Positions 1 to 64,000 of a stretch of DNA of 64,000 nt are shown here, one piece after another. Origin of the DNA: Bacteroidia bacterium (GTDB lineage: Bacteria; Bacteroidota; Bacteroidia; Flavobacteriales; Flavobacteriaceae); contig JAUIBW010000020.1 of assembly GCA_030427585.1 (NCBI GenBank), positions 1-64,000 on the forward strand, in the 5' to 3' direction. The stretch's first letter is position 1. Each line of letters opens with the position of its first letter. A program made the translations under genes and the position numbers. Under the pieces are notes generated by a model, which saw only the letters and a program-made list of their open reading frames with translations, did not search any database and was not told the DNA's origin.

Positions 1-759
1 GAAAAGATTTTAGGACTTAAAAGAGTTGATGTAGCTATGTGTCTCGATAAAATACTCACTGTTAATGAAAAAGTTAATTTTGATACCGCTATAAAACGAC
101 TCAAAAAACAAGAACCTGTTCAATACATAATTGGTGAAACCTATTTTTTTGGAATACCATTTACAGTTAATGAACATGTATTGATTCCTAGGCCAGAAAC
201 CGAAGAGTTGGTAGATTGGATTTTAAAGGATCAAAAAAAAGGGAAACCATCAATAACAATATTAGATATTGGTACAGGAAGTGGTTGTATAGCTATTTCT
301 TTAGCAAAAAAAATACCCGAAGCCAAAGTATATGCAATGGACATATCTGAAAAAGCCATACAGGTGGCCAAAGAAAATGCCAGGAAAAATCAGGTTGAGG
401 TCACATTTATTAAGGCAAATGTTTTGGAAATTAAAGATCTATTTCAGGATTTTGATATTATAGTTTCTAATCCCCCTTATGTGCGAGAATTAGAGAAAAA
501 AGAAATGAAATCTAATGTGCTTGATAATGAACCAGAACAGGCTTTGTTTGTTTCTGATGATGAACCATTGCTCTTTTATGAGAAAATTACAGATTTGACT
601 AAGAGAAAATTAAAGGAAAATGGTAGTTTGTATTTTGAAATTAATCAGTACCTGAGTGTAGAAACCAAAAGTATGATCAAGAGCAAAGGATTTAAATCTG
701 TAGAAGTGCGTAAGGATATATATGATAATGAACGTATGATAAGAGCTCGTTTAAAATAA
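1..759 (+). CDS. prmC: Release factor glutamine N5-methyltransferase PrmC (5' truncated by window edge)
   Basis: Methylates the glutamine of the GGQ motif in peptide-chain release factors, using S-adenosylmethionine, in the cytoplasm. The reading frame is open from base 1, so the true start lies outside the window; the ATG at 37 is internal. Visible marks are the SAM-binding loop DIGTGSGCIAIS (around 265-300) and the substrate-binding NPPY motif at 469-480, which together identify the HemK/PrmC family. The N-terminal helical domain is mostly missing here. It ends 12 bases before the LOG-family gene, so the two are probably co-transcribed. Confidence 0.93.
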   Translation, partial: EKILGLKRVDVAMCLDKILTVNEKVNFDTAIKRLKKQEPVQYIIGETYFFGIPFTVNEHVLIPRPETEELVDWILKDQKKGKPSITILDIGTGSGCIAISLAKKIPEAKVYAMDISEKAIQVAKENARKNQVEVTFIKANVLEIKDLFQDFDIIVSNPPYVRELEKKEMKSNVLDNEPEQALFVSDDEPLLFYEKITDLTKRKLKENGSLYFEINQYLSVETKSMIKSKGFKSVEVRKDIYDNERMIRARLK

Positions 760-771
760 AAGTCTATTATT

Positions 772-1362
772 ATGAATAGTCTGAATTCTATTTGTGTATT
801 TTGTGGAAGCAGTGAAGGAAATGATACTAGGGTTATTGCCGAAGCATTGTTATTAGGAGAAAAGCTAGCAGAGCAAAAAATCACTCTAGTGTATGGTGCT
901 GCAAAAATTGGAATAATGGGAAAGGTTGCCCAGGGAGTGATGCAGCAAAAAGGAAAAGTGATAGGAGTGATCCCAGAATTTTTAAAGCGAAAAGAAGTAG
1001 TACACCAGGGGGTATATGAACTAATTACTACGGCTAATATGCATGAAAGAAAGATGAAAATGCAAGAGCTTAGTGACGGCTTTATTACATTGCCAGGGGG
1101 ATTTGGGACATTAGAAGAATTATTTGAAATTATAACATGGTCTCAGTTAGGATTGCATCAAAAACCAATAGGACTTTTAAATACAGGAGGATTTTATAAT
1201 GACCTATTAGCATTGTTAGAAAACATGGTGCGAAGAGGATTTTTAAAAATGGAAAATTATGAGTTACTCCTTGTTGATGATGACATAGATAGGTTATTAG
1301 ATAAAATGAGAACCTTCAAGCCAATACAAGTCCCAAAATGGTTGAAGCCAGAGAGAACATGA
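772..1362 (+). CDS. LOG family protein (TIGR00730-type Rossmann fold)
   Basis: Belongs to the LOG/lysine-decarboxylase-like family, many members of which hydrolyse nucleoside 5'-monophosphates to free base and ribose 5-phosphate (cytokinin-activating type). The 196-residue length is normal. It shows the family signature PGGFGTLEE at residues 108-116 and a preceding HERKMKM stretch; the family's catalytic Arg and Glu lie in these two segments. The N-terminal CVFCGSS motif is also typical. The actual substrate in this organism cannot be read from sequence. It sits 12 bases after prmC. Confidence 0.88.
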   Translation: MNSLNSICVFCGSSEGNDTRVIAEALLLGEKLAEQKITLVYGAAKIGIMGKVAQGVMQQKGKVIGVIPEFLKRKEVVHQGVYELITTANMHERKMKMQELSDGFITLPGGFGTLEELFEIITWSQLGLHQKPIGLLNTGGFYNDLLALLENMVRRGFLKMENYELLLVDDDIDRLLDKMRTFKPIQVPKWLKPERT

Positions 1363-1494
1363 TACCTATATAACTAAATGAAAACGAAACAATTTATAAC
1401 AACATTAAGAAAAAACAATAAAAAATAATTGTCTTAATCACCAAACCTATCGTATCGGTAGATATTCTCTGACCATTAAAAACAAGACATATAA

Positions 1495-4178
<2,684 letters not shown>

Positions 4179-4311
4179 GGAGTAGTTTTTTAAGACTATT
4201 TTTAGTTGTCTCAAAATTTAGTATCTTGTGTAAGGGGAAAAAAATAGGATTGTGTAACAAAGCATTCTGTAGAAAATTGTATTGATTTTTTTAGGATGCA
4301 AATTAAAGTTA

Positions 4312-4938
4312 ATGAATGGAGGGAAACTACTAAAGCTTTTAATTTCTTTTTTTAATTATTATACAAGGGTTAGCGTATGTGTTGCAAAATGATTCTTTAA
4401 ACACATACACTAGTTTAATTCTTATTGTATTAATAACTCCTTTATTTTATAAATTCTAAACAGATAAGAACGTTTAAAGTTATTATTCTTTTGATTTTTA
4501 TAAAAGAGTTAGGTGTATTTATACTATTGGTAATGTTGTAAAATTTCTAGTTAGAGGTACATATAACAGCCTGTATTTTGTTATTTTTTCTTGTATTATA
4601 ATTATGTCATTTGTAGTATATAATAACAGAGATATTTTTACATTAAGTATTTAGGTAGTTCTCTGTTTATGATTATATTTTAGCTTACCGGGAGTTTAAA
4701 GACCTCTATGAAAGAAATACAAGTATTGAGATTTCTTTATTTGTTATTAATTTATGTTTTACTAATTGTAGAAGCTATGCATTAAAAAAACATAAGATTA
4801 GAAAAATCATTATGCTTTTTATCGATGTTAAATTTTACATTTAGTGACTTTATGTTCTTGATTGATAGGTTTTATCTACAATCTAAAAAACTTAATGTCT
4901 TTATGTTGTTATACAGCTGCTTGCTCTTTTTTTTGTAA
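4312..4938 (+). pseudogene. Decayed YhhN-like paralogue
   Basis: No intact frame exists here, but conceptual translation recovers the family. From 4735 the frame reads LYLLLIYVLLIVEAMH, then an in-frame TAA at 4783-4785, then KNIRLEKSLCFLSMLNF, then TFSDFMFLIDRFY, ending at TAA 4936-4938. This is colinear with YLLILYVLFIGAVFHYVN...SLWFLIAVLNFVISDSCFALNKFY of the gene just upstream; the TAA stands where that protein has Tyr. Further upstream, AYVLQN...TPLFYKF (from 4361) and ELGVFILL match its N-terminal half, with several stops and frame changes. It is a multiply disabled duplicate. Confidence 0.75.
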
Positions 4939-5088
4939 ACTATATTGATAACTAGGTTGTTAGTTATTACACCTTAAGAGTTTAAAGAGTTTTGATTTTG
5001 AATAACGAAACACTAACTGTTGAAAACAAAAATATAATATTACCTAAATTAATTACTATATATTAATCTTGTAATCGCCTAAAACTCC

Positions 5089-5793
5089 TTGAAAACAATA
5101 AATATTACATATCTACTAACCTATTTTGCTTTTTCGATCGTTATATGTGTAGCTATCTTTTTTGATAAATGGGTGTTACTATATGTTAAACCAATTGTTC
5201 CTGTATTATTAATTGTTTTGTATCAAAGGTTTGTGAAAGAAACTAACTTTTTATTTCCTTTAAGTATGTTTGTAATTGCAGCAACCGATGTTTTTGTATA
5301 TTCAGACTTTGTAAAGTATTTTTCAATTATTGCAATACTAATTGCGTTATTCTATACCTTGTGTTTACTTTTGTTAAAGAGCTTCATATCGATACAGGAA
5401 ATAAAGCTAAATAGATTAATATCTCCTCAGGTTATAGTTAGTGTTATTTTAATTGGATATCTTATTTTTTCGATTACTAAGTTAGTTTTGCCTAAAATTA
5501 TAAATTCTATAGGGTCAGTAATATTGATTATAGTAAGCCTTCTTTTATTTGTTACAGTTTGTTTTTTTATTTATGTTGCTAATCGATATGAGAAATCAAT
5601 TTATCTTTTTATAGCTTCGTGCTGTACCTTATTTGTCGATGCGTTTCTTGCGATAAATGAATTGTATTATTACAGTAGGTTATTTACAATAATGATCAAT
5701 ATTGTAGAGATTGCAGGTTTATATTTTTTTACTATTTTTTTTGTGGAAACAAAACTTGTTAAAAAGAAGCATTTAGAAGATAAATATTTATAG
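5089..5793 (+). CDS. Divergent YhhN-like multi-pass membrane protein
   Basis: 234 residues, almost entirely hydrophobic (about eight membrane segments). It starts at a TTG (MKTINITYL); no earlier in-frame ATG is seen. Spaced motifs mirror the first YhhN-like gene but are degraded: LYVKPIVPVLL for YVKPTTVPLF, ATDVFVYSD for LGDIFLLTD, and LFVDAFLAINELYY for ISDSCFALNKFYV. The conserved GD and SD pairs have become TD and VD. It may therefore be a non-catalytic or neofunctionalised paralogue. The frame is open and free of stops, unlike the copy before it. Confidence 0.6.
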   Translation: MKTINITYLLTYFAFSIVICVAIFFDKWVLLYVKPIVPVLLIVLYQRFVKETNFLFPLSMFVIAATDVFVYSDFVKYFSIIAILIALFYTLCLLLLKSFISIQEIKLNRLISPQVIVSVILIGYLIFSITKLVLPKIINSIGSVILIIVSLLLFVTVCFFIYVANRYEKSIYLFIASCCTLFVDAFLAINELYYYSRLFTIMINIVEIAGLYFFTIFFVETKLVKKKHLEDKYL

Positions 5794-5880
5794 ATTTAAC
5801 AAAAATCACTAAGTTGTGTTAATTGAGGAGTTTTTGTTTTTTCTCGAAGTATACCAGATGATTTTAATTTGTAAAATGGC

Positions 5881-5888
5881 TACATTTG
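5881..5888 (+). promoter_or_regulatory. Bacteroidota-type -7 element upstream of DUF6913-dapA
   Basis: TACATTTG matches the TAnnTTTG consensus exactly and lies 23 bases before the ATG at 5912. No good -33 TTG at the expected spacing is visible, so this is a partial match. Confidence 0.4.
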
Positions 5889-5911
5889 TGGCTTATTAAT
5901 TTTTTTAATAA

Positions 5912-6439
5912 ATGATTTTAAAAGGTCTTAAAAGAAATGCAATAAAGAAAAGTGCAGAAGCATATCTCAAAGAAAGAGAAACCAGATCTCAAAACATTTC
6001 TAATTTAAAAACCCTTGCAGTTCTTATTGATGCAACTCAACCTATTAATATCGTTTCATTGTTGAAACTAGCTAATGAATTAGGAGTAAAATCTGAAGAA
6101 TTAAAAGTGATAGGCTATAAAGAAGATCAGAAAGAAAAAATTATAGATGATAAAGATGCGGCTTATTATAATGATAAGAGTTTTGGAGTAAACGGTGCAA
6201 TAAAAAGTAAGTCTTTACAAGATTTTGTAGATAAAGATTTTGATGTTTTGATCAACTTCTATGAAAAAAACTCTGTAGAGCTAAACTATGTAGCAGCAGC
6301 TTCTAAAGCTAAGTTTAAAGTTGGTTTTGCAGAAGTAGATAATCGAATTAACGACTTGATTATTGGATCAACAACAAATGACGCCAATCTTTTTATATCA
6401 GAGCTTAAGAAATATTTAAAAATTTTACAGATTATATAG
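5912..6439 (+). CDS. DUF6913-like conserved hypothetical protein
   Basis: A soluble 175-residue protein conserved in Flavobacteriia next to dapA. It has no signal peptide. The middle (LAVLIDATQPINIVSLLKLANELGV, then DVLINFYEKNSVELNYVAAASKAKFKVGF) looks like an alpha/beta fold, but I see no catalytic motif. It ends one base before dapA, so the two are surely in one operon. The family name is from memory of the genomic context and the function is unknown. Confidence 0.75.
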   Translation: MILKGLKRNAIKKSAEAYLKERETRSQNISNLKTLAVLIDATQPINIVSLLKLANELGVKSEELKVIGYKEDQKEKIIDDKDAAYYNDKSFGVNGAIKSKSLQDFVDKDFDVLINFYEKNSVELNYVAAASKAKFKVGFAEVDNRINDLIIGSTTNDANLFISELKKYLKILQII

Positions 6440-6440
6440 T

Positions 6441-7313
6441 ATGAATGATTTTCTAAGAGGAACAGGTATAGCATTAGCGACTCCTTTTAATAAAGATGGA
6501 TCAATAGATTATGATGGTGTGACATCATTAGTTAATTTTTGTATAGAAGGGAACGTAGAATATTTGGTAGTATTAGGAACTACTGCAGAGTCGGCTACAC
6601 TCTCTAAAGAGGAAAAGAAGAATTTAACAGCGCATATAGTAGAAGTAAATAATAAAAGACTCCCTTTGGTAATTGGTATAGGGGGAAATAATACATCGGC
6701 AGTTGTTGACGAGATTAAAGAAATCAATTCGTCTGATTTTGATGCGATTCTCTCTGTTGTTCCTATGTATAATAGACCAAGTCAGGAAGGTATTTATAGG
6801 CATTATAAAGCTATAAATGATAGTGCTACTTTACCAGTTATCTTGTATAATGTTCCATCCAGAACAGCAACTAATATGACAGCAGAAACAACTTTACGTC
6901 TTGCTCAATTAGATAAAATAATTGGAATTAAAGAAGCGGTAGGAGATTTTACTCAGGTTCTGCAAATTATAAAAAATAAACCTTCTGATTTTCTTGTGAT
7001 TTCTGGCGACGATGCATTAGCATTGCCAGCTGTAGTGGCTGGCGGAGACGGAGTGATAAGTGTAGTGGGTCAAGGGTTTCCGGCACTGTTTTCTGAAATG
7101 ATACGATTAGGATTGGCAGGAGAAACAAAAAAAGCATTCGAGAAACTATATACGTTATTACCAGCCATAGATTATGCTTTTGAAGAAGGGAATCCTGCTG
7201 GGATAAAAAATATCCTGAAAGTAAAAGGGATATGTGAAGATAATCTTCGTTTACCACTAATACCCGTTTCAGAAGGTTTGGCAAAAAGAATAGAAGAATT
7301 TGTTGAAAATTAA
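6441..7313 (+). CDS. dapA: 4-hydroxy-tetrahydrodipicolinate synthase DapA
   Basis: Condenses pyruvate with aspartate semialdehyde, the first committed step to lysine and meso-diaminopimelate for peptidoglycan. The 290-residue TIM barrel carries GTTAESATL (46-54, pyruvate carboxylate binding), Tyr136 in ILYNVPSRT, and the Schiff-base Lys164 in GIKEAVGD. Length is standard. It is tightly placed between the DUF6913-like gene (1 base) and the channel gene (17 bases). Confidence 0.97.
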   Translation: MNDFLRGTGIALATPFNKDGSIDYDGVTSLVNFCIEGNVEYLVVLGTTAESATLSKEEKKNLTAHIVEVNNKRLPLVIGIGGNNTSAVVDEIKEINSSDFDAILSVVPMYNRPSQEGIYRHYKAINDSATLPVILYNVPSRTATNMTAETTLRLAQLDKIIGIKEAVGDFTQVLQIIKNKPSDFLVISGDDALALPAVVAGGDGVISVVGQGFPALFSEMIRLGLAGETKKAFEKLYTLLPAIDYAFEEGNPAGIKNILKVKGICEDNLRLPLIPVSEGLAKRIEEFVEN

Positions 7314-7330
7314 TCATTTTCAAAAGTGAA

Positions 7331-8260
7331 GTGATGGCCAAAAAAATAAAAGATCCAGGTATAGGTAAATCCTCTAATAAATACGCTAAACGATTTATCA
7401 ATCCAGATGGCTCTTTTAATATAAAACACATTAATAGACCAAGCTCTTTATCAGAAAGCTATAATTATCTTATTGGTATTAGTTGGACCAAATTTTTCCT
7501 ATGGGTAGTATTGGGGTATACTTTGATCAATGTATTATTTGCTATGATCTATACATTTTTAGGAATATCGAATATTACAGAATCTACAGGGAGTGTTTTA
7601 AAAGATTTTCTTAATGCATTCTTTTTTTCGGCTCAGACTATTACAACTGTAGGATATGGAGCGATGGCACCAAAAGGACTTGTTTTTGGTATCATTTCTT
7701 CTTTTGAAGCCCTTGTAGGATTATTAAGTTTTTCATTTATTACAGGATTATTGTATGGTAGGTTTTCTAGACCAAGAGCAAATATTAGGTTTAGCAGCAG
7801 TATGGTATTTAGAAAACATAACGGAGTAGATTGTATTATGTTTAGGTTAATGAGTAGAAGTGCTAATGTAATGATTCGCCCCAAAATTGAAGCTACACTC
7901 TCATTGTCTCTGGAAAGTAAAAACAAAAAATATATCAATAACTTTTATAACCTAAAACTGGAAAGAAATTCGATTACATATTTACCTACAACCTGGACTA
8001 TTGTACACCCTATTGATGAGTTGAGTCCGTTAAAAGAATTTAGTAAAGAGCAGTTGCAAAAATTAAACGGAGAAATTTTAATATTAGCCAGTTATTATGA
8101 TGAATCTTTTGCTCAAGAGGTTCATCAGGTTCATTCTTATGTATTAAAGAATTTAAAACAAGATCAAAGTTTTATTCCTGCATTTTATCATGACGAAGAA
8201 GGTTATATAATTCTAGACCATAGTAATCTTGATAAAACCTTACCAAATAACTCTACTTGA
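7331..8260 (+). CDS. Inward-rectifier-type potassium channel (KirBac-like)
   Basis: A 309-residue two-membrane-segment channel. TM1 spans about residues 54-78. It is followed by the pore helix and the K+ selectivity filter TVGYG (106-110), then TM2 (about 118-140) and a long C-terminal beta-rich cytoplasmic domain (GLLYGRFSRPRANIRFSSSMVF onward), as in prokaryotic inward rectifiers. The start is GTG 7331 or ATG 7334; both give the same protein but for one residue. It follows dapA by 17 bases. Gating ligand is unknown; in KirBac proteins it is typically lipid or pH. Confidence 0.88.
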   Translation: MMAKKIKDPGIGKSSNKYAKRFINPDGSFNIKHINRPSSLSESYNYLIGISWTKFFLWVVLGYTLINVLFAMIYTFLGISNITESTGSVLKDFLNAFFFSAQTITTVGYGAMAPKGLVFGIISSFEALVGLLSFSFITGLLYGRFSRPRANIRFSSSMVFRKHNGVDCIMFRLMSRSANVMIRPKIEATLSLSLESKNKKYINNFYNLKLERNSITYLPTTWTIVHPIDELSPLKEFSKEQLQKLNGEILILASYYDESFAQEVHQVHSYVLKNLKQDQSFIPAFYHDEEGYIILDHSNLDKTLPNNST

Positions 8261-8440
8261 TTTTTTAGAATATTTTAGAGTGTTAAATACTATGAATCCT
8301 GCAACATACCTTTAATTATATAGTTATTGAAATGAGCTAAAATCAATAAAATGATATAGACAGAAATGTTTATTAGCTAATTCTAACTGCTTTATTGTAG
8401 AAACAATAGAAAGTAGCAGGCGAATAGATGAATTAAAGTT

Positions 8441-8470
8441 TTTGTAATACGGTAGAAATATATACTTTTG
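8441..8470 (+). promoter_or_regulatory. Promoter of the bamD operon
   Basis: TTTG at 8441-8444 and TACTTTTG at 8463-8470 are separated by 18 bases. This fits the Bacteroidota -33/-7 promoter. The bamD ATG is 18 bases downstream of the -7 element. Confidence 0.65.
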
Positions 8471-8488
8471 CCAGATGTTTTTTAAGAT

Positions 8489-9283
8489 ATGAAGAGATTA
8501 TTGTATTTACTTGTTTGTGTGTTATTTTTAGGATCTTGTAGTGAATACCAAAAGGTACTAAGAGGCGAAGATTTATCTGCTAAATATAAAATTGCAGAAA
8601 ATTTGTACAAAGAAGGAAAGTACAAAAAAGCCTTAAAACTTTTTGAACAGATTGTACCCCAATATAGAGGTAAACCACAAGCAGAAAGAATAATGTTCTA
8701 TTATGCCGATATTTATTATCAGTTAGAAGATTATTATCTTGCTGGGTATCAATTTGAAAGATTTGCTAAATCTTACCCAAATAGTCAAAAAAGGGAAGAA
8801 GCATTTTATAAAGGAGCTAAAAGCTATTATAATTTATCTCCAAGATATAGCCTGGATCAAGAAGATACAGATAAAGCAATAGAGAAACTTCAGGTGTATA
8901 TTAATGCGTATCCCGAAAGTGAGAATTTAAAAGAAGCAAATAAGTTGGTAGCAGAACTTAGAAATAAGAAGGAAAGAAAGGCTTACGAAGTAGCTAAACA
9001 ATATCACCATAGAGAGAACTATAAAGTTGCTATTTCAGCTTTTGATAACTTCCTCATAGATCATCCAGGATCCCCTTATAGAGAAAAAGTATTATATTAC
9101 AAATTAGAGTCAGAATATCTTCTGGCAATCGGTAGTTATGAAAGTTTGGTAAGAGAACGTTTAGAAACTGCTCAAGGGTATTATAATAGTTATAAAAAAT
9201 ATTATAAGACAGAAGGAGAGTATTTAGAAAAAGCAGAAGAATTAGGAGAAGATATAAAGACAAGATTAGAACAATATAAATAG
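8489..9283 (+). CDS. bamD: Outer membrane assembly lipoprotein BamD
   Basis: Component of the BAM complex that inserts beta-barrel proteins into the outer membrane. It has a lipoprotein signal peptide with lipobox FLGSC (Cys17). Tetratricopeptide-like repeats follow: AENLYKEGKYKKALKLFEQI, YYQLEDYYLAGYQFERFAKSYPNS, VAKQYHHRENYKVAISAFDNF. The 264-residue length fits the family. It leads the conserved block bamD-rpoZ-coaBC-DUF4835-recN. Confidence 0.93.
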   Translation: MKRLLYLLVCVLFLGSCSEYQKVLRGEDLSAKYKIAENLYKEGKYKKALKLFEQIVPQYRGKPQAERIMFYYADIYYQLEDYYLAGYQFERFAKSYPNSQKREEAFYKGAKSYYNLSPRYSLDQEDTDKAIEKLQVYINAYPESENLKEANKLVAELRNKKERKAYEVAKQYHHRENYKVAISAFDNFLIDHPGSPYREKVLYYKLESEYLLAIGSYESLVRERLETAQGYYNSYKKYYKTEGEYLEKAEELGEDIKTRLEQYK

Positions 9284-9298
9284 AAAATAAAGTAGAAG

Positions 9299-9631
9299 AT
9301 GGATTTGAAAAAAAGTAATGCGCCAGTAAACACAACTACTATTGATAAAAATCGTATCGATCAGCCAACAGATAATATCTATGAGGCAATTTCGATAATA
9401 TCAAAAAGAGCAACTCAAATCAATACCGATATCAAGAAAGAGCTTCTTGAAAAATTAGATGAATTTGCTACTTATAATGATAGTTTAGAAGAGATTTTTG
9501 AAAATAAAGAGCAAATAGAAGTTTCTAAATTCTATGAAAGATTACCTAAGCCACACGCTTTGGCAGTACAAGAATGGTTAGAAGGTAAGATTTATCACAG
9601 AAATACAAAAGCAGACACAGAATCTTTATAA
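9299..9631 (+). CDS. rpoZ: DNA-directed RNA polymerase omega subunit (Bacteroidota type)
   Basis: A small acidic 110-residue protein. The NIYEAISIISKRATQINTDI stretch corresponds to the conserved omega helix that latches the beta' subunit; the C-terminal part (PHALAVQEWLEGKIYHR) is typical of the flavobacterial version. It lies 15 bases after bamD and 4 bases before coaBC, the usual position in this lineage. The match to omega is remote but position-specific. Confidence 0.85.
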   Translation: MDLKKSNAPVNTTTIDKNRIDQPTDNIYEAISIISKRATQINTDIKKELLEKLDEFATYNDSLEEIFENKEQIEVSKFYERLPKPHALAVQEWLEGKIYHRNTKADTESL

Positions 9632-9635
9632 ATTT

Positions 9636-10847
9636 ATGTCTATAATAAGCGGTAAAAAGATTTTAATTGGGGTCACCGCTGGTATTGCTGCCTATAAGAC
9701 AGCAAACTTAGTGCGATTATTTATTAAATCAGGAGCAGAGGTTAAAGTAATAATGACCCCTGCTGCTAAGGATTTTATAACACCGCTTACATTATCTACG
9801 CTATCGAAAAATCCAGTTCATTCCTCTTTTTTCGATGATGAAGATGAAAATGCAATTTGGAATAATCATGTAGATTTGGGATTATGGGCAGATTTTATGA
9901 TTATAGCACCAGCTACTGCTAATACATTATCCAAAATGGCAACAGGTAATAGTGATAACTTGTTGTTAGCAACCTACTTATCTGCAAAATGCCCTGTTTA
10001 TTTTGCTCCAGCAATGGATTTGGATATGTATAACCACCCTTCTACGTATCAAACATTTAAAAAATTACAAGAATTTGGTGCTATCATGATTCCTGCAGAA
10101 TCAGGAGAATTAGCAAGTGGTTTGATCGGTCAGGGACGTATGGCAGAGCCCTCTACTATTATTGAATTTGTAGAAAAAGATATTTTAGATAAACTCCCGT
10201 TAAAAGATAAGCAGGTTCTAATCACTGCTGGTCCTACATATGAAGCAATTGACCCTGTAAGATTTATAGGGAATCACTCTAGTGGCAGAATGGGGATTGA
10301 GCTTGCTAAAACTGCTGCTAATTTGGGAGCACAAGTGACTCTTGTTTTAGGACCTTCTGCTCTAAAAATTGATCACGGTCTTATTCGTGTTATTAATGTA
10401 ATTAGTGCCAAAGATATGTATGAGGCAGTGGTTTCTGTGTACAATGATTGTGATATTGCAATTGCATCAGCAGCAGTTGCAGATTATCGACCTAAAGAGG
10501 TGTCAGATCAAAAAGTAAAAAAGACAGATAAAGAATTTTCTATTACATTAGAGCGAACTACCGATATTCTTAAATGGATGGGAGCAGAGAAGAAAAATCA
10601 ACTTCTCATTGGGTTTGCTTTAGAAACAGAAAATGAAGAGGAGAATGCGAAGAATAAACTAAAAAATAAAAACTTAGATCTAATTGTTCTCAATTCTCTT
10701 AATGATAAAGGAGCAGGTTTTAAAGGACAAACGAATAAAGTAACATTGATTAATCATAAATTAGAAATTAAAGCGTTTGACTTAAAAACGAAGTCAGAAG
10801 TTGCACAAGATATATTTAATGAAATTAATACATTGAACAATGAATAG
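9636..10847 (+). CDS. coaBC: Bifunctional phosphopantothenoylcysteine decarboxylase / phosphopantothenate-cysteine ligase
   Basis: Catalyses two consecutive steps of coenzyme A synthesis. The N-terminal flavoprotein CoaC half has GVTAGIAAYKTANLVRLF, the catalytic-His segment NHVDLGLWADFM and PAMDLDMY. The C-terminal CoaB half begins near residue 188 with ITAGPTYEAIDPVRFIGNHS, followed by SGRMG. Length (403) is standard. It overlaps the next gene by 8 bases. coaE, the last step of the pathway, is also in this window (23638). Confidence 0.96.
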   Translation: MSIISGKKILIGVTAGIAAYKTANLVRLFIKSGAEVKVIMTPAAKDFITPLTLSTLSKNPVHSSFFDDEDENAIWNNHVDLGLWADFMIIAPATANTLSKMATGNSDNLLLATYLSAKCPVYFAPAMDLDMYNHPSTYQTFKKLQEFGAIMIPAESGELASGLIGQGRMAEPSTIIEFVEKDILDKLPLKDKQVLITAGPTYEAIDPVRFIGNHSSGRMGIELAKTAANLGAQVTLVLGPSALKIDHGLIRVINVISAKDMYEAVVSVYNDCDIAIASAAVADYRPKEVSDQKVKKTDKEFSITLERTTDILKWMGAEKKNQLLIGFALETENEEENAKNKLKNKNLDLIVLNSLNDKGAGFKGQTNKVTLINHKLEIKAFDLKTKSEVAQDIFNEINTLNNE

Positions 10848-11724
10848 GTTGTTGCTTGTTATCGTATTTATAGTTAACCTAGGGGGTAATGCTCAGGAGT
10901 TTAATGCTACTGTGGCTGTTAATGCAGAGCAAACTGGTAATCCTAACTTACAAGTCTTTAAAACCTTAGAGCGTGCATTAACCGAATTTATTAATAACTC
11001 AAAGTGGACCTCTGTAGATTATCGAACAGAAGAAAGAATTAATTGTAGTTTTTTTATTACTATAAATAGTTATGACAACGATCTTTTTTCTGCTACTGTG
11101 CAAGTGCAGGCATCCCGTCCGGTATATGGATCTAGTTATAGTACTACAATTTTTAATATAAATGATAAGCAGTTTAATTTTAACTACTTAGAATTTCAAC
11201 CTTTAAATTATAATCCAAATAGCTTTGAGTCAAACTTAATCTCTGTAGTTGCATTTTATTTGTATACCATTTTAGGTATAGATGCAGATACTTTTGAGCT
11301 AAATAGTGGAACCGGTTATTATCAAGAAGCTAAAAATATTGTTAGTAATGCCCAAGGGAGTAATACACTTGGTTGGGCTAGAGAGCAAAACCCTAATAGG
11401 TTTAGGCTTAATGATGATCTTCTTTCAGGAACATATGAAGGGTACAGAAAAACGATGTATGCTTATCATAGAGAAGGATTAGATGTTATGTATAATAATG
11501 TGAAACAAGGGAAAGAAACAATTACTGAATCTATGAAATTTCTTGAGGAAATGCATAATACCAGACCTAATTCTTATATAATGAGAGTGTTTTTCGATGC
11601 CAAAGCAGATGAGATTTCAAGCGTTCTTTCTGGAGGACCTTCAGTTAATATTGCCGAAACCGTTGAAATACTTAATAAAATAGCACCTACGTACTCAGAA
11701 AATTGGAAAACTATAAAGTTTTAA
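10840..11724 (+). CDS. DUF4835 family secreted protein
   Basis: A 294-residue protein with a short N-terminal signal peptide ending near GNAQEF. It contains the family-typical FNATVAVNAEQ and a later GWAREQNPNRFRLNDDLLSGTYE stretch. It is conserved between coaBC and recN across Bacteroidota. Some annotation schemes connect this family with type IX secretion (PorD), which I cannot confirm from sequence. It overlaps coaBC by 8 bases. Probably periplasmic; biochemical function unknown. Confidence 0.8.
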   Translation: MNRLLLVIVFIVNLGGNAQEFNATVAVNAEQTGNPNLQVFKTLERALTEFINNSKWTSVDYRTEERINCSFFITINSYDNDLFSATVQVQASRPVYGSSYSTTIFNINDKQFNFNYLEFQPLNYNPNSFESNLISVVAFYLYTILGIDADTFELNSGTGYYQEAKNIVSNAQGSNTLGWAREQNPNRFRLNDDLLSGTYEGYRKTMYAYHREGLDVMYNNVKQGKETITESMKFLEEMHNTRPNSYIMRVFFDAKADEISSVLSGGPSVNIAETVEILNKIAPTYSENWKTIKF

Positions 11725-11796
11725 AAATGCTTTATTATTAATTATTGTAATATAGTATCTTTACTTTTTTAAAAACAACAAAAATTTTTCTATCCT

Positions 11797-13461
11797 TTGC
11801 TAAGAGGTCTTTCTATAAAAAACTTCGCCTTAATAGAAGAGCTACAAGTAGCTTTTGATTCTGGTTTAATTACAATTACAGGAGAAACTGGAGCGGGTAA
11901 ATCTTTATTACTTGGCGCTTTAGGATTGTTACTAGGTAAAAGAGCAGATCTTAGTAGTGTTAAAGATAATACTCAAAAATGCGTAATTGAAGGAGTTTTT
12001 GATGTAAAAAAATATGGGCTTACTTCTTTTTTTGAAGAAGAAGCTCTGGATTATGAAGATCAAACTATAATTAGACGAGAGATTTTACCATCGGGTAAAT
12101 CCAGAGCTTTTATAAATGATACTCCAGTCACTTTACAATCATTGGCGTCTCTGGGAGCTAGATTAATAGATATTCATAGTCAACATCAAACATTAGAGGT
12201 AACTACAAATGATTTTCAGTTTGAGGTATTAGACGCATTGGCTGATGCAGATCGCGAAATAAAATCTTACAAAAGAGGTTTAGAGCTTTTAAAACAAAAA
12301 GAAAAAGAACTAGGTATTCTTATAACTGATCAAGAAAACTTTACAAAAGAATATGATTATAATGCTTTTCTTTTAAATGAGTTAGAAGAAGCAAAACTTA
12401 AGCCAGGTGAACTAGAAGAATTAGAAGAGCAATACGATCAACTTAATAATATAGAAGAAATTCAGGAACGATTATCGGGATCTGTTGCTATAATGTCTTC
12501 AGAAGAAATTGGAGTATCTGATCAATTACATACCATCAAAAATAACCTCTCTAAAATAGAATCGTATTCTGGGCCTTTGCAAGAACTTTCTCAAAGAATA
12601 CAGAGTGTGTATATTGAGTTAGATGATATAAGTAGTTCTTTACATGATGAGTTAGAAAAGCTTGAAGCAGACCCTGGGCGATTAGAACAAATTAGTCTGC
12701 GTTTGCAATTATTACATAATCTACAAGTAAAACATGCAGTGTCAGATGTAAAAGAATTGATTCTGATAGCAGATACACTGCGGGAAAAAGTATCTAAAAC
12801 AGAATCGCTGTCAGAAGATATAGAGAAACTTAAAAAAGAAATAATTACTATTCAGTCTCAATTAGATGAAGTTGCAGAAAAGATTCATAAGAAACGAAAT
12901 AAGGCACTTCCTTTACTTATAAAGGAGTTAGAGGATATTCTTAAAGCACTGGGGATGTCAAATGCTACATTTCAGGCTTCTTTAGAGCTACAGGAAAAGT
13001 ATTTGTCTAATGGAAAAGAAGTATTAACATTTCTGTTCTCTGCCAATAAAGGAGGAGCTTTTGGGCAGCTTAAAAAAGTGGCTTCAGGGGGAGAACTATC
13101 AAGAATTATGATTGCGATTAAATCTATTTTATCCAGATATACACAACTACCTACAATTATTTTTGATGAAATAGATACTGGTGTATCGGGTGAAGTTGCT
13201 CATAAAATGGCAGATTTAATGATGAATATGAGTAAAAACTTACAAGTCTTTAGTATTACACACTTGCCGCAGATCGCTGCTAATGGTCAAAATCATTATA
13301 AAGTATATAAAGAAGATATACTAAATACGACTATTACTCAGCTTAAATTGCTAAGTGAGGAAGAACGAATTAAAGAAATTGCCGAAATGATTGGTGGCAA
13401 AAACATTTCTGATTCGGCATTAACTCATGCAAAATCATTATTAAATTCAGCTTCAAATTAA
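11797..13461 (+). CDS. recN: DNA repair protein RecN
   Basis: An SMC-like ATPase acting in recombinational double-strand break repair. Walker A is TGETGAGKS (about 29-37), the signature is ASGGELSRIMIA and Walker B is IFDEIDTGVSG, with long coiled coils between (about 160-360). The start is TTG 11797: the product then begins MLRGLSIKNFALIE, which matches the family N-terminus, and no ATG is suitable. The length of 554 is normal. It ends the bamD block, 72 bases after DUF4835. Confidence 0.96.
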   Translation: MLRGLSIKNFALIEELQVAFDSGLITITGETGAGKSLLLGALGLLLGKRADLSSVKDNTQKCVIEGVFDVKKYGLTSFFEEEALDYEDQTIIRREILPSGKSRAFINDTPVTLQSLASLGARLIDIHSQHQTLEVTTNDFQFEVLDALADADREIKSYKRGLELLKQKEKELGILITDQENFTKEYDYNAFLLNELEEAKLKPGELEELEEQYDQLNNIEEIQERLSGSVAIMSSEEIGVSDQLHTIKNNLSKIESYSGPLQELSQRIQSVYIELDDISSSLHDELEKLEADPGRLEQISLRLQLLHNLQVKHAVSDVKELILIADTLREKVSKTESLSEDIEKLKKEIITIQSQLDEVAEKIHKKRNKALPLLIKELEDILKALGMSNATFQASLELQEKYLSNGKEVLTFLFSANKGGAFGQLKKVASGGELSRIMIAIKSILSRYTQLPTIIFDEIDTGVSGEVAHKMADLMMNMSKNLQVFSITHLPQIAANGQNHYKVYKEDILNTTITQLKLLSEEERIKEIAEMIGGKNISDSALTHAKSLLNSASN

Positions 13462-13471
13462 GTAAAGCTGT

Positions 13472-13498
13472 AAATCTATCCTAATTAAGTAGATTTTT
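13472..13498 (+). terminator. Weak terminator after recN
   Basis: AAATCTA (13472-13478) pairs with TAGATTT (13490-13496), followed by two T residues. It lies 11 bases beyond the recN stop. The stem is short and the T tract modest. Confidence 0.4.
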
Positions 13499-13680
13499 AC
13501 TTCATTTACTGCACTGGTTAAAAACAAGTATTAAAGTCTTAAAAATATATATTTTATCGATTATTTGCAATATAATGCGTTTAAAAGGTGTTTTTTGTCG
13601 ATTTTAACATTTTAAATTCGAATTTACTTTCTTTTATTTTGTAGTTTGTGCTTGTAGCTCCCAAACCTACGCCCCAAATT

Positions 13681-14175
13681 ATGAAATCACCTATTAAAGT
13701 AATCTATATTGCTTGTATAGCAATGTTGTTATATTCGTGTTCTGCAGAAAATGTTGAAGAAAATTTAGACTCTTCTAATAAGGAATTTATTATTCCCGAA
13801 GTAAAATCGATAGAAATTGAAATTTTAGACCTTATCAATAACTATAGGGTTTCTAAGAATTTAAATATCCTCGAATCTCTCGATATCATAAAATCACAAG
13901 CTTATAGCCACACTAATTATATGATTAAGCAAAATAGTATATCACATGATTATTTTTATGAACGTAAATCATATCTTGTTGTTAATACCGGAGCAAGTAA
14001 AGTAGCCGAAAATGTAGGATATGGTTATTCTTCGGCAGAATCTATTGTTAATGCATGGATAAAAAGTGATAGTCATAGAAGTGCTATAGAAGGTGATTTT
14101 ACAGATTTTGATATTTCTATAGAACAAAATGAAGATGGTGTGATGTATTGTACTACTATTTTTATTAAAAGATAA
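13681..14175 (+). CDS. CAP-domain (SCP/PR-1-like) lipoprotein
   Basis: 164 residues from ATG 13681. This start is preferred over the upstream GTG 13648 because it gives a clean lipoprotein signal peptide with lipobox LLYSC. The mature part is a CAP domain: LINNYRVSKNL, a His-containing AYSHTNYM helix, NSISHDYF, AENVGYGY, and the NAWIKSDSHRSAI motif, all characteristic of the YkwD-type bacterial branch. The role of such secreted CAP proteins is unclear. It converges on the minus-strand OmpA-family gene 18 bases away. Confidence 0.85.
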   Translation: MKSPIKVIYIACIAMLLYSCSAENVEENLDSSNKEFIIPEVKSIEIEILDLINNYRVSKNLNILESLDIIKSQAYSHTNYMIKQNSISHDYFYERKSYLVVNTGASKVAENVGYGYSSAESIVNAWIKSDSHRSAIEGDFTDFDISIEQNEDGVMYCTTIFIKR

Positions 14176-14193
14176 TCTTCTTAATAATTTCAA

Positions 14194-16143
14194 TTATTCG
14201 TAGTCATTGAGTATCAAAAAAGCTGAACGTCTGTTTTCATCATGATCTTTTTCTGTACAAGGTGGTTTGTTGTCTACACCACATTTGTTTAATAATCGTG
14301 ATTCACCATAACCTATAGCACTTGGGATTCTATCTGCAGCAATCCCTCTTGATAAAATATAATCTCTGGTAGCATTAGCACGTCTATTAGAAAGCTTCAT
14401 GTTATACTTGGCACTGCCACGGCTATCTGTATGAGATTCAATTTTTATAATCATTTTTGGGTTTTCTCGCATTACATTAACAATATTCTCTAATTCATAA
14501 GCTGCATCTGGACGAATATCATATTTGTCAAAATCAAAGAAAATGGGATTAACTACAATTTCTTTTTTTATGATTAAGGGAGTTAGATATAGATCTAATT
14601 TAATTTCACTTTTATTAGTTGTAGTGGTAGAAAATTGTTTAGAATCTGGTTTGTAATTTGCTTTGGTAGCAAGAATAGAATATGTTTTTCCGCATGATAT
14701 CTCTTCAAAAATATAGTTCCCGTTATTATCAGATAGGGTAGTATTAATAATTTTGCCTATTTCATCAATGATTTTAACTGTAACTTCTGCAAGTGGTTCT
14801 AAGGTGAGTTTATCATATGTTACACCAGTCAAAACTTGCTTACATTCATATTTATCAAATGCATAGATATCATCACTACCTTTGCCTCCAGTTCGGTTAG
14901 AAGAAAAATATCCAGAATTACTATCTGCATTTAAAAAGAAGGCAAAATCATCGTAACCACTGTTGTATGGGGCTCCCAGGTTTTTAATTTCGACCTCCTC
15001 ATCTGCTTTTTTTTTAAGTATGTTAGATTTGTAAATGTCTAAAAATCCTAGATTTATATGGCTATCTGATGAAAAATATAATGTAGAATCTTTTGCTACA
15101 AAAGGAAATACTTCCCGACCTTCGGTATTAATTTTATCTCCTAAATTTTTTACAGCTCCAAAAGAGCCATCATCGTTAATAGCTACTTTATATAGGTCTG
15201 ATTGACCATATCCTCCTTCTCTGTCTGATACAAAATATAGGACCTTTTCATCAGGGCTTAATGCGGGATGCCCTGTAGAAAAAGTTTTGTCATTAAATGG
15301 CAACTCTTCAATGGCTGTCCATTGATTACCTTTAAGCTTGGCTCTATATAATTTTAGGTTAGAATTACCTTCTTTATCATAAGATGTTCTTTTTCTTTTG
15401 TTAATATTGTTTCTGGTAAAAAAGAGTGTTTTACCATCCTTAGTGATTGTTAATGTGCCTTCGTGTTCATTCTTTAGATTTACGACGTCTGAAGAAATAG
15501 GAGCAATGTTGTTTACTACAATAGTTGAATCAATTCGATCAATTGTAGATTGATAAATGTTTAAATAAGGTTCTCCATTCCATTTATAAATCTTCTTTTT
15601 GCCTTTGGCATTGTCATCTGCTCTAGAGGATGAAAAATATAAGTTCCCATTTTGTTCAAACCCACCAAAATCAGAGTATTTGCTATTAGAGTTTAAGTTT
15701 ATTACACGAACATGGATATCTTTTGGAGTAGATAATTCTTGAAATTTTTCAAGACTCATACTTTCAAAATCTTTGGTGTGTTTACCGTTTTGTTGAAATG
15801 TTTTAAATTTTTTAACCCACTGATTAGCTTCGTTATACTTGCCTAAACTTCGTAAGGTTTGTATGTATTTATAGATATATTGAGGATGTATCTTTTTGTA
15901 TTTGTTAACTGCTTTGTTATACCAAAAATAAGCTTGTTCTGAGTTAGAATTATTATAATAGCAATCTCCTATTCTAGATAGAATATATTCACTACTATCT
16001 TCTTTTTTTAAAGCTTCTTTGTATAGTTCAATAGCTTTTAAGTATGCAAAATCTCTAAAATATTTGTCTGCTACCTTTATTTTTTGTGCATGGATAAAAG
16101 TGGCGAACAGGAATGCTAAAATTAGAAATATTCTATTTTTCAT
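14194..16143 (-). CDS. OmpA-family outer membrane/periplasmic protein with TPR, PD40 and carboxypeptidase-regulatory domains
   Basis: 649 residues from ATG 16143, chosen because the next 19 residues form a signal peptide (MKNRIFLILAFLFATFIHA). Domains in order: TPR-like repeats (20-150), a WD40-like PD40 beta-propeller (about 150-430, with repeated ALSPDEKVLYFVSDR-like blades), a carboxypeptidase-regulatory-like fold (about 440-530), and a C-terminal OmpA peptidoglycan-binding domain (IFFDFDKYDIRP...HTDSRGSAKYN...LSNRRANATRDYI). This is the architecture that accompanies PorP/SprF and giant adhesins of the gliding/T9SS machinery. It starts 10 bases after the PorP/SprF gene. Confidence 0.9.
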   Translation of the reverse strand: MKNRIFLILAFLFATFIHAQKIKVADKYFRDFAYLKAIELYKEALKKEDSSEYILSRIGDCYYNNSNSEQAYFWYNKAVNKYKKIHPQYIYKYIQTLRSLGKYNEANQWVKKFKTFQQNGKHTKDFESMSLEKFQELSTPKDIHVRVINLNSNSKYSDFGGFEQNGNLYFSSSRADDNAKGKKKIYKWNGEPYLNIYQSTIDRIDSTIVVNNIAPISSDVVNLKNEHEGTLTITKDGKTLFFTRNNINKRKRTSYDKEGNSNLKLYRAKLKGNQWTAIEELPFNDKTFSTGHPALSPDEKVLYFVSDREGGYGQSDLYKVAINDDGSFGAVKNLGDKINTEGREVFPFVAKDSTLYFSSDSHINLGFLDIYKSNILKKKADEEVEIKNLGAPYNSGYDDFAFFLNADSNSGYFSSNRTGGKGSDDIYAFDKYECKQVLTGVTYDKLTLEPLAEVTVKIIDEIGKIINTTLSDNNGNYIFEEISCGKTYSILATKANYKPDSKQFSTTTTNKSEIKLDLYLTPLIIKKEIVVNPIFFDFDKYDIRPDAAYELENIVNVMRENPKMIIKIESHTDSRGSAKYNMKLSNRRANATRDYILSRGIAADRIPSAIGYGESRLLNKCGVDNKPPCTEKDHDENRRSAFLILNDYE

Positions 16144-16153
16144 ACGTATGTTA

Positions 16154-17095
16154 TTAAAAGTACCTGGGAGATCTGACACGCTTTTCATTAAATAATTCGT
16201 ACATCAGCAAAATTTCATGAGTGCCACCAATATAGGGGCGTATGTCTGAAATAAAATGTTCATAGGCATAACCAACTCTAATTTGTTTGGTTACTTGAAA
16301 GTCTGCTAAGGCTCCGATTGAAGCGGTGTGCTCATTATATCTATATGAGCCTCCGAGCCAAAATTTTTCATAGAATAGAAAATTAGCATTTAGATCGACA
16401 GAAATTGGAGCACCATTAGTAGCTTTTAGAAGAGCAGACGGTTTTAATTTTAAATTTGTTGTAAGATCAAACACATATCCTCCTGTAAGATAATAACTAA
16501 CACGCTCTAAGGCTACATATTCTACTGTAGACGTTTCAACAGTACGATTATTGTCTGTATTTAATATTCTTGGCGATGATAGTCCAAGATACCATCTGTT
16601 TGAGTGCAGATATACCCCAGCACCAATATTAGGATTCCAACGGTTAGCGTAACTTCCAAAGAAAGGATCTTGCGTTACTTCAGGATCATTCAAAAATTCC
16701 TGATCTAGGTGATAATTAGTAGCTCCAGCCTTAAAACCAAAAGCTAATTTAGAATTAGCTGTAATATTAATAGAATATGAGAAATCGCCATAAATATATA
16801 AATAGTTTTCAAAACCAGGAGTATCTCGTATTACAGATAATCCAAGTCCTACTTTTTCGTTTCGTAATGGAGAATGGGCAGATAATGTCTGGGTTTGAGG
16901 GCCACCTTGTATTCCTGTCCATTGACTTCTGTGCAAGCCTACAATGCTTAATGCTTCTCTGCTACCTGCATAGGCTGGATTTATAGATATGGTATTAAAC
17001 ATATATTGCGTAAACTGAGGCAATTGTTGCGCATATCCGATAGTGTTAATGTAAAGTATTAGTAGTATTGTTATTTTGTTTTTTGTATTGCCCAT
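16154..17095 (-). CDS. PorP/SprF family type IX secretion membrane protein
   Basis: 313 residues with a signal peptide ending at GYAQQ and a beta-rich body. Its start, QLPQFTQYMFNTISINPAYAGSRE followed by LHRSQWTGIQGGPQTQTLSAHSP, is the hallmark of the PorP/SprF family. SprF in Flavobacterium johnsoniae is required to put the adhesin SprB on the surface. It lies between the adhesin (11 bases) and the OmpA-family gene (10 bases), so it probably serves this particular adhesin. Confidence 0.93.
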   Translation of the reverse strand: MGNTKNKITILLILYINTIGYAQQLPQFTQYMFNTISINPAYAGSREALSIVGLHRSQWTGIQGGPQTQTLSAHSPLRNEKVGLGLSVIRDTPGFENYLYIYGDFSYSINITANSKLAFGFKAGATNYHLDQEFLNDPEVTQDPFFGSYANRWNPNIGAGVYLHSNRWYLGLSSPRILNTDNNRTVETSTVEYVALERVSYYLTGGYVFDLTTNLKLKPSALLKATNGAPISVDLNANFLFYEKFWLGGSYRYNEHTASIGALADFQVTKQIRVGYAYEHFISDIRPYIGGTHEILLMYELFNEKRVRSPRYF

Positions 17096-17106
17096 TAGTT
17101 GTTTCT

Positions 17107-20022
17107 TTATTTTGTTCCAATATATAGTGGGGTACTAATGGGTTTTAAACCACTATTGTTGATTGTTACGATACAGTAATATGTGCCACTAGGTACTTGG
17201 CTTGCTGATCCTAAAGATGATTGATGTGTTGTTCCATTCCAATCATTTTGATAATCACTTGATTTGTATATAATCGCCCCCCAACGATTAACGATCTTAA
17301 CATCTACAACGTAACCACAATTTTCTACACCATTTACTGCGAAATATTCATTATATGGATCTCCATTTGGTGTAATTACCTTTGAAATTTTGATAGTATC
17401 TTCTCCACAAGAGAATACAGCACATCTGTTATGTATTTCTATTGTTGTTTCGAGATATATTGGGCAAGCCAGGTTGTCTAGTGTGTAACTAAATACAATT
17501 TCTTCAGAGGTATCTTTGTCTAATAATTCTATACTTAATGGATCAAAAAAATGATCATCAACTATAGACGCATTTCCTGATACAACTTCCCAGGTTCCAT
17601 CAGTACTGTACTCACCTTCTAATACATCAAACAAATCAAAAATTTGTGATTCTATTTCATCCAGAGTGCATAACGTAGTGTTATTTGCGGTTACAGAATT
17701 GTTTTCGAATGTTATTTTAGCTTGTATTGTAGTTGCATTGTTACAATCATCTGTGATCGTGTATTCTACTACCAGGATTCTATCTGTTATATTGTTAAAG
17801 TCATAATCCGAAGTTACTAATGCAGTTGTATTGACATTGCAATTATCTGTAGCGCAAGTTTCCAGTAGTGCAATATTATCACTATTCCATTGGTTAGCAA
17901 TTTCTTCAATATTAGTTGTAGAGCACCCTAAGGTTAAATCGGTAATTGTACAACTTGTTAGGTCTGGAGGTGTAGAATCTTGCAGGGTAAGAGTTGCAGT
18001 AAGAGTTGTTGAATCTCCGTTATTACCTATAATAGTGTATGTAACTTCTATGGTTCCGCCTAGGCCACAAGAACTTACTAAATTATTAAAATTATAATTT
18101 GAAGTTATTTGGCCAGTAAAATTTGTATTACAAGCGTCAGAAGTGCAGGATTCTAACTCTGCAATATTATTAGCATTCCATGTGTTGGCTATAGCTTCAT
18201 TATCTGTTCCATTACATTCGATGGTTTTATTAGATATATTACAATTAGTTATGTTGGGAGGCGAGATGGGCGAGATGGTAATATACACAGTGGCTTGATC
18301 ACAAGCCATGGCCGGAGAGCCATTGTCACATACTGTATAAATAAAACTATCTGTGCCTGTATATCCAGTATTAGGGATGTAAGTAAAAGAACCATTGGTA
18401 TTGAGAGTAAGGATTCCGTTATCTACATCATCTACAGGAACTATATTTATGGCTTGTGTATCTCCTTCTGGGTCAAAGTCATTATCGAGCACATTTCCTA
18501 GAATATTTTTACATGTGGTAAAATATGCATCATCATTAGCAAAAGTGCTGTTATTCTGGTTTTTTATAACGGTAATTACTACAATAGTGGTGTCGCATAA
18601 CGAAGGATTACCATTATCACATATAGTATACTCAAAAGTGTCATCGCCAGTAAAATCAAGAGGAGGTGTATATTTATATGCACCCGTATGGGGGTCTATA
18701 ACTACGACAACTCCTTCTATGGTAGTTACTGTAGGGGTTGTCACTATAATAAGATCTCCGTCGGGATCAAAATCATTAACTAGTACATTACCATCTACAG
18801 GAGTATTTATTTCAGTAATTGCAGTATCTGGATTAGCAATTGGTGCTTCGTTTTTTGGATCATTAATAGGGAGCACTTCGATATATACAGTAGCAGTATC
18901 GCAAGCAATTGGATTGCCATCATCACAGATAGTATATTCAAAAGAATCCTCTCCTGTAAATCCTGTAGGAGGAGTGTAAGTATAAGCACCTGTATTAGGT
19001 TCTATATTAACAATAACCCCTTCTATAGTGGTTGCGGTGGTAGTGGTTACTGTTTGTGTGTCTCCTTCGAGATCTTCATCATTGGTTAATACATTACCAG
19101 AAACAGGTGTATTAATAAAAGTATTGTTAATGTCTGTTACAGCATTTGTACAATTAAATAAAATTGTTGTGCAAACAATAGAAGTACAGCAATTAGCATC
19201 ACGTATTTTTATAGTATAACGTCCTGGGGCTAGATCTAAAAATGTATCACTAGTTTGATAATTGGCTCCATTATCAATAGAGTATGTGTAAGGTGGTACT
19301 CCACCGGTTCCTTCTACAGTAATTTGGCCCGAACCATTACAACTAATATGGGATAATTCCTTTACGGAAGCAGATAATGCTTTACTAGGCTCGGTTATTG
19401 TGGCAGAGCTTGTAGTAGTACAATTTGTAGCATCGGTGATCGTTACCGAATATATTCCGGCAACTACATTGGTTAAATCTTCATCAGAAGAACCATTACT
19501 CCAGGCAAAGGTAAATGGGGGATTACCATTTTCGACCGTAAGATCAATAGATCCTGTAGTATCGCCATTACAAGATACATGGGTTATAGTATTTGTAGCT
19601 TTAATATCACAAGTATTTAAGCATTGAATGATAATACTTTGTGTTACTTGAGTTCCATCGGCATCGGTTACTGTAACACTGTGAGTTCGGTTGGTAAGAA
19701 GGCTTGCTGTTGCTGTAGTTTGATTATTAGCAGAAGCACTCCATTGATACGTATAACCAGGTTTTCCACCAGAAGCGATAGCTTTGGCTTTGCCATCACA
19801 ACATATTCCTGTAGTTGTGGCATCCTGTATTTTAAGTATTGTAAGACTTAGCGGATTGGTATACCCAGTATTAGTTGTAGTAGTATCCTTTAAGATTAAA
19901 GAAGTATACTTGTGCTTAAGAGGATAATATCCGTAAATACAAGTCGAAGAGGATAGCAGTGTAAAAAGACAAATAAGAGTGATGATTCTCTTGTGTAAGA
20001 GAGTTAACGTAATAATTTTCAT
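17107..20022 (-). CDS. SprB-like surface adhesin with type B T9SS sorting domain
   Basis: 971 residues with an N-terminal signal peptide (1-31). Domains: three SprB-type repeats (about 61-135, 139-212, 214-291; motifs HVSCNGDTTGSIDLTV, GNPPFTFAWSNG, YSVTITDATNC); three cadherin/Big-like tandem repeats (about 292-386, 394-486, 494-583) with GNVLxNDxDxxGD and YTPPxxFTGxDSFEYTICD; two further repeats (about 592-682, 690-772) with IEEIANQWNSDNIALLETC-like cores; and a gliding-motility-associated C-terminal domain (878-971: ITPNGDPYNEYF, IVNRWGAIIYKS, PSGTYYCIV). Type IX secretion should export and anchor it. The two genes downstream are its likely dedicated helpers. Confidence 0.92.
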   Translation of the reverse strand: MKIITLTLLHKRIITLICLFTLLSSSTCIYGYYPLKHKYTSLILKDTTTTNTGYTNPLSLTILKIQDATTTGICCDGKAKAIASGGKPGYTYQWSASANNQTTATASLLTNRTHSVTVTDADGTQVTQSIIIQCLNTCDIKATNTITHVSCNGDTTGSIDLTVENGNPPFTFAWSNGSSDEDLTNVVAGIYSVTITDATNCTTTSSATITEPSKALSASVKELSHISCNGSGQITVEGTGGVPPYTYSIDNGANYQTSDTFLDLAPGRYTIKIRDANCCTSIVCTTILFNCTNAVTDINNTFINTPVSGNVLTNDEDLEGDTQTVTTTTATTIEGVIVNIEPNTGAYTYTPPTGFTGEDSFEYTICDDGNPIACDTATVYIEVLPINDPKNEAPIANPDTAITEINTPVDGNVLVNDFDPDGDLIIVTTPTVTTIEGVVVVIDPHTGAYKYTPPLDFTGDDTFEYTICDNGNPSLCDTTIVVITVIKNQNNSTFANDDAYFTTCKNILGNVLDNDFDPEGDTQAINIVPVDDVDNGILTLNTNGSFTYIPNTGYTGTDSFIYTVCDNGSPAMACDQATVYITISPISPPNITNCNISNKTIECNGTDNEAIANTWNANNIAELESCTSDACNTNFTGQITSNYNFNNLVSSCGLGGTIEVTYTIIGNNGDSTTLTATLTLQDSTPPDLTSCTITDLTLGCSTTNIEEIANQWNSDNIALLETCATDNCNVNTTALVTSDYDFNNITDRILVVEYTITDDCNNATTIQAKITFENNSVTANNTTLCTLDEIESQIFDLFDVLEGEYSTDGTWEVVSGNASIVDDHFFDPLSIELLDKDTSEEIVFSYTLDNLACPIYLETTIEIHNRCAVFSCGEDTIKISKVITPNGDPYNEYFAVNGVENCGYVVDVKIVNRWGAIIYKSSDYQNDWNGTTHQSSLGSASQVPSGTYYCIVTINNSGLKPISTPLYIGTK
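18274..19149 (-). repeat. Three tandem Ig/cadherin-like coding repeats in the adhesin
   Basis: Three consecutive units of about 95 residues share GNVLxNDxD, GD near residue 30 of the unit, GAYxYTPP and FTGxDSFEYTICDxGNP. The third unit is more divergent (YIPNTGYTGTDSFIYTVCD). The DNA is diverged enough that recent slippage is unlikely. Confidence 0.8.
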
Positions 20023-20746
20023 ATGCCCCGTTTTATTAATTTATTCTAAGAAAAAAGCCCCTGTTTTTTTAGTGTTTTAAAAATCAAAAAATGAAAACAT
20101 CTGACAATGATAATAAGTAACTTGGTAGTTTTTTTCCATAACGTATATTCTTAACAATGGTTAATTTTTTTATATAAAGAATTAATTTAACGCATAAATC
20201 GACAGTATTTTATATTACTAAGAGTTAGTTACCTACTTGTATTAATGAAAACATTTTTTTTCAGAAATAGGCACATCATCTTTGTGTAACTAAAAATTCT
20301 ATTATAGAAATAATTCTATAATTATTTCAATACTAAAGGGGGATGAAATAGTGTATTTTTTCTAAAGGGGAGAAATAATATACACTATGGGGGTATTTTG
20401 TATCATAATCTTAGATATCAAATCAACGATATTTTGAAAACAATACTCAATCAAAACTATGTGTCAAATGTAAGATATATGTTGATAAAAATCAACTGAT
20501 AGTAATTTTTTTTTAGATTTTAAAACTCCCAACCTTATTTATAAATTGTCGCAATCATAGGTTTCTATTTCTTATAGAGGTAGAAACATTATTAGTTTAG
20601 TATGTAGAGGTTTGATTAATACTTTATTGTCACGTGCTGTTAGTTATTTTTTTACATACTCAACTAAATTCTATTTCAATTGGTTGTGGTTTGGGGCGTT
20701 TTATTATCTTTACCACTCGTATAACCATACTTTAATTTATAATTAA
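20023..20746. other. Long intergenic region between adhesin and fabI
   Basis: 724 bases without a credible gene, separating two divergent transcripts. It holds a fabI promoter candidate, a direct repeat CTAAAGGGG (20333-20341 and 20362-20370), an inverted repeat ATAGTGTAT/ATACACTAT (20348-20356 and 20380-20388), and a small hairpin at 20561-20587 (GTTTCTATTT with wobble pairs). No known riboswitch or RNA motif is recognisable. Confidence 0.5.
20684..20712 (+). promoter_or_regulatory. Probable fabI promoter
   Basis: TTG at 20684-20686 is followed after 18 bases by TATCTTTA (20705-20712), a 7/8 match to TAnnTTTG. The ATG of fabI is 34 bases further on. Confidence 0.45.
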
Positions 20747-21565
20747 ATGTCATACAATTTATTAAAAGGTAAAAGAGGAATTATTTTTGGGGCACTTGAC
20801 GAAAATTCAATCGCTTGGAAAACCGCAGAACGTGTTTATGAGGAGGGAGGAAGTTTTGTTCTTACCAATGCTCCTGTTGCAATGCGAATGGGGGCTATAA
20901 ACACTCTTGCAGAAAAAACCAATACTCAAGTTATACCTGCAGACGCTACTTCGCTAGAGGATTTAGAAAACCTTGTAGATAAAGCAATGGAAATTTTGGG
21001 GGGTAAACTTGATTTTGTTTTACATTCTATAGGGATGTCAATAAATGTGCGTAAAGGACGTCATTATACAGATCAAAACTATGACTGGACACAAAAAGGA
21101 TTAGATGTATCTGCACTTTCTTTTCATAAAACAATGCAAACCCTATATAAGAAAAAGGCGATGAATGACTGGGGAAGCATAGTTGGGTTGACATATATGG
21201 CAGCGCAGCGCGTGTTTCCTGATTATAATGATATGGCAGATAACAAGGCGTATTTAGAATCTATTGCTCGTAGTTTTGGATATTTCTTTGGTAGAGATAG
21301 TAAAGTGCGAGTAAATACAATTTCTCAATCTCCAACCCCAACAACTGCAGGAAAAGGAGTGAAAGGGTTTGATGGGTTTATAGAATATGCAAATAAAATG
21401 TCACCTCTAGGTAATGCCACGGCAGCAGAGTGTGCCGATTATACCATTACGTTATTCTCTGATTTAACTAAAAAAGTGACTCTTCAGAATTTATATCACG
21501 ACGGAGGTTTTTCTAATATGGGAGTAAGCCAGTTAGTGATGGATAAATTTGTAGGAGAAGAATAA
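20747..21565 (+). CDS. fabI: Enoyl-[acyl-carrier-protein] reductase FabI
   Basis: Reduces the enoyl-ACP double bond in the last step of each fatty acid elongation cycle, using NAD(P)H. It is a 272-residue SDR-fold protein: cofactor-binding start GIIFGALDENSIAWKTAERV, LHSIGMS in the middle, and catalytic Tyr-x6-Lys in YNDMADNK. SQSPTPTTAGKGVKGFD is the substrate-loop region and is typical of the flavobacterial FabI branch. Single-gene unit with its own terminator. Confidence 0.93.
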   Translation: MSYNLLKGKRGIIFGALDENSIAWKTAERVYEEGGSFVLTNAPVAMRMGAINTLAEKTNTQVIPADATSLEDLENLVDKAMEILGGKLDFVLHSIGMSINVRKGRHYTDQNYDWTQKGLDVSALSFHKTMQTLYKKKAMNDWGSIVGLTYMAAQRVFPDYNDMADNKAYLESIARSFGYFFGRDSKVRVNTISQSPTPTTAGKGVKGFDGFIEYANKMSPLGNATAAECADYTITLFSDLTKKVTLQNLYHDGGFSNMGVSQLVMDKFVGEE

Positions 21566-21600
21566 AGATTTTCTAAAAAAAAACTACTATAAAATTAGTG

Positions 21601-21636
21601 AAAAATCCCATTCTTAATTGGTAATGGGATTTTTTA
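21601..21636 (+). terminator. Rho-independent terminator of fabI
   Basis: AAAAATCCCATT (21601-21612) pairs perfectly with AATGGGATTTTT (21623-21634), ending in a run of T. It lies 36 bases after the fabI stop. Confidence 0.8.
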
Positions 21637-21647
21637 TTTAGACCACT

Positions 21648-21655
21648 TACCTTTG
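21648..21655 (+). promoter_or_regulatory. -7 element of the GT2-ybbR-coaE unit
   Basis: TACCTTTG matches TAnnTTTG exactly. It lies only 4 bases before the ATG at 21660, so the transcript would be leaderless or nearly so. The nearest TTG (21618-21620) is 27 bases upstream, longer than usual. Confidence 0.4.
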
Positions 21656-21659
21656 TAAT

Positions 21660-22664
21660 ATGGAAATATATTTCTCTTTTATTGTGCCAGTATATAATAG
21701 GCCAAATGAGATTAAAGAGCTGCTGGATAGTATGGTGGATATGCATTATGCCAAACCATATGAGATTGTAATTGTTGAAGATGGATCGTCTGATACATCA
21801 AAAGAGATTATAGCAACTTTTGCAGATAGGTTGTCTATAAGTTATTACCAAAAGCCAAATACTGGGCCGGGAGATTCTCGTAACTATGGTATGTGTAAGG
21901 CAAAAGGTAACTACTTTGTTATTCTCGATAGTGATGTGTTGTTACCAAAAGAGTATTTGTCTAAAGTAGAATGTTTTTTATCCAAAACTTTTGTACATTG
22001 TTACGGAGGCCCCGATGATGCTCATCAAAGTTTTTCTAACCTTCAGAAAGCAATAAGTTATAGTATGACTTCGTATTTAACTACTGGCGGAATTAGAGGA
22101 CGTAAAAATACATTGGGAAAATTTCAACCTCGTAGTTTTAATATGGGATTGTCAAAAGAAGCTTTTCAGGATTCGGGTGGTTTCGGAAATATACATCCCG
22201 GAGAAGACCCAGACCTTACCATAAGATTATGGAAATTAGGATATGACACTATATTAATTCCTGATGCCAAAGTGTTTCACAAAAGAAGAATTTCCTGGAA
22301 AAAATTTTATGTCCAGGTGAATAAGTTTGGGTTGGTACGACCTATTTTAAATCGATGGCATCCAGATACGTCCAAAATTACATATTGGTTCCCTACCTTA
22401 TTCTTGCTATATATTGTATTTTCTATAGTAACTGCACTTTTTGGATGGTGGTATTTTATTGCTATTTTAGGAATGTATCTAGGGATTATTTTTTTAGGTG
22501 CGACACTAGAATATAAGAATCTGTCTATAGGCGTACAATCTATTTTAGCAGTTTTGATACAATTTTATGGATACGGAAAAGGATTCTTAAAATCTTATTA
22601 TTATATTCATCTATTGAAAAAAGTACCTGAAAAACAATTTAAGAAATTGTTTTTTTCAAAGTAA
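21660..22664 (+). CDS. Family 2 glycosyltransferase with C-terminal membrane segments
   Basis: 334 residues. The GT-A fold starts with SFIVPVYNRPNEIKELLDSM, then VIVEDGSSDTSKE, GPGDSRNYGMCKAKG and the metal-binding LDSDV. PRSFNMGLSKEAFQDSGGF and HPGEDPDLTIRLWKLGY form the acceptor-side ED motif. Hydrophobic segments at about 240-300 anchor it in the inner membrane. It leads an apparent operon with a 5-base gap to the YbbR-like gene. The sugar and acceptor are unknown. Confidence 0.88.
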   Translation: MEIYFSFIVPVYNRPNEIKELLDSMVDMHYAKPYEIVIVEDGSSDTSKEIIATFADRLSISYYQKPNTGPGDSRNYGMCKAKGNYFVILDSDVLLPKEYLSKVECFLSKTFVHCYGGPDDAHQSFSNLQKAISYSMTSYLTTGGIRGRKNTLGKFQPRSFNMGLSKEAFQDSGGFGNIHPGEDPDLTIRLWKLGYDTILIPDAKVFHKRRISWKKFYVQVNKFGLVRPILNRWHPDTSKITYWFPTLFLLYIVFSIVTALFGWWYFIAILGMYLGIIFLGATLEYKNLSIGVQSILAVLIQFYGYGKGFLKSYYYIHLLKKVPEKQFKKLFFSK

Positions 22665-22669
22665 TTTGT

Positions 22670-23629
22670 ATGTCTGCTAGAAAAAAGAATAAATTTTCCT
22701 TGAAAAGGAATAATGTAAAAACCTTTTTGTTTTTTCTAATATTCACTTCGATCTTGTGGTTATTTATACAATTCTCTAAAAATTATACCCAAGAAGTAGA
22801 AGTAGCTATACAATATACTAATATACCACAAGACAAAATTTTTAATGAGCAGAGTGACCAAACATTAAGAATGGTCCTTAATGGAAATGGTTTTAGACTG
22901 ATGAATCATAATTGGAGCAGGCCAACATTACAATTTAATGTAGAAGATGCAGTTATCAATAGTGAAGATCAATATTATTTTCGTGTTGATAAAGAATCTT
23001 CGGTGTTAAAAAATAAATTAGAGTTTAAAGGAAGAGTTTTATCTGTACAAAAAGATACTATACGATTAAAATTAGATCATAATCTTGAGAAAAAAATCCC
23101 GGTTAAAATAGCCGATAAAATTCAGTATGCTATTGGATATGGTAGTGATAAAGGATTAGTAGTTTCACCTGATTCTATAACAATTAGTGGTCCTTCACAA
23201 ATTATAGATACGATACAATATATAACAACAGAAAATCTAAATTTAGAAGGGTTAAACGTTAACTATACTTCGAAATTAGATATAAATATTGAAGAACTAC
23301 CAACTACTGTTACTGTTACTCCTGCACAAGTAAAGGCTAACGTTTTGGTAAGCAAATTTACAGAGGGAGATCAAAAAATTCCTATAACATTAAATAATAT
23401 ACCAGAAGGTACAGAAATTAAGATTTTTCCTAAAGAAATTTCTGTAGTATACAGGGTAGGATTGGATAAGTATAATGAAATAAGCCCGAGAGATTTTATG
23501 GTAGTAGCTGATTATGCCAAAGCATCCGAAGAAAGTTTGTTTTTAACTTTAGAGTTGGTAGATAAACCTGATTATATTCATGATGTACGTTTACAGGTAA
23601 AACGAGTTCAATTTGTAGTTTTGAAATAA
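22670..23629 (+). CDS. YbbR-like domain protein (CdaR-like)
   Basis: 319 residues: a short basic cytoplasmic start, one membrane segment (about 19-37) and an extracytoplasmic part built from YbbR-like beta domains (EVEVAIQYTNIP; PVKIADKIQYAIGYG; VSPDSITISGP; KIPITLNNIPEGTEIKIFPKEISVVYRV). In Firmicutes such proteins (CdaR) regulate the diadenylate cyclase CdaA, but no cdaA is nearby here. Location just upstream of coaE (8 bases) is conserved in Bacteroidota. Confidence 0.82.
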   Translation: MSARKKNKFSLKRNNVKTFLFFLIFTSILWLFIQFSKNYTQEVEVAIQYTNIPQDKIFNEQSDQTLRMVLNGNGFRLMNHNWSRPTLQFNVEDAVINSEDQYYFRVDKESSVLKNKLEFKGRVLSVQKDTIRLKLDHNLEKKIPVKIADKIQYAIGYGSDKGLVVSPDSITISGPSQIIDTIQYITTENLNLEGLNVNYTSKLDINIEELPTTVTVTPAQVKANVLVSKFTEGDQKIPITLNNIPEGTEIKIFPKEISVVYRVGLDKYNEISPRDFMVVADYAKASEESLFLTLELVDKPDYIHDVRLQVKRVQFVVLK

Positions 23630-23637
23630 GTTAGAGT

Positions 23638-24216
23638 ATGAAAGTAGTGGGGCTAACAGGTGGTATAGGTAGTGGGAAATCTACAGTAGCTAAAATGTTT
23701 GAAGAATTAGGGGTTGCGGTTTATATAGCCGATACTGAGGCTAAAAGACTTATGAATGAGGATGAATCGGTACAAAAGCAAATTATCGCATTACTGGGAA
23801 ATGATTCTTATATAAATGGAAAATTAAACAGACCATATATAGCAAACGTAGTATTTAATGACTCCTCAAAATTACTTCAGTTAAATGCAATTGTTCACCC
23901 CGCTGTGGCAAATCATTTTGACTGTTGGAAACGTAAACAAAAAGGAAATTATGTAATAAAAGAAACGGCTATACTTTTTGAAAATGAAGGTCATAAACAA
24001 TGTGATTATACGATTCTTGTGTCAGCACCTATAGAAATAAGAATTCAACGAGTCCTAAAAAGAGACAAAACTACCAGAGAAGATATCCTTTCTAGGATGA
24101 ATAATCAGTGGGAAGATACTCGAAAAATTCCATTAGCCGATTTTGTAATATATAATGAAAATATAAAAGATACTGAAAATCAGGTGTGTGTGATTCATGA
24201 GGCAATATCTTTATAA
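23638..24216 (+). CDS. coaE: Dephospho-CoA kinase CoaE
   Basis: Phosphorylates the 3'-hydroxyl of dephospho-CoA, the final step of CoA synthesis. P-loop GGIGSGKST at about residues 8-16, followed by DTEAKRLM and LNAIVHPAV. At 192 residues it has normal length. It is preceded by the YbbR-like gene by 8 bases and followed after 84 bases by the RprX-like kinase. Confidence 0.95.
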   Translation: MKVVGLTGGIGSGKSTVAKMFEELGVAVYIADTEAKRLMNEDESVQKQIIALLGNDSYINGKLNRPYIANVVFNDSSKLLQLNAIVHPAVANHFDCWKRKQKGNYVIKETAILFENEGHKQCDYTILVSAPIEIRIQRVLKRDKTTREDILSRMNNQWEDTRKIPLADFVIYNENIKDTENQVCVIHEAISL

Positions 24217-24288
24217 AATGTTTGTAATCCGAATCTTTCATTTTGTTAACATTTGGTTAAACCCTAAAGTAGCTAAATGTTAAAGTCT

Positions 24289-24296
24289 TACTTTTG
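24289..24296 (+). promoter_or_regulatory. -7 element upstream of the RprX-like kinase
   Basis: TACTTTTG, an exact TAnnTTTG match, ends 4 bases before the ATG at 24301. No clear -33 box is seen at the usual distance. Confidence 0.35.
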
Positions 24297-24300
24297 AGTT

Positions 24301-25866
24301 ATGAATAAAAGGTTATTCGTGTTGCTGATAATCCTGATGAGTTTATCGTTAATTGGGATTATTTTTGTTCAGGGATATTGGATTAACAACACTGTAGAGA
24401 ATAATGAAGAACAGTTTTCTTTTAATGCAAAACAAATACTTATATCTGTATCTAATAGAATTCAATACAGAGAGTTTGAAGAGATGTTTTTTCCATTACA
24501 AGAGATTCTGGATAGCATAGAAGAACCTGATGATAAAACTATACGTCAGCTTCTAAATATTAGTATTGATAATACGACAAAGTCGTTTACGCATACAGAT
24601 GGTATTTTAGAAGAAGACTATAAGTTGTTTTCGTCTTTTATAAATTTAAATATTGATACGGTTCGGTTAAAGAATATTCTAAACCGTAATGCCGATGCTG
24701 CTACACAAAATGATAAAAGTGATTTTGTAAAGCAAAATTCTAAATCCAAACTAGAGAGAATACGTGGATTGACAGATCTCCAGAGAATGGATTATGAAAT
24801 AGTAATAGGAGAAATTGCCAGTTTTATACCAATACATAGAAGAGTTCAAAAAGGAGAAATAGATTACCTGTTAAGAAAAGAACTGGAAGAGAGAGATATA
24901 AAAGTAGACTTTGAATATGCTATTTATAGTAATGCATTAGCAACCAAAGTACGTTCTGATGATTTTAGTTTAGATTATCCAACAACATATGCGATACCAC
25001 TTTTTGTAAATGATGAAGGCGTAAGTGAGTATCAGCTATATGTAAATTTTACTGGAAAAAAACAATATGTACTTTCTTCTATCAAGGGAATGGCCATATT
25101 ATCTATAATATTTACGTTAATTATTGTAGTTGCATATTCCAGTGCTTTATCACAATTGATGCAGCAACGACAGATATCGCAGATTAAAACAGATTTTATT
25201 AATAATATGACGCATGAGCTTAAGACTCCTATTGCTACTATTAATTTAGCATTAGATGCTATAAAGAATCCAAAAATAGGAGAGGACCCTGAGAAAGTCC
25301 AGCGTTATATGAGTATGATACGTGAAGAGAATAAAAGAATGCATGCCCAGGTAGAAAATGTGTTAAGGATATCTCAGTTAGAGAAAAATGAACTTAACAT
25401 TAAAAAAGAAAGACAAGAGCTACATGATATTATTGAAGATGCAATTACTCATGTGTCTCTACTTGTAGAAAATAGAGAAGGGTATGTGAAAATGCATTTA
25501 GGAGCACTTAAAACAACAGTATTAGCTAATGATAGTCATCTAACTAATGTAATTGTGAATATTCTGGATAATGCAATAAAATATTCAGAAAATGAGCCTA
25601 AAATAGATGTGTATACAGAAAATGTAAAAAATAGTATTGTTCTTAAAGTTCGTGATCAAGGAATTGGAATGAGTAAAGTAGCACAGAAAAAGATTTTTGA
25701 AAAGTTCTTTAGAGAACATACTGGAGATCTTCATAATGTAAAAGGACACGGATTAGGACTAACATATGTGAAGAGAATTATAGATGATCATCATGGTCAG
25801 ATATGGGTGGAGAGTGAAAGGGGAAAAGGCTCCACATTTATAATTAAATTACCGTTAATATCTTAA
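24301..25866 (+). CDS. rprX: RprX-like membrane sensor histidine kinase
   Basis: 521 residues with TM1 at about 6-28, a periplasmic sensor of about 235 residues and TM2 at about 264-284. There is no recognisable HAMP domain. The phosphoacceptor is His305 in NNMTHELKTPIAT; the ATPase domain has N-box NVIVNILDNAIKYS, G1 DQGIGM, F-box FEKFFREHTGD and G2 GHGLGLTYVK. It lies 3 bases from its response regulator, so the two form a pair. The resemblance is to Bacteroides RprX; the signal is unknown. Confidence 0.9.
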   Translation: MNKRLFVLLIILMSLSLIGIIFVQGYWINNTVENNEEQFSFNAKQILISVSNRIQYREFEEMFFPLQEILDSIEEPDDKTIRQLLNISIDNTTKSFTHTDGILEEDYKLFSSFINLNIDTVRLKNILNRNADAATQNDKSDFVKQNSKSKLERIRGLTDLQRMDYEIVIGEIASFIPIHRRVQKGEIDYLLRKELEERDIKVDFEYAIYSNALATKVRSDDFSLDYPTTYAIPLFVNDEGVSEYQLYVNFTGKKQYVLSSIKGMAILSIIFTLIIVVAYSSALSQLMQQRQISQIKTDFINNMTHELKTPIATINLALDAIKNPKIGEDPEKVQRYMSMIREENKRMHAQVENVLRISQLEKNELNIKKERQELHDIIEDAITHVSLLVENREGYVKMHLGALKTTVLANDSHLTNVIVNILDNAIKYSENEPKIDVYTENVKNSIVLKVRDQGIGMSKVAQKKIFEKFFREHTGDLHNVKGHGLGLTYVKRIIDDHHGQIWVESERGKGSTFIIKLPLIS

Positions 25867-25869
25867 AAT

Positions 25870-26583
25870 ATGGAAACAGAAAACAAAAAGATTTTGCTTG
25901 TAGAAGATGATCCAAACTTTGGAACAGTATTAAAGGATTATCTAGTAATGAACGATTATGATGTTGTGCATGCTAAAAATGGTATGGAAGGCTTCGAAAA
26001 ATTCAAAAAGGATGATTATGATATGTGTATTCTTGATGTCATGATGCCTTATAAAGATGGATTTACATTAGCAAAGGAGATAAGAGAAAAAAATGAAGAA
26101 ATACCAATCATCTTTTTAACTGCAAAAGCAATGAAAGAAGATGTGTTGAAAGGATACAAAGTAGGAGCAGATGATTACCTTAATAAACCTTTTGATAGCG
26201 AAGTGTTATTAATGAAAATACAAGCTATTATGCAGCGTAAAAGCACAGAGTCTGTTGCCGATAGTAAACAGTTCGAGTTTAACGTTGGAGGCTTTCATCT
26301 TAATTCGAAACTTCGTTTTTTAACGTTTAAAGAAGAAGATCCTATTAAACTTTCTCCAAAAGAAAATGAATTACTTCGCTTACTAGCGTTACATCTTAAT
26401 GATTTAATGCCTAGAGAATTAGCTTTAACAAAAATATGGAGAGATGATAATTATTTTACCTCTCGTAGTATGGATGTATATATAGCCAAACTTAGAAAAT
26501 ACTTAAAGAAAGACGAAAATGTCGAAATTCTTAATATTCACGGAGAAGGATTTAGACTAGTTGTAAGAAACGAAGAATCGTAG
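25870..26583 (+). CDS. rprY: RprY-like OmpR-family response regulator
   Basis: 237 residues. The receiver domain has acidic LVEDD (10-14), phosphoacceptor Asp56 in CILDVMMP, FLTAK and KPFD. A winged-helix DNA-binding domain follows (about 140-235; KLSPKENELLRLLALH, then RSMDVYIAKLRKYLKKD). It is the cognate partner of the kinase just upstream. A hairpin terminator lies about 30 bases after the stop. Confidence 0.92.
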   Translation: METENKKILLVEDDPNFGTVLKDYLVMNDYDVVHAKNGMEGFEKFKKDDYDMCILDVMMPYKDGFTLAKEIREKNEEIPIIFLTAKAMKEDVLKGYKVGADDYLNKPFDSEVLLMKIQAIMQRKSTESVADSKQFEFNVGGFHLNSKLRFLTFKEEDPIKLSPKENELLRLLALHLNDLMPRELALTKIWRDDNYFTSRSMDVYIAKLRKYLKKDENVEILNIHGEGFRLVVRNEES

Positions 26584-26612
26584 GAATAGTAACGGTAACT
26601 AACTTCTAAAAG

Positions 26613-26649
26613 TTCACTATGTGTAATGTATCATAGTGAGCTTTTTTTT
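26613..26649 (+). terminator. Terminator of the coaE-rprXY unit
   Basis: TCACTATG (26613-26620) pairs with CATAGTGA (26631-26638), then CTTTTTTTT. The 3' arm coincides with the last codons and the stop of miaA on the other strand. Confidence 0.75.
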
Positions 26650-27536
26650 ATGTGCGTTATAATAGATTCAATATTTTCTTTGTAGTCATACCAATTAATT
26701 TCTAAATCTTTTTTAAACCAGGTAAGTTGTCTTTTGGCAAAACGTCTGGTATTTTTTTTGATTTCAGAAAGAGCAAAATCCAAACCCCATTCTTCATCCA
26801 GATATTTAAATATTTCTTTATATCCAACAGTATTTAATGCATTTAATGATTTATACGGATAAAGGCTTTTTACTTCATCTAGTAAACCCATTTCAACCAT
26901 TAGTTCTACACGTTGGTTTATTCTGTCATAAATAGTTTGTCTTTCTGCAGTAATTCCAATTTTAATTGTATTAAAAGGTCGTTTCTTTCGTGGTTTAGTA
27001 AGAAACGATGAATAAGGTTCTCTGCTACCAATACATACTTCTAGAGCTCTCATAACTCTATGCGTATTGTTTAGATCTACCTTCTCATAATACAATGGAT
27101 CCAAAACTTTTAGTTGTTGCTGCAAATTTTCGATTCCTTTGTTGTTATATTCTTTTTGAAGTTCTTGTCTAATCTTTATATCTATTACAGGAAAAAGATC
27201 CAATCCTTTGGTTACTGCATCGATATAAAGCCCAGAGCCTCCAATAAGAATAGCATAATCATTATCTTTGAATAATTCACTAAGTTTATCTAAAGCATCT
27301 TTTTCAAAATCACCTACGCTATATTCATTTTTGATACTTATGTGTTGAATAAAATGATGTTTAGCTTGTTTTAATTCATCAAGAGAAGGAGCTGCAGTAC
27401 CAATACTCATTTCTTTATAAAACTGCCTGCTATCTGCAGAGATAATTTCACAATTAAAATGTCTTGCAAGCGCAATACTTAAACTGGTTTTACCTATAGC
27501 TGTCGGGCCAACAACTACAATTAGATTTTTATTCAT
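26631..27536 (-). CDS. miaA: tRNA dimethylallyltransferase MiaA
   Basis: Transfers an isopentenyl group from dimethylallyl diphosphate to A37 of tRNAs reading UNN codons. 301 residues from ATG 27536, which places the P-loop GPTAIGKT at 10-17 as in the family. The longer upstream reading is discarded because it would overlap the channel gene further. Other motifs are SADSRQFYKEMSIGTAAP and GGSGLYIDAV, with the C-terminal NTRRFAKRQLTWFKKD. It overlaps the stop of the K+ channel gene by 8 bases. Confidence 0.95.
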   Translation of the reverse strand: MNKNLIVVVGPTAIGKTSLSIALARHFNCEIISADSRQFYKEMSIGTAAPSLDELKQAKHHFIQHISIKNEYSVGDFEKDALDKLSELFKDNDYAILIGGSGLYIDAVTKGLDLFPVIDIKIRQELQKEYNNKGIENLQQQLKVLDPLYYEKVDLNNTHRVMRALEVCIGSREPYSSFLTKPRKKRPFNTIKIGITAERQTIYDRINQRVELMVEMGLLDEVKSLYPYKSLNALNTVGYKEIFKYLDEEWGLDFALSEIKKNTRRFAKRQLTWFKKDLEINWYDYKENIESIITHIKKSSL

Positions 27537-28368
27537 GGTCATGGTGTAAGTCTTCTCCGCATTTATGGCAGAATTTAGCATTATCGCGATGCTCATTCTC
27601 ACTACAGTGACTGCAGGATTGGGTGTTTAGATGTACTTTACTAGCTTGATGATGTGTGTATTCGGCACTTACAATACCTGTAGGAACAGCAATAATACCA
27701 TAACCCATAATCATAATAATGGCTGCAAGAAATTGCCCTAGCGGAGTAACAGGAGCAATATCACCATAACCAACAGTTGTTAGTGTAACAATACACCAAT
27801 ATACACTTATGGGGATACTTTTAAAACCACTTTCTTCTCCTTCTATAATATACATTACCGTACCCATAATTATACATAATACTAATACAGCAAATAGAAA
27901 TACCAGTATTTTGGCTCTACTATCTTTTATGGCTTTTGCTAATCTGTTAGATTCACCAATATACCTCGAGATTTTTAAAATTCTAAAAACCCGAAGTAAC
28001 CTTAATGCCCTAACCGCTAATAACGCACTAGTCCCTGTTATAAAAAATGATAGGTATAGTGGTAAAGTAGATAAAAGGTCTATAATCCCATAAAAACTAA
28101 AAATATAGGAGACTGGTTTTTTTATAGAAATAATACGGGCAATATATTCAAAAGTAAAGAATATAGTGATGATCCATTCCGCATAATACAAAAACGTATA
28201 GGTTTCATCAGAAAGTCCTTTTACACTTTCGAGCATTACAAATATGATGCTCAATACTATTAAGATAAGTAGAGTTACATCAAATATTTTTCCTATAGGA
28301 GTATCGGCTTCATAAATGATGTCGTGCAGTTGATTTTTCCAGTTCTTATGAGATGAATTATTGTCCAA
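27529..28368 (-). CDS. Voltage-gated-type (Kv-like) K+ channel with C-terminal zinc ribbon
   Basis: 279 residues, six membrane segments. S4 carries a basic residue at every third position (Arg120, 123, 126, 129, Lys132, Arg135), a full voltage-sensor pattern. The selectivity filter is TVGYGD (198-203), followed by S6. After the channel comes a short tail with a CxxC...CxxC zinc-ribbon (Cys252, 255, 267, 270) and a His/Asp-rich end (HHDHE). The tail is cytoplasmic by topology and could sense or bind a metal. Ends within miaA by 8 bases. Confidence 0.92.
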   Translation of the reverse strand: MDNNSSHKNWKNQLHDIIYEADTPIGKIFDVTLLILIVLSIIFVMLESVKGLSDETYTFLYYAEWIITIFFTFEYIARIISIKKPVSYIFSFYGIIDLLSTLPLYLSFFITGTSALLAVRALRLLRVFRILKISRYIGESNRLAKAIKDSRAKILVFLFAVLVLCIIMGTVMYIIEGEESGFKSIPISVYWCIVTLTTVGYGDIAPVTPLGQFLAAIIMIMGYGIIAVPTGIVSAEYTHHQASKVHLNTQSCSHCSENEHRDNAKFCHKCGEDLHHDHE

Positions 28369-28401
28369 ATTTCTTGATTTTGAATAAAAGTACTAAAAAA
28401 A

Positions 28402-30372
28402 CTAATGCACCCTTCTAACGGCTATAAGAGTATCATTTTCTATTTCGATAATAAGATTAAAAAAATCTTTAAGCGTTTTATAATATTCTACAGGGTAATA
28501 TGAAGAATTAAATGTTATTCTATGAGTAATAATTAATTGTTTTTCATTTTTCTGAAAATTGACACCTACCTGACCTAGATGATTAGGAATGGTATACAAA
28601 GAGTTTTTGGGGATATCAACAAATTCGTAATCCTTGGGTAACTCGATAGAAACTAGGTATGTATACGAATCTGGATAGCCAAAATCAACAGGATATGTTC
28701 TTTGATTAAGTTTGAAAGGAGTATCTTTAAAAAAAGGTAGGGTAAATGGTTTTATGTAAATCGTGTTGTCTATTGTTTCAGTATTTCTTGTAAATTGAAA
28801 CTCTTCTTCAAATGGTTTTTCGTAATTCTTCTCATCTTTAATACTAATGTTGGTTATTTTTACTTCTGGATTTTTCTTTTTCCTTACGTCTAAATAACTT
28901 TGTTTGTTTACCTGATCCAGTTCTTTTCTCTTGTAGTATCCATGGTAACCAGCGAAAACGTGTTTTGCTTTACCGTCTAATTCTAGTTCTTCGTTTAGTT
29001 GCAGTTCTTCTTTATAAAAAATTAAAGAACGTTGTATAGGCTTTATATCTATCCATGAACTACCATTTTTAAAATCTAATAATCTGCCGTGTAGGTTTAA
29101 GCATCTAAAAGGTACTTCTCCGAATGCTAAATTATTTTCTGTAGCATCTAGAAGGAATGTTTCATCTTCGATGGTTAATTGTGTAATTAAGTAATTAAAA
29201 TCAGAGATTACAGGATGTATGGTTGTAGCGTAGCCATTATTCCTTGTGGATAGTAATACAGGGTAAACTTCAAATTGTTGTTGTTTTAGGGTGTTATGTA
29301 ATAAGATATTTATACCAGAAACATTACCCGATTTAGAGTTAATTACTTCAGAAATAGAAGTACCTTTAAAAATGTCGTTCTTTTTGTTCCATTTATAATG
29401 ATCAGCAATATAACGATATATTGCTTTTGCCTTGATCACGTCATTTGGCATTGATTGTATAGTATTGGGAAGAATGTTTTTGGTGATTCCTGTTTTTTTG
29501 AGTTGCACCCCAATGGCTATTTCTTTTTTTAATTTAAGATCAACATTTTTCCAGGTTTCGGTATATTTGGTATTAACTCCATCAAATCCTTTAAATTCCT
29601 TTAATTCATACTCAATACGAGAGAAATAATTACTCTTTGCCGTCATGTATTTTTCTTCTTTGAAAGCAGGGATATCTTTCATGATGTATGTGTTATGAGA
29701 ACAATCGGCAGATCCTAAACCTGATGCTTGAAGACAATTTTTTTTAATAGTAGATTCACTAGTATTTAGCTTTAGGGTCCCTATGAGTTTTATGTTGTAA
29801 ACATAATTTCCAGGTAGATCAGCTATAAACTCACTATGCATTTTTGGTATGTCATCCTGAAAGTCCCATCCATTAAAATTATACATAAAGGGGGATTCTA
29901 CCTGGTATTTATAAGTAAGTACAGATCCTGGCTTCACATTAGAGAATGTAAATTTTACAGAAGTGAAGTTTTGATCATGTTTTTCATAATAAATTTGGTC
30001 TTTTTCTACTTTGGTCTTAATAACTTTACCTTGTTCGAGATTATAAGTATATGCTACCAGGTTATTGAAAGATTCTTTATTCCTTTTATTTCTGTATAAA
30101 AGAACTTTTACCGTGGCATAATCAAACCCTTGCTCGTTTAATATTTTGACTTTTGCTTCATAATCTGTTAACAAATTATAACCACCACCATTTTCAACTC
30201 TACTAAAGCCTTTTTCATAGATAAAAAAAGCATTAGCAGTACTGTCGTTTTTATATATTGTACTTTGTAAATCAATTATGCTTACAACCATATTTTTATC
30301 ATTGTAAGCTTCTTGAGCACTTATTAGAAAAGAGAAGGTGGTTAGGAATATAAGGAATAGAGTTCTATACAT
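28402..30372 (-). CDS. DUF3857/transglutaminase-like secreted protein
   Basis: 656 residues with a signal peptide (about 1-19, ending ISAQ). The N-terminal half is DUF3857-like (NEQGFDYATVKVLLYRNKRN, FTFSNVKPGSVLTYKYQVESPF). A transglutaminase-like region follows (KAKAIYRYIADHYKWN, then ISEVINSKSGNVSGINILLHNTLKQQ). The Cys usually found after the GNV-type motif is not obvious here (SGNVSGIN has Ser), so the domain may be inactive. The C-terminus is beta-rich. Overlaps the exonuclease/GIY-YIG gene by 8 bases. Function unknown. Confidence 0.8.
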   Translation of the reverse strand: MYRTLFLIFLTTFSFLISAQEAYNDKNMVVSIIDLQSTIYKNDSTANAFFIYEKGFSRVENGGGYNLLTDYEAKVKILNEQGFDYATVKVLLYRNKRNKESFNNLVAYTYNLEQGKVIKTKVEKDQIYYEKHDQNFTSVKFTFSNVKPGSVLTYKYQVESPFMYNFNGWDFQDDIPKMHSEFIADLPGNYVYNIKLIGTLKLNTSESTIKKNCLQASGLGSADCSHNTYIMKDIPAFKEEKYMTAKSNYFSRIEYELKEFKGFDGVNTKYTETWKNVDLKLKKEIAIGVQLKKTGITKNILPNTIQSMPNDVIKAKAIYRYIADHYKWNKKNDIFKGTSISEVINSKSGNVSGINILLHNTLKQQQFEVYPVLLSTRNNGYATTIHPVISDFNYLITQLTIEDETFLLDATENNLAFGEVPFRCLNLHGRLLDFKNGSSWIDIKPIQRSLIFYKEELQLNEELELDGKAKHVFAGYHGYYKRKELDQVNKQSYLDVRKKKNPEVKITNISIKDEKNYEKPFEEEFQFTRNTETIDNTIYIKPFTLPFFKDTPFKLNQRTYPVDFGYPDSYTYLVSIELPKDYEFVDIPKNSLYTIPNHLGQVGVNFQKNEKQLIITHRITFNSSYYPVEYYKTLKDFFNLIIEIENDTLIAVRRVH

Positions 30373-31738
30373 TTTTTTGTAGTTTGATAATCTTTAATCT
30401 TTTATGTGTGCGCACATAGCTTTGAATAATGTGTTGAGCATCTCTATTGTGGGTCATTGGGGTAATAATAGAGCGTAAAATCTCTATGTTATTGATCTGA
30501 TGATTGAGGTTGAAGTACCCTATACCTTTAAATTTTCCTTCTTCAACCAATATTACACTTTGTTCATCAATATCTCTTCCTCGATCCACAATAATCATAT
30601 CCTGACTTTGAAACGAAGTATTGAAAATAAGTTTTTGTGCCCGAATATTATATTCTTCTGCGGGCTCATTATAAATACAAGCACCATTACACTGTTTTAT
30701 AGTGTAGTTAAAGCAATTACTTTCTCCATTATCCAGCCCCATCAATTTTTGACATAAATTATATTCTTCTGTCCATCGATGCATATACGTCTTAGCTTGT
30801 TGTTTATTAGAAAAAGTAGTGATGCTTATTTTACGATGATCTGCTTTTTGAACTTTGAAATTTATATATCCATTATCATCTTTAAATTGGTATAGAGCCT
30901 GATCAAATTTTGTTTTACGCAGGGCTCTATTATATTTTGGTTTGTTGCGCTTTATCTCTTCGCTTTCTTTTAGCAAAGCTAAAAGTTCACTCCCTGTATT
31001 CTCATACGAAACACTAACCACCTCTTCCTGTATTCTTTTAGATTTTCTATTGTCGTTTGTGAAATGTTGATTGAGGCGTTTTTTTATGTTTTTACTTTTA
31101 CCAATATATATGATAGTCCCATCTTCGCGATGCATATAATATACTCCTGTGGCTGTAGGAGCATCTTCAATTAATCTAAGAAGCTTATCATCGACCTGTC
31201 GCTTAGTCTCTGTTCTAACGGTTTCTGTAATTATTTTTTTCTCTATGTCTTTTGTGAGCAAGAGTTTAAATAACTTTACTGTAGCCAGGGCATCACCATT
31301 GGCTCGATGCCTGTCTGAAAGAGGGATACCAAGCCCGCGAACAAGTTTACCTAAGCTATAAGATTGTTGATCTGGGATTAATTTTTTAGAAAGCTCTACA
31401 GTACATAAAGATTGTCGTTCGAATTCGAATCCTAATCTCGAGAATTCGGTTCTTAAAATTCTATAGTCAAAACTAGCGTTATGTGCAACGATAATACAGT
31501 TGGTAGTAATTTCAACAATTCTTTTGGCTATTTCATAAAACTTGGGTGCATTGCGAAGCATTTGATTATTTATCCCGGTAAGATTAGCTACAAATGGTTG
31601 TATAGGGCGTTCGGGATTAACCAGGCTTATAAACTGATCTACTACAGTATGTCCGTCAAATTTATAAATAGCAATTTCAGTAATTCCTTCTTCATTATAT
31701 TTTCCTCCGGTTGTTTCAATATCTAAAATTGCATACAT
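30365..31738 (-). CDS. DnaQ-like 3'-5' exonuclease fused to GIY-YIG nuclease (UvrC/Cho-like)
   Basis: 457 residues. The N-terminal DEDD exonuclease domain (1-165) has LDIETTGG (Asp6, Glu8), HNASFDYRIL and HRANGDALATV, the three Exo motifs of the polymerase III epsilon family. The GIY-YIG domain follows at about 190-275: ATGVYYMHREDG, IYIGKSKNIKKRLNQHF and the catalytic Glu in TGSELLALLKESEEIKRNKP. The C-terminal 180 residues include cysteines (NYTIKQCNGACIYNEPAEEY) as in UvrC N-halves. Likely acts on damaged DNA, analogous to Cho, with end-processing. Minus-strand unit with yggS and DUF3857. Confidence 0.92.
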   Translation of the reverse strand: MYAILDIETTGGKYNEEGITEIAIYKFDGHTVVDQFISLVNPERPIQPFVANLTGINNQMLRNAPKFYEIAKRIVEITTNCIIVAHNASFDYRILRTEFSRLGFEFERQSLCTVELSKKLIPDQQSYSLGKLVRGLGIPLSDRHRANGDALATVKLFKLLLTKDIEKKIITETVRTETKRQVDDKLLRLIEDAPTATGVYYMHREDGTIIYIGKSKNIKKRLNQHFTNDNRKSKRIQEEVVSVSYENTGSELLALLKESEEIKRNKPKYNRALRKTKFDQALYQFKDDNGYINFKVQKADHRKISITTFSNKQQAKTYMHRWTEEYNLCQKLMGLDNGESNCFNYTIKQCNGACIYNEPAEEYNIRAQKLIFNTSFQSQDMIIVDRGRDIDEQSVILVEEGKFKGIGYFNLNHQINNIEILRSIITPMTHNRDAQHIIQSYVRTHKRLKIIKLQKNV

Positions 31739-31838
31739 ATAATTTGGTAATCTTTATTTTTTCAGGCTTAGTTTAATAAAGGACATTATTTTATTTATCA
31801 ATTTAGTAAATCAAGTACTAATGATCAAAAAATATACA

Positions 31839-32501
31839 TTATAGGTAATTTCTTGCTCCAAAAATAGAACTTCCTATTCTAACCATAGTGCTTCCGCAGC
31901 CAATAGCTATTTTGTAATCTCCACTCATACCTATCGATAAGATTTTTAGTTGAGGATATTTTGTTTTTATATTTTCAAAAAAAGATGCAATTGTTTTAAA
32001 TTCATCTTGTATTTGCTGTTCATCATTTGTAAAGGTTGCCATGCCCATAAGCCCTTGAATCTTAATATTGGTTAAGTTCTTAACTTCTTCATTATCTAGT
32101 AAGGCGATGGCATCCAGTTCTGATAAACCAAATTTACTTTCTTCTTTAGCAATTTTGATTTGCAGTAAACAGTTAATAGTTCTATTGTATTTTTTTGCTT
32201 GTTTATTGATCTCTTTAAGTAATTTGTAGCTATCTACAGCATGAATAAGGTCTACAAAGGGGGCCATGTACTTAACCTTGTTAGTTTGTACATGCCCGAT
32301 CATATGCCAGCTAATATCCTTTGGCATGATTTCCCACTTTTCGGTCATTTCCTGAATCTTATTTTCACCAAAAATTCTTTGACCAGCATCATAGGCGTTC
32401 ATTAGATCAGAAACAGGTTTGGTTTTGGATACAGCTACAAGGGTAACTCCTTCAGGAATTGATGTTTTTATTTCAAGAAGTTTTTTTTTGATATCATTCA
32501 T
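31839..32501 (-). CDS. YggS/PROSC family PLP-binding protein
   Basis: 220 residues from ATG 32501, preferred over TTG 32510. The pyridoxal-phosphate Lys is Lys26 in VAVSKTKP, followed by FGENKIQEMTEKW, WHMIGHVQTNK and GMSGDYKIAIGCGSTMVRIGS, all family signatures. It is involved in vitamin B6 and amino-acid homeostasis without a known enzymatic reaction. It heads the minus-strand unit leading to the exonuclease fusion. A TATCTTTG element lies 7 bases upstream of the ATG. Confidence 0.93.
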   Translation of the reverse strand: MNDIKKKLLEIKTSIPEGVTLVAVSKTKPVSDLMNAYDAGQRIFGENKIQEMTEKWEIMPKDISWHMIGHVQTNKVKYMAPFVDLIHAVDSYKLLKEINKQAKKYNRTINCLLQIKIAKEESKFGLSELDAIALLDNEEVKNLTNIKIQGLMGMATFTNDEQQIQDEFKTIASFFENIKTKYPQLKILSIGMSGDYKIAIGCGSTMVRIGSSIFGARNYL

Positions 32502-32818
32502 AGTTAGCAAAGATATCTAAAATCATTTTTTTATCGATATTGATTATTCGTTATTTATTTATAAATCAAAGGCTAATTTTGATCTTTTTTACACGAAATA
32601 ATTAACCTCTTTTTTCTTGGATAAAAGGTAAGTATTTAGGTCATATTTCTAATTTCTACAGATGTCAAAAGTATTCGTGGTCTAAATCGTACAACTCTCA
32701 TTTATATGTTAATTAATATTAAGAATTTTAGTGATGGTTGTATCTTAATGTGCTTTTAATAAGGAAGTTAAAAGTGGTATTTGACAATTTTATTTTAACC
32801 AATTTAAATTAAGTTTTT
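32502..32818. other. Intergenic region between yggS and the jacalin-like lipoprotein
   Basis: 317 bases separating divergent genes. The only element I can support is a minus-strand -7 box TATCTTTG (plus-strand CAAAGATA at 32508-32515) for yggS. Otherwise AT-rich without gene or structured RNA. Confidence 0.4.
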
Positions 32819-33454
32819 ATGAAAAAATCAATTCTTTTAGCAGTATTAACACTGCTTAGTTTTATGATCTCATGTCAGAAAGATGAGATAAAAGAAGAGG
32901 TAGGAAATACCCAGAAATTACCTACTTATGATGACACTAATTCTCTATCGGTAGAATGGGAGAGCTTTCCTAAGGAATTAAAAAATGCTATCCCACTCGA
33001 GGAGAATGTAACAGAAAGTAGTGGTAAAGCATATTCGTACTCTATTGGTCCTTTTGGAGGTAATGGAGGTAGTGCTTTTAGTGTAAACCCTCCTAGTGGT
33101 ACAAGAATTCATGCAATTGCCATGAGAACAGGTAGTAGGGTAGACAAATTGATCGTTTATTATAAATCACCTTCTGGTACGATTTATACAGGTGTGGATA
33201 GAGGTGGTAATGGAGGAACTTATTACCTTCATTTTTTTAGTAGTGATGAGTATATAAAACGAATTTCGGGAAGAAGTGGGAGCCGTTTGGATAAGTTAAC
33301 CATCTATACTAATAAAAAAACATTTACTCATGGAGGTAATGGAGGTAGTTATTTTAATGCTTCAATCCCACCTAGTGGATTTGAAATATTAGGCTTCTAT
33401 GGTCGGTCAGGATCAAACATTGATAGGATTGGGTTTTATGTACATACCCTATAA
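32819..33454 (+). CDS. Jacalin-like lectin-domain lipoprotein
   Basis: 211 residues. Lipoprotein signal with lipobox FMISC (Cys19). The mature protein carries a jacalin-type beta-prism fold from about residue 72 to the end. It shows three internal repeats with glycine-rich strands FGGNGGSAF, RGGNGGTYY and HGGNGGSYF, and three RSGSxxDK/RI-type turns (RTGSRVDK, RSGSRLDK, RSGSNIDR). These repeats mirror the three-fold symmetry of jacalin lectins, which often bind mannose or galactose. Its site is probably the outer membrane. Single gene with its own terminator. Confidence 0.82.
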   Translation: MKKSILLAVLTLLSFMISCQKDEIKEEVGNTQKLPTYDDTNSLSVEWESFPKELKNAIPLEENVTESSGKAYSYSIGPFGGNGGSAFSVNPPSGTRIHAIAMRTGSRVDKLIVYYKSPSGTIYTGVDRGGNGGTYYLHFFSSDEYIKRISGRSGSRLDKLTIYTNKKTFTHGGNGGSYFNASIPPSGFEILGFYGRSGSNIDRIGFYVHTL

Positions 33455-33500
33455 AGTATAGGTTCAATTCTCTTAAAACCAAAGTGTATTGAAAAAAGAC

Positions 33501-33531
33501 AAAGGATGCTTGAATTTCAAGCATCCTTTAT
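33501..33531. terminator. Bidirectional terminator between convergent jacalin and DUF1015 genes
   Basis: AAAGGATGCTTGAA (33501-33514) pairs perfectly with TTCAAGCATCCTTT (33516-33529), with A/T flanks on both sides. It serves both the plus-strand lipoprotein and the minus-strand DUF1015 gene. Confidence 0.8.
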
Positions 33532-33561
33532 TGTTTATAAATAAAAATGATTGTGTTAATG

Positions 33562-34800
33562 TCAAAATTCATAAATAGTGATTCCGCTTCTTAATTTTGG
33601 TTCTATATATGTGCTTTTTGGAGGCATTTTTAATCCTTCGTCTGCAATTTTTTTGACTTGATCTATAGATGCAGGAAAAAGCCCAAATCCTACTTTATAT
33701 TCTCCATTGTCAACATCACTTTTTACCTTTACAATTCCATTCTTACCATGTGAGTATTCGATACGAGTATCTGTACGCAAATCTTCTATACCTAAAATAG
33801 GTTTTAATACCGTTTTATATAAAATTTGCGCATCTAATTCCTCTAGTGCATCTGTAAATTCATAAGTTGTTTTTCTTAGATACAGCGAATAAAACTCATC
33901 GTCGATATACATACTGAAATGATGAGGTTTTGAAGGCCTGTATACTTCTGGTCCTCTATTTTCAATACGAAACCATTCATCTAGTTTGATTAGAAACTCT
34001 TCTTTGGATAATCCGTTTAGATCTTTTACTAATCGATTAAATTCATAAATTTTTAAATCAGATTCAGGAATCAAATAACTCATAAAGAAATTATAAGCTT
34101 CACTACCGTTATGTTTGGGATTATTTTCTTTTAAATCCTGAGATAGTAGGTAAGATGAGGCAGAACGATGATGGCCATCTGCTATATATATGGTTTTAAT
34201 AGAAGAAAAGGCTTCTTGTATCTCGCTAATGGCTTTTTGATCCTCTATTTTCCATAGGTAATGTGTATCGCGATTTGTAGTTGTAAATTCGTATTCTGCT
34301 CTTGCTCCAACAGTTTCTGAAATAGTTTTTGAAATAGCATCATTATCAGGATAAGTTAGTAATACAGGCTCTGCATTAAAACCAACTGTTTTTAGATACT
34401 CTTTAAAAGTACTTTCACGATCTTGAAGCGTATCTTCGTGTTTTTTGATAACATCATTATGATAATCTTCTGTACTGGCAGCAGCTATAATACCACAAAA
34501 TGATTCTTGTTCACGATTTACAATTTTATAAATGTAATAACAAGGGTTCTCCTCTTGCATAAAAATTTCATCTTCTTTAAATTCCAGATATCGATTTCGA
34601 ACTAATTTATAGCGTTCTTCTCCCGATATCTCCTTATGGTATTTATATCCAGGATTTACAATATGTAAAAAAGAATAAGGATTGTAATCCATTCTAGAAT
34701 CTCGCTCAAAAGAAGTGTAACTTTGATATGATCTAGAAGCGACCAGGTTTACTTTATCTCTTGTTGGTCGTATAGCTTTAAACGGATGAATTTTTGCCAT
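33562..34800 (-). CDS. DUF1015 domain-containing protein
   Basis: 412 residues, no signal peptide. The start MAKIHPFKAIRPTRDKVNLVASRSYQSY and the IYIADGHHRSASSYLL stretch (DGHHR motif) are characteristic of the DUF1015 family, a conserved cytoplasmic family of unknown biochemical function. YDTYS/NPYSFLHIVNP near the front is also typical. It begins at the stop codon of the M23 peptidase (1-base overlap). Confidence 0.85.
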   Translation of the reverse strand: MAKIHPFKAIRPTRDKVNLVASRSYQSYTSFERDSRMDYNPYSFLHIVNPGYKYHKEISGEERYKLVRNRYLEFKEDEIFMQEENPCYYIYKIVNREQESFCGIIAAASTEDYHNDVIKKHEDTLQDRESTFKEYLKTVGFNAEPVLLTYPDNDAISKTISETVGARAEYEFTTTNRDTHYLWKIEDQKAISEIQEAFSSIKTIYIADGHHRSASSYLLSQDLKENNPKHNGSEAYNFFMSYLIPESDLKIYEFNRLVKDLNGLSKEEFLIKLDEWFRIENRGPEVYRPSKPHHFSMYIDDEFYSLYLRKTTYEFTDALEELDAQILYKTVLKPILGIEDLRTDTRIEYSHGKNGIVKVKSDVDNGEYKVGFGLFPASIDQVKKIADEGLKMPPKSTYIEPKLRSGITIYEF

Positions 34801-35396
34801 TAATTATTATTTATAAATTTTGTAGGATCTAGATATCCAGATCTGTCATTTGCATATCCACCACCGATATCCATAAAAATATCATCTCTGATTTCTAGAT
34901 GTAAATGAGCCAAATATATGCCATTTGCATTACCTATAGTTGCTATTAAAGTACCTTTTTTTACAAAATCTCCTTCTTTTACAAGTATAGAATCGCAATG
35001 TGCATATACAGATTCATAATATTTTCCTTTGTATTTATGTATTACTCTTATGACATTGCCCCAACCTCCTTTAATATCCTTAGCAAAAGAAACATATCCA
35101 TTAGCAATGACATATATGGGGTCTCCAAGATCAGTATTACCTCCTCCAACACCATTCCAGTCATCACCTAAGTGGTTGTTTTCTCTAAATTTTTGAGCAT
35201 TATAATAGCCTTTAGCATTTGGTTTACCAATCGGATAATCAAAATCAGAAGCGATAAACTCTGGATTTTCTTTAAAAAGAGAAGTGTAGATCTGATATTG
35301 ATCTTGATTGTCATCTATAGCAATGCTAAATGTCTCATTTCTATTTTTACAAGAAATCAAGGTCAAAACTATAATTAGCCCCAGAGTTTTGTTCAT
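34800..35396 (-). CDS. M23 (LytM) family peptidase lipoprotein
   Basis: 198 residues with signal peptide and lipobox LTLISC (Cys16). The LytM core has HLGDDWNG (zinc-binding His and Asp), YESVYAHCDSILVKEGDFVKKG and AHLHLEIR (HxH). These are metal-ligand motifs of active M23 endopeptidases, so it probably cuts peptidoglycan cross-links. It is shorter than usual, with no coiled coil. The stop overlaps the next gene by 1 base. Confidence 0.88.
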   Translation of the reverse strand: MNKTLGLIIVLTLISCKNRNETFSIAIDDNQDQYQIYTSLFKENPEFIASDFDYPIGKPNAKGYYNAQKFRENNHLGDDWNGVGGGNTDLGDPIYVIANGYVSFAKDIKGGWGNVIRVIHKYKGKYYESVYAHCDSILVKEGDFVKKGTLIATIGNANGIYLAHLHLEIRDDIFMDIGGGYANDRSGYLDPTKFINNN

Positions 35397-35429
35397 CGTA
35401 AGATCAGGAAGTAAATACCAAATTACGAA

Positions 35430-36317
35430 CTATATAAACTGCTTGGATACGATTTCTGCTTTTCTGCTTTCAGAATAATCATAGAATCCTTCTCCACTTT
35501 TTACTCCGAGTTTACCAGCCATAACCATATTAACTAATAATGGGCAAGGAGCATATTTTGGATTTTTGAAACCATCATACATTACATTAAGAATAGAAAG
35601 GCAAACATCAAGACCAATAAAATCTGCTAATTGTAATGGGCCCATAGGATGTGCCATTCCTAATTTCATAACAGTATCAATCTCTGATACTCCTGCTACG
35701 CCGTTATATAAAGTCTCTATTGATTCGTTAATCATTGGCATGAGGATACGATTTGCTACAAATCCAGGGTAATCATTTACTTCTACAGGGGTTTTACCTA
35801 GTGTTTTAGACAATTCCATGATAGTAGAAGTCACTTCATCAGAGGTGTTATATCCTCTAATAATCTCAACTAATTTCATGATTGGTACTGGGTTCATAAA
35901 ATGCATACCAATAACCATCTCAGGACGATTGGTTACAGCAGCAATTTGTGTAATCGATATCGATGAAGTGTTAGAAGCTAAAATTGTATCTTCTGGGCAT
36001 GCCTCACTAAGCTCTTTGAAAATTTTTAGCTTTAAATCTACATTTTCAGTAGCAGCTTCAACGACAAGACTTGCATATTCTACTCCTTCTTTAATATTTG
36101 TATAAGTAGAAATATTGGCAAGTGTAGCTTCTTTATCGGCTTCAGATATTTTGTCTTTAGCAATCATCCTGTCTAAATTCTTTGTGATTGTGGCTAAGCC
36201 TTTATCCAAAGATTGCTGAGAAATATCAATAAGCTGTACTTTAAATCCTTTTTGAGCAAAAGTATGTGCAATACCATTCCCCATAGTTCCTGCACCTATT
36301 ACTGCAATGTTTTTCAT
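35430..36317 (-). CDS. 3-hydroxyacyl-CoA (3-hydroxybutyryl-CoA) dehydrogenase
   Basis: 295 residues from ATG 36317, which places the NAD-binding GAGTMGNGIAHTFA at the N-terminus; the upstream extension contains no family sequence. Other family motifs: VVEAATENVDLKLKIFKEL, LASNTSSISITQIAA, MHFMNPVPIMKLVEII and PGFVANRILMPMINE. It oxidises 3-hydroxyacyl-CoA in beta-oxidation or butanoate metabolism. It is 41 bases from the oxidoreductase upstream. Confidence 0.93.
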   Translation of the reverse strand: MKNIAVIGAGTMGNGIAHTFAQKGFKVQLIDISQQSLDKGLATITKNLDRMIAKDKISEADKEATLANISTYTNIKEGVEYASLVVEAATENVDLKLKIFKELSEACPEDTILASNTSSISITQIAAVTNRPEMVIGMHFMNPVPIMKLVEIIRGYNTSDEVTSTIMELSKTLGKTPVEVNDYPGFVANRILMPMINESIETLYNGVAGVSEIDTVMKLGMAHPMGPLQLADFIGLDVCLSILNVMYDGFKNPKYAPCPLLVNMVMAGKLGVKSGEGFYDYSESRKAEIVSKQFI

Positions 36318-36358
36318 ATGTATATTGTTTATTTGATGTATATGTGTAAATTTTGTTT

Positions 36359-37324
36359 TTAATGCGTAAAACAATCAATGATTTTTAAGGCAACTTCTAA
36401 TGCCTTTTTTCCTTGCTCTAAAGACACTACAGGTGTAGTGTCATTTTTTATGGCTTCTGCAAAGGTGTCTAGTTCATCTAATATTGCATTATTAGATGGG
36501 ACATTAGGATTGTCAAAATAGATTTGTTTTTTCACACCTTCGGCATTTTGCAATATCATAGCAAAATCATCTGGAGTCTCAGGAGCATCTTTCATCTTTA
36601 CGACTTCACATTTTTTTTCAAAGAAATCAACCGAGATATAGGCATCACGTTGAAAAAACCTGGATTTTCGCATATTCTTAAGTGAAATTCTGCTGGCTGT
36701 AAGGTTAGCGACACAACCATTTTCAAATTCTATTCGAGCATTAGCGATATCAGGAGTTTCACTAATTACAGATACTCCGCTGGCACTAATATGTTTTACT
36801 TCAGAGTGTACTACACTTAGTATCGCATCTATATCATGTATCATAAGATCAAGAACTACAGGAACATCTGTACCTCTGGGGTTAAATTCTGCTAATCTAT
36901 GCGATTCGATAAACATTGGATTGTCAATCTTACTAGCTACCGCAGTGTATGCAGGATTAAAGCGTTCTACGTGTCCTACTTGTCCTTTTACATGGTGTGC
37001 ATTTGCCAAATCAATAAGTTGTTGAGCTTCTGCTACAGTATTAGTAATTGGTTTTTCTATAAAAACGTGTTTACCTGCTTTTATTGCTTGCTTAGCTACA
37101 TCGAAATGAGCAAAAGTTGGGGTAACAATATCAACTACATCTACAGCGTCAATTAATTCTTCAATAGAGTTAAAGAGTTGATAACCAAATTCTTCTACTA
37201 TGGATTTAGCTTGAGTTTTGCTAGCATCGTAGAAACCTATAAGGTCATAATTTTCTGATTGTTGTAGAAGACGTAAATGGATTTTACCAAGGTGTCCCGC
37301 ACCGAGTACTCCGGCTTTGAGCAT
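36359..37324 (-). CDS. Gfo/Idh/MocA family oxidoreductase
   Basis: 321 residues. The Rossmann NAD(P) fold starts LKAGVLGAGHLGKIHLRLL; the active-site motif is IEKPITNTVAEAQQLIDLA (EKP), then VGHVERFNPA. C-terminal alpha/beta substrate domain follows. The HxxxD-like RGTDVPVVLDLMIHDIDAIL agrees with the family. Substrate unknown; such enzymes reduce sugars, inositols or biliverdin. First gene of the unit ending at DUF1015. Confidence 0.88.
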   Translation of the reverse strand: MLKAGVLGAGHLGKIHLRLLQQSENYDLIGFYDASKTQAKSIVEEFGYQLFNSIEELIDAVDVVDIVTPTFAHFDVAKQAIKAGKHVFIEKPITNTVAEAQQLIDLANAHHVKGQVGHVERFNPAYTAVASKIDNPMFIESHRLAEFNPRGTDVPVVLDLMIHDIDAILSVVHSEVKHISASGVSVISETPDIANARIEFENGCVANLTASRISLKNMRKSRFFQRDAYISVDFFEKKCEVVKMKDAPETPDDFAMILQNAEGVKKQIYFDNPNVPSNNAILDELDTFAEAIKNDTTPVVSLEQGKKALEVALKIIDCFTH

Positions 37325-37341
37325 AATATATTGATTTTACA

Positions 37342-37349
37342 CAAAAATA
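37342..37349 (-). promoter_or_regulatory. -7 element of the Gfo/Idh-hbd unit
   Basis: On the minus strand TATTTTTG, exact TAnnTTTG, ends 17 bases before the start at 37324. No -33 match seen. Confidence 0.4.
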
Positions 37350-37418
37350 GTATTATTTATAAATTTTAAATCCTAATTATATTTAAAATGCAAAATTTTA
37401 GTTCGAAGAAAGAAATAG

Positions 37419-37451
37419 TTTGCAAATCTTTAAAATCTTTATGTAATTTTA
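37419..37451 (+). promoter_or_regulatory. Probable pcm promoter
   Basis: TTTG at 37419-37422, 21-base spacer, then TAATTTTA (37444-37451), 7/8 match to TAnnTTTG. It sits 24 bases before the GTG start. Confidence 0.45.
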
Positions 37452-37475
37452 GCCTGCTAAACAACCCTTAGAATA

Positions 37476-38117
37476 GTGAAAGATACCCTTAGACATGCCG
37501 GAAAAAGAAAACAGTTAGTAGACGTATTGATTAGAAAAGGAATCAAAAATAAAATAGTGTTATCTGCTATAGGAAAGATACCTAGACACTTGTTTATGGA
37601 TTCTGGTTTTGAAGATCATGCATATCAAGATAAAGCTTTTCCGATTGCGGCAGATCAAACCATTTCTCAACCCTATACTGTAGCGTTTCAAACAGAGTTA
37701 TTGGAAGTGAAAAAAGGGGATCAGGTGTTAGAGATTGGTACTGGATCGGGATACCAGACTGCGGTTTTATGCGAAATGGGAGCAAAAGTGTATAGCATAG
37801 AGCGTCAAAAAGAATTGTTTAAAAAAACAAAATTGTTCTTGTCTAAACTTGGATATAGACCAAAACACTTGTCGTTTGGAGATGGTTATAAAGGCTTAAC
37901 AGAGCATGCACCATACAATGGAATTATAGTGACAGCAGGAGCTCCTTTTGTTCCAAAACCATTATTAGGGCAACTACAAATTAATGGTCGTCTAGTAATC
38001 CCTGTAGGAGAGGATGTACAAATAATGACACTTTTTATTCGTAAAAGTGAGACTGAGTTCGAAAAACGAGAGTTCGGAGAGTTTAGATTTGTTCCTTTAT
38101 TAGAGGATAAAAACTGA
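37476..38117 (+). CDS. pcm: Protein-L-isoaspartate O-methyltransferase Pcm
   Basis: Repairs isoaspartyl residues in aged proteins using SAM. 213 residues from GTG 37476 (MKDTLRHAGKRKQLVDVL). Motifs: IPRHLFMDSGFEDHAYQDKAFPI, TISQPYTVAFQTELL and SAM-binding VLEIGTGSGYQT (84-95), then APYNGIIVTAGAPFVPKPLL. Normal length. It is followed after 10 bases by a membrane protein. Confidence 0.94.
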   Translation: MKDTLRHAGKRKQLVDVLIRKGIKNKIVLSAIGKIPRHLFMDSGFEDHAYQDKAFPIAADQTISQPYTVAFQTELLEVKKGDQVLEIGTGSGYQTAVLCEMGAKVYSIERQKELFKKTKLFLSKLGYRPKHLSFGDGYKGLTEHAPYNGIIVTAGAPFVPKPLLGQLQINGRLVIPVGEDVQIMTLFIRKSETEFEKREFGEFRFVPLLEDKN

Positions 38118-38127
38118 GAGTTAAATT

Positions 38128-38712
38128 ATGAAAAGAATTGAAATTATATCAGGAAGCTTGGCTGTTTTGGGGATTTTGTTCTATGTATTAAATTACTCTT
38201 TTGGAGCAATGATAACTATAATTTCTCTTTTAACACTTTCTGGCCTGTACTTCTATTTTGGTTTTGCATTATTTAATGATATACAATTTCGTGAAATACT
38301 TAAAAAAGATTCATATAAGGATATTTCTACTATGAGAATTTTTGGAGGAATAGGAACAGGAATTGCATTTTCAATTATTTTGATAGGAATACTTTTTAAA
38401 ATATTGAGATGGCCTTTTGCTAATCAAAACCTTTTGATAGGAGGAATAATGATATTTATAATTTTAATACTTAGTATGATAAGGTTTTTGAAACATAAAA
38501 ATGGACTATACAGAGAAATATTTTTAAGATTTTTGATATACGGTCCTCTTTGCTGTGTATTATTATTTCTACCTAATTATGCATTTTTAGAATTAAAGTA
38601 CAGAAATTATCCAAATTATATTGAAGCAGTTAAAAACTTGGATTCTGATCCGGATAATACTGATTTACAAATAGAAGAACAAAAGGAGTATGATAAAATA
38701 AAAGGTAGATAG
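38128..38712 (+). CDS. GldL-like N-terminal region, multi-pass membrane protein
   Basis: 194 residues with about five hydrophobic helices (about 7-25, 27-46, 71-91, 104-121, 131-150). ILIGILFKILRWPFANQNLLIGG resembles the conserved TM segment of the gliding/T9SS motor protein GldL (LFKI-xx-WP-x-A), suggesting a distant GldL-type membrane module. The rest, including a charged tail rich in Asp/Glu/Lys, is not recognised. Next to pcm (10 bases), converging with smpB (34 bases). Confidence 0.6.
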   Translation: MKRIEIISGSLAVLGILFYVLNYSFGAMITIISLLTLSGLYFYFGFALFNDIQFREILKKDSYKDISTMRIFGGIGTGIAFSIILIGILFKILRWPFANQNLLIGGIMIFIILILSMIRFLKHKNGLYREIFLRFLIYGPLCCVLLFLPNYAFLELKYRNYPNYIEAVKNLDSDPDNTDLQIEEQKEYDKIKGR

Positions 38713-38746
38713 GTGTTTGTTAGGTAAAATAATAACGATTTAGAAT

Positions 38747-39205
38747 CTATCCATATTCTTTTTTGATACGATCAAGATTTCTTTTGTTATCCCTGTCTTT
38801 AATCGTTTCTCGTTTATCATACATTTTTTTACCACGTGCAAGGACAATATTAAGCTTTGCTAATCCACGATCATTTATAAATAATCGGGTAGGTATAATG
38901 GTTAATCCAGAGTTTTTTACTTCTTTTTCAAGTTTTTTTAACTCCTTTTTGTTGAGTAATAGTTTCCGTTCACTTTTGGGATTGTGATTAAAATAAGTGG
39001 CATGAGAATATTCTTCTATATGCATGTTAATAACAAATAATTCATTGTTATTGAACTCGCAGAAACTCTCTGCAATATTTGCTTTTCCTTCTCTTATAGC
39101 CTTTATTTCTGTGCCAACAAGTTTAATTCCCGCAGTATATTTGTCCAGGAATTCATATTCAAATTTGGCCTTACGGTTTAGTATGTTGATTTTATTTGGA
39201 TTCAT
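38747..39205 (-). CDS. smpB: SsrA-binding protein SmpB
   Basis: Binds tmRNA and delivers it to stalled ribosomes. 152 residues: KINILNRKAKFEYEFLDKYTAGIKLVGTEIKAIR, then INMHIEEYSHATYFNH and the basic C-terminal tail (GKKMYDKRETIKDRDNKRNLDR) that inserts in the mRNA channel. The tmRNA gene itself is not in the window. Confidence 0.97.
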   Translation of the reverse strand: MNPNKINILNRKAKFEYEFLDKYTAGIKLVGTEIKAIREGKANIAESFCEFNNNELFVINMHIEEYSHATYFNHNPKSERKLLLNKKELKKLEKEVKNSGLTIIPTRLFINDRGLAKLNIVLARGKKMYDKRETIKDRDNKRNLDRIKKEYG

Positions 39206-39220
39206 ATGGGTATTCCGAAA

Positions 39221-39246
39221 TACTTTTGTAAACGCTTACAAAAGTA
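39221..39246. promoter_or_regulatory. Perfect inverted repeat carrying TACTTTTG on both strands, upstream of smpB
   Basis: TACTTTTGTAA (39221-39231) pairs with TTACAAAAGTA (39236-39246) around a 4-base loop. Each arm contains an exact TAnnTTTG element. The minus-strand copy ends 33 bases before the smpB start and can serve as its -7 box. A second, shorter hairpin (AAGCTTTC/GAAAGCTT) follows at about 39249-39270. Confidence 0.5.
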
Positions 39247-39300
39247 CGAAGCTTTCCTGAAAGAAAGCTTTAAACAAAAAACGAATATTTTAAATACTTT

Positions 39301-39657
39301 TTATAGCTCCTGAAATTGTATTGTTGAAATCTTGCCATCTGCGTTAAGTTGAAGGTCCATTGCTAAAACTGCTTTATCAAATGCTACTTCATAACTATAA
39401 ATCCCTTCGGCGGTTTCAATAAAAGTTATATTTTTTATACTGCCGAACTGCCCATAACAACCATTTATAAAATTAGACACTCCTTCTTTTGTCATACTTT
39501 CTTGCATTTCGGAAGTGTACATATCAAAAATAGCATTTACATCTTGTGTATTAAAATATTCTAGAAAAGTCTTTGTCGTACTTTTATAAGTACTCGCATC
39601 CTGAGCTAAACCATATTGAATGGTAAAACAAGTTAACAGTAAGATTATATATTTCAT
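39301..39657 (-). CDS. DUF3887-like small secreted protein
   Basis: 118 residues with signal peptide (1-18, ending GLAQ). The mature part resembles the NTF2-like/DUF3887 fold: TFLEYFNTQDVNAIFDMYTSEMQESMT and a C-terminal strand pair DLQLNADGKISTIQF. Periplasmic or secreted, function unknown. Stands alone, 96 bases from smpB. Confidence 0.72.
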   Translation of the reverse strand: MKYIILLLTCFTIQYGLAQDASTYKSTTKTFLEYFNTQDVNAIFDMYTSEMQESMTKEGVSNFINGCYGQFGSIKNITFIETAEGIYSYEVAFDKAVLAMDLQLNADGKISTIQFQEL

Positions 39658-39824
39658 AGCATTTTCATTTTGGGGTTAGGTATTGCAAAATAATTATCTT
39701 TTTGCTAAAATTAAAAAAAAGAATCTTCAATTCACATTTATCAAGTAAGCATAAAACTGGGTTTTCGTCTAAAAAAAATAATTGGTTGTACCTGTTATTT
39801 AGTTTAACAAAATTGTTACAATTA

Positions 39825-39853
39825 TTGAAAAGAGAAAGATTAATTTAGTTTTT
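39825..39853 (+). promoter_or_regulatory. Promoter candidate of the DUF6503-like gene
   Basis: TTG (39825-39827), 18-base spacer, TAGTTTTT (39846-39853; 7/8 of TAnnTTTG). It ends 14 bases before the ATG. Confidence 0.4.
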
Positions 39854-39867
39854 TTAAATGTTTTTTT

Positions 39868-40617
39868 ATGCAACGTTATTTTATAGTATTAGTATTTGCT
39901 TTTTCTTCTGTTACTGCTGTTTTTGCTCAGTTTTCTGCTCAAGAAATAGTAGATAAAACAATAGAAAAAGCAGGGGGAACCAATTATGATAGAGCTATTA
40001 TACATTTCGTTTTTAGAGGGAAACAATATCGAAGTAAAAGAGGAGAAGGGTTATATGAGTTAGAAAGATTTGTAAATGGGCCTAAAGGAATAATGCACGA
40101 TGTGATAAGTAATGCTGGTTTGAAAAGAACTATAGAGAATTGCCCGGTAACAGTTGCAGATTCTTTGGTTACAAAAATAAGCGATGGAGTAAATTCTGTT
40201 CATTATTTTGCTAGTCTTCCATATGGACTTAATGCTCCGGCAGTGCATAAAAAACTAGTAGGCGAATCGGTTATCAATGAATCTCCATATTACAAAGTTA
40301 AAGTAACTTTTGATCAGGAAGGTGGCGGAACCGATTTTGAAGATGAGTTCATGTACTGGATACATAAGGAGAATTTTACGGTAGATTACCTGGCCTATAA
40401 ATATGCCGTAAATGGTGGAGGAATACGCTTTAGAGAAGCTTATAATCCAAGAAATATAAACGGAATACGTTTTGTAGATTATAAAAATTATAAAACAAAT
40501 GATCTAACCATACCATTACATGATCTGGATAAATTATTCGAAAAGAAGCAACTAAAATTACTTTCTAAAATAGAACTGGAAGATATTTATGTTTATGTCG
40601 AAAGAGATTGTTGTTAG
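39868..40617 (+). CDS. DUF6503-like secreted protein
   Basis: 249 residues with a signal peptide (1-21, AVFAQ). The mature region starts with SAQEIVDKTIEKAGGTNYDRA and is beta-rich (FRGKQYRSKRGEGLYELERF; YKVKVTFDQEGGGTDFEDEFMYWI), a pattern shared with the LolA-like lipoprotein-carrier superfamily. The family designation is from memory; function unknown. Its stop overlaps the convergent SixA-like gene by 4 bases. Confidence 0.7.
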   Translation: MQRYFIVLVFAFSSVTAVFAQFSAQEIVDKTIEKAGGTNYDRAIIHFVFRGKQYRSKRGEGLYELERFVNGPKGIMHDVISNAGLKRTIENCPVTVADSLVTKISDGVNSVHYFASLPYGLNAPAVHKKLVGESVINESPYYKVKVTFDQEGGGTDFEDEFMYWIHKENFTVDYLAYKYAVNGGGIRFREAYNPRNINGIRFVDYKNYKTNDLTIPLHDLDKLFEKKQLKLLSKIELEDIYVYVERDCC

Positions 40618-41126
40618 TTGATAGTGAGTACAGTATCAGAAATTATATCACCAGTAACTTTTATAATGAATAGCTTACCGTAGATTTTTTCATCTATAGC
40701 ACTATATTTTTCCTTACCGATAATTTTATTAACAAAAGCAGGAGTTGTATTGCTATGACCAACAACTACAACAGTTTTTCCTTTAGTTTTTTTCTGAAAC
40801 TCGGTATCGTTTAAATTTCGAGGATCATATAAAACAAGTTCTAAATTCTTACTTTTAGCAATTGGCTCTGCTGTTTTTCTGGTTCTAATATAGTCTGTTG
40901 TATATACCATATTTACGGGTACATCAACAAGCATTTTTGCCCAGTTTTCTGATCGTATTTTTCCAGCTTCTGTAAGGTCTGGGTTTCGATTACCAGGATC
41001 ACTAAGATCTTTTTCAGCATGTCTAATTAAGAAATATGTAGTCGTTGCTTGTTGTTGGGATACATTACTTTGGCAAGAACTAACCCAGGAAGAAAGAAAA
41101 ATAAGTAAAATGAATATAGGTTTCAT
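40614..41126 (-). CDS. SixA-like histidine phosphatase lipoprotein
   Basis: 170 residues with lipobox WVSSC (Cys18), so it is exported. The histidine-phosphatase core shows LIRHAEKDL (catalytic RHxE), the DYIRTRKTAEPIAK block and VVVGHSNTTP (second His). SixA proper is cytosolic and removes phosphate from phospho-His domains; an exported version probably hydrolyses small phosphate esters. Substrate unknown. Confidence 0.85.
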   Translation of the reverse strand: MKPIFILLIFLSSWVSSCQSNVSQQQATTTYFLIRHAEKDLSDPGNRNPDLTEAGKIRSENWAKMLVDVPVNMVYTTDYIRTRKTAEPIAKSKNLELVLYDPRNLNDTEFQKKTKGKTVVVVGHSNTTPAFVNKIIGKEKYSAIDEKIYGKLFIIKVTGDIISDTVLTIN

Positions 41127-41271
41127 CTGTTTTGTGTTTATTGTCTTAGAAGCTAGATAGAGAAGTATTGAAAATCTAAATTATGTTTAAGTTATGACAT
41201 AAAACTCAATAATATCTAATGTAAAAATAGTTATTATAAAAATAATATTAATTTTTTTATACCCGATTCTA

Positions 41272-41397
41272 TTATTCTAACATTCCCATTTGCCAAATAA
41301 CGATACCCATGGATAGAATAGCAATGATAAAAAATCCTATATAAATATAGGAGCTTCTTCTTTTATTAGAAGAGCCTAAATCGCCAGAAGATTTCAT
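41272..41397 (-). CDS. Small single-pass membrane protein (41 aa)
   Basis: An unannotated short frame from ATG 41397 to TAA 41272. It has a polar, Ser/Arg/Lys-rich N-terminus (MKSSGDLGSSNKRRSS) followed by one 19-residue hydrophobic helix ending in WQMGMLE. The positive-inside arrangement fits an inner-membrane protein with a cytoplasmic N-terminus. It sits alone between the thioesterase and the SixA-like gene. No family is recognised; coding is inferred from frame, topology and spacing. Confidence 0.55.
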   Translation of the reverse strand: MKSSGDLGSSNKRRSSYIYIGFFIIAILSMGIVIWQMGMLE

Positions 41398-41453
41398 ATG
41401 GCCAGTTTTAAATGGTTACGTTTCTATAGTAAGACGAATAAAAAACGAAAATG

Positions 41454-41936
41454 TTACACTTTTTGTGGCTTTAATTGTAAAATTCTTTCTTCAAAACTAG
41501 TAGCAGATATGGGTTCTATTATATTTTTAAATAACTCTAGGAGTTCTTGATCGTGATTCCAGCGCTTTTGCTGTAATAAATTAAAATGTATAAAAGAACT
41601 CCATAATACAGCCTTAAGCTCAGTTTTATCATGGTTCCACATTCTGATTTCTACATGCAACTGATTTTCTGTATATCGTATAAGTTGAGAATTGATAACC
41701 ACGTCCTCCATAAGTAAGGCAGGTTTTAAATAAGCAATCTGGTTTGTGCCTACTACCCAGCTAATACCTTGGTTTTTTGCTAGTTTAAAAATATCAAGGT
41801 TGTAGTATTGATCAATCTGATCTTCTCGTGCATTGATCATATAATTAATGTATGCAGCATTATTAAGATGGTTAAAAGGGTCACAGTCCTGAAATCTTAT
41901 TTTCGCTTTGCTTTCTGGTATTTTAGTTAATGTCAT
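41454..41936 (-). CDS. Acyl-CoA thioesterase, hot-dog fold (4HBT family)
   Basis: 160 residues. The active-site stretch RFQDCDPFNHLNNAAYINYM matches the DxDxxxHxNNxxYxxY pattern of 4-hydroxybenzoyl-CoA-type thioesterases. The rest is a single hot-dog domain. The gene is preceded by an operator-like palindrome (41953-41966) identical to one before the adjacent TetR gene, so it is most likely controlled by that regulator. Substrate unknown. Confidence 0.87.
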   Translation of the reverse strand: MTLTKIPESKAKIRFQDCDPFNHLNNAAYINYMINAREDQIDQYYNLDIFKLAKNQGISWVVGTNQIAYLKPALLMEDVVINSQLIRYTENQLHVEIRMWNHDKTELKAVLWSSFIHFNLLQQKRWNHDQELLELFKNIIEPISATSFEERILQLKPQKV

Positions 41937-41952
41937 AATTTAATTTATTTTT

Positions 41953-41966
41953 ATACCAATCGGTAT
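41953..41966. promoter_or_regulatory. TetR operator, copy 1 (upstream of thioesterase)
   Basis: ATACCAATCGGTAT, arms ATACC and GGTAT around AATC; the 6-base arms extend to TATACC/GGTATA. It lies 16 bases before the thioesterase start and is identical to the second copy at 42622-42635. Confidence 0.75.
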
Positions 41967-41990
41967 ATTTATAGTTAAAAAAAATGATAA

Positions 41991-42587
41991 TTATCGTTTA
42001 AGGTTTTTATGAATCATAATATCTATCTGATCCATGGTTTCAAGTAAATAGCTGTTATCTTCCATAGTATGAGTCATAAAAATAGCCCCGGTGATCATAC
42101 TATACAATCGTTTTGCATATAACATCGAGCTTACTTCCTCTTTTATTTCTTTGCATTCTTTGCCGGCATCTATAAGCTTAGCAACATTGTTTTGGATTTT
42201 AGAGATTGCAGATTTTACATGTTTAAAAAGAGTAGGAACCTGATATTTTGCATCAACCCCCATATTAAGTACAGGGCAACCGCCTATCTCTTGAGTGAAA
42301 TTATAATAGTTTCGATAAAAGTCGGTAACCAAAAATAATTTCTCTAAAGGTGAGTTACTTAAAGCTTGATGATCGGCTATTCGACCAATCATATTTCCTT
42401 CGGTCATCTTAAAGGCGGCTATAGCTAATTCTTCTTTATTTTTAAAATTTCCATAAATAGCACCTTTAGTAAGCCCAGTAGCTTTGGTAATGTCACTCAA
42501 ACTTGTTGCAGCATATCCATTTTTGTTAAAAATAGGAGCAACGGTTTGAATTATAAATTCTGCTGTTTGTTCGGCTTTGGTAAGCAT
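41991..42587 (-). CDS. TetR/AcrR family transcriptional regulator
   Basis: 198 residues. N-terminal helix-turn-helix: NKNGYAATSLSDITKATGLTKGAIYGNFKNKEELAIA. The C-terminal ligand-binding part is helical and has a conserved-looking GGCPVLNMGVDA segment typical of the AcrR/TetR_C-33-like branch. Flanked by two identical palindromes, one in its own promoter and one before the thioesterase, so autoregulation and control of the neighbour are likely. The ligand may be an acyl-CoA or fatty acid. Confidence 0.92.
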   Translation of the reverse strand: MLTKAEQTAEFIIQTVAPIFNKNGYAATSLSDITKATGLTKGAIYGNFKNKEELAIAAFKMTEGNMIGRIADHQALSNSPLEKLFLVTDFYRNYYNFTQEIGGCPVLNMGVDAKYQVPTLFKHVKSAISKIQNNVAKLIDAGKECKEIKEEVSSMLYAKRLYSMITGAIFMTHTMEDNSYLLETMDQIDIMIHKNLKR

Positions 42588-42606
42588 GTTTTACTAAAAA
42601 TATAAT

Positions 42607-42614
42607 CAAATATA
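42607..42614 (-). promoter_or_regulatory. -7 element of the tetR gene
   Basis: On the minus strand TATATTTG, exact TAnnTTTG, 19 bases before the start. The palindrome at 42622-42635 lies just upstream, inside the spacer to a -33 box, an ideal repressor position. Confidence 0.55.
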
Positions 42615-42621
42615 CTAAAAA

Positions 42622-42635
42622 ATACCAATCGGTAT
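42622..42635. promoter_or_regulatory. TetR operator, copy 2 (tetR promoter)
   Basis: ATACCAATCGGTAT, identical in all 14 bases and in orientation to copy 1 at 41953-41966. It is 34 bases before the tetR start codon and overlaps the promoter spacer. Confidence 0.75.
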
Positions 42636-42707
42636 ATTTTTTAACATAATGATGTTTTATTTTAACATATTCTGAAGCAAACTTAATAAAAGAAAGAATC
42701 TTTAGTT

Positions 42708-43349
42708 TTAATGGATATTACTATAGATATGATCTAAAGGTTCTGTATTGGTAATACTTTTTGGAAGATTACAGGCATCTTGGATCTTCATTTCTTGGAA
42801 ATCGAGTAAAAGATCAAATTTTTCGAGAGCAACTTGTGCTTGGTCACATCCCACATTGATGTTTCTAATATTGTTAGTTTTGATTTTTTTTGGATTGCTA
42901 CTCCTGTTTTCAAAATCTTTAAATTGACATTTTATAACATCCCTATCTTTAAAATAAAACCGTTCTTCAAGTGTTAATTCAACATTTGCTAATCTGCGCT
43001 TGCCAGAACGACTTCTTTCATAATCTTTATACCAAACCTTATGAATAGCATATTGAAAGAATAGTTGATTATCCCAAATATAAAATTCATCTCTAAATTT
43101 TACATGCCCTAAAGTATATGTATGTACGATATGTTTTAACTCGGTACCATTGTAATAAAAGGTAAGTGATCCTTTTTCTGTTGATTCATCACAAGAATAA
43201 TCGGTATGATGTTGTCTAAGTGTATTAGTATCTACTAATTCTCGAATAAGTTGATATTTATTTCTAATATCAGATAAGGCTCCCTTTTTGCTTTGGCCCA
43301 GGGAGATGTGTGAAATCAGTAGAAGTGCAAATAATATGGTTGGTCTCAT
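42708..43349 (-). CDS. Secreted hypothetical protein
   Basis: 213 residues with signal peptide (1-18, SLGQ). The mature part is basic and rich in aromatic strands (GSLTFYYNGTELKHIVHTY; FRDEFYIWDNQLFFQYAIHK; ERFYFKDRDVIKCQFKDFE), suggesting a beta-sheet fold. No family recognised. Lies between tetR and clpB on the same strand, with the clpB terminator in front of it. Confidence 0.7.
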   Translation of the reverse strand: MRPTILFALLLISHISLGQSKKGALSDIRNKYQLIRELVDTNTLRQHHTDYSCDESTEKGSLTFYYNGTELKHIVHTYTLGHVKFRDEFYIWDNQLFFQYAIHKVWYKDYERSRSGKRRLANVELTLEERFYFKDRDVIKCQFKDFENRSSNPKKIKTNNIRNINVGCDQAQVALEKFDLLLDFQEMKIQDACNLPKSITNTEPLDHIYSNIH

Positions 43350-43495
43350 TGAGGGAGCAATGTACTTAAAAACCTTGTTTTTTTCTTTATTTAGTTATTA
43401 ACCATTGTAGGAATAATTTTGTTAATATCTACGGTAAAACCGTAATATTAGCTATTCGACAGCACATAACATTGTTGATTTTTTTGTTTAAAATT

Positions 43496-43533
43496 AATAG
43501 AGCTATTGGTTTAAAAAAATCAATAGCTCTATT
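43496..43533. terminator. Terminator of clpB
   Basis: AATAGAGCTATTG (43496-43508) pairs with CAATAGCTCTATT (43521-43533), a 13-base perfect stem. On the minus strand it lies 30 bases after the clpB stop and runs into an AT tract. Confidence 0.75.
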
Positions 43534-43563
43534 TTTATATAAATTTATTTTATCTCTTAATAT

Positions 43564-46164
43564 TTAAGAAACCAAATTTTCCTGATTTCTAAATACTAGA
43601 TTATCATCAAATTCATCCAGTAATATCACACTTTCTGTAGAAATTTTACCTGCTAGAATTTCTTTTGATAGCTTATTTAAAACTTCTTTTTGAATTGTAC
43701 GTTTCACTGGTCTAGCACCAAATTCTGGTTGAAAGCCTCTTTCAGAAAGATAGGCTATGGCCTGTTCTGTAGCATCCAAAGTTATGTGTTGCTCTGCCAG
43801 CATCTTAGAAACGTGCTTTAACTGAAGCTTTACAATTTCATTGATATTAGCTTTGGTAAGCGGAGAAAACATAATGATATCATCTATTCTGTTTAAAAAC
43901 TCGGGACGAACAGATTGTTTTAATATTCCTAATACTTCAACTTTGGCGGCCTCCATAGCTGTATCCATATCTTTGATAGTTTCAAATTTTTCTTGTATAA
44001 TGTGGCTACCCATGTTGCTAGTCATAATAATGATAGTATTTCTAAAATCGGCAACTCTACCTTTATTATCTGTTAAGCGACCTTCATCTAATACTTGTAA
44101 TAATACATTAAATGTGTCTGGGTGTGCTTTTTCTATTTCGTCTAGTAGGACTACAGAATATGGTTTTCTTCGAACAGCTTCGGTTAATTGTCCGCCTTCA
44201 TCATAACCTACATATCCGGGAGGTGCTCCCATTAACCTGCTTACCGAATGGCGTTCTTGATATTCACTCATGTCTATTCGGGTCATAGCAGTTTCATCAT
44301 TAAAAAGGTATTCTGCCAGAGCTTTTGCTAATTCTGTTTTACCTACCCCGGTGGTTCCTAGAAATAGGAATGACCCGATCGGCTTTTTTTGATCTTGCAA
44401 ACCTGCACGGCTTCTTCGTACAGCGTCACTAACAGCTTGTATAGCTTCGGTTTGTCCCACTACACGTTTTTGTAATTCTTCTTCGAGTACCAATAATTTT
44501 TCACGTTCACTTTGCAGCATTTTGGTTACCGGTATTCCTGTCCATTTTGCTATTACTTCTGCAATATCATCATTGGTCACTTCTTCTTTAATAAGTGAAG
44601 ATTTACTTTGTTGCTCGTTTAACTGTTTTTGCAATTCATCCAGTCGTTCTTGAGCATCTTTTATTTTTCCATATCGTAGCTCGGCAACTTTTCCATAATC
44701 TCCATTCCTTTCTGCGCGTTCTGCTTCAAGTTTAAATTCTTCAATATCTGTTTTTGCATTTTGAATAGCATCTACAACTTCTTTCTCGCTTTGCCATTTT
44801 GAGAAAATCTCATTTCGTTCTTCTTTTATATTCGCAAGATCACCATTAAGTGCTTTTAGCTTGGTTTCATCATCTTCGCGTTTTATGGCTTCGATTTCGA
44901 TTTCGAGCTGCATAATCCTTCTATCTAGCACGTCGAGTTCTTCAGGTTTAGAATTAATTTCCATTCTAAGTTTAGAAGCGGCTTCATCCATTAAATCGAT
45001 AGCCTTATCGGGTAAAAACCTATTGGTGATATAACGTTGTGATAATTCTACCGCAGCGATTATAGCTTCGTCTTTTATACGTACTTTATGATGTGTTTCG
45101 TACTTTTCTTTAATTCCTCTAAGAATAGATATCGCACTTTCTGTGTCTGGTTCATCTACCATAACTTTTTGAAAACGTCTTTCCAGGGCTTTATCTTTTT
45201 CAAAATACTTTTGATATTCATCCAGAGTTGTGGCCCCAATTGCACGAAGTTCTCCTCTTGCCAAAGCTGGTTTTAGGATATTGGCAGCATCCATAGCTCC
45301 TTGGCCGCCTCCTGCGCCTACAAGAGTATGGATTTCATCAATAAATAATACGATGTCACCGTCGCTAGAAGTTACTTCTTTTACCACAGATTTAAGGCGT
45401 TCTTCAAATTCACCTTTAAATTTTGCACCAGCTATTAAGGCTCCCATGTCCAAAGAAAAAATTTGTTTGTTCTTAAGATTTTCGGGGATATCTCCGGCGA
45501 TAATTCGATGCGCTAATCCTTCGGCAATAGCAGTTTTACCTACACCGGGCTCACCAACCAACATTGGATTGTTTTTGGTACGACGAGAAAGGATTTGTAA
45601 TATCCTTCGGATTTCTTCATCGCGACCTATAACAGGGTCTAATTTTCCACTTTCTGCCATTTCATTAAGGTTCTTAGCATATTTGCTTAACGCCTGGTAG
45701 GTCTCTTCTGCACTTTGTGATGTTACGCGTTCGCCTTTTCTGATCTCATTAATAGCTTCGGTTAAATGTTTTTCTGTTACTCCCTGGTCTTTTAAGATTT
45801 GCGCAATCTTACTTTTAGATTTAAAAATGGCAATCACCAGATGTTCAATAGAAACATACTCGTCATTCATCTTTTTAGCAATAATACTTGCTTCATTTAA
45901 TGATTTTCCGGCCTCTCTTGATAACTGTAATTCTCCACCAGAAACTTTAGGAAAACTTTCTAATGTGCTATCAAGAACTTGTTGTAAAAGATCAATATTT
46001 ACATTTAACTTTTTTAATAAAAAAGGAAGCACATTTTCGTCTACGTTAAAAATAGCTTTAAAAATATGTTCGTTTTCTATTTGTTGATGTCCAAAACCTT
46101 GAGCAAGCTGTTGTGCTTGTTGTATGGCTTCTTGTGATTTTATAGTGAAATTATTAAAATTCAT
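43564..46164 (-). CDS. clpB: ATP-dependent disaggregase ClpB
   Basis: 866 residues, the Hsp100 disaggregase acting with DnaK. N-domain (1-145), NBD1 with Walker A GEPGVGKT and DEIHTL, a coiled-coil middle domain (about 400-530) and NBD2 with GTTGVGKT, DEIEKAHPD and the arginine-finger region NRIDDI. Length is canonical. It diverges from ytxJ across a 202-base region with a strong palindrome. Confidence 0.98.
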   Translation of the reverse strand: MNFNNFTIKSQEAIQQAQQLAQGFGHQQIENEHIFKAIFNVDENVLPFLLKKLNVNIDLLQQVLDSTLESFPKVSGGELQLSREAGKSLNEASIIAKKMNDEYVSIEHLVIAIFKSKSKIAQILKDQGVTEKHLTEAINEIRKGERVTSQSAEETYQALSKYAKNLNEMAESGKLDPVIGRDEEIRRILQILSRRTKNNPMLVGEPGVGKTAIAEGLAHRIIAGDIPENLKNKQIFSLDMGALIAGAKFKGEFEERLKSVVKEVTSSDGDIVLFIDEIHTLVGAGGGQGAMDAANILKPALARGELRAIGATTLDEYQKYFEKDKALERRFQKVMVDEPDTESAISILRGIKEKYETHHKVRIKDEAIIAAVELSQRYITNRFLPDKAIDLMDEAASKLRMEINSKPEELDVLDRRIMQLEIEIEAIKREDDETKLKALNGDLANIKEERNEIFSKWQSEKEVVDAIQNAKTDIEEFKLEAERAERNGDYGKVAELRYGKIKDAQERLDELQKQLNEQQSKSSLIKEEVTNDDIAEVIAKWTGIPVTKMLQSEREKLLVLEEELQKRVVGQTEAIQAVSDAVRRSRAGLQDQKKPIGSFLFLGTTGVGKTELAKALAEYLFNDETAMTRIDMSEYQERHSVSRLMGAPPGYVGYDEGGQLTEAVRRKPYSVVLLDEIEKAHPDTFNVLLQVLDEGRLTDNKGRVADFRNTIIIMTSNMGSHIIQEKFETIKDMDTAMEAAKVEVLGILKQSVRPEFLNRIDDIIMFSPLTKANINEIVKLQLKHVSKMLAEQHITLDATEQAIAYLSERGFQPEFGARPVKRTIQKEVLNKLSKEILAGKISTESVILLDEFDDNLVFRNQENLVS

Positions 46165-46307
46165 AGTCTCTTATTTTGAGTTTTCTAGTAGAGAATCAAA
46201 TAATATTCCTACTTCAATAATATGTCAAAATGTCTCGTAGTTAATTGATTTAACTGACTTTTTGACGTAATGTAAAGTTACGAATTTTGTTACGACCAAT
46301 ATATGAT

Positions 46308-46338
46308 CATAGTCAATTTTAAAAATCAATTGACTATG
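46308..46338. promoter_or_regulatory. Perfect palindrome in the clpB/ytxJ divergent promoter region
   Basis: CATAGTCAATT (46308-46318) pairs with AATTGACTATG (46328-46338). Outer GACCA (46294-46298) and TGGTC (46343-46347) add partial symmetry. The right arm overlaps a TATGTTTG -7 element (46335-46342) for ytxJ, so the site could be an operator. Confidence 0.55.
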
Positions 46339-46342
46339 TTTG
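46335..46342 (+). promoter_or_regulatory. -7 element of ytxJ
   Basis: TATGTTTG, exact TAnnTTTG, 24 bases before the ATG at 46367. It overlaps the right arm of the palindrome at 46308-46338. Confidence 0.45.
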
Positions 46343-46366
46343 TGGTCATTCATATTAAAGAAAAAA

Positions 46367-46762
46367 ATGGGAATATTAGGTAAATTATTTGGATCAGAAG
46401 AGAAGGAATCTAAACAAGAAAAACAGGCTTTGCCATGGCAAGTACTCAATTCTATTTCACAACTAGAAGATATTGCAGAGGCATCAAAAACTAAAACACA
46501 GGCTATTTTTAAGCATTCTACTCGTTGTGGTATTAGTAGAATGGTAATTCGTAATTTTGAAAGTAGTTTTGATGTTACAGAAGATCAAATAGATTTGTAT
46601 TATCTTGATTTGTTGAATCATCGTGATGTGTCTGCAGAAGTAGCTGCAAAATTTCAGGTATTTCACGAATCACCACAATTTATTGTTATTAGAAATGGTG
46701 TTACCGTGCATCATTCTTCGCATAGTATGATTACACCTCAGGTATTGCATCAGTTTGTATAA
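46367..46762 (+). CDS. ytxJ: Monothiol bacilliredoxin-like protein YtxJ
   Basis: 131 residues from ATG 46367 (MGILGKLFGSEE), which starts the family homology. Thioredoxin-like fold with the characteristic KHSTRCGISRMV segment holding the single redox Cys, and SPQFIVIRNGVTVHHSSHS. YtxJ acts in the bacillithiol redox system, which Flavobacteriia use as their low-molecular-weight thiol. Its stop is 1 base from the convergent trHb gene. Bacillithiol-synthesis genes are not in the window. Confidence 0.88.
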   Translation: MGILGKLFGSEEKESKQEKQALPWQVLNSISQLEDIAEASKTKTQAIFKHSTRCGISRMVIRNFESSFDVTEDQIDLYYLDLLNHRDVSAEVAAKFQVFHESPQFIVIRNGVTVHHSSHSMITPQVLHQFV

Positions 46763-46763
46763 T

Positions 46764-47183
46764 TTATTTGTTAGGAATCATTTTTTGAGAAGGTCTATCC
46801 TGAAACATTTTTACGAATAATGTTGTACTCATTTTTCTTGCACGGTTTTTAGCTAATGTAGCAAGTTCACCTTCAAAAAGGTCATCTATTGTAGTAATCC
46901 ATAGTTGTAGCCATATTCCAAAGTGTACATTTGTAATGCTATGATTAAATGTTCGATCTACTTGCTTATGAACTTCAATTGGATTTCCTTTAAATTTTGG
47001 AACAAATAAGAGGTTGGTTTCCCAAAAATCGGTTAGCCTATCTAAATGTGTGTCCCAATCTTTTATTACATGATTAAAAATAGGGCCTAAATGCTCTTCT
47101 TTCCTGATTTTTTTATAAAATATAGAAACCAACATTGCTACATCATCTCTATGCCTAATATCATGTTTAGAAATCACTTTCAT
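46764..47183 (-). CDS. Group III truncated haemoglobin
   Basis: 139 residues. The helical globin fold and motif set DIRHRDDVAMLVSIFYKKI, HLGPIFNHVI and LTDFWETNLL identify the trHb III group. The proximal His is in NVHFGIWLQLW. Group III proteins have been linked to NO or peroxide chemistry. It lies downstream of a Crp/Fnr regulator and a small membrane protein on the same strand, consistent with a stress-response unit. Confidence 0.9.
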   Translation of the reverse strand: MKVISKHDIRHRDDVAMLVSIFYKKIRKEEHLGPIFNHVIKDWDTHLDRLTDFWETNLLFVPKFKGNPIEVHKQVDRTFNHSITNVHFGIWLQLWITTIDDLFEGELATLAKNRARKMSTTLFVKMFQDRPSQKMIPNK

Positions 47184-47225
47184 TTGCTTTTTTGTTCTAA
47201 GAAGTCGTACAATTGCTTATTCAAA

Positions 47226-47507
47226 TTAATAAAAAGTGATATTAAGCAATACTAAAAGGGTGTTAATAACCAGACTTGCAATTAGTAGGTTGAATACAAA
47301 TTTAGCTTTCATTTGAGCTAGAATGGATGCATTAAATGCCATACAAACAATTACACAAAGCGATAATTGGACAACTTGTGAAAAAGATCTGTCTTGCATA
47401 AGAATGTACATTGCTGCAACAGATCCTAAACAACTGGAAAGAATAATCATTAATGGAATATATGCCATATACATTTCCTTAAAATCTTTTAATAACTTCG
47501 AATACAT
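47226..47507 (-). CDS. Small integral membrane protein (93 aa)
   Basis: Three hydrophobic segments (about 14-35, 46-65, 70-90) with few charges after the first 13 residues. No motif or family recognised, but frame and position between Crp/Fnr and trHb support a real gene. The opposite-strand frame over the same bases has no such topology and is discarded. Could be a membrane partner of the haemoglobin; this is inference. Confidence 0.65.
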   Translation of the reverse strand: MYSKLLKDFKEMYMAYIPLMIILSSCLGSVAAMYILMQDRSFSQVVQLSLCVIVCMAFNASILAQMKAKFVFNLLIASLVINTLLVLLNITFY

Positions 47508-47598
47508 AACAATTACTTTTAGTGTTGTTCAAAGGTATTTCAAGGAAGTATTATGGTTTTATGATCCTAATCATAAAAAAGTAAATTGAATAAGAAAG

Positions 47599-48198
47599 TT
47601 ATCGATATACTTTCCTGTTTTTAATAAAGAGCTCTCCTTTTTGCTCTAGTTTTTTAATGCTTCGTATAACAGTTTCTACACGTAATCCCGTTAGATCTGC
47701 GAGTTGTTGCCGGGTTAGTTCTACCTTGTATGTATTTGATTCTTTCATATTGGGATCGTTATTCTTTTTGAAGTAATCAAGAATTCTAAGAATACGATGT
47801 TCTGGTTCTTGAGTAGATATTTCAGAGACCATAATTGCTTTGTAATATAACCGTAGAGCCAGTGTGCTGGTGAATTTATGGTGAATACCTGGGTTTTCTT
47901 CTAAAAGCTTTAAGAATTTTTCTTTTGGTAATTGCCAGACCTCAGAGTCAATAATAGCTTCTGCATTGGCAGGGTATTTAAAGTCTGCAAATAAAGGAGG
48001 CTCACCAAAACTTTTTTCTTTGGTAAAAATACCTTGTATGTATTCTTTTCCTTCCTGATTATAATTATTCATTTTAATCTCTCCCTGGTATACCTGATAA
48101 TAATATCGGGCAATAGAACCTTCTCTAAAAAGAAATTCTCCCCGTTTATATTTTTTTAGTACTGCTCCCGAATTAAGTAAACTTGTGTAATCAATCAT
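47599..48198 (-). CDS. Crp/Fnr family transcriptional regulator
   Basis: 199 residues: N-terminal cyclic-nucleotide-binding-like beta roll (GEFLFREGSIARYYYQVYQGEIKM; FGEPPLFADFKYPANAEAI) and C-terminal winged helix (LTRQQLADLTGLRVETVIRSIKKLEQKGEL). No Fe-S cysteine cluster of the Fnr type is seen, so it probably does not sense oxygen as Fnr does. It is the first regulator of the unit that ends with trHb. Confidence 0.9.
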   Translation of the reverse strand: MIDYTSLLNSGAVLKKYKRGEFLFREGSIARYYYQVYQGEIKMNNYNQEGKEYIQGIFTKEKSFGEPPLFADFKYPANAEAIIDSEVWQLPKEKFLKLLEENPGIHHKFTSTLALRLYYKAIMVSEISTQEPEHRILRILDYFKKNNDPNMKESNTYKVELTRQQLADLTGLRVETVIRSIKKLEQKGELFIKNRKVYR

Positions 48199-48268
48199 AC
48201 TTACAATTCTCTATTATATAATACCGATCTATTAAGATCAAATAATATTATAATTATAGTGTAGTGTA

Positions 48269-49456
48269 TTATTTAAAACGATAATTAGTAATGATATTCT
48301 TTAATTTATTTTTTAGATCTTCTCCAGAATCATACACCATTTGCTCATTAGAAGGAAAAGGTACTGATTTTAGCCCCAAATATCCTAACAAGCCATCTTC
48401 CAAAGCTCGTTTATCTCCATTATAATTTGCATAAATATGTTGAAAAACATACTCACTTGCAATAGGAAAAGCATCTAGGAGTTGTTTTGTTCTTAAGTCT
48501 CGATACTGAACATTACCCACGACATTGGTAGCTTTAAACTGTGTAAACTCATAATACTCACAATGTACTTTTACCATTCTATCTACTTTTACTTTTTCGC
48601 CTTTATCATCAACTACGATTTCATCATTTTCATCAAGTAGATATTCCCAACCGTCTTTAATCAACTTTTCTTTTTGTAATTGACGTTCCTTGATCTGTTC
48701 TGGAGATATATTAATTTCTCTTAATTCTACTTCCATAGCATAATCATACGGGATAGATTGTTGAGGTTGACTGTGATATACTGTCCATAGGTCATTAAGA
48801 CCATACGTACCAAAATTAAGTAAGTCACTTTCTAATCTTTTAGGGATAATAACATTGGTTCGATTCTTCATAGTCACTTTTACAAAATCAGTGCCTTTTT
48901 GATGTGCCTCATCAATCATTTCCCGGGTATTTTTATAGTTAGGAGTGATTCTGTCCAGGTAGTTCAGATCTTCATATACCGCTCTATAATCGGCTTTTCT
49001 TTTGGCAGATGTCAATAAGGCTTTGGCATTATTAAATAAGTATTGAGAGAGTTTTTCTTTCGTATTTATAATCTTTTGATCATAGTTGTGTAGTATAAAG
49101 TTAGCGTTACGACCTTCTTCAACAAGATATAGAGGTAGCAATGGTTTTATGCGTTCTTGTCTATTCTTTAGGGATAAGTATGTATTATAAATACGTTCAA
49201 GATTTGCAGGATTTCCTTCTTTTTCTAGATATGCAATGGCATTATTGTCTCGATCTAGAGCTTTTGCATATGCCTGTTCCAGCATTAGGATGATAGGTTG
49301 TTTCCCTTTTTTTTCCTTGTTTGTCCTAAGCTTGTTTAAAGCAATATTTATAGCTTGATCATAATTTCCTGTGTTAAGTGCTTTTTCAGTTTTTTTAACA
49401 CTGCTACATGAAGAAATAACTATAGTTGTAAGTAATAGGAGTAGTAGTTTTTTCAT
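48269..49456 (-). CDS. Lipoprotein with TPR-like N-terminus (function unknown)
   Basis: 395 residues with lipobox VISSC (Cys17). The first part (TEKALNTGNYDQAINIALNKL...) looks like TPR helices; the remainder is alpha/beta with a KEKLIKDGWEYLLDENDEIVVDDKGEKVKV stretch. No enzyme motif. Probably an outer-membrane lipoprotein. Placed 70 bases before the Crp/Fnr gene. Confidence 0.7.
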   Translation of the reverse strand: MKKLLLLLLTTIVISSCSSVKKTEKALNTGNYDQAINIALNKLRTNKEKKGKQPIILMLEQAYAKALDRDNNAIAYLEKEGNPANLERIYNTYLSLKNRQERIKPLLPLYLVEEGRNANFILHNYDQKIINTKEKLSQYLFNNAKALLTSAKRKADYRAVYEDLNYLDRITPNYKNTREMIDEAHQKGTDFVKVTMKNRTNVIIPKRLESDLLNFGTYGLNDLWTVYHSQPQQSIPYDYAMEVELREINISPEQIKERQLQKEKLIKDGWEYLLDENDEIVVDDKGEKVKVDRMVKVHCEYYEFTQFKATNVVGNVQYRDLRTKQLLDAFPIASEYVFQHIYANYNGDKRALEDGLLGYLGLKSVPFPSNEQMVYDSGEDLKNKLKNIITNYRFK

Positions 49457-49510
49457 ATCAATAATATTTTGATTTGGGTATCGAAAACAACTTTGATGCC
49501 AAAAGATAAT

Positions 49511-49542
49511 AAAAAAACCTCGAAAATTATTTTTCCGAGGTT
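49511..49542 (-). terminator. Terminator of the leader-peptide precursor gene
   Basis: AACCTCG (49516-49522) pairs with CGAGGTT (49536-49542). On the minus strand it is followed by seven T residues. It lies 21 bases beyond the precursor stop. Confidence 0.75.
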
Positions 49543-49563
49543 GTTTTTGGGGGAATAGGCAGT

Positions 49564-49749
49564 TTATCTACCACCACTTGAGTTACCACCTGTTCCTGGT
49601 TTTGAGCCAAAAACACATACGCCTGCTGGATGACAGTATTGTGTTACTTTACATGGGGGGCAACTTCTTCCTCTTCCTGATCCTCCATTAATTTTTCTTT
49701 GATCAGATTTGTTTAAAACGGTTCCAAGATTTGAGATTCCTTTTAACAT
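49564..49749 (-). CDS. Double-glycine-leader peptide precursor (RiPP/bacteriocin-like)
   Basis: 61 residues from ATG 49749. The leader MLKGISNLGTVLNKSDQRK plus INGG fits the flavobacterial pattern L-x(n)-(E/D)Q(R/K)KINGG, cleaved after Gly-Gly (residues 22-23) by C39-type peptidase transporters. The core is 38 residues: basic start (SGRGRS), four Cys (30, 33, 39, 45) with CPPC and CHPAGVC, and a Gly/Ser-rich tail. The Cys pattern suggests disulfides or thioether rings. No modification or export gene is adjacent. A terminator follows the gene. The 77-residue extension upstream to TTG 49797 is rejected. Confidence 0.7.
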   Translation of the reverse strand: MLKGISNLGTVLNKSDQRKINGGSGRGRSCPPCKVTQYCHPAGVCVFGSKPGTGGNSSGGR

Positions 49750-50227
49750 GATTTTTAATTTTAAAGTTAGTTTTCTCGAAAATTTATAGACACTCAAGGC
49801 TTGTGTCTGTTTTGTTTAGTTTAGTGTTGATGTAAGGTATATAATCACTAAAGTGAATATTACCCCGTTTTCCGTGAAATAAATATTTATTACAAGTGTA
49901 TTGGTATATGGTTTGATTTTTTAATAGAAAATAGAGGTTTCTATTAAAAATTATCATAATACCGAGAAGGTGTCTTAGGCATACCAACTAAAGAAGAGAC
50001 GAAAAAAAAAGTACACAATACATTTTTCTTATAGAGGTGTATTGTGTACTCTATTTTAACTGTTTATAACAGTGGGGGATTTAAACTTTTTTCAATTTGC
50101 TATAAAAAACAACTATTTTTTGCCAGAATCAAACAAGTCTAAATCACCTCGGTATATATTATCATTAAAAATCTTAAATAGGGAAAACTAAGATTGTATA
50201 AATTTAAACATATAGGAAGAAAAAGTA
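49750..50227. other. Intergenic region between precursor gene and fahA
   Basis: 478 bases with no credible gene. It holds the 5' region of the precursor, with a near-match minus-strand -7 box (plus-strand AAAATTTA, 49781-49788), and the fahA terminator at 50001-50049. Otherwise unremarkable AT-rich sequence. Confidence 0.4.
50001..50049 (-). terminator. Terminator of fahA
   Basis: GTACACAATACA (50011-50022) pairs perfectly with TGTATTGTGTAC (50038-50049). On the minus strand the stem is followed by nine T. It lies about 180 bases past the fahA stop. Confidence 0.75.
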
Positions 50228-51508
50228 TTACTTCTTAAATACAGGGAGTAACTTGGTAGAGACTTCACCAAACCCAATTCGAACTCCATCTTTTTCGCAA
50301 TATCCTCTCATAATCACGGTATCATTATCGTCAATAAATTTACGACTACCTCCTTCATTAAGCTGTAGAGGTTTTTCTCCACGCCAACTTAATTCTAACA
50401 TTGATCCATATGAATCTGGTGTTGGTCCGGATAATGTTCCGCTACCCATAAGGTCTCCAGAATTAACGGGGCATCCATTTACTGTATGATGAGTAAGTTG
50501 TTGTGCCATTGTCCAATACATATGCTTAAAATTACTTTTAGATACAACAGTTTCTACTGCTTTTTCTGGTTGAATGGCAACTTCTAGATTTATATCAAAA
50601 CTCTTTTTTCCTTTATATTGAAGGTAAGGTAATTGTTTTTTTAGTGGTTTAGGCCCATCTGTTCTATAAGGCTCTAAGGCATCAAGAGTTACAATCCATG
50701 GAGATATAGATGAAGCAAAGTTTTTACCTAAAAATGGACCTAGTGGAACATACTCCCACTTCTGAATATCTCTTGCACTCCAGTCATTAAATAATACCAT
50801 TCCAAATATATAATCTTCTGCTTCTTCGATAGGTATTGGTTCTCCTAATTGGTTAGCATCGGTAGTAATAAAAGCCATTTCGAGTTCGAAATCAACTAAT
50901 CTCGAAGGCCCAAAGATAGGCTCTTTGGCACCATTGATTAGTTTTTGACCCTGTGGGCGGTGTATAGGAATACCAGAAGGAATAATCGAGCTGCTGCGAC
51001 CGTGATATCCAACAGGCATATGTAACCAATTAGGAAGCAAAGCGTTCTCGGGATCTCTAAACATTTTTCCTACATTCGTCGCATGCTCAATACTACTATA
51101 AAAATCGGTATAATCTCCAATGCTAACAGGCAATTGCATTTCGATTTCATCCAGAGAGAATAAAACCTCTTGTCTATGCTTTTCATTATTTTTTAGAGAA
51201 TTGTTTTTGGCATCAAAAATTTCAGCAATTCTATTACGAACCAATCTCCATGTTTTTTTTCCGTCAGAAATAAAATCATTTAAAGAATCCTGTAAAAAAA
51301 TATCATCTGTTAATGGGATACCATCAAAATAACCGAGTTGATGAAGCGCTCCCAGATCAATAGCGGTATCACCAATCCTGGTCCCTATAGTAATGATATC
51401 ATCTCGGGTAAGAAATACACCAAAAGGAATATTTTGTATAGGGAAATCTGTATTTGGTAATGTTTCAATCCATGTCTTTCTATCTGGATAATTTGCAGTT
51501 ATGGGCAT
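50228..51508 (-). CDS. fahA: Fumarylacetoacetase
   Basis: Hydrolyses fumarylacetoacetate to fumarate and acetoacetate, the last step of tyrosine degradation. 426 residues: HATNVGKMFRDPENALLPNW, PVGYHGRSSSIIPSG, DFELEMAFIT, FNDWSARDIQKWEYVPLGPF and SGDLMGSGTLSGP, which hold the metal and active-site residues. Length normal. Diverges from glyA across a 334-base gap. Earlier tyrosine-pathway genes are not adjacent. Confidence 0.96.
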   Translation of the reverse strand: MPITANYPDRKTWIETLPNTDFPIQNIPFGVFLTRDDIITIGTRIGDTAIDLGALHQLGYFDGIPLTDDIFLQDSLNDFISDGKKTWRLVRNRIAEIFDAKNNSLKNNEKHRQEVLFSLDEIEMQLPVSIGDYTDFYSSIEHATNVGKMFRDPENALLPNWLHMPVGYHGRSSSIIPSGIPIHRPQGQKLINGAKEPIFGPSRLVDFELEMAFITTDANQLGEPIPIEEAEDYIFGMVLFNDWSARDIQKWEYVPLGPFLGKNFASSISPWIVTLDALEPYRTDGPKPLKKQLPYLQYKGKKSFDINLEVAIQPEKAVETVVSKSNFKHMYWTMAQQLTHHTVNGCPVNSGDLMGSGTLSGPTPDSYGSMLELSWRGEKPLQLNEGGSRKFIDDNDTVIMRGYCEKDGVRIGFGEVSTKLLPVFKK

Positions 51509-51842
51509 TATTATTCTTTTATATGTTGTTGGTAATTTTTATGATCAAATATATAATTTTCGAATGGTTAAAAGTTTTTAATTATGTGAAAAATAATGAA
51601 AAGATATGTTATTAATAATACAATACCAAAGTGAGATGACTTATTTGCTGTGTTTTTTTGAAACCCAGAAATGTTTTACTTCGTAATATTTGGTAGGTAT
51701 TACTGCAAAACTATCAGCAATTTATAGTAGAAAACATGAATTTAAAAAAAGAACGGGATGTTCTTATTTATTCAGAGGTATTTACATCGATTTAAGGAAT
51801 GGATTTCCTATTTTTACGCCTTTATTAACAAATAATCAATTC
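51509..51842. other. Divergent promoter region fahA/glyA
   Basis: 334 bases. A minus-strand -7 box TATATTTG (plus-strand CAAATATA at 51546-51553) precedes fahA by 37 bases. On the glyA side only weak AT-rich elements and a short AAGAAC/GTTCTT hairpin around 51748-51766 are seen. No glycine-type riboswitch fold is visible. Confidence 0.4.
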
Positions 51843-53117
51843 ATGCAACGCGACGAACAAATTTTTGATTTAATTCAGGACGAAAAAGAACGTCAAATCA
51901 ACGGATTAGAACTTATTGCTTCAGAAAACTTTGTGAGTGAACAAGTGATGGAAGCTGCTGGGTCTGTACTTACTAATAAATACGCCGAAGGATATCCAGG
52001 TAAACGTTATTATGGGGGGTGCGCTGTAGTAGATGTTATAGAACAGATCGCTATTGATAGAGCTAAAGAATTGTTTGGCGCAGCATATGCTAATGTGCAA
52101 CCTCATTCTGGTTCACAAGCTAATACAGCAGTATATCATGCATGTCTTAAACCAGGAGATAAAATATTAGGTTTTGATCTTTCTCATGGAGGACATTTGA
52201 CTCATGGCTCACCAGTTAATTTCTCTGGTAAGCTATATAATCCTGTTTTTTATGGAGTAGAGAAGGAGACAGGAAGGTTAAATTATGATAACATTCAGGA
52301 AATCGCTACAGCAGAAAAACCACAATTAATTATTGCAGGGGCATCTGCTTATTCACGAGAAATTGATTATAAAAGATTTAGAGAGATAGCAGATAGTGTA
52401 GGGGCGATTCTGTTTGCAGATATTGCTCATCCTGCAGGGCTAATTGCCAAAGGAGTAATCTCTGATCCTGTACCATGTTGTCATGTAGTGACTACGACAA
52501 CTCATAAAACACTACGAGGACCACGAGGAGGTCTTATTTTGATGGGAGAAGATTTTGAAAATCCTTTCGGAATTACACTAAAAAATGGTAAAAAACGAAT
52601 GATGTCCTCATTATTTGATAGCGCCGTATTTCCTGGTAATCAAGGAGGGCCATTAGAGCATATTATTGCAGCAAAAGCAATCGCATTTGGAGAAGCACTA
52701 ACAGATGATTTTTTGCATTATATCGTGCAGGTAAAGAAAAATGCAGCAGTTATGGCTGACGCATTTGTTAAGAAAGGATACGAAGTCATTTCTGGAGGTA
52801 CCGATAATCATATGATGCTTATCGATCTACGAAATAAAGGTGTGACAGGTAAACAGGCGGAAGAAGCATTGGGTGTTGCAGAAATTACGGTAAATAAAAA
52901 TATGGTTCCGTTTGATGATAAATCTCCGTTTGTAACATCGGGAATTCGTATTGGTGTAGCAGCGGTTACCACTCGAGGGTTAAGAGAAGATGATATGATC
53001 GCTATTGTTGAATTGATTGATCAGGTCATCCAAAATGTTGAAAATGAAGAAAAACTACATACGATAGCAGATGATGTAAATGCAATGATGGCAGATAAGC
53101 CTTTATTTGTGGGATAA
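51843..53117 (+). CDS. glyA: Serine hydroxymethyltransferase GlyA
   Basis: Interconverts serine and glycine with tetrahydrofolate, the main source of one-carbon units. 424 residues from ATG 51843 ([18 protein letters not shown]); the longer frame upstream lacks homology. Motifs: [35 protein letters not shown], the PLP Lys in [14 protein letters not shown]. Standard length. Confidence 0.97.
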
Positions 53118-53277
53118 TTCTTTATTAAATTGGTTTTAACTCGGTTTTTGGTAATATCAAAAAATGTAAACTAGTTTGTTTTAGATATGAGATTAAAAGA
53201 AAGTGTATTGCCATGCCGTATGACAGTGCACTTTTTGATTATATTGTTGTTGTAGAACTTTTACTTATAAAATTATC

Positions 53278-54018
53278 ATGTATATGCGTTATGTCCAAAT
53301 TTTATTCTTTTTATTACTTACGCTATATGGTTGCAGTTATTTAACGTCTAAACCATCTGAAGAAAATATAAAAAAAGAAAACTTAGAGAAAGAGATTGAG
53401 CGTGTTGAAAAAAAGGAAGATACCGTAAGTATTCTTAAAAATCTTAGTATAGAAGGACGTTATGATCTTGTAGATGGATATGCTTTTTTTAGGGATACCA
53501 TACATAATCATCCTATATATAAGGCTATATTGTTAATAGAAAGAATTTCGGATAAAGATTTCGGTTTTATTATAGTAAGAAAAGTACAAGGGCTTACTCC
53601 TATTGGTGAACATGGAATTTTATCATACCATAAGAACAGGTTTTATATGAAAAATATAGACTATACAAACAAAAGAATATACCATACAAATAGTACCGAA
53701 ATAAAAATTAAGGATAGTTTATTACATACGATTAGATATGTTTCGAATGCGACAGAATATGATATCTGGAAAAAATCTGATCCAGAATCAAATGTTTATG
53801 TGTCTCTTCGTAAAACATTACAGAAAGAAAAAGAAGAGTATACTAATTTTTATAATAAGATATCTCATGACCCTGAGTTAACAGGAAAAGATGAGTTTAT
53901 TTATTATGAATCAGGAAAACGATATATAGACAATAATTCTGTATTTCAAAAGAAATGGAATCATTATACTACTATCAATTCTTATGATCTTAAAACAGAT
54001 AACAAAGTTCAGGAATGA
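53278..54018 (+). CDS. Lipoprotein of unknown function
   Basis: 246 residues with lipobox TLYGC (Cys19). A Lys/Glu-rich coiled linker (NIKKENLEKEIERVEKKED) leads to a beta-strand-rich domain (GRYDLVDGYAFFRDTIHNHPIYKAILLIE). No family recognised. The last 10 bases overlap the end of the convergent AhpD-like gene. Confidence 0.65.
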   Translation: MYMRYVQILFFLLLTLYGCSYLTSKPSEENIKKENLEKEIERVEKKEDTVSILKNLSIEGRYDLVDGYAFFRDTIHNHPIYKAILLIERISDKDFGFIIVRKVQGLTPIGEHGILSYHKNRFYMKNIDYTNKRIYHTNSTEIKIKDSLLHTIRYVSNATEYDIWKKSDPESNVYVSLRKTLQKEKEEYTNFYNKISHDPELTGKDEFIYYESGKRYIDNNSVFQKKWNHYTTINSYDLKTDNKVQE

Positions 54019-54614
54019 CTCCAGTTCTCTGCATCATCACTATCATTAGGAGAAAGCCCAATAATATCTCCATCAGTATTAACTCCTAAACCAACTACAG
54101 TTCTGTTTACATAATTAAAATAACTTACCACCTGGTTGATCTCCAGGATCTCACCATCAGATAAATTTTGATCTCTAAGACTATGAATATCTGCTTCGGT
54201 AATAGTATGATGTGATAACGTTAACTTCTTAGCATATTGAAGACCTGCCAAATATTGATATTTAAAATGATTTTGCAATTCATCTTTGGATATGCAGGAT
54301 AAAATTTCCTGAAATTTGGTATCATCATTTAATAATCGTTTTAGCCCTGCCGAGTGGTGATCTACACAATAACTGCACTGATTTAAACTACTTACATAAA
54401 CACCGAGAGTTTCTAAATACCATTTGGGTAATGTGTTATTAGAGTTATGCAATACATTTTTATATAAGGCCATATGGCCTAGCAGAGTATGTGGTCGTAA
54501 ACTATGAATAGATAATACGTTATCTACATTGTTATCTGGGCCTTTAATACGATCATAGATTTTTTTTAATTGACCAGTAGCATTGGCATATGTAATTTCT
54601 TTAATCCAGCTCAT
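54009..54614 (-). CDS. AhpD-like/carboxymuconolactone decarboxylase family protein
   Basis: 201 residues. The redox centre is LNQCSYCVDHHSAGL (CxxC followed by His), typical of AhpD-type peroxidase-related proteins; HSLRPHTLLGHMALYKNVL precedes it. Such proteins reduce peroxides or partner reductases through the two Cys. Located 2 bases after lspA on the minus strand. Confidence 0.85.
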   Translation of the reverse strand: MSWIKEITYANATGQLKKIYDRIKGPDNNVDNVLSIHSLRPHTLLGHMALYKNVLHNSNNTLPKWYLETLGVYVSSLNQCSYCVDHHSAGLKRLLNDDTKFQEILSCISKDELQNHFKYQYLAGLQYAKKLTLSHHTITEADIHSLRDQNLSDGEILEINQVVSYFNYVNRTVVGLGVNTDGDIIGLSPNDSDDAENWSHS

Positions 54615-54616
54615 TG

Positions 54617-55132
54617 TTATTGAATTTTTTCTTTAAAAATAGTTCCTTTTTTATTAAAAAAAGTAGTAATTAAAACCAAAATTGAACCTAAAAAAATTGA
54701 AACATCGGCAAGGTTAAATATTTCAGTTTTTATGATACCTAAATCTAAAATCAAAAAATCAGTTACTGATCCATATACAATGCGATCAAAAAGATTTCCG
54801 ATTCCGCCACCGATAATAAAAGCAAACCCTATAATTGTTTCTCTAGAATAATTTGTTTTAACCAATATCTGTCTTAATAATAGTAATAAAACCAAAATAG
54901 GAAGAACTTGTAATAAAAGTATTTTTAAGATCGGAGCCATATCTGATCCCAAGCTATAAGCAGCACCAGTGTTTTCGACCTTAGTTAGCACAAAATTGTC
55001 CTTAAAAACTTCTATACGCTCATAAGGCTTGATCGTTTGCCGAACAACATTTTTTGAAATTTGATCACAACTAATATTTAGCAAAACCAGAGAGAGAATG
55101 AGTATGATTCTTATTTTTCTTGTTATTTTCAT
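54617..55132 (-). CDS. lspA: Lipoprotein signal peptidase LspA
   Basis: Cleaves signal peptides of prolipoproteins at the lipobox Cys in the inner membrane. 171 residues from ATG 55132 (MKITRKIRII), preferred over TTG 55144. Four membrane helices; catalytic aspartates in GGGIGNLFDRIVYGSVTDFL and FNLADVSIFLG. The N-terminal helix ends with NISCDQISK, the DQ of which is conserved. Many proteins in this window are its substrates. Confidence 0.94.
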   Translation of the reverse strand: MKITRKIRIILILSLVLLNISCDQISKNVVRQTIKPYERIEVFKDNFVLTKVENTGAAYSLGSDMAPILKILLLQVLPILVLLLLLRQILVKTNYSRETIIGFAFIIGGGIGNLFDRIVYGSVTDFLILDLGIIKTEIFNLADVSIFLGSILVLITTFFNKKGTIFKEKIQ

Positions 55133-55182
55133 GTGTAATTGCAATACGTGTTTTTCAAATGTAATAGAAACTTCAGACTATC

Positions 55183-55716
55183 TTAGTGTTTCCAATATTT
55201 TTTATATTCAGAAACAGAAAAAGCAGCATTATAATTATCTTTATTGATGCTTTTATTTTCATTAGAATCATAATCAATCCATATTTTCCAGCTTTTATCT
55301 TCCATCTTTAGTATAACATGAAACTGACCATAGGAGTGTTTTTTTTGATTATTGTTATCAATATAAGTAACTCTGTAAATTCCTCTGTCAGAAACAATAG
55401 AATCAGAATAAATTCTTTCAAATAATCTAAAATCAATTGGAGTAGGTTTTTTAGAAGGAGCACTCCATCGTTTTTGATACCCTTTTAAGTAAGTACTTAC
55501 TTTTTTAATTTCACCACCATTTCCCGAAATTCGAATCATCTCTTTGCTATGTATAGAAGCAAATAAGTCATAATCTAAAGTTTCAAATGCTTTAGAGAAA
55601 TTACTATACATATCTGTATTGATTTTTTTATGTACAGTACCTTCTTGAGCTATGGCTATTCGTGTAAAACACAGAAAGGTAATTAATGCTACAGGTATGA
55701 TTTTAAATTTTGACAT
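55183..55716 (-). CDS. NTF2-like (DUF4440-type) secreted protein
   Basis: 177 residues with signal peptide (about 1-23, AIAQ). NTF2/SnoaL-like cone fold: FSKAFETLDYDLFASIHSKEMIRISGNGGEI and a late IWIDYD strand. No catalytic residues recognised. Between the GNAT gene (21 bases) and lspA (50 bases). Confidence 0.75.
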   Translation of the reverse strand: MSKFKIIPVALITFLCFTRIAIAQEGTVHKKINTDMYSNFSKAFETLDYDLFASIHSKEMIRISGNGGEIKKVSTYLKGYQKRWSAPSKKPTPIDFRLFERIYSDSIVSDRGIYRVTYIDNNNQKKHSYGQFHVILKMEDKSWKIWIDYDSNENKSINKDNYNAAFSVSEYKKYWKH

Positions 55717-55737
55717 AGTAATTGTTTTTTAATTAGT

Positions 55738-56277
55738 CTAGTATCCTTTTTCTTTCTCATATAACACACAGTATTTCAATCGTTCATCATGTAATAATTT
55801 GGGGTGTTCAAAGGTTTCGATTTGTTGCATCCCAATCTTTTTCATAATTAATTCTGATTTTATGTTAATTGCTGGAGCAACAGAGTAGATTTTGTCTAAT
55901 CCAATCGTATTAAAACCAAAACCTAAACAAGCTTTGGCGCCTTCGGTAGCATATCCTTTGTTCCAGATACTTTTTTTGAGCCTCCAACCGATATCCACAA
56001 AGGGGCTTGGTTTTTCTAAATAGGTTTGTTCACATAAACCAATAAACCCTATAAGTTCTGCATTATTCAACAGATCAACAGCAAAATAACAAAACCCTTT
56101 TTCTACATACATTTCTTGCATTCTTATAATAAATGCTCTGGTATCTTCTTTTGATGGTTTAAACGGAAAAAATTCCATCACATCATCATCAGTATTGATT
56201 TCGGCTAATATTTCTAAGTCATCAAGGGTCCAATTACGGAAACCTAGTCGTTGAGAAGTGAAGAGATATGGAGTCAT
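55738..56277 (-). CDS. GNAT acetyltransferase (RimJ/RimL type)
   Basis: 179 residues. Starts with TSQRLGFRNWTLDDLEILAEIN (RimJ/RimL-like) and has the acetyl-CoA site DIGWRLKKSIWNKGYATEGAKACLGFGF with family-typical G-x-A-x-E spacing, then LDKIYSVAPAINIKSELIMKKIGM. Cytoplasmic N-acetyltransferase of unknown substrate. First of the unit ending with the AhpD-like gene. Confidence 0.9.
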   Translation of the reverse strand: MTPYLFTSQRLGFRNWTLDDLEILAEINTDDDVMEFFPFKPSKEDTRAFIIRMQEMYVEKGFCYFAVDLLNNAELIGFIGLCEQTYLEKPSPFVDIGWRLKKSIWNKGYATEGAKACLGFGFNTIGLDKIYSVAPAINIKSELIMKKIGMQQIETFEHPKLLHDERLKYCVLYEKEKGY

Positions 56278-56383
56278 AGTAATATGTGAGATATAGATTT
56301 ATAGTTTTTACGTTTTTGAAGAATGTATTAATAAACATATCGAAATGTAGTATACTTTACAAATTTATATTTCAATGAAACAA

Positions 56384-56426
56384 AAAAACTGCTTACTTTC
56401 TAAAATAGATTAAGTAAGCAGTTTTT
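56384..56426. terminator. Terminator hairpin between GNAT unit and the CxxCH lipoprotein gene
   Basis: AAAAACTGCTTACT (56384-56397) pairs with AGTAAGCAGTTTTT (56413-56426), with T tracts on both strands. On the minus strand it lies 21 bases past the end of the CxxCH lipoprotein gene (56447). Confidence 0.8.
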
Positions 56427-56446
56427 GAATAAGATTATTTGAAAGT

Positions 56447-57892
56447 TTACTCTTTTTTCATAAATTGTTCGTTAAATTCTTTGATTTTTAATGTGTTAAT
56501 CTCATGATGCGTTTTTCCAGCTCCATGTTGCAGATAAGCATTAAAGATATGACTTAAGTATAAGGGCGATTTAGCTTTGTCTTCACTAAAATTTTCTGAG
56601 TTATGGCAAACAAAGCAGTTAACTAGATTATTTACATTAATATCATGTACATCACTTTGGAAAGTCTGCGTATAGGTTTCCATGGTAAGGTTGGCGAGAT
56701 TTAAAGACCCTTTTGCAATAGACCCTTTTGTGGCATGAGATATGTTACCAGCTAATTTTTGGATGGTATCTGCTTGTTTTTGAGGGGATAATCCATCCGT
56801 GTCGATCCAGATTCCTCCGTTATAAAAATAGTTTTTCCATACATCTTTAAGTTTTGAAGCAACACAAGAATTAATATTTTTTATATTATCATAGTTTTCT
56901 GGCTCTTTCTGACTGGTTTCCATAAAACCGTTTCCCTGTGTTCTGGGAACTCCAAATTCGAAAAGTGTAAATGCTTTATTGGGTTCTTTGGGTTGTTTTG
57001 TAGTAGTATTCCATCTAATCCCATTAATAGAGGTGGTTTCCCCTTTGCCATAGATTAACTTTTCGTCGGCAGAAGATACTGTATTGGTATTCCAATCATA
57101 GTAGGGGGCCATATCATTATGCTCAAAAGTTGCCCAAATAAATTCTGGATGATTGATGACAACACCAACTACATGCATTCCTAATAAAGCAACATCTCTT
57201 TTAACATATGTACCATTTTCGTAGATAGCAGCTTTGGTTTGATAGTATGTCGAAAGCTTATCTGTTGGTATTGCACTGGTTTTTACCCACGAAACTTTTA
57301 ACTCTAAAGACCCTATAGGAAATGTTTCCGTATTATTACGAGGAATGGAGCCATCCAGGATAGCAGTTTTAAAATGATCGGCAGCAACTTTTAAGGTATC
57401 ATCTATATGAATAGAATAGTAGACAGTATCAGATTTACTTATACTTGAATTAAATTGAGAATTGCTTTTTAAAACTCCATCAGAACCCGCTTGTTCTATA
57501 TCCTTAAGCACTAAAGATAATCCCGATTGAGGTTCTACAGGAATCATTAAATCGCTAACTTGTATTAACTTATTTTCGAAAACAGTTGTTCCCTTATCTG
57601 GTTTGGTTAACCACAAGAATTTTTGCCAGGACCATTGCTGAAAAATACAATTCGTTGTATTTGTGGTGTCAAATGGACTTCCTTTACCTTCTTCAGGAGG
57701 AGGTGTTTGTGTGTGAGGAAACCATGTAGGTCCGCAATTACAATCATTACTTTTTTTCTTAGTTTTCTTGTAAGCAACCGGTTGTTGATCTGTCTTTTCC
57801 TTTTTATCTGTTTTACAAGAAATAACAATAACAAAAATTACAAGACAAGCCACTAATAAAGAACTAGCAAGGTTGGCAGATTTAGTTTTCAT
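56447..57892 (-). CDS. Cytochrome-like lipoprotein with single CxxCH
   Basis: 481 residues with lipobox VIVISC (Cys26) and an early NDCNCG cluster. VVGVVINHPEFIWATFEHND in the middle recurs in a family of uncharacterised bacterial proteins. Near the C-terminus, FVCHNSENF gives a CxxCH haem-attachment motif (Cys426-His430). A possible haem c electron carrier on the outer face, but no obvious axial Met was assigned. A hairpin (57900-57943) lies upstream of its start. Confidence 0.68.
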   Translation of the reverse strand: MKTKSANLASSLLVACLVIFVIVISCKTDKKEKTDQQPVAYKKTKKKSNDCNCGPTWFPHTQTPPPEEGKGSPFDTTNTTNCIFQQWSWQKFLWLTKPDKGTTVFENKLIQVSDLMIPVEPQSGLSLVLKDIEQAGSDGVLKSNSQFNSSISKSDTVYYSIHIDDTLKVAADHFKTAILDGSIPRNNTETFPIGSLELKVSWVKTSAIPTDKLSTYYQTKAAIYENGTYVKRDVALLGMHVVGVVINHPEFIWATFEHNDMAPYYDWNTNTVSSADEKLIYGKGETTSINGIRWNTTTKQPKEPNKAFTLFEFGVPRTQGNGFMETSQKEPENYDNIKNINSCVASKLKDVWKNYFYNGGIWIDTDGLSPQKQADTIQKLAGNISHATKGSIAKGSLNLANLTMETYTQTFQSDVHDINVNNLVNCFVCHNSENFSEDKAKSPLYLSHIFNAYLQHGAGKTHHEINTLKIKEFNEQFMKKE

Positions 57893-57899
57893 TTGTGTA

Positions 57900-57943
57900 A
57901 AAGATTAGTTAGTAATATGGTTATTATCTCAAATCTAATCTTT
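57900..57943 (-). promoter_or_regulatory. Hairpin upstream of the CxxCH lipoprotein gene
   Basis: AAAGATTAG (57900-57908) pairs with CTAATCTTT (57935-57943). On the minus strand it sits between the end of the beta-helix gene and the start of the CxxCH gene, followed by T residues. It could be a terminator/attenuator of the upstream gene; not certain. Confidence 0.35.
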
Positions 57944-58035
57944 ATTGTAATTGTTTCCTATAAGTAAAAATACGGTTTTCACCCTTTTTTTATATAACAG
58001 ATTGACCCACAAATGATGATGAATAATGTTGTAGA

Positions 58036-59592
58036 TCAATTTTCTTCTTCAAAGGCAGTACTCTCGTAAGCACCTATATCGGGAGCAGTGGTACTGCGAA
58101 GAGTTCCTAAAATATCGGTTCCCGAGGTAGGAGTAGAAGCTTTACCATTAGCTGCAGAATTTTCACCAATATTAAGGATGTTTTCAAATGGAGTTTTGAA
58201 ATCAGGTTCTTCATTTAAAATAATATTTTCATACAGCGTGGTATTCGTAAAATCGTATAAAGGGTTACCTGCAAACTGGTCACCAGAATCATTAAACCTA
58301 ATCAAACAGTTCTTGAAATTATAATTGAATGCCGTACCATCAATTTTACTAAATATTAATTCTAAATCCTGATTTCCGTAGAGAATACAATTTGTAAAAT
58401 TTGCTTCAAGTAAATCTGCAACAACAACATCGGTTTCATTTACTCGTAGATTATTATCAATCAATACCGTTGGAAGCTCTCTAAATCCAGTTCCGATACT
58501 AGAATAATTTGTAAATGTGCAGTGGTTAAAATTATAGGTTCCACCTAATGAACAATTAAGAGATACTTGCCCGGCATTATTAATTACCAGGTTTTCTCCC
58601 AGTACATTACCTGTTCGTGCCAGAAGCCCTACATTAGAACTATTATAGATTTGGGTATTTTTAATCGTAAGCGTCGGATCTACACTTCCGTCATTAGAGT
58701 CCATTAGTATTCCTACTGTTGCATTTTTTATGGTCGCATGATTTATAGAATGACCTGTACTTCCTGCAGTAAGCCAGATAGTTCCCCATTGTCCTGGGAT
58801 ATCACTAAAACTGGGTTCTAAACGATCACTTTCAAAAATTACTTCGTTTTCGAGAAGTTCTGGATCTGTACTTAATTCACCATTTACAATAAGGGTAGCA
58901 TCGTTTGCAGCTATAATCCCAGAATTAGCATGAAAATGTATTCTTGCACCTGCATCTATGGTAAGTGTTTTTCCACTAGGTATAGCAGCATATCCATAAA
59001 CGACATAAGGTTTTTCGTTGGTAAAGTTTAGTTGATCATCTTCGAGAAAGAAACCTTCAATTCTAATTTCATTATTTTCACTATCCAAACCAAGTAATAA
59101 CGTTTCTGTTTCGCCTGTCATGGCATCTCGAGAAGGGAATAAAAATACCGCATCTTTTATTAGAGTTACCAGATCAACATCTTGTTGATTTCCTCCTGTA
59201 TCAAATAATATTCGATCTGTATATAAAAACTCTACATCTGCAGTTTGATTATTGATATCTGTTGTTGTTTCTACAAAAACAAAAATACTATCCTTGGCTA
59301 AAACCTGAATATTCTCAAAGGATTTTCCAGGAATACCATCAACATTAAGCCTGTAGTTAGAATTTTCGCCCCGTTCTAGTGTGATTGTAGGAATAGTAAA
59401 ATCGTCACTGGTATGGTTATAAACTTTAAAACTATATGTGCTTGAACCTATATTGGTAAAAACGGTATCTAGAAATAAGGTGTCTGTCGAGAATTTTAAA
59501 TTTCCTATACTGGGATTTGACTCAAAATCATTACGGCAGGAGCTCCATAAAACTAATACAGTAAGCAAAAAAAGAGTTGATAAATATCGCAT
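58036..59592 (-). CDS. Right-handed beta-helix lipoprotein
   Basis: 518 residues with lipobox LWSSC (Cys19). N-terminal beta-sandwich (LDTVFTNIGSSTYSFKVYNHTSDD), then from about residue 200 repeated short strands of the parallel beta-helix type (GKTLTIDAGARIHFHANSG, TIKNATVGILMDSNDG, IKNTQIYNSSNVGLLAR, NNAGQVSLNCSLGGTYNF). C-terminal PDIGAYES is a motif of many secreted beta-helix proteins. Probably surface-exposed; carbohydrate binding is plausible but unproven. Confidence 0.8.
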   Translation of the reverse strand: MRYLSTLFLLTVLVLWSSCRNDFESNPSIGNLKFSTDTLFLDTVFTNIGSSTYSFKVYNHTSDDFTIPTITLERGENSNYRLNVDGIPGKSFENIQVLAKDSIFVFVETTTDINNQTADVEFLYTDRILFDTGGNQQDVDLVTLIKDAVFLFPSRDAMTGETETLLLGLDSENNEIRIEGFFLEDDQLNFTNEKPYVVYGYAAIPSGKTLTIDAGARIHFHANSGIIAANDATLIVNGELSTDPELLENEVIFESDRLEPSFSDIPGQWGTIWLTAGSTGHSINHATIKNATVGILMDSNDGSVDPTLTIKNTQIYNSSNVGLLARTGNVLGENLVINNAGQVSLNCSLGGTYNFNHCTFTNYSSIGTGFRELPTVLIDNNLRVNETDVVVADLLEANFTNCILYGNQDLELIFSKIDGTAFNYNFKNCLIRFNDSGDQFAGNPLYDFTNTTLYENIILNEEPDFKTPFENILNIGENSAANGKASTPTSGTDILGTLRSTTAPDIGAYESTAFEEEN

Positions 59593-59798
59593 AATTATAT
59601 CAAAGGGTCTTTAAGAGTAAAAAAAGTATCAAAGCTGCAAATTAGCAAAGATTTTTGTTTTTTGATGGCTTCATGATTCCATTCTTTCATTAATTCGTTC
59701 TTTACTATGAATTAAAGTATAACTTTTTGATTGCCCTAATATTGCTTTATAATAAAAATTTGACAAGATCAGTGCTTCTGTAAGAAGTAAAACATTTG

Positions 59799-59806
59799 TA
59801 CATTTG
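59799..59806 (+). promoter_or_regulatory. -7 element of lpdA
   Basis: TACATTTG, exact TAnnTTTG, 37 bases before the ATG at 59844. No good -33 at usual spacing. Confidence 0.4.
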
Positions 59807-59843
59807 TTGTTCATAATTAACACGCACAACATAATAATTTATT

Positions 59844-61250
59844 ATGAGTACATATGATGTAGCCGTAATTGGCTCTGGACCTGGTGGATATGTGGCCGCT
59901 ATTCGATGCGCACAACTGGGAATGAAAACCGCAATAATCGAAAAATATTCAACACTTGGAGGAACTTGTCTTAATGTAGGGTGTATCCCCAGTAAGGCAT
60001 TGTTAGATTCTTCTCACCACTATGAGCATGCTGTAAAGCATTTTTCAGATCATGGGATCGAAATTCCTGGTGATGTAAAGATCAATCTAGAAAAGATGAT
60101 TGCCCGTAAGCAAACTGTGGTAGATCAGACTTGTGACGGGGTTAGTTTTTTGATGAAAAAAAATAAGATAGATGTTTTTGAAGGTGTAGGATCATTTAAA
60201 GATGCTACACAGATAAATATTACAAAAACCGATGGGACTGTAGAAACAATCGAAGCTAAAAATACGATAATAGCTACTGGTTCTAAACCATCAACATTAC
60301 CATTTATCGAAATTGATAAAAAGAGAGTAATTACCTCTACAGAAGCACTCAAATTAAAAGAAGTACCAAAACATCTAATTATTATTGGGGGTGGAGTAAT
60401 TGGGCTAGAATTAGGACAAGTATATCGTCGTTTAGGAGCAGAAGTTTCTGTAGTAGAATATATGGATCGAATTATTCCTGGAATGGATAAATCACTATCT
60501 AGAGAATTACAGAAAGTAATGAAAAAACAGAAATCTAAAATATATACTTCTCACAAAGTAACAGGAGTATCAGTTTCTGGAGATGAAGTAACGGTAACTG
60601 CAGATGATAAAAAAGGAAATCCGGTAGAGTTAAAAGGAGATTACTGCTTGGTATCTGTTGGTCGTAGACCATATACCGATGGTTTAAACGCTGAGGCTGC
60701 AGGAGTAAAACTTAATGATAGAGGACAGGTTGAGGTTAATGACCATTTACAAACGAGCGCTTCTAATATTTATGCAATAGGTGATGTAATAAAAGGAGCG
60801 ATGTTAGCACATAAAGCCGAAGAAGAGGGAACTTTTGTGGCTGAGATTTTGGCAGGACAGAAACCACATATTGATTACAATCTGATCCCGGGAGTAGTAT
60901 ATACGTGGCCAGAAGTAGCTGCGGTGGGTAAAACGGAAGAAGAATTGAAAGAAGCTGGTGTCAAATATAAATCAGGACAATTTCCATTTAGAGCATTAGG
61001 TAGATCAAGAGCCAGTGGCGATTTAGATGGTTTTGTGAAAATCCTTGCCGATGAGGTTACAGATGAGGTATTAGGTGTTCATATGATAGGAGCAAGATGT
61101 GCAGATCTTATTGCTGAAGCAGTTACTGCAATGGAGTTTAGAGCATCTGCAGAGGATATTTCTCGTATGTCTCATGCTCATCCAACATTTACAGAAGCAG
61201 TAAAAGAAGCAGCATTAGCTGCCACAGATAATAGAGCGTTACATGTATAA
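59844..61250 (+). CDS. lpdA: Dihydrolipoyl dehydrogenase (E3)
   Basis: Reoxidises dihydrolipoamide in 2-oxo-acid dehydrogenase complexes, passing electrons to NAD+. 468 residues: FAD motif GSGPGGYVAAIRCAQLG, redox disulfide GGTCLNVGCIPSK, NAD motif IIGGGVIGLELGQVYRRLG, and the C-terminal His-Glu pair in AHPTFTEAVKEA. Canonical length. No E1/E2 genes adjacent. Confidence 0.97.
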   Translation: MSTYDVAVIGSGPGGYVAAIRCAQLGMKTAIIEKYSTLGGTCLNVGCIPSKALLDSSHHYEHAVKHFSDHGIEIPGDVKINLEKMIARKQTVVDQTCDGVSFLMKKNKIDVFEGVGSFKDATQINITKTDGTVETIEAKNTIIATGSKPSTLPFIEIDKKRVITSTEALKLKEVPKHLIIIGGGVIGLELGQVYRRLGAEVSVVEYMDRIIPGMDKSLSRELQKVMKKQKSKIYTSHKVTGVSVSGDEVTVTADDKKGNPVELKGDYCLVSVGRRPYTDGLNAEAAGVKLNDRGQVEVNDHLQTSASNIYAIGDVIKGAMLAHKAEEEGTFVAEILAGQKPHIDYNLIPGVVYTWPEVAAVGKTEEELKEAGVKYKSGQFPFRALGRSRASGDLDGFVKILADEVTDEVLGVHMIGARCADLIAEAVTAMEFRASAEDISRMSHAHPTFTEAVKEAALAATDNRALHV

Positions 61251-61257
61251 TTTGATT

Positions 61258-61290
61258 ACACCTTCAAGGTTTTTAAAACCTTGAAGGTGT
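61258..61290. terminator. Bidirectional terminator hairpin between lpdA and the LytR gene
   Basis: ACACCTTCAAGGTTTT (61258-61273) pairs perfectly with AAAACCTTGAAGGTGT (61275-61290), a 16-base stem with little loop. The convergent genes end on either side. No classical T tail; the inner TTTT/AAAA may unpair. Confidence 0.65.
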
Positions 61291-61294
61291 ATGA

Positions 61295-62005
61295 TTATAT
61301 CCCTTCTAGCCTCCCTAATACTTCTGCTTTGTAATTTCTACTAATAGGGATAGACTTTTTACCAACTACAATTTCTTCATTAGAAAAAGAATCTATCCTC
61401 GAAATGGCAATAATATAAGATCGATGGGTTCGTATAAAATATTGTTGTGGTAATTTGGATTCGATTGTACTTATTGTTTCTCTTGTGACAATAGTATTTG
61501 ATGAGCAATGGATTTTTACATAGTCGCTATAGCTTTCGACATAAATGATTTCAGAAAAATCGACTTTTTTCATTCTTCGATCAGATCGAACAAAAATAAA
61601 CTCATTCGAGCTCGTCTCGATAGTTTTTGATGCTTCGGTTTTATGATAAACTTCAAAATAATTATGTATGGCATTTAATAATCGTTCATAAGCAATAGGT
61701 TTTAATAAATAATCTACGGCATGAAGATCGAAACCATCGATGGCATACTCACGATAAGCGGTAGTAAATATAATTTTGATATCCTTATTAATAGACTTTG
61801 CAAAAGAAATTCCCGAAATTTCAGGCATATTGATATCTAGAAAAATAAGATCTACTTTTTGAGTATTAATACAATTAAACGCTTCCAGAGCATTACTACA
61901 TGTTGCTATAACCTCAATGCGATCAATTTTTGACAGGTGAGAAGAGATAATTTCTCTTGCCGTAGGTTCATCATCTACTATGATACAGGATATTTTGGTA
62001 CTCAT
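61295..62005 (-). CDS. LytTR-family response regulator
   Basis: 236 residues. Receiver domain with acidic VDDE (10-13), phosphoacceptor Asp57 in FLDINMP and KPI. LytTR DNA-binding domain from about 130 (VRSDRRMKKVDFSEIIYVESYSDYVKIHCSS, then QYFIRTHRSYIIAISRIDSF). Partner of the kinase with which it overlaps by 4 bases. Target unknown. Confidence 0.92.
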   Translation of the reverse strand: MSTKISCIIVDDEPTAREIISSHLSKIDRIEVIATCSNALEAFNCINTQKVDLIFLDINMPEISGISFAKSINKDIKIIFTTAYREYAIDGFDLHAVDYLLKPIAYERLLNAIHNYFEVYHKTEASKTIETSSNEFIFVRSDRRMKKVDFSEIIYVESYSDYVKIHCSSNTIVTRETISTIESKLPQQYFIRTHRSYIIAISRIDSFSNEEIVVGKKSIPISRNYKAEVLGRLEGI

Positions 62006-63072
62006 AGGTTTTTTGTTTTAGAAGTGTTTAGTTTTAACTCGACACTATGCCATTGTTCATCTTTAGAAATTAGTAACTCATGATTATCGGCGTATAATGA
62101 GGAAAGTCTTTTTTTGATGTTAGATAAACCAATACCATCAGGATCGTTTTCAGACGAACTATAAATCGAATTTTTTATACTAAAATGTACTACGTCATTT
62201 ATATGTGTTAGTTTCATATACACAGAGAGTTTTTTATTTCTTATTTGACCATGCTTAAAACTATTTTCTACAAACGGAATTAATAGCATAGGAGCAATGT
62301 GAATAGAATCGTTTACATTTTCAAAATTCATAGTTACATCTAGCGTATCATTAAATCGCATTTTTTCTAAGGTAACATAGTCTTTGATATGATCTAATTC
62401 TTGCTTTAACGATACCAGTGGCTTATCTACCTGATATAAAAGGTAATCTAATAAATTAGAAAGCCTCAGGATCATTTCTGGAGTTTCTTCAGACTTTTTT
62501 AGTGCAAATCCATACATCGTATTTAAGGTATTGAATAAAAAATGAGGATGAATTTGCATTTTGAGATAATGTAATTCTTGCTCTTTGAGCTTAAGTTGGG
62601 CTTCTAAAATTTTATGTTGTAACTCCTGATTAATAGTATTTGATTTATAATTATGCTTTACCAGGCTAAAAGCACTTACTAAAGCTACAATAATGTATAC
62701 AGCAATCATTACAGCCAGAAGACTTTTACTCATCGGAGCCATTCCTGCAGATTTAAATTTTGAAAGAAAGATCAATCCATAAAAAATAGAAATAATAATA
62801 AAATAAGCCGATAAGATAAAGGTATAAATGCTATACAAAATAAGAAGATTATATTTTTTTGGTAGTACATATTTTGGAATCAAATAGTAAATAACCACAT
62901 AAGTAGTACTGATGGTTACAGGCATTAAAAATGCCGAAAAAGAAAAAACATAATTAAAATTGGTGCTTTCATAACCAAAAAAATGAGTATAGAAAAATAA
63001 TACCCCTATCCAAAACACAACATGGAGTACTATTTGTATTGCTTTTTTTAGAATGAATTTTTTAGAAATCAT
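62002..63072 (-). CDS. LytS-type sensor histidine kinase
   Basis: 356 residues: four membrane helices in the first 140 residues, a coiled coil, then the his-kinase domain of the LytS type, with phosphoacceptor His177 in QIHPHFLFNTLN and ATP-binding MLLIPFVENSFKHG and GIGLSNIKKRL. It overlaps its regulator by 4 bases (ATGA-type). Confidence 0.92.
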   Translation of the reverse strand: MISKKFILKKAIQIVLHVVFWIGVLFFYTHFFGYESTNFNYVFSFSAFLMPVTISTTYVVIYYLIPKYVLPKKYNLLILYSIYTFILSAYFIIISIFYGLIFLSKFKSAGMAPMSKSLLAVMIAVYIIVALVSAFSLVKHNYKSNTINQELQHKILEAQLKLKEQELHYLKMQIHPHFLFNTLNTMYGFALKKSEETPEMILRLSNLLDYLLYQVDKPLVSLKQELDHIKDYVTLEKMRFNDTLDVTMNFENVNDSIHIAPMLLIPFVENSFKHGQIRNKKLSVYMKLTHINDVVHFSIKNSIYSSSENDPDGIGLSNIKKRLSSLYADNHELLISKDEQWHSVELKLNTSKTKNL

Positions 63073-63252
63073 AATAGATGTACAATATCTGTATTTTTTA
63101 TTTTTAAGATACTATTTTAAGCTGAATTACAGGATTAGAACCTTTTTTAACAGAATTCAACAAATTTTTGCAATAAACTGTTCTTATTATGTATAAAACA
63201 GGACTAATTTAGTAAGTGAACGAAAAAAAATAAGTCAAACCTAATTTAGCCT

Positions 63253-63260
63253 TAGTTTTG
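63253..63260 (+). promoter_or_regulatory. -7 element of the MotA/TolQ-like gene
   Basis: TAGTTTTG, exact TAnnTTTG, 26 bases before the ATG at 63287. No -33 match. Confidence 0.35.
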
Positions 63261-63286
63261 GATATCTTTAATCTAATCAATAGAAT

Positions 63287-63700
63287 ATGACGTCATTAGT
63301 GTTTATACAATCAAAACATTCTTTCTTTACTCATATTATTCACTTATTCTATGATGGAGGGGTGTTTTTTATGGGGCCTATATTAATACTATTTTTCATA
63401 GTACTATTTTTAATACTCAAAAATGTAATAGTACTTAAAAGAGAAAAACGACTTTCTAGAAAACATATTGGGTTAATCAATTCTATTGGTCTTATGACAT
63501 TGGTGTGGGGAGTATTAGGACAATTACTGGGGCTTGTAGATGCATTAGACAAGATTGGTATGCTTAATGATGCTTCTACAGCTATTTTGGCAACGGGACT
63601 TAAAATGTCTGCATTGCCAACCATATTTGGATGTTTTGTCTTTGTGGTTTCCAGAGGAGCGACTATTATTTTTACATGGATAACTAAAGAAGAAGGATAA
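63287..63700 (+). CDS. Short MotA/TolQ/ExbB-like proton-channel protein
   Basis: 137 residues with three membrane segments (about 28-50, 65-90, 105-128). The LINSIGLMTLVWGVLGQLLGLVDAL and ATGLKMSALPTIFGCFVFV stretches resemble the TM2-TM3 core of MotA/TolQ/ExbB proteins. It is shorter than ExbB (about 240) and MotA and lacks an obvious cytoplasmic loop. No ExbD/TolR partner is seen; the next gene is a secreted protein. Located after the divergent LytSR pair. Confidence 0.65.
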   Translation: MTSLVFIQSKHSFFTHIIHLFYDGGVFFMGPILILFFIVLFLILKNVIVLKREKRLSRKHIGLINSIGLMTLVWGVLGQLLGLVDALDKIGMLNDASTAILATGLKMSALPTIFGCFVFVVSRGATIIFTWITKEEG

Positions 63701-63930
63701 AATAAATTACAATCATTCATTCAAAAATAAAAAACGATACAGTACTATATATCCATTTCCAATTCTGGGTAGTGAAGCATTTTTAGAATACTACTACCTC
63801 ATTAAAACCAATAAATAGAAATATAAACCCCCGTTGATCTTAGCACATTTAAAATCAAGAAATACCTGATTTTGATATGCTATACAAGGCTCTTTATTGC
63901 CTAAATCAACAGAATTTAAAACTTAAAATC

Positions 63931-64000
63931 ATGATTAAAAAGATAATAATGATAGCTTTTTTAATAAGCTATAGTAACTATGCGCAAACGTTTAACAAAG
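63931..64000 (+). CDS. Secreted protein, 3' truncated by window edge
   Basis: Only the first 23 residues are seen. MIKKIIMIAFLISYSNYAQ is a signal peptide ending YAQ, typical of Bacteroidota secreted proteins. It follows the MotA/TolQ-like gene by 230 bases with no terminator between, so it may be its partner. No family can be assigned. Confidence 0.6.
   Translation, partial: MIKKIIMIAFLISYSNYAQTFNK

Follow-up and report, generated by a model that had tools for sequence, protein, structure and literature searches.

A double-glycine-leader peptide gene in a Flavobacteriaceae genome as a member of a large, mostly Cys-rich family, with a putative upstream RNA pseudoknot and a co-occurring C39-like/VKOR/thioredoxin fusion

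The peptide gene described here lies in a window of 64,000 nucleotides, this being the whole stretch of DNA that was analysed, and is best explained as a recently inserted gene that stands alone and belongs to a large family of Bacteroidota peptides, secreted and for the most part rich in Cys. The leader is common to the family, and some of its members also have a pseudoknot in the 5'-UTR. The product of the window gene would be a secreted, disulfide-bonded, bacteriocin-like peptide that is oxidised by a fusion protein and leaves the cell through a C39 transporter, the genes for both lying at other places in the genome; we put this explanation as a whole at roughly 65%. The open reading frame, the family, the covariation of the pseudoknot, the architecture of the fusion, its co-occurrence with the family and the insertion of the window copy were each established by computation. 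The features concerned are collected in Table 1.

Table 1. Features of the peptide locus (window coordinates)
Feature	Position	Strand	Basis
Downstream neighbour, 395-aa lipoprotein-like	48269..49456	-	ORF list; present in 40/47 genomes
Intrinsic terminator downstream of peptide gene, ancestral to the fumarylacetoacetase-like gene	49516..49542	-	Hairpin scan and alignment
Inserted block of about 660 bp (upstream region, pseudoknot and peptide gene)	approx. 49550..50227	-	Comparison with relatives
Precursor gene, 61 codons and stop	49564..49749	-	Translation; similar places in 18/56 genomes, own included
Core, 38 residues	49567..49680	-	Computed composition: 4 Cys, 5 K/R, no D/E
Double-glycine leader, 23 residues, MLKGISNLGTVLNKSDQRKINGG	49681..49749	-	Translation, leader comparison
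5'-UTR H-type pseudoknot (model R1)	49768..49808	-	R1 match, covariation; S1 49808-49803 with 49793-49788; S2 49799-49794 with 49779-49774
Second hairpin within the insertion, then a T run	50010..50050	-	Hairpin scan (+ strand listing), minus-strand sequence
Repeat stretch within the insertion, with >20 further partial copies in the genome	50078..50167	-	Genome search
Upstream neighbour, fumarylacetoacetase-like, conserved in relatives	50228..51508	-	ORF list, locus comparison

The precursor peptide and its leader family

Translation of the frame gives MLKGISNLGTV-LNKSDQRKINGG followed by a core of 38 residues, in total 61 aa before the stop codon, and the small ORF is thereby confirmed. The matches in other genomes and the covariation of the upstream pseudoknot, both reported below, go beyond what chance would give. 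The product that the first-pass annotation had described, of 61 residues with a double-glycine leader and a basic core, is borne out by this translation, as are its four Cys residues (CPPC...CHPAGVC), but the further lone Cys that it listed is absent. The computed monoisotopic mass of the core is 3750.73, or 3746.70 with two disulfides. The earlier observation that no modifying enzyme or transporter stands next to the gene also held when the ORF list for positions 44000-56000 was read by eye, in which no lanthipeptide or radical-SAM modifying enzyme was seen beside the precursor. Searches against Pfam and NCBIfam returned 0 matching families for the window peptide at E<=10, and an assignment to a known peptide family was rejected. 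The NCBIfam models NF047792 (CCPGW putative bacteriocins) and NF047798 (leader_Chryseo) and the Pfam model PF14406 (Bacteroid_pep) likewise describe small GG-leader peptides of Bacteroidota, and gave sub-threshold matches for a few other family members. In the literature consulted, which covers subscription journals thinly, no description of this peptide family, the fusion or the RNA was recognised, and PMC13252029 concerns a different peptide class.

When the peptide was used as query against 56 genomes, matches at E<=0.01 were found in 18 of these (own genome included), every one from the same genus, and the best match outside the own genome had an E value of 1.1e-6. The genus is inferred to be Aquimarina, since the own fusion protein is 93-94% identical to fusions in Aquimarina records. 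In the translated frames, the matched places have the leader in common and little else, with the motif NLGkxLsKxEQkxInGG followed by divergent, mostly Cys-rich cores. A leader profile (A1) was built from 24 leaders, among them the window copy; as this copy also sits in the training set of the RNA model R1 described below, its own scores against both are not independent. The genome-wide check for further leaders of this kind, proposed earlier, found them at 42 places of the own genome with a cut-off of E<=10 and at 28 with one of E<0.01 (one of the 28 with an in-frame TAG), and some of the weaker places, such as those beside the fusion on contig C41, are genuine on reading. At E<=0.001 the leader family was found in 44 of 52 genomes of the genus, with a maximum of 47 per genome. 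On these counts, the description of the peptide as a stand-alone orphan is rejected.

According to PMC6959990, the leader consensus of PCAT substrates is L(-12), E(-8), L(-7). Such substrates (class II bacteriocins and the ComC/CtA type) have in common with the window peptide Gly-Gly at -2/-1, Leu at -12, an acidic residue or Gln at -8, a hydrophobic residue at -4 and a small core; the window leader has L(-12), D(-8), I(-4) and GG, but differs in carrying Q(-7) in place of L(-7). It differs further in its genomic setting, as the window gene has no adjacent transporter and numerous scattered paralogues, and an adjacent immunity gene, a trait of class II bacteriocins, was not recognised by eye. 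Among 325 distinct related peptides, taken from the 80 fusion loci described below in a scan that accepted only GG, GS or GA before the core, the double-glycine position was GG in 302, GS in 17 and GA in 6, and Gln stood at -7 in 292, where PCAT leaders have Leu. Gln at this position may define a separate recognition group.

The cores of the 325 peptides are highly varied. Only nine have no core Cys; the remaining 316 contain an even number in 287 cases and an odd number in 29, four (131) and six (134) being the numbers found most. Core identity between random members was 0.24 vs 0.22 after shuffling, compared with 0.66 for the leaders. Where two leaders were at least 90% alike (72 pairs), the identity of their cores was 0.36 vs 0.24 when shuffled, and some cores are therefore related.

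This diversity bears on what the peptides do. They might be pheromone-like signals that are secreted to encode kin or strain identity, rather than antimicrobials, though we think this unlikely. Double-glycine leaders also serve pheromones of the ComC type, the many members are scattered with divergent cores, and the genes flanking the window copy, read by eye as fumarylacetoacetase-like and lipoprotein-like, include none recognised as immunity-like, all of which would suit a signal. However, a repertoire of this size, with tens of different cores across many genomes, is not what would usually be expected of signals, and by eye no sensor kinase was recognised beside the gene, the regulator in the vicinity being a Crp/Fnr-like ORF at 47599-48198.

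A covarying pseudoknot upstream of family genes

Part of the family members are preceded by the sequence AGACAcAaaCCtTGAGTGTCTtTAAAtGTTCAaGG, which can be read as an H-type pseudoknot. Of 68 family starts located by a pattern search, 27 had a candidate element, of which 26 were aligned and 20 kept for model R1, in which S2 is the sole helix; the six aligned elements that were dropped comprised four with a loop one base longer, where the alignment had slipped, and two poor fits. Across the 20 elements 97.2% of cells were paired, compared with 27-51% when slid, and two-sided changes were seen in five of the six S2 pairs. The window copy forms 5/6 S2 pairs, one being G-U. At E<0.01, R1 picked out ten places of the own genome, located before eight family peptides, one GG peptide with another leader and one lipoprotein-like gene, so that most family members of this genome have no detected element. 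Matches at E<=0.01 were present in 43 of the 52 genus genomes.

The 80 fusion loci contained 146 R1 matches at E<=0.05, every one on the strand of the fusion, and 135 of them were located no more than 130 nt ahead of the start codon of a family gene, at a median of 63 nt. Alignment A6 comprises 145 matches (121 distinct rows) from 53 sources that were chosen for it; the sources overlap in part, namely the window with L067, and L071 with L072. In A6, 97.6% of cells were paired compared with 20-54% when slid, the covariation score was 0.309 vs 0.133 for shuffled alignments and two-sided changes were seen in all six S2 pairs, counts that lean towards S2 since the alignment was fitted to this helix. 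S1, which is outside the helix model of R1, pairs at 98.5%, mostly through invariant letters.

In other genomes, the 17 nt directly upstream of R1 (e.g., in L228, L218, L223 and L241) form a box like ATTCTCTCGCGAAGAAT that borders on the pseudoknot. CGCG is found at the box position in 37 of 90 distinct 17-mers, and the box is missing from the window copy. A hairpin at the CGCG box is weak, with 61% of cells paired compared with a shuffled mean of 53% and maximum of 58%, and 57% when slid by two; the box is possibly an operator or a hairpin. The presence of this box would be in keeping with the whole conserved stretch being a DNA regulatory site, its complementarity serving protein binding and not RNA structure. 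This is very unlikely, given that the two helices interleave, that paired changes and overall pairing in A6 are as high as reported above, and that the element stands at an almost constant distance from the start codon.

An Rfam scan of window positions 49540-50000 gave no credible match at the pseudoknot at E<=10. In 12 own or relative loci the sole overlap with a noted element was BTncRNA_FopS at E 3.1, on the opposite strand of L023 and at chance level, and in four R1-rich loci no match was found at the elements at E<=1. On the scans of the window and the relative loci, a known RNA family was ruled out for the window element. The DUF805b RNA of Rfam (RF02914, clan CL00115) is itself a pseudoknot, and it resembles the window element in being short, in lying about as far from the start codon and in standing upstream of GG-type peptides in the own genome; its sequence consensus is different, however, and no RF02914 match was obtained in the scanned segment at E<=10. 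DUF805b also matched in L025, upstream of a different peptide, but did not reach its gathering score there. The own genome has nine DUF805b places over the cut-off, and the downstream gene was readable for eight (L079-L086): four GG-type peptides, one of them ending in GK and not GG, and four secreted or lipoprotein-like proteins. DUF805b is taken here as an analogous element, and its placement before such genes may hint at what the motif regulates. The pseudoknot, which covaries strongly and has no credible Rfam match in the copies scanned, may represent an RNA class with no entry in Rfam, with a putative regulatory role.

Insertion of the window copy

The history of the locus was assessed in 30 loci, consisting of the window and 29 relatives. 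The gap between the lipoprotein-like gene and its upstream neighbour, which we take to be fumarylacetoacetase-like, is 106-117 nt in the 29 relatives (258 in one) vs 775 nt in the window. In the 1.5 kb upstream, the leader pattern revealed no peptide in any of the 29 relatives; the peptide and its element were present in the window only. The hairpin at 49542-49516, which had been assigned to the peptide gene as its own terminator, is retained in the short gaps of seven aligned relatives that have no peptide. This rules out that assignment: the hairpin belongs to the older fumarylacetoacetase-like gene. With the neighbours conserved, the block missing from all 29 relatives and the terminator ancestral, the window copy was probably gained recently, by insertion. 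The second hairpin, which is inside the block, could end the transcript of the fumarylacetoacetase-like gene.

A block of this kind might be dead DNA, that is, an intact-looking cassette from mobile DNA that is not expressed and has no function in this strain. Its absence from the relatives, the dispersed repeat in its flank and the one mismatch in S2 would all fit, and yet we doubt it: the reading frame and the leader motif are intact, the number of Cys is even, and the pseudoknot is still scored by R1, in whose training set this copy is included.

The fusion protein, C39 transporters and a proposed route

In relatives, family peptides adjoin a gene for a fusion protein of ~530 aa that combines a C39-peptidase fold lacking the nucleophile with VKOR and thioredoxin. 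The own genome encodes this fusion on contig C41, away from the window gene. We found 210 relatives of the fusion and kept 80 loci, of which 58 contain one or more family peptides (in total 334 over 1.317 Mb, or 25 per 100 kb); by fusion type, these were 21 of 39 loci with the own type and 37 of 41 with others. The Cys pair of the VKOR loop, the VKOR CxxC and the thioredoxin CxxC are invariant in 15 aligned copies, and in all 78 readable fusions of the 80 loci the N-domain has no Cys in the first 60 residues, that is, the catalytic Cys is absent. The N-domain is predicted to have the C39 fold: its structural model matches the PCAT1, ComA, LahT and HlyB domains, with papain-like toxin domains scoring close behind. 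A search of the sequences of solved structures with a profile of the domain gave chance-level scores only.

The HlyB-type C39-like domains (PDB 3zua, 8dck) have the same fold, and are placed on an ABC transporter instead of on VKOR and thioredoxin as here. The C39-like domain of HlyB-type transporters has a non-proteolytic role. Bacterial VKOR-thioredoxin fusions share the Cys motifs of both redox domains with the present protein, which is set apart by the additional N-terminal C39-like domain and by its linkage to GG-leader peptides.

The N-domain of the fusion and the leader family agree in 52 of 52 genomes, with both present in 44 and neither in eight; these are raw counts that ignore kinship, and three of the genomes (G021, G031 and G063) are <90% complete. 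Four of the eight genomes without the family and the fusion (G005, G007, G058 and G059) still have a C39 match, so that the presence of the family follows that of the fusion more closely than that of the transporter. The earlier proposal of disulfide bonding is supported, as an inference, by this co-occurrence and by the mostly even Cys numbers. VKOR-thioredoxin fusions of other bacteria make disulfides generally, and the protein could be such an envelope oxidase, linked to the peptides through shared ancestry only; the neglect of kinship in the counts and the presence in the fusion loci of GG peptides with other leaders would both agree with this. We regard it as rather improbable, as a C39-like fold without nucleophile has been retained on the protein, its co-occurrence with the leader family extends to every genome compared, and the sole family place of G003 adjoins the fusion.

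Two further arrangements were seen at fusion loci. Beside the fusion on C41 are four near-identical tandem GG-leader peptides without Cys (L109, 7108-7912), and L160, L161 and L163 are clusters in which a C39 transporter and a C39-like/VKOR/thioredoxin fusion occur together with proteins of ~430 aa that start with IQSFWSKP and with small peptides that have GGY at the end of the leader.

The genome-wide check for C39-peptidase ABC transporters, also proposed earlier, found three in the own genome, none adjoining the window gene. The one on contig C37 is 70% identical to a transporter of genome G011 whose gene is accompanied by family peptides, by the fusion and by an HlyD-like gene. Its identity to the nine relatives compared is 70-75%, and that of the other two, on contigs C50 and C56, is 28-33%. 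A long match to the C37 transporter was present in 30 of the 80 fusion loci, with an identity of 60-73% in 28. This similarity suggests that the peptide would, as first proposed, be exported by a transporter whose gene lies away from it; as the C37 gene lies in what by eye is an ATP-grasp/SPASM-type cluster, its role as the exporter of the family is a best guess. In a second peptide cluster of the own genome (L107, contig C50), the peptides have a different type of GG leader; the cluster also includes a C39 transporter, a divergent C39-like/VKOR protein and a protein that by eye resembles a lantibiotic dehydratase.

Within the preferred explanation, a route of four steps can be proposed. The pseudoknot in the mRNA, which ends ~24 nt upstream of the AUG, would set the translation or stability of the gene set. 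C39-fold domains, among them the Cys-less domain of the C41 fusion, would then recognise the leader, and the fusion would take the precursor to its disulfide-forming centre, such that two disulfides are made from the four core Cys as export proceeds or just after it; the predicted fold, the loss of Cys, the redox motifs and the co-occurrence are the observed parts of this step. A C39 peptidase-ABC transporter, most likely that of C37 by homology, would cut after GG and export the core. Lastly, and least certain, the freed mini-protein may act on competitors in the manner of a bacteriocin, with varied cores diversifying the targets. An evenly balanced proposal goes further, namely that the fusion is a leader-guided disulfide synthase, in which a dead C39 fold serves as the leader-binding module of a VKOR-thioredoxin membrane enzyme and dozens of unlinked, hypervariable mini-proteins are oxidised in trans, with the non-Rfam pseudoknot controlling many of their genes and new cores insertable anywhere as self-contained cassettes.

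If the preferred explanation is true, the genomes of Aquimarina, Tenacibaculum and relatives would encode disulfide-bonded mini-proteins in large sets, and mining based on gene clusters would miss some of these because the genes stand alone; the leader, the pseudoknot and the fusion provide three searchable handles. The fusion would offer a compact tool, addressed through the leader, with which to produce disulfide-rich peptides, and the RNA class would be a new, testable cis-element with a defined gene set.
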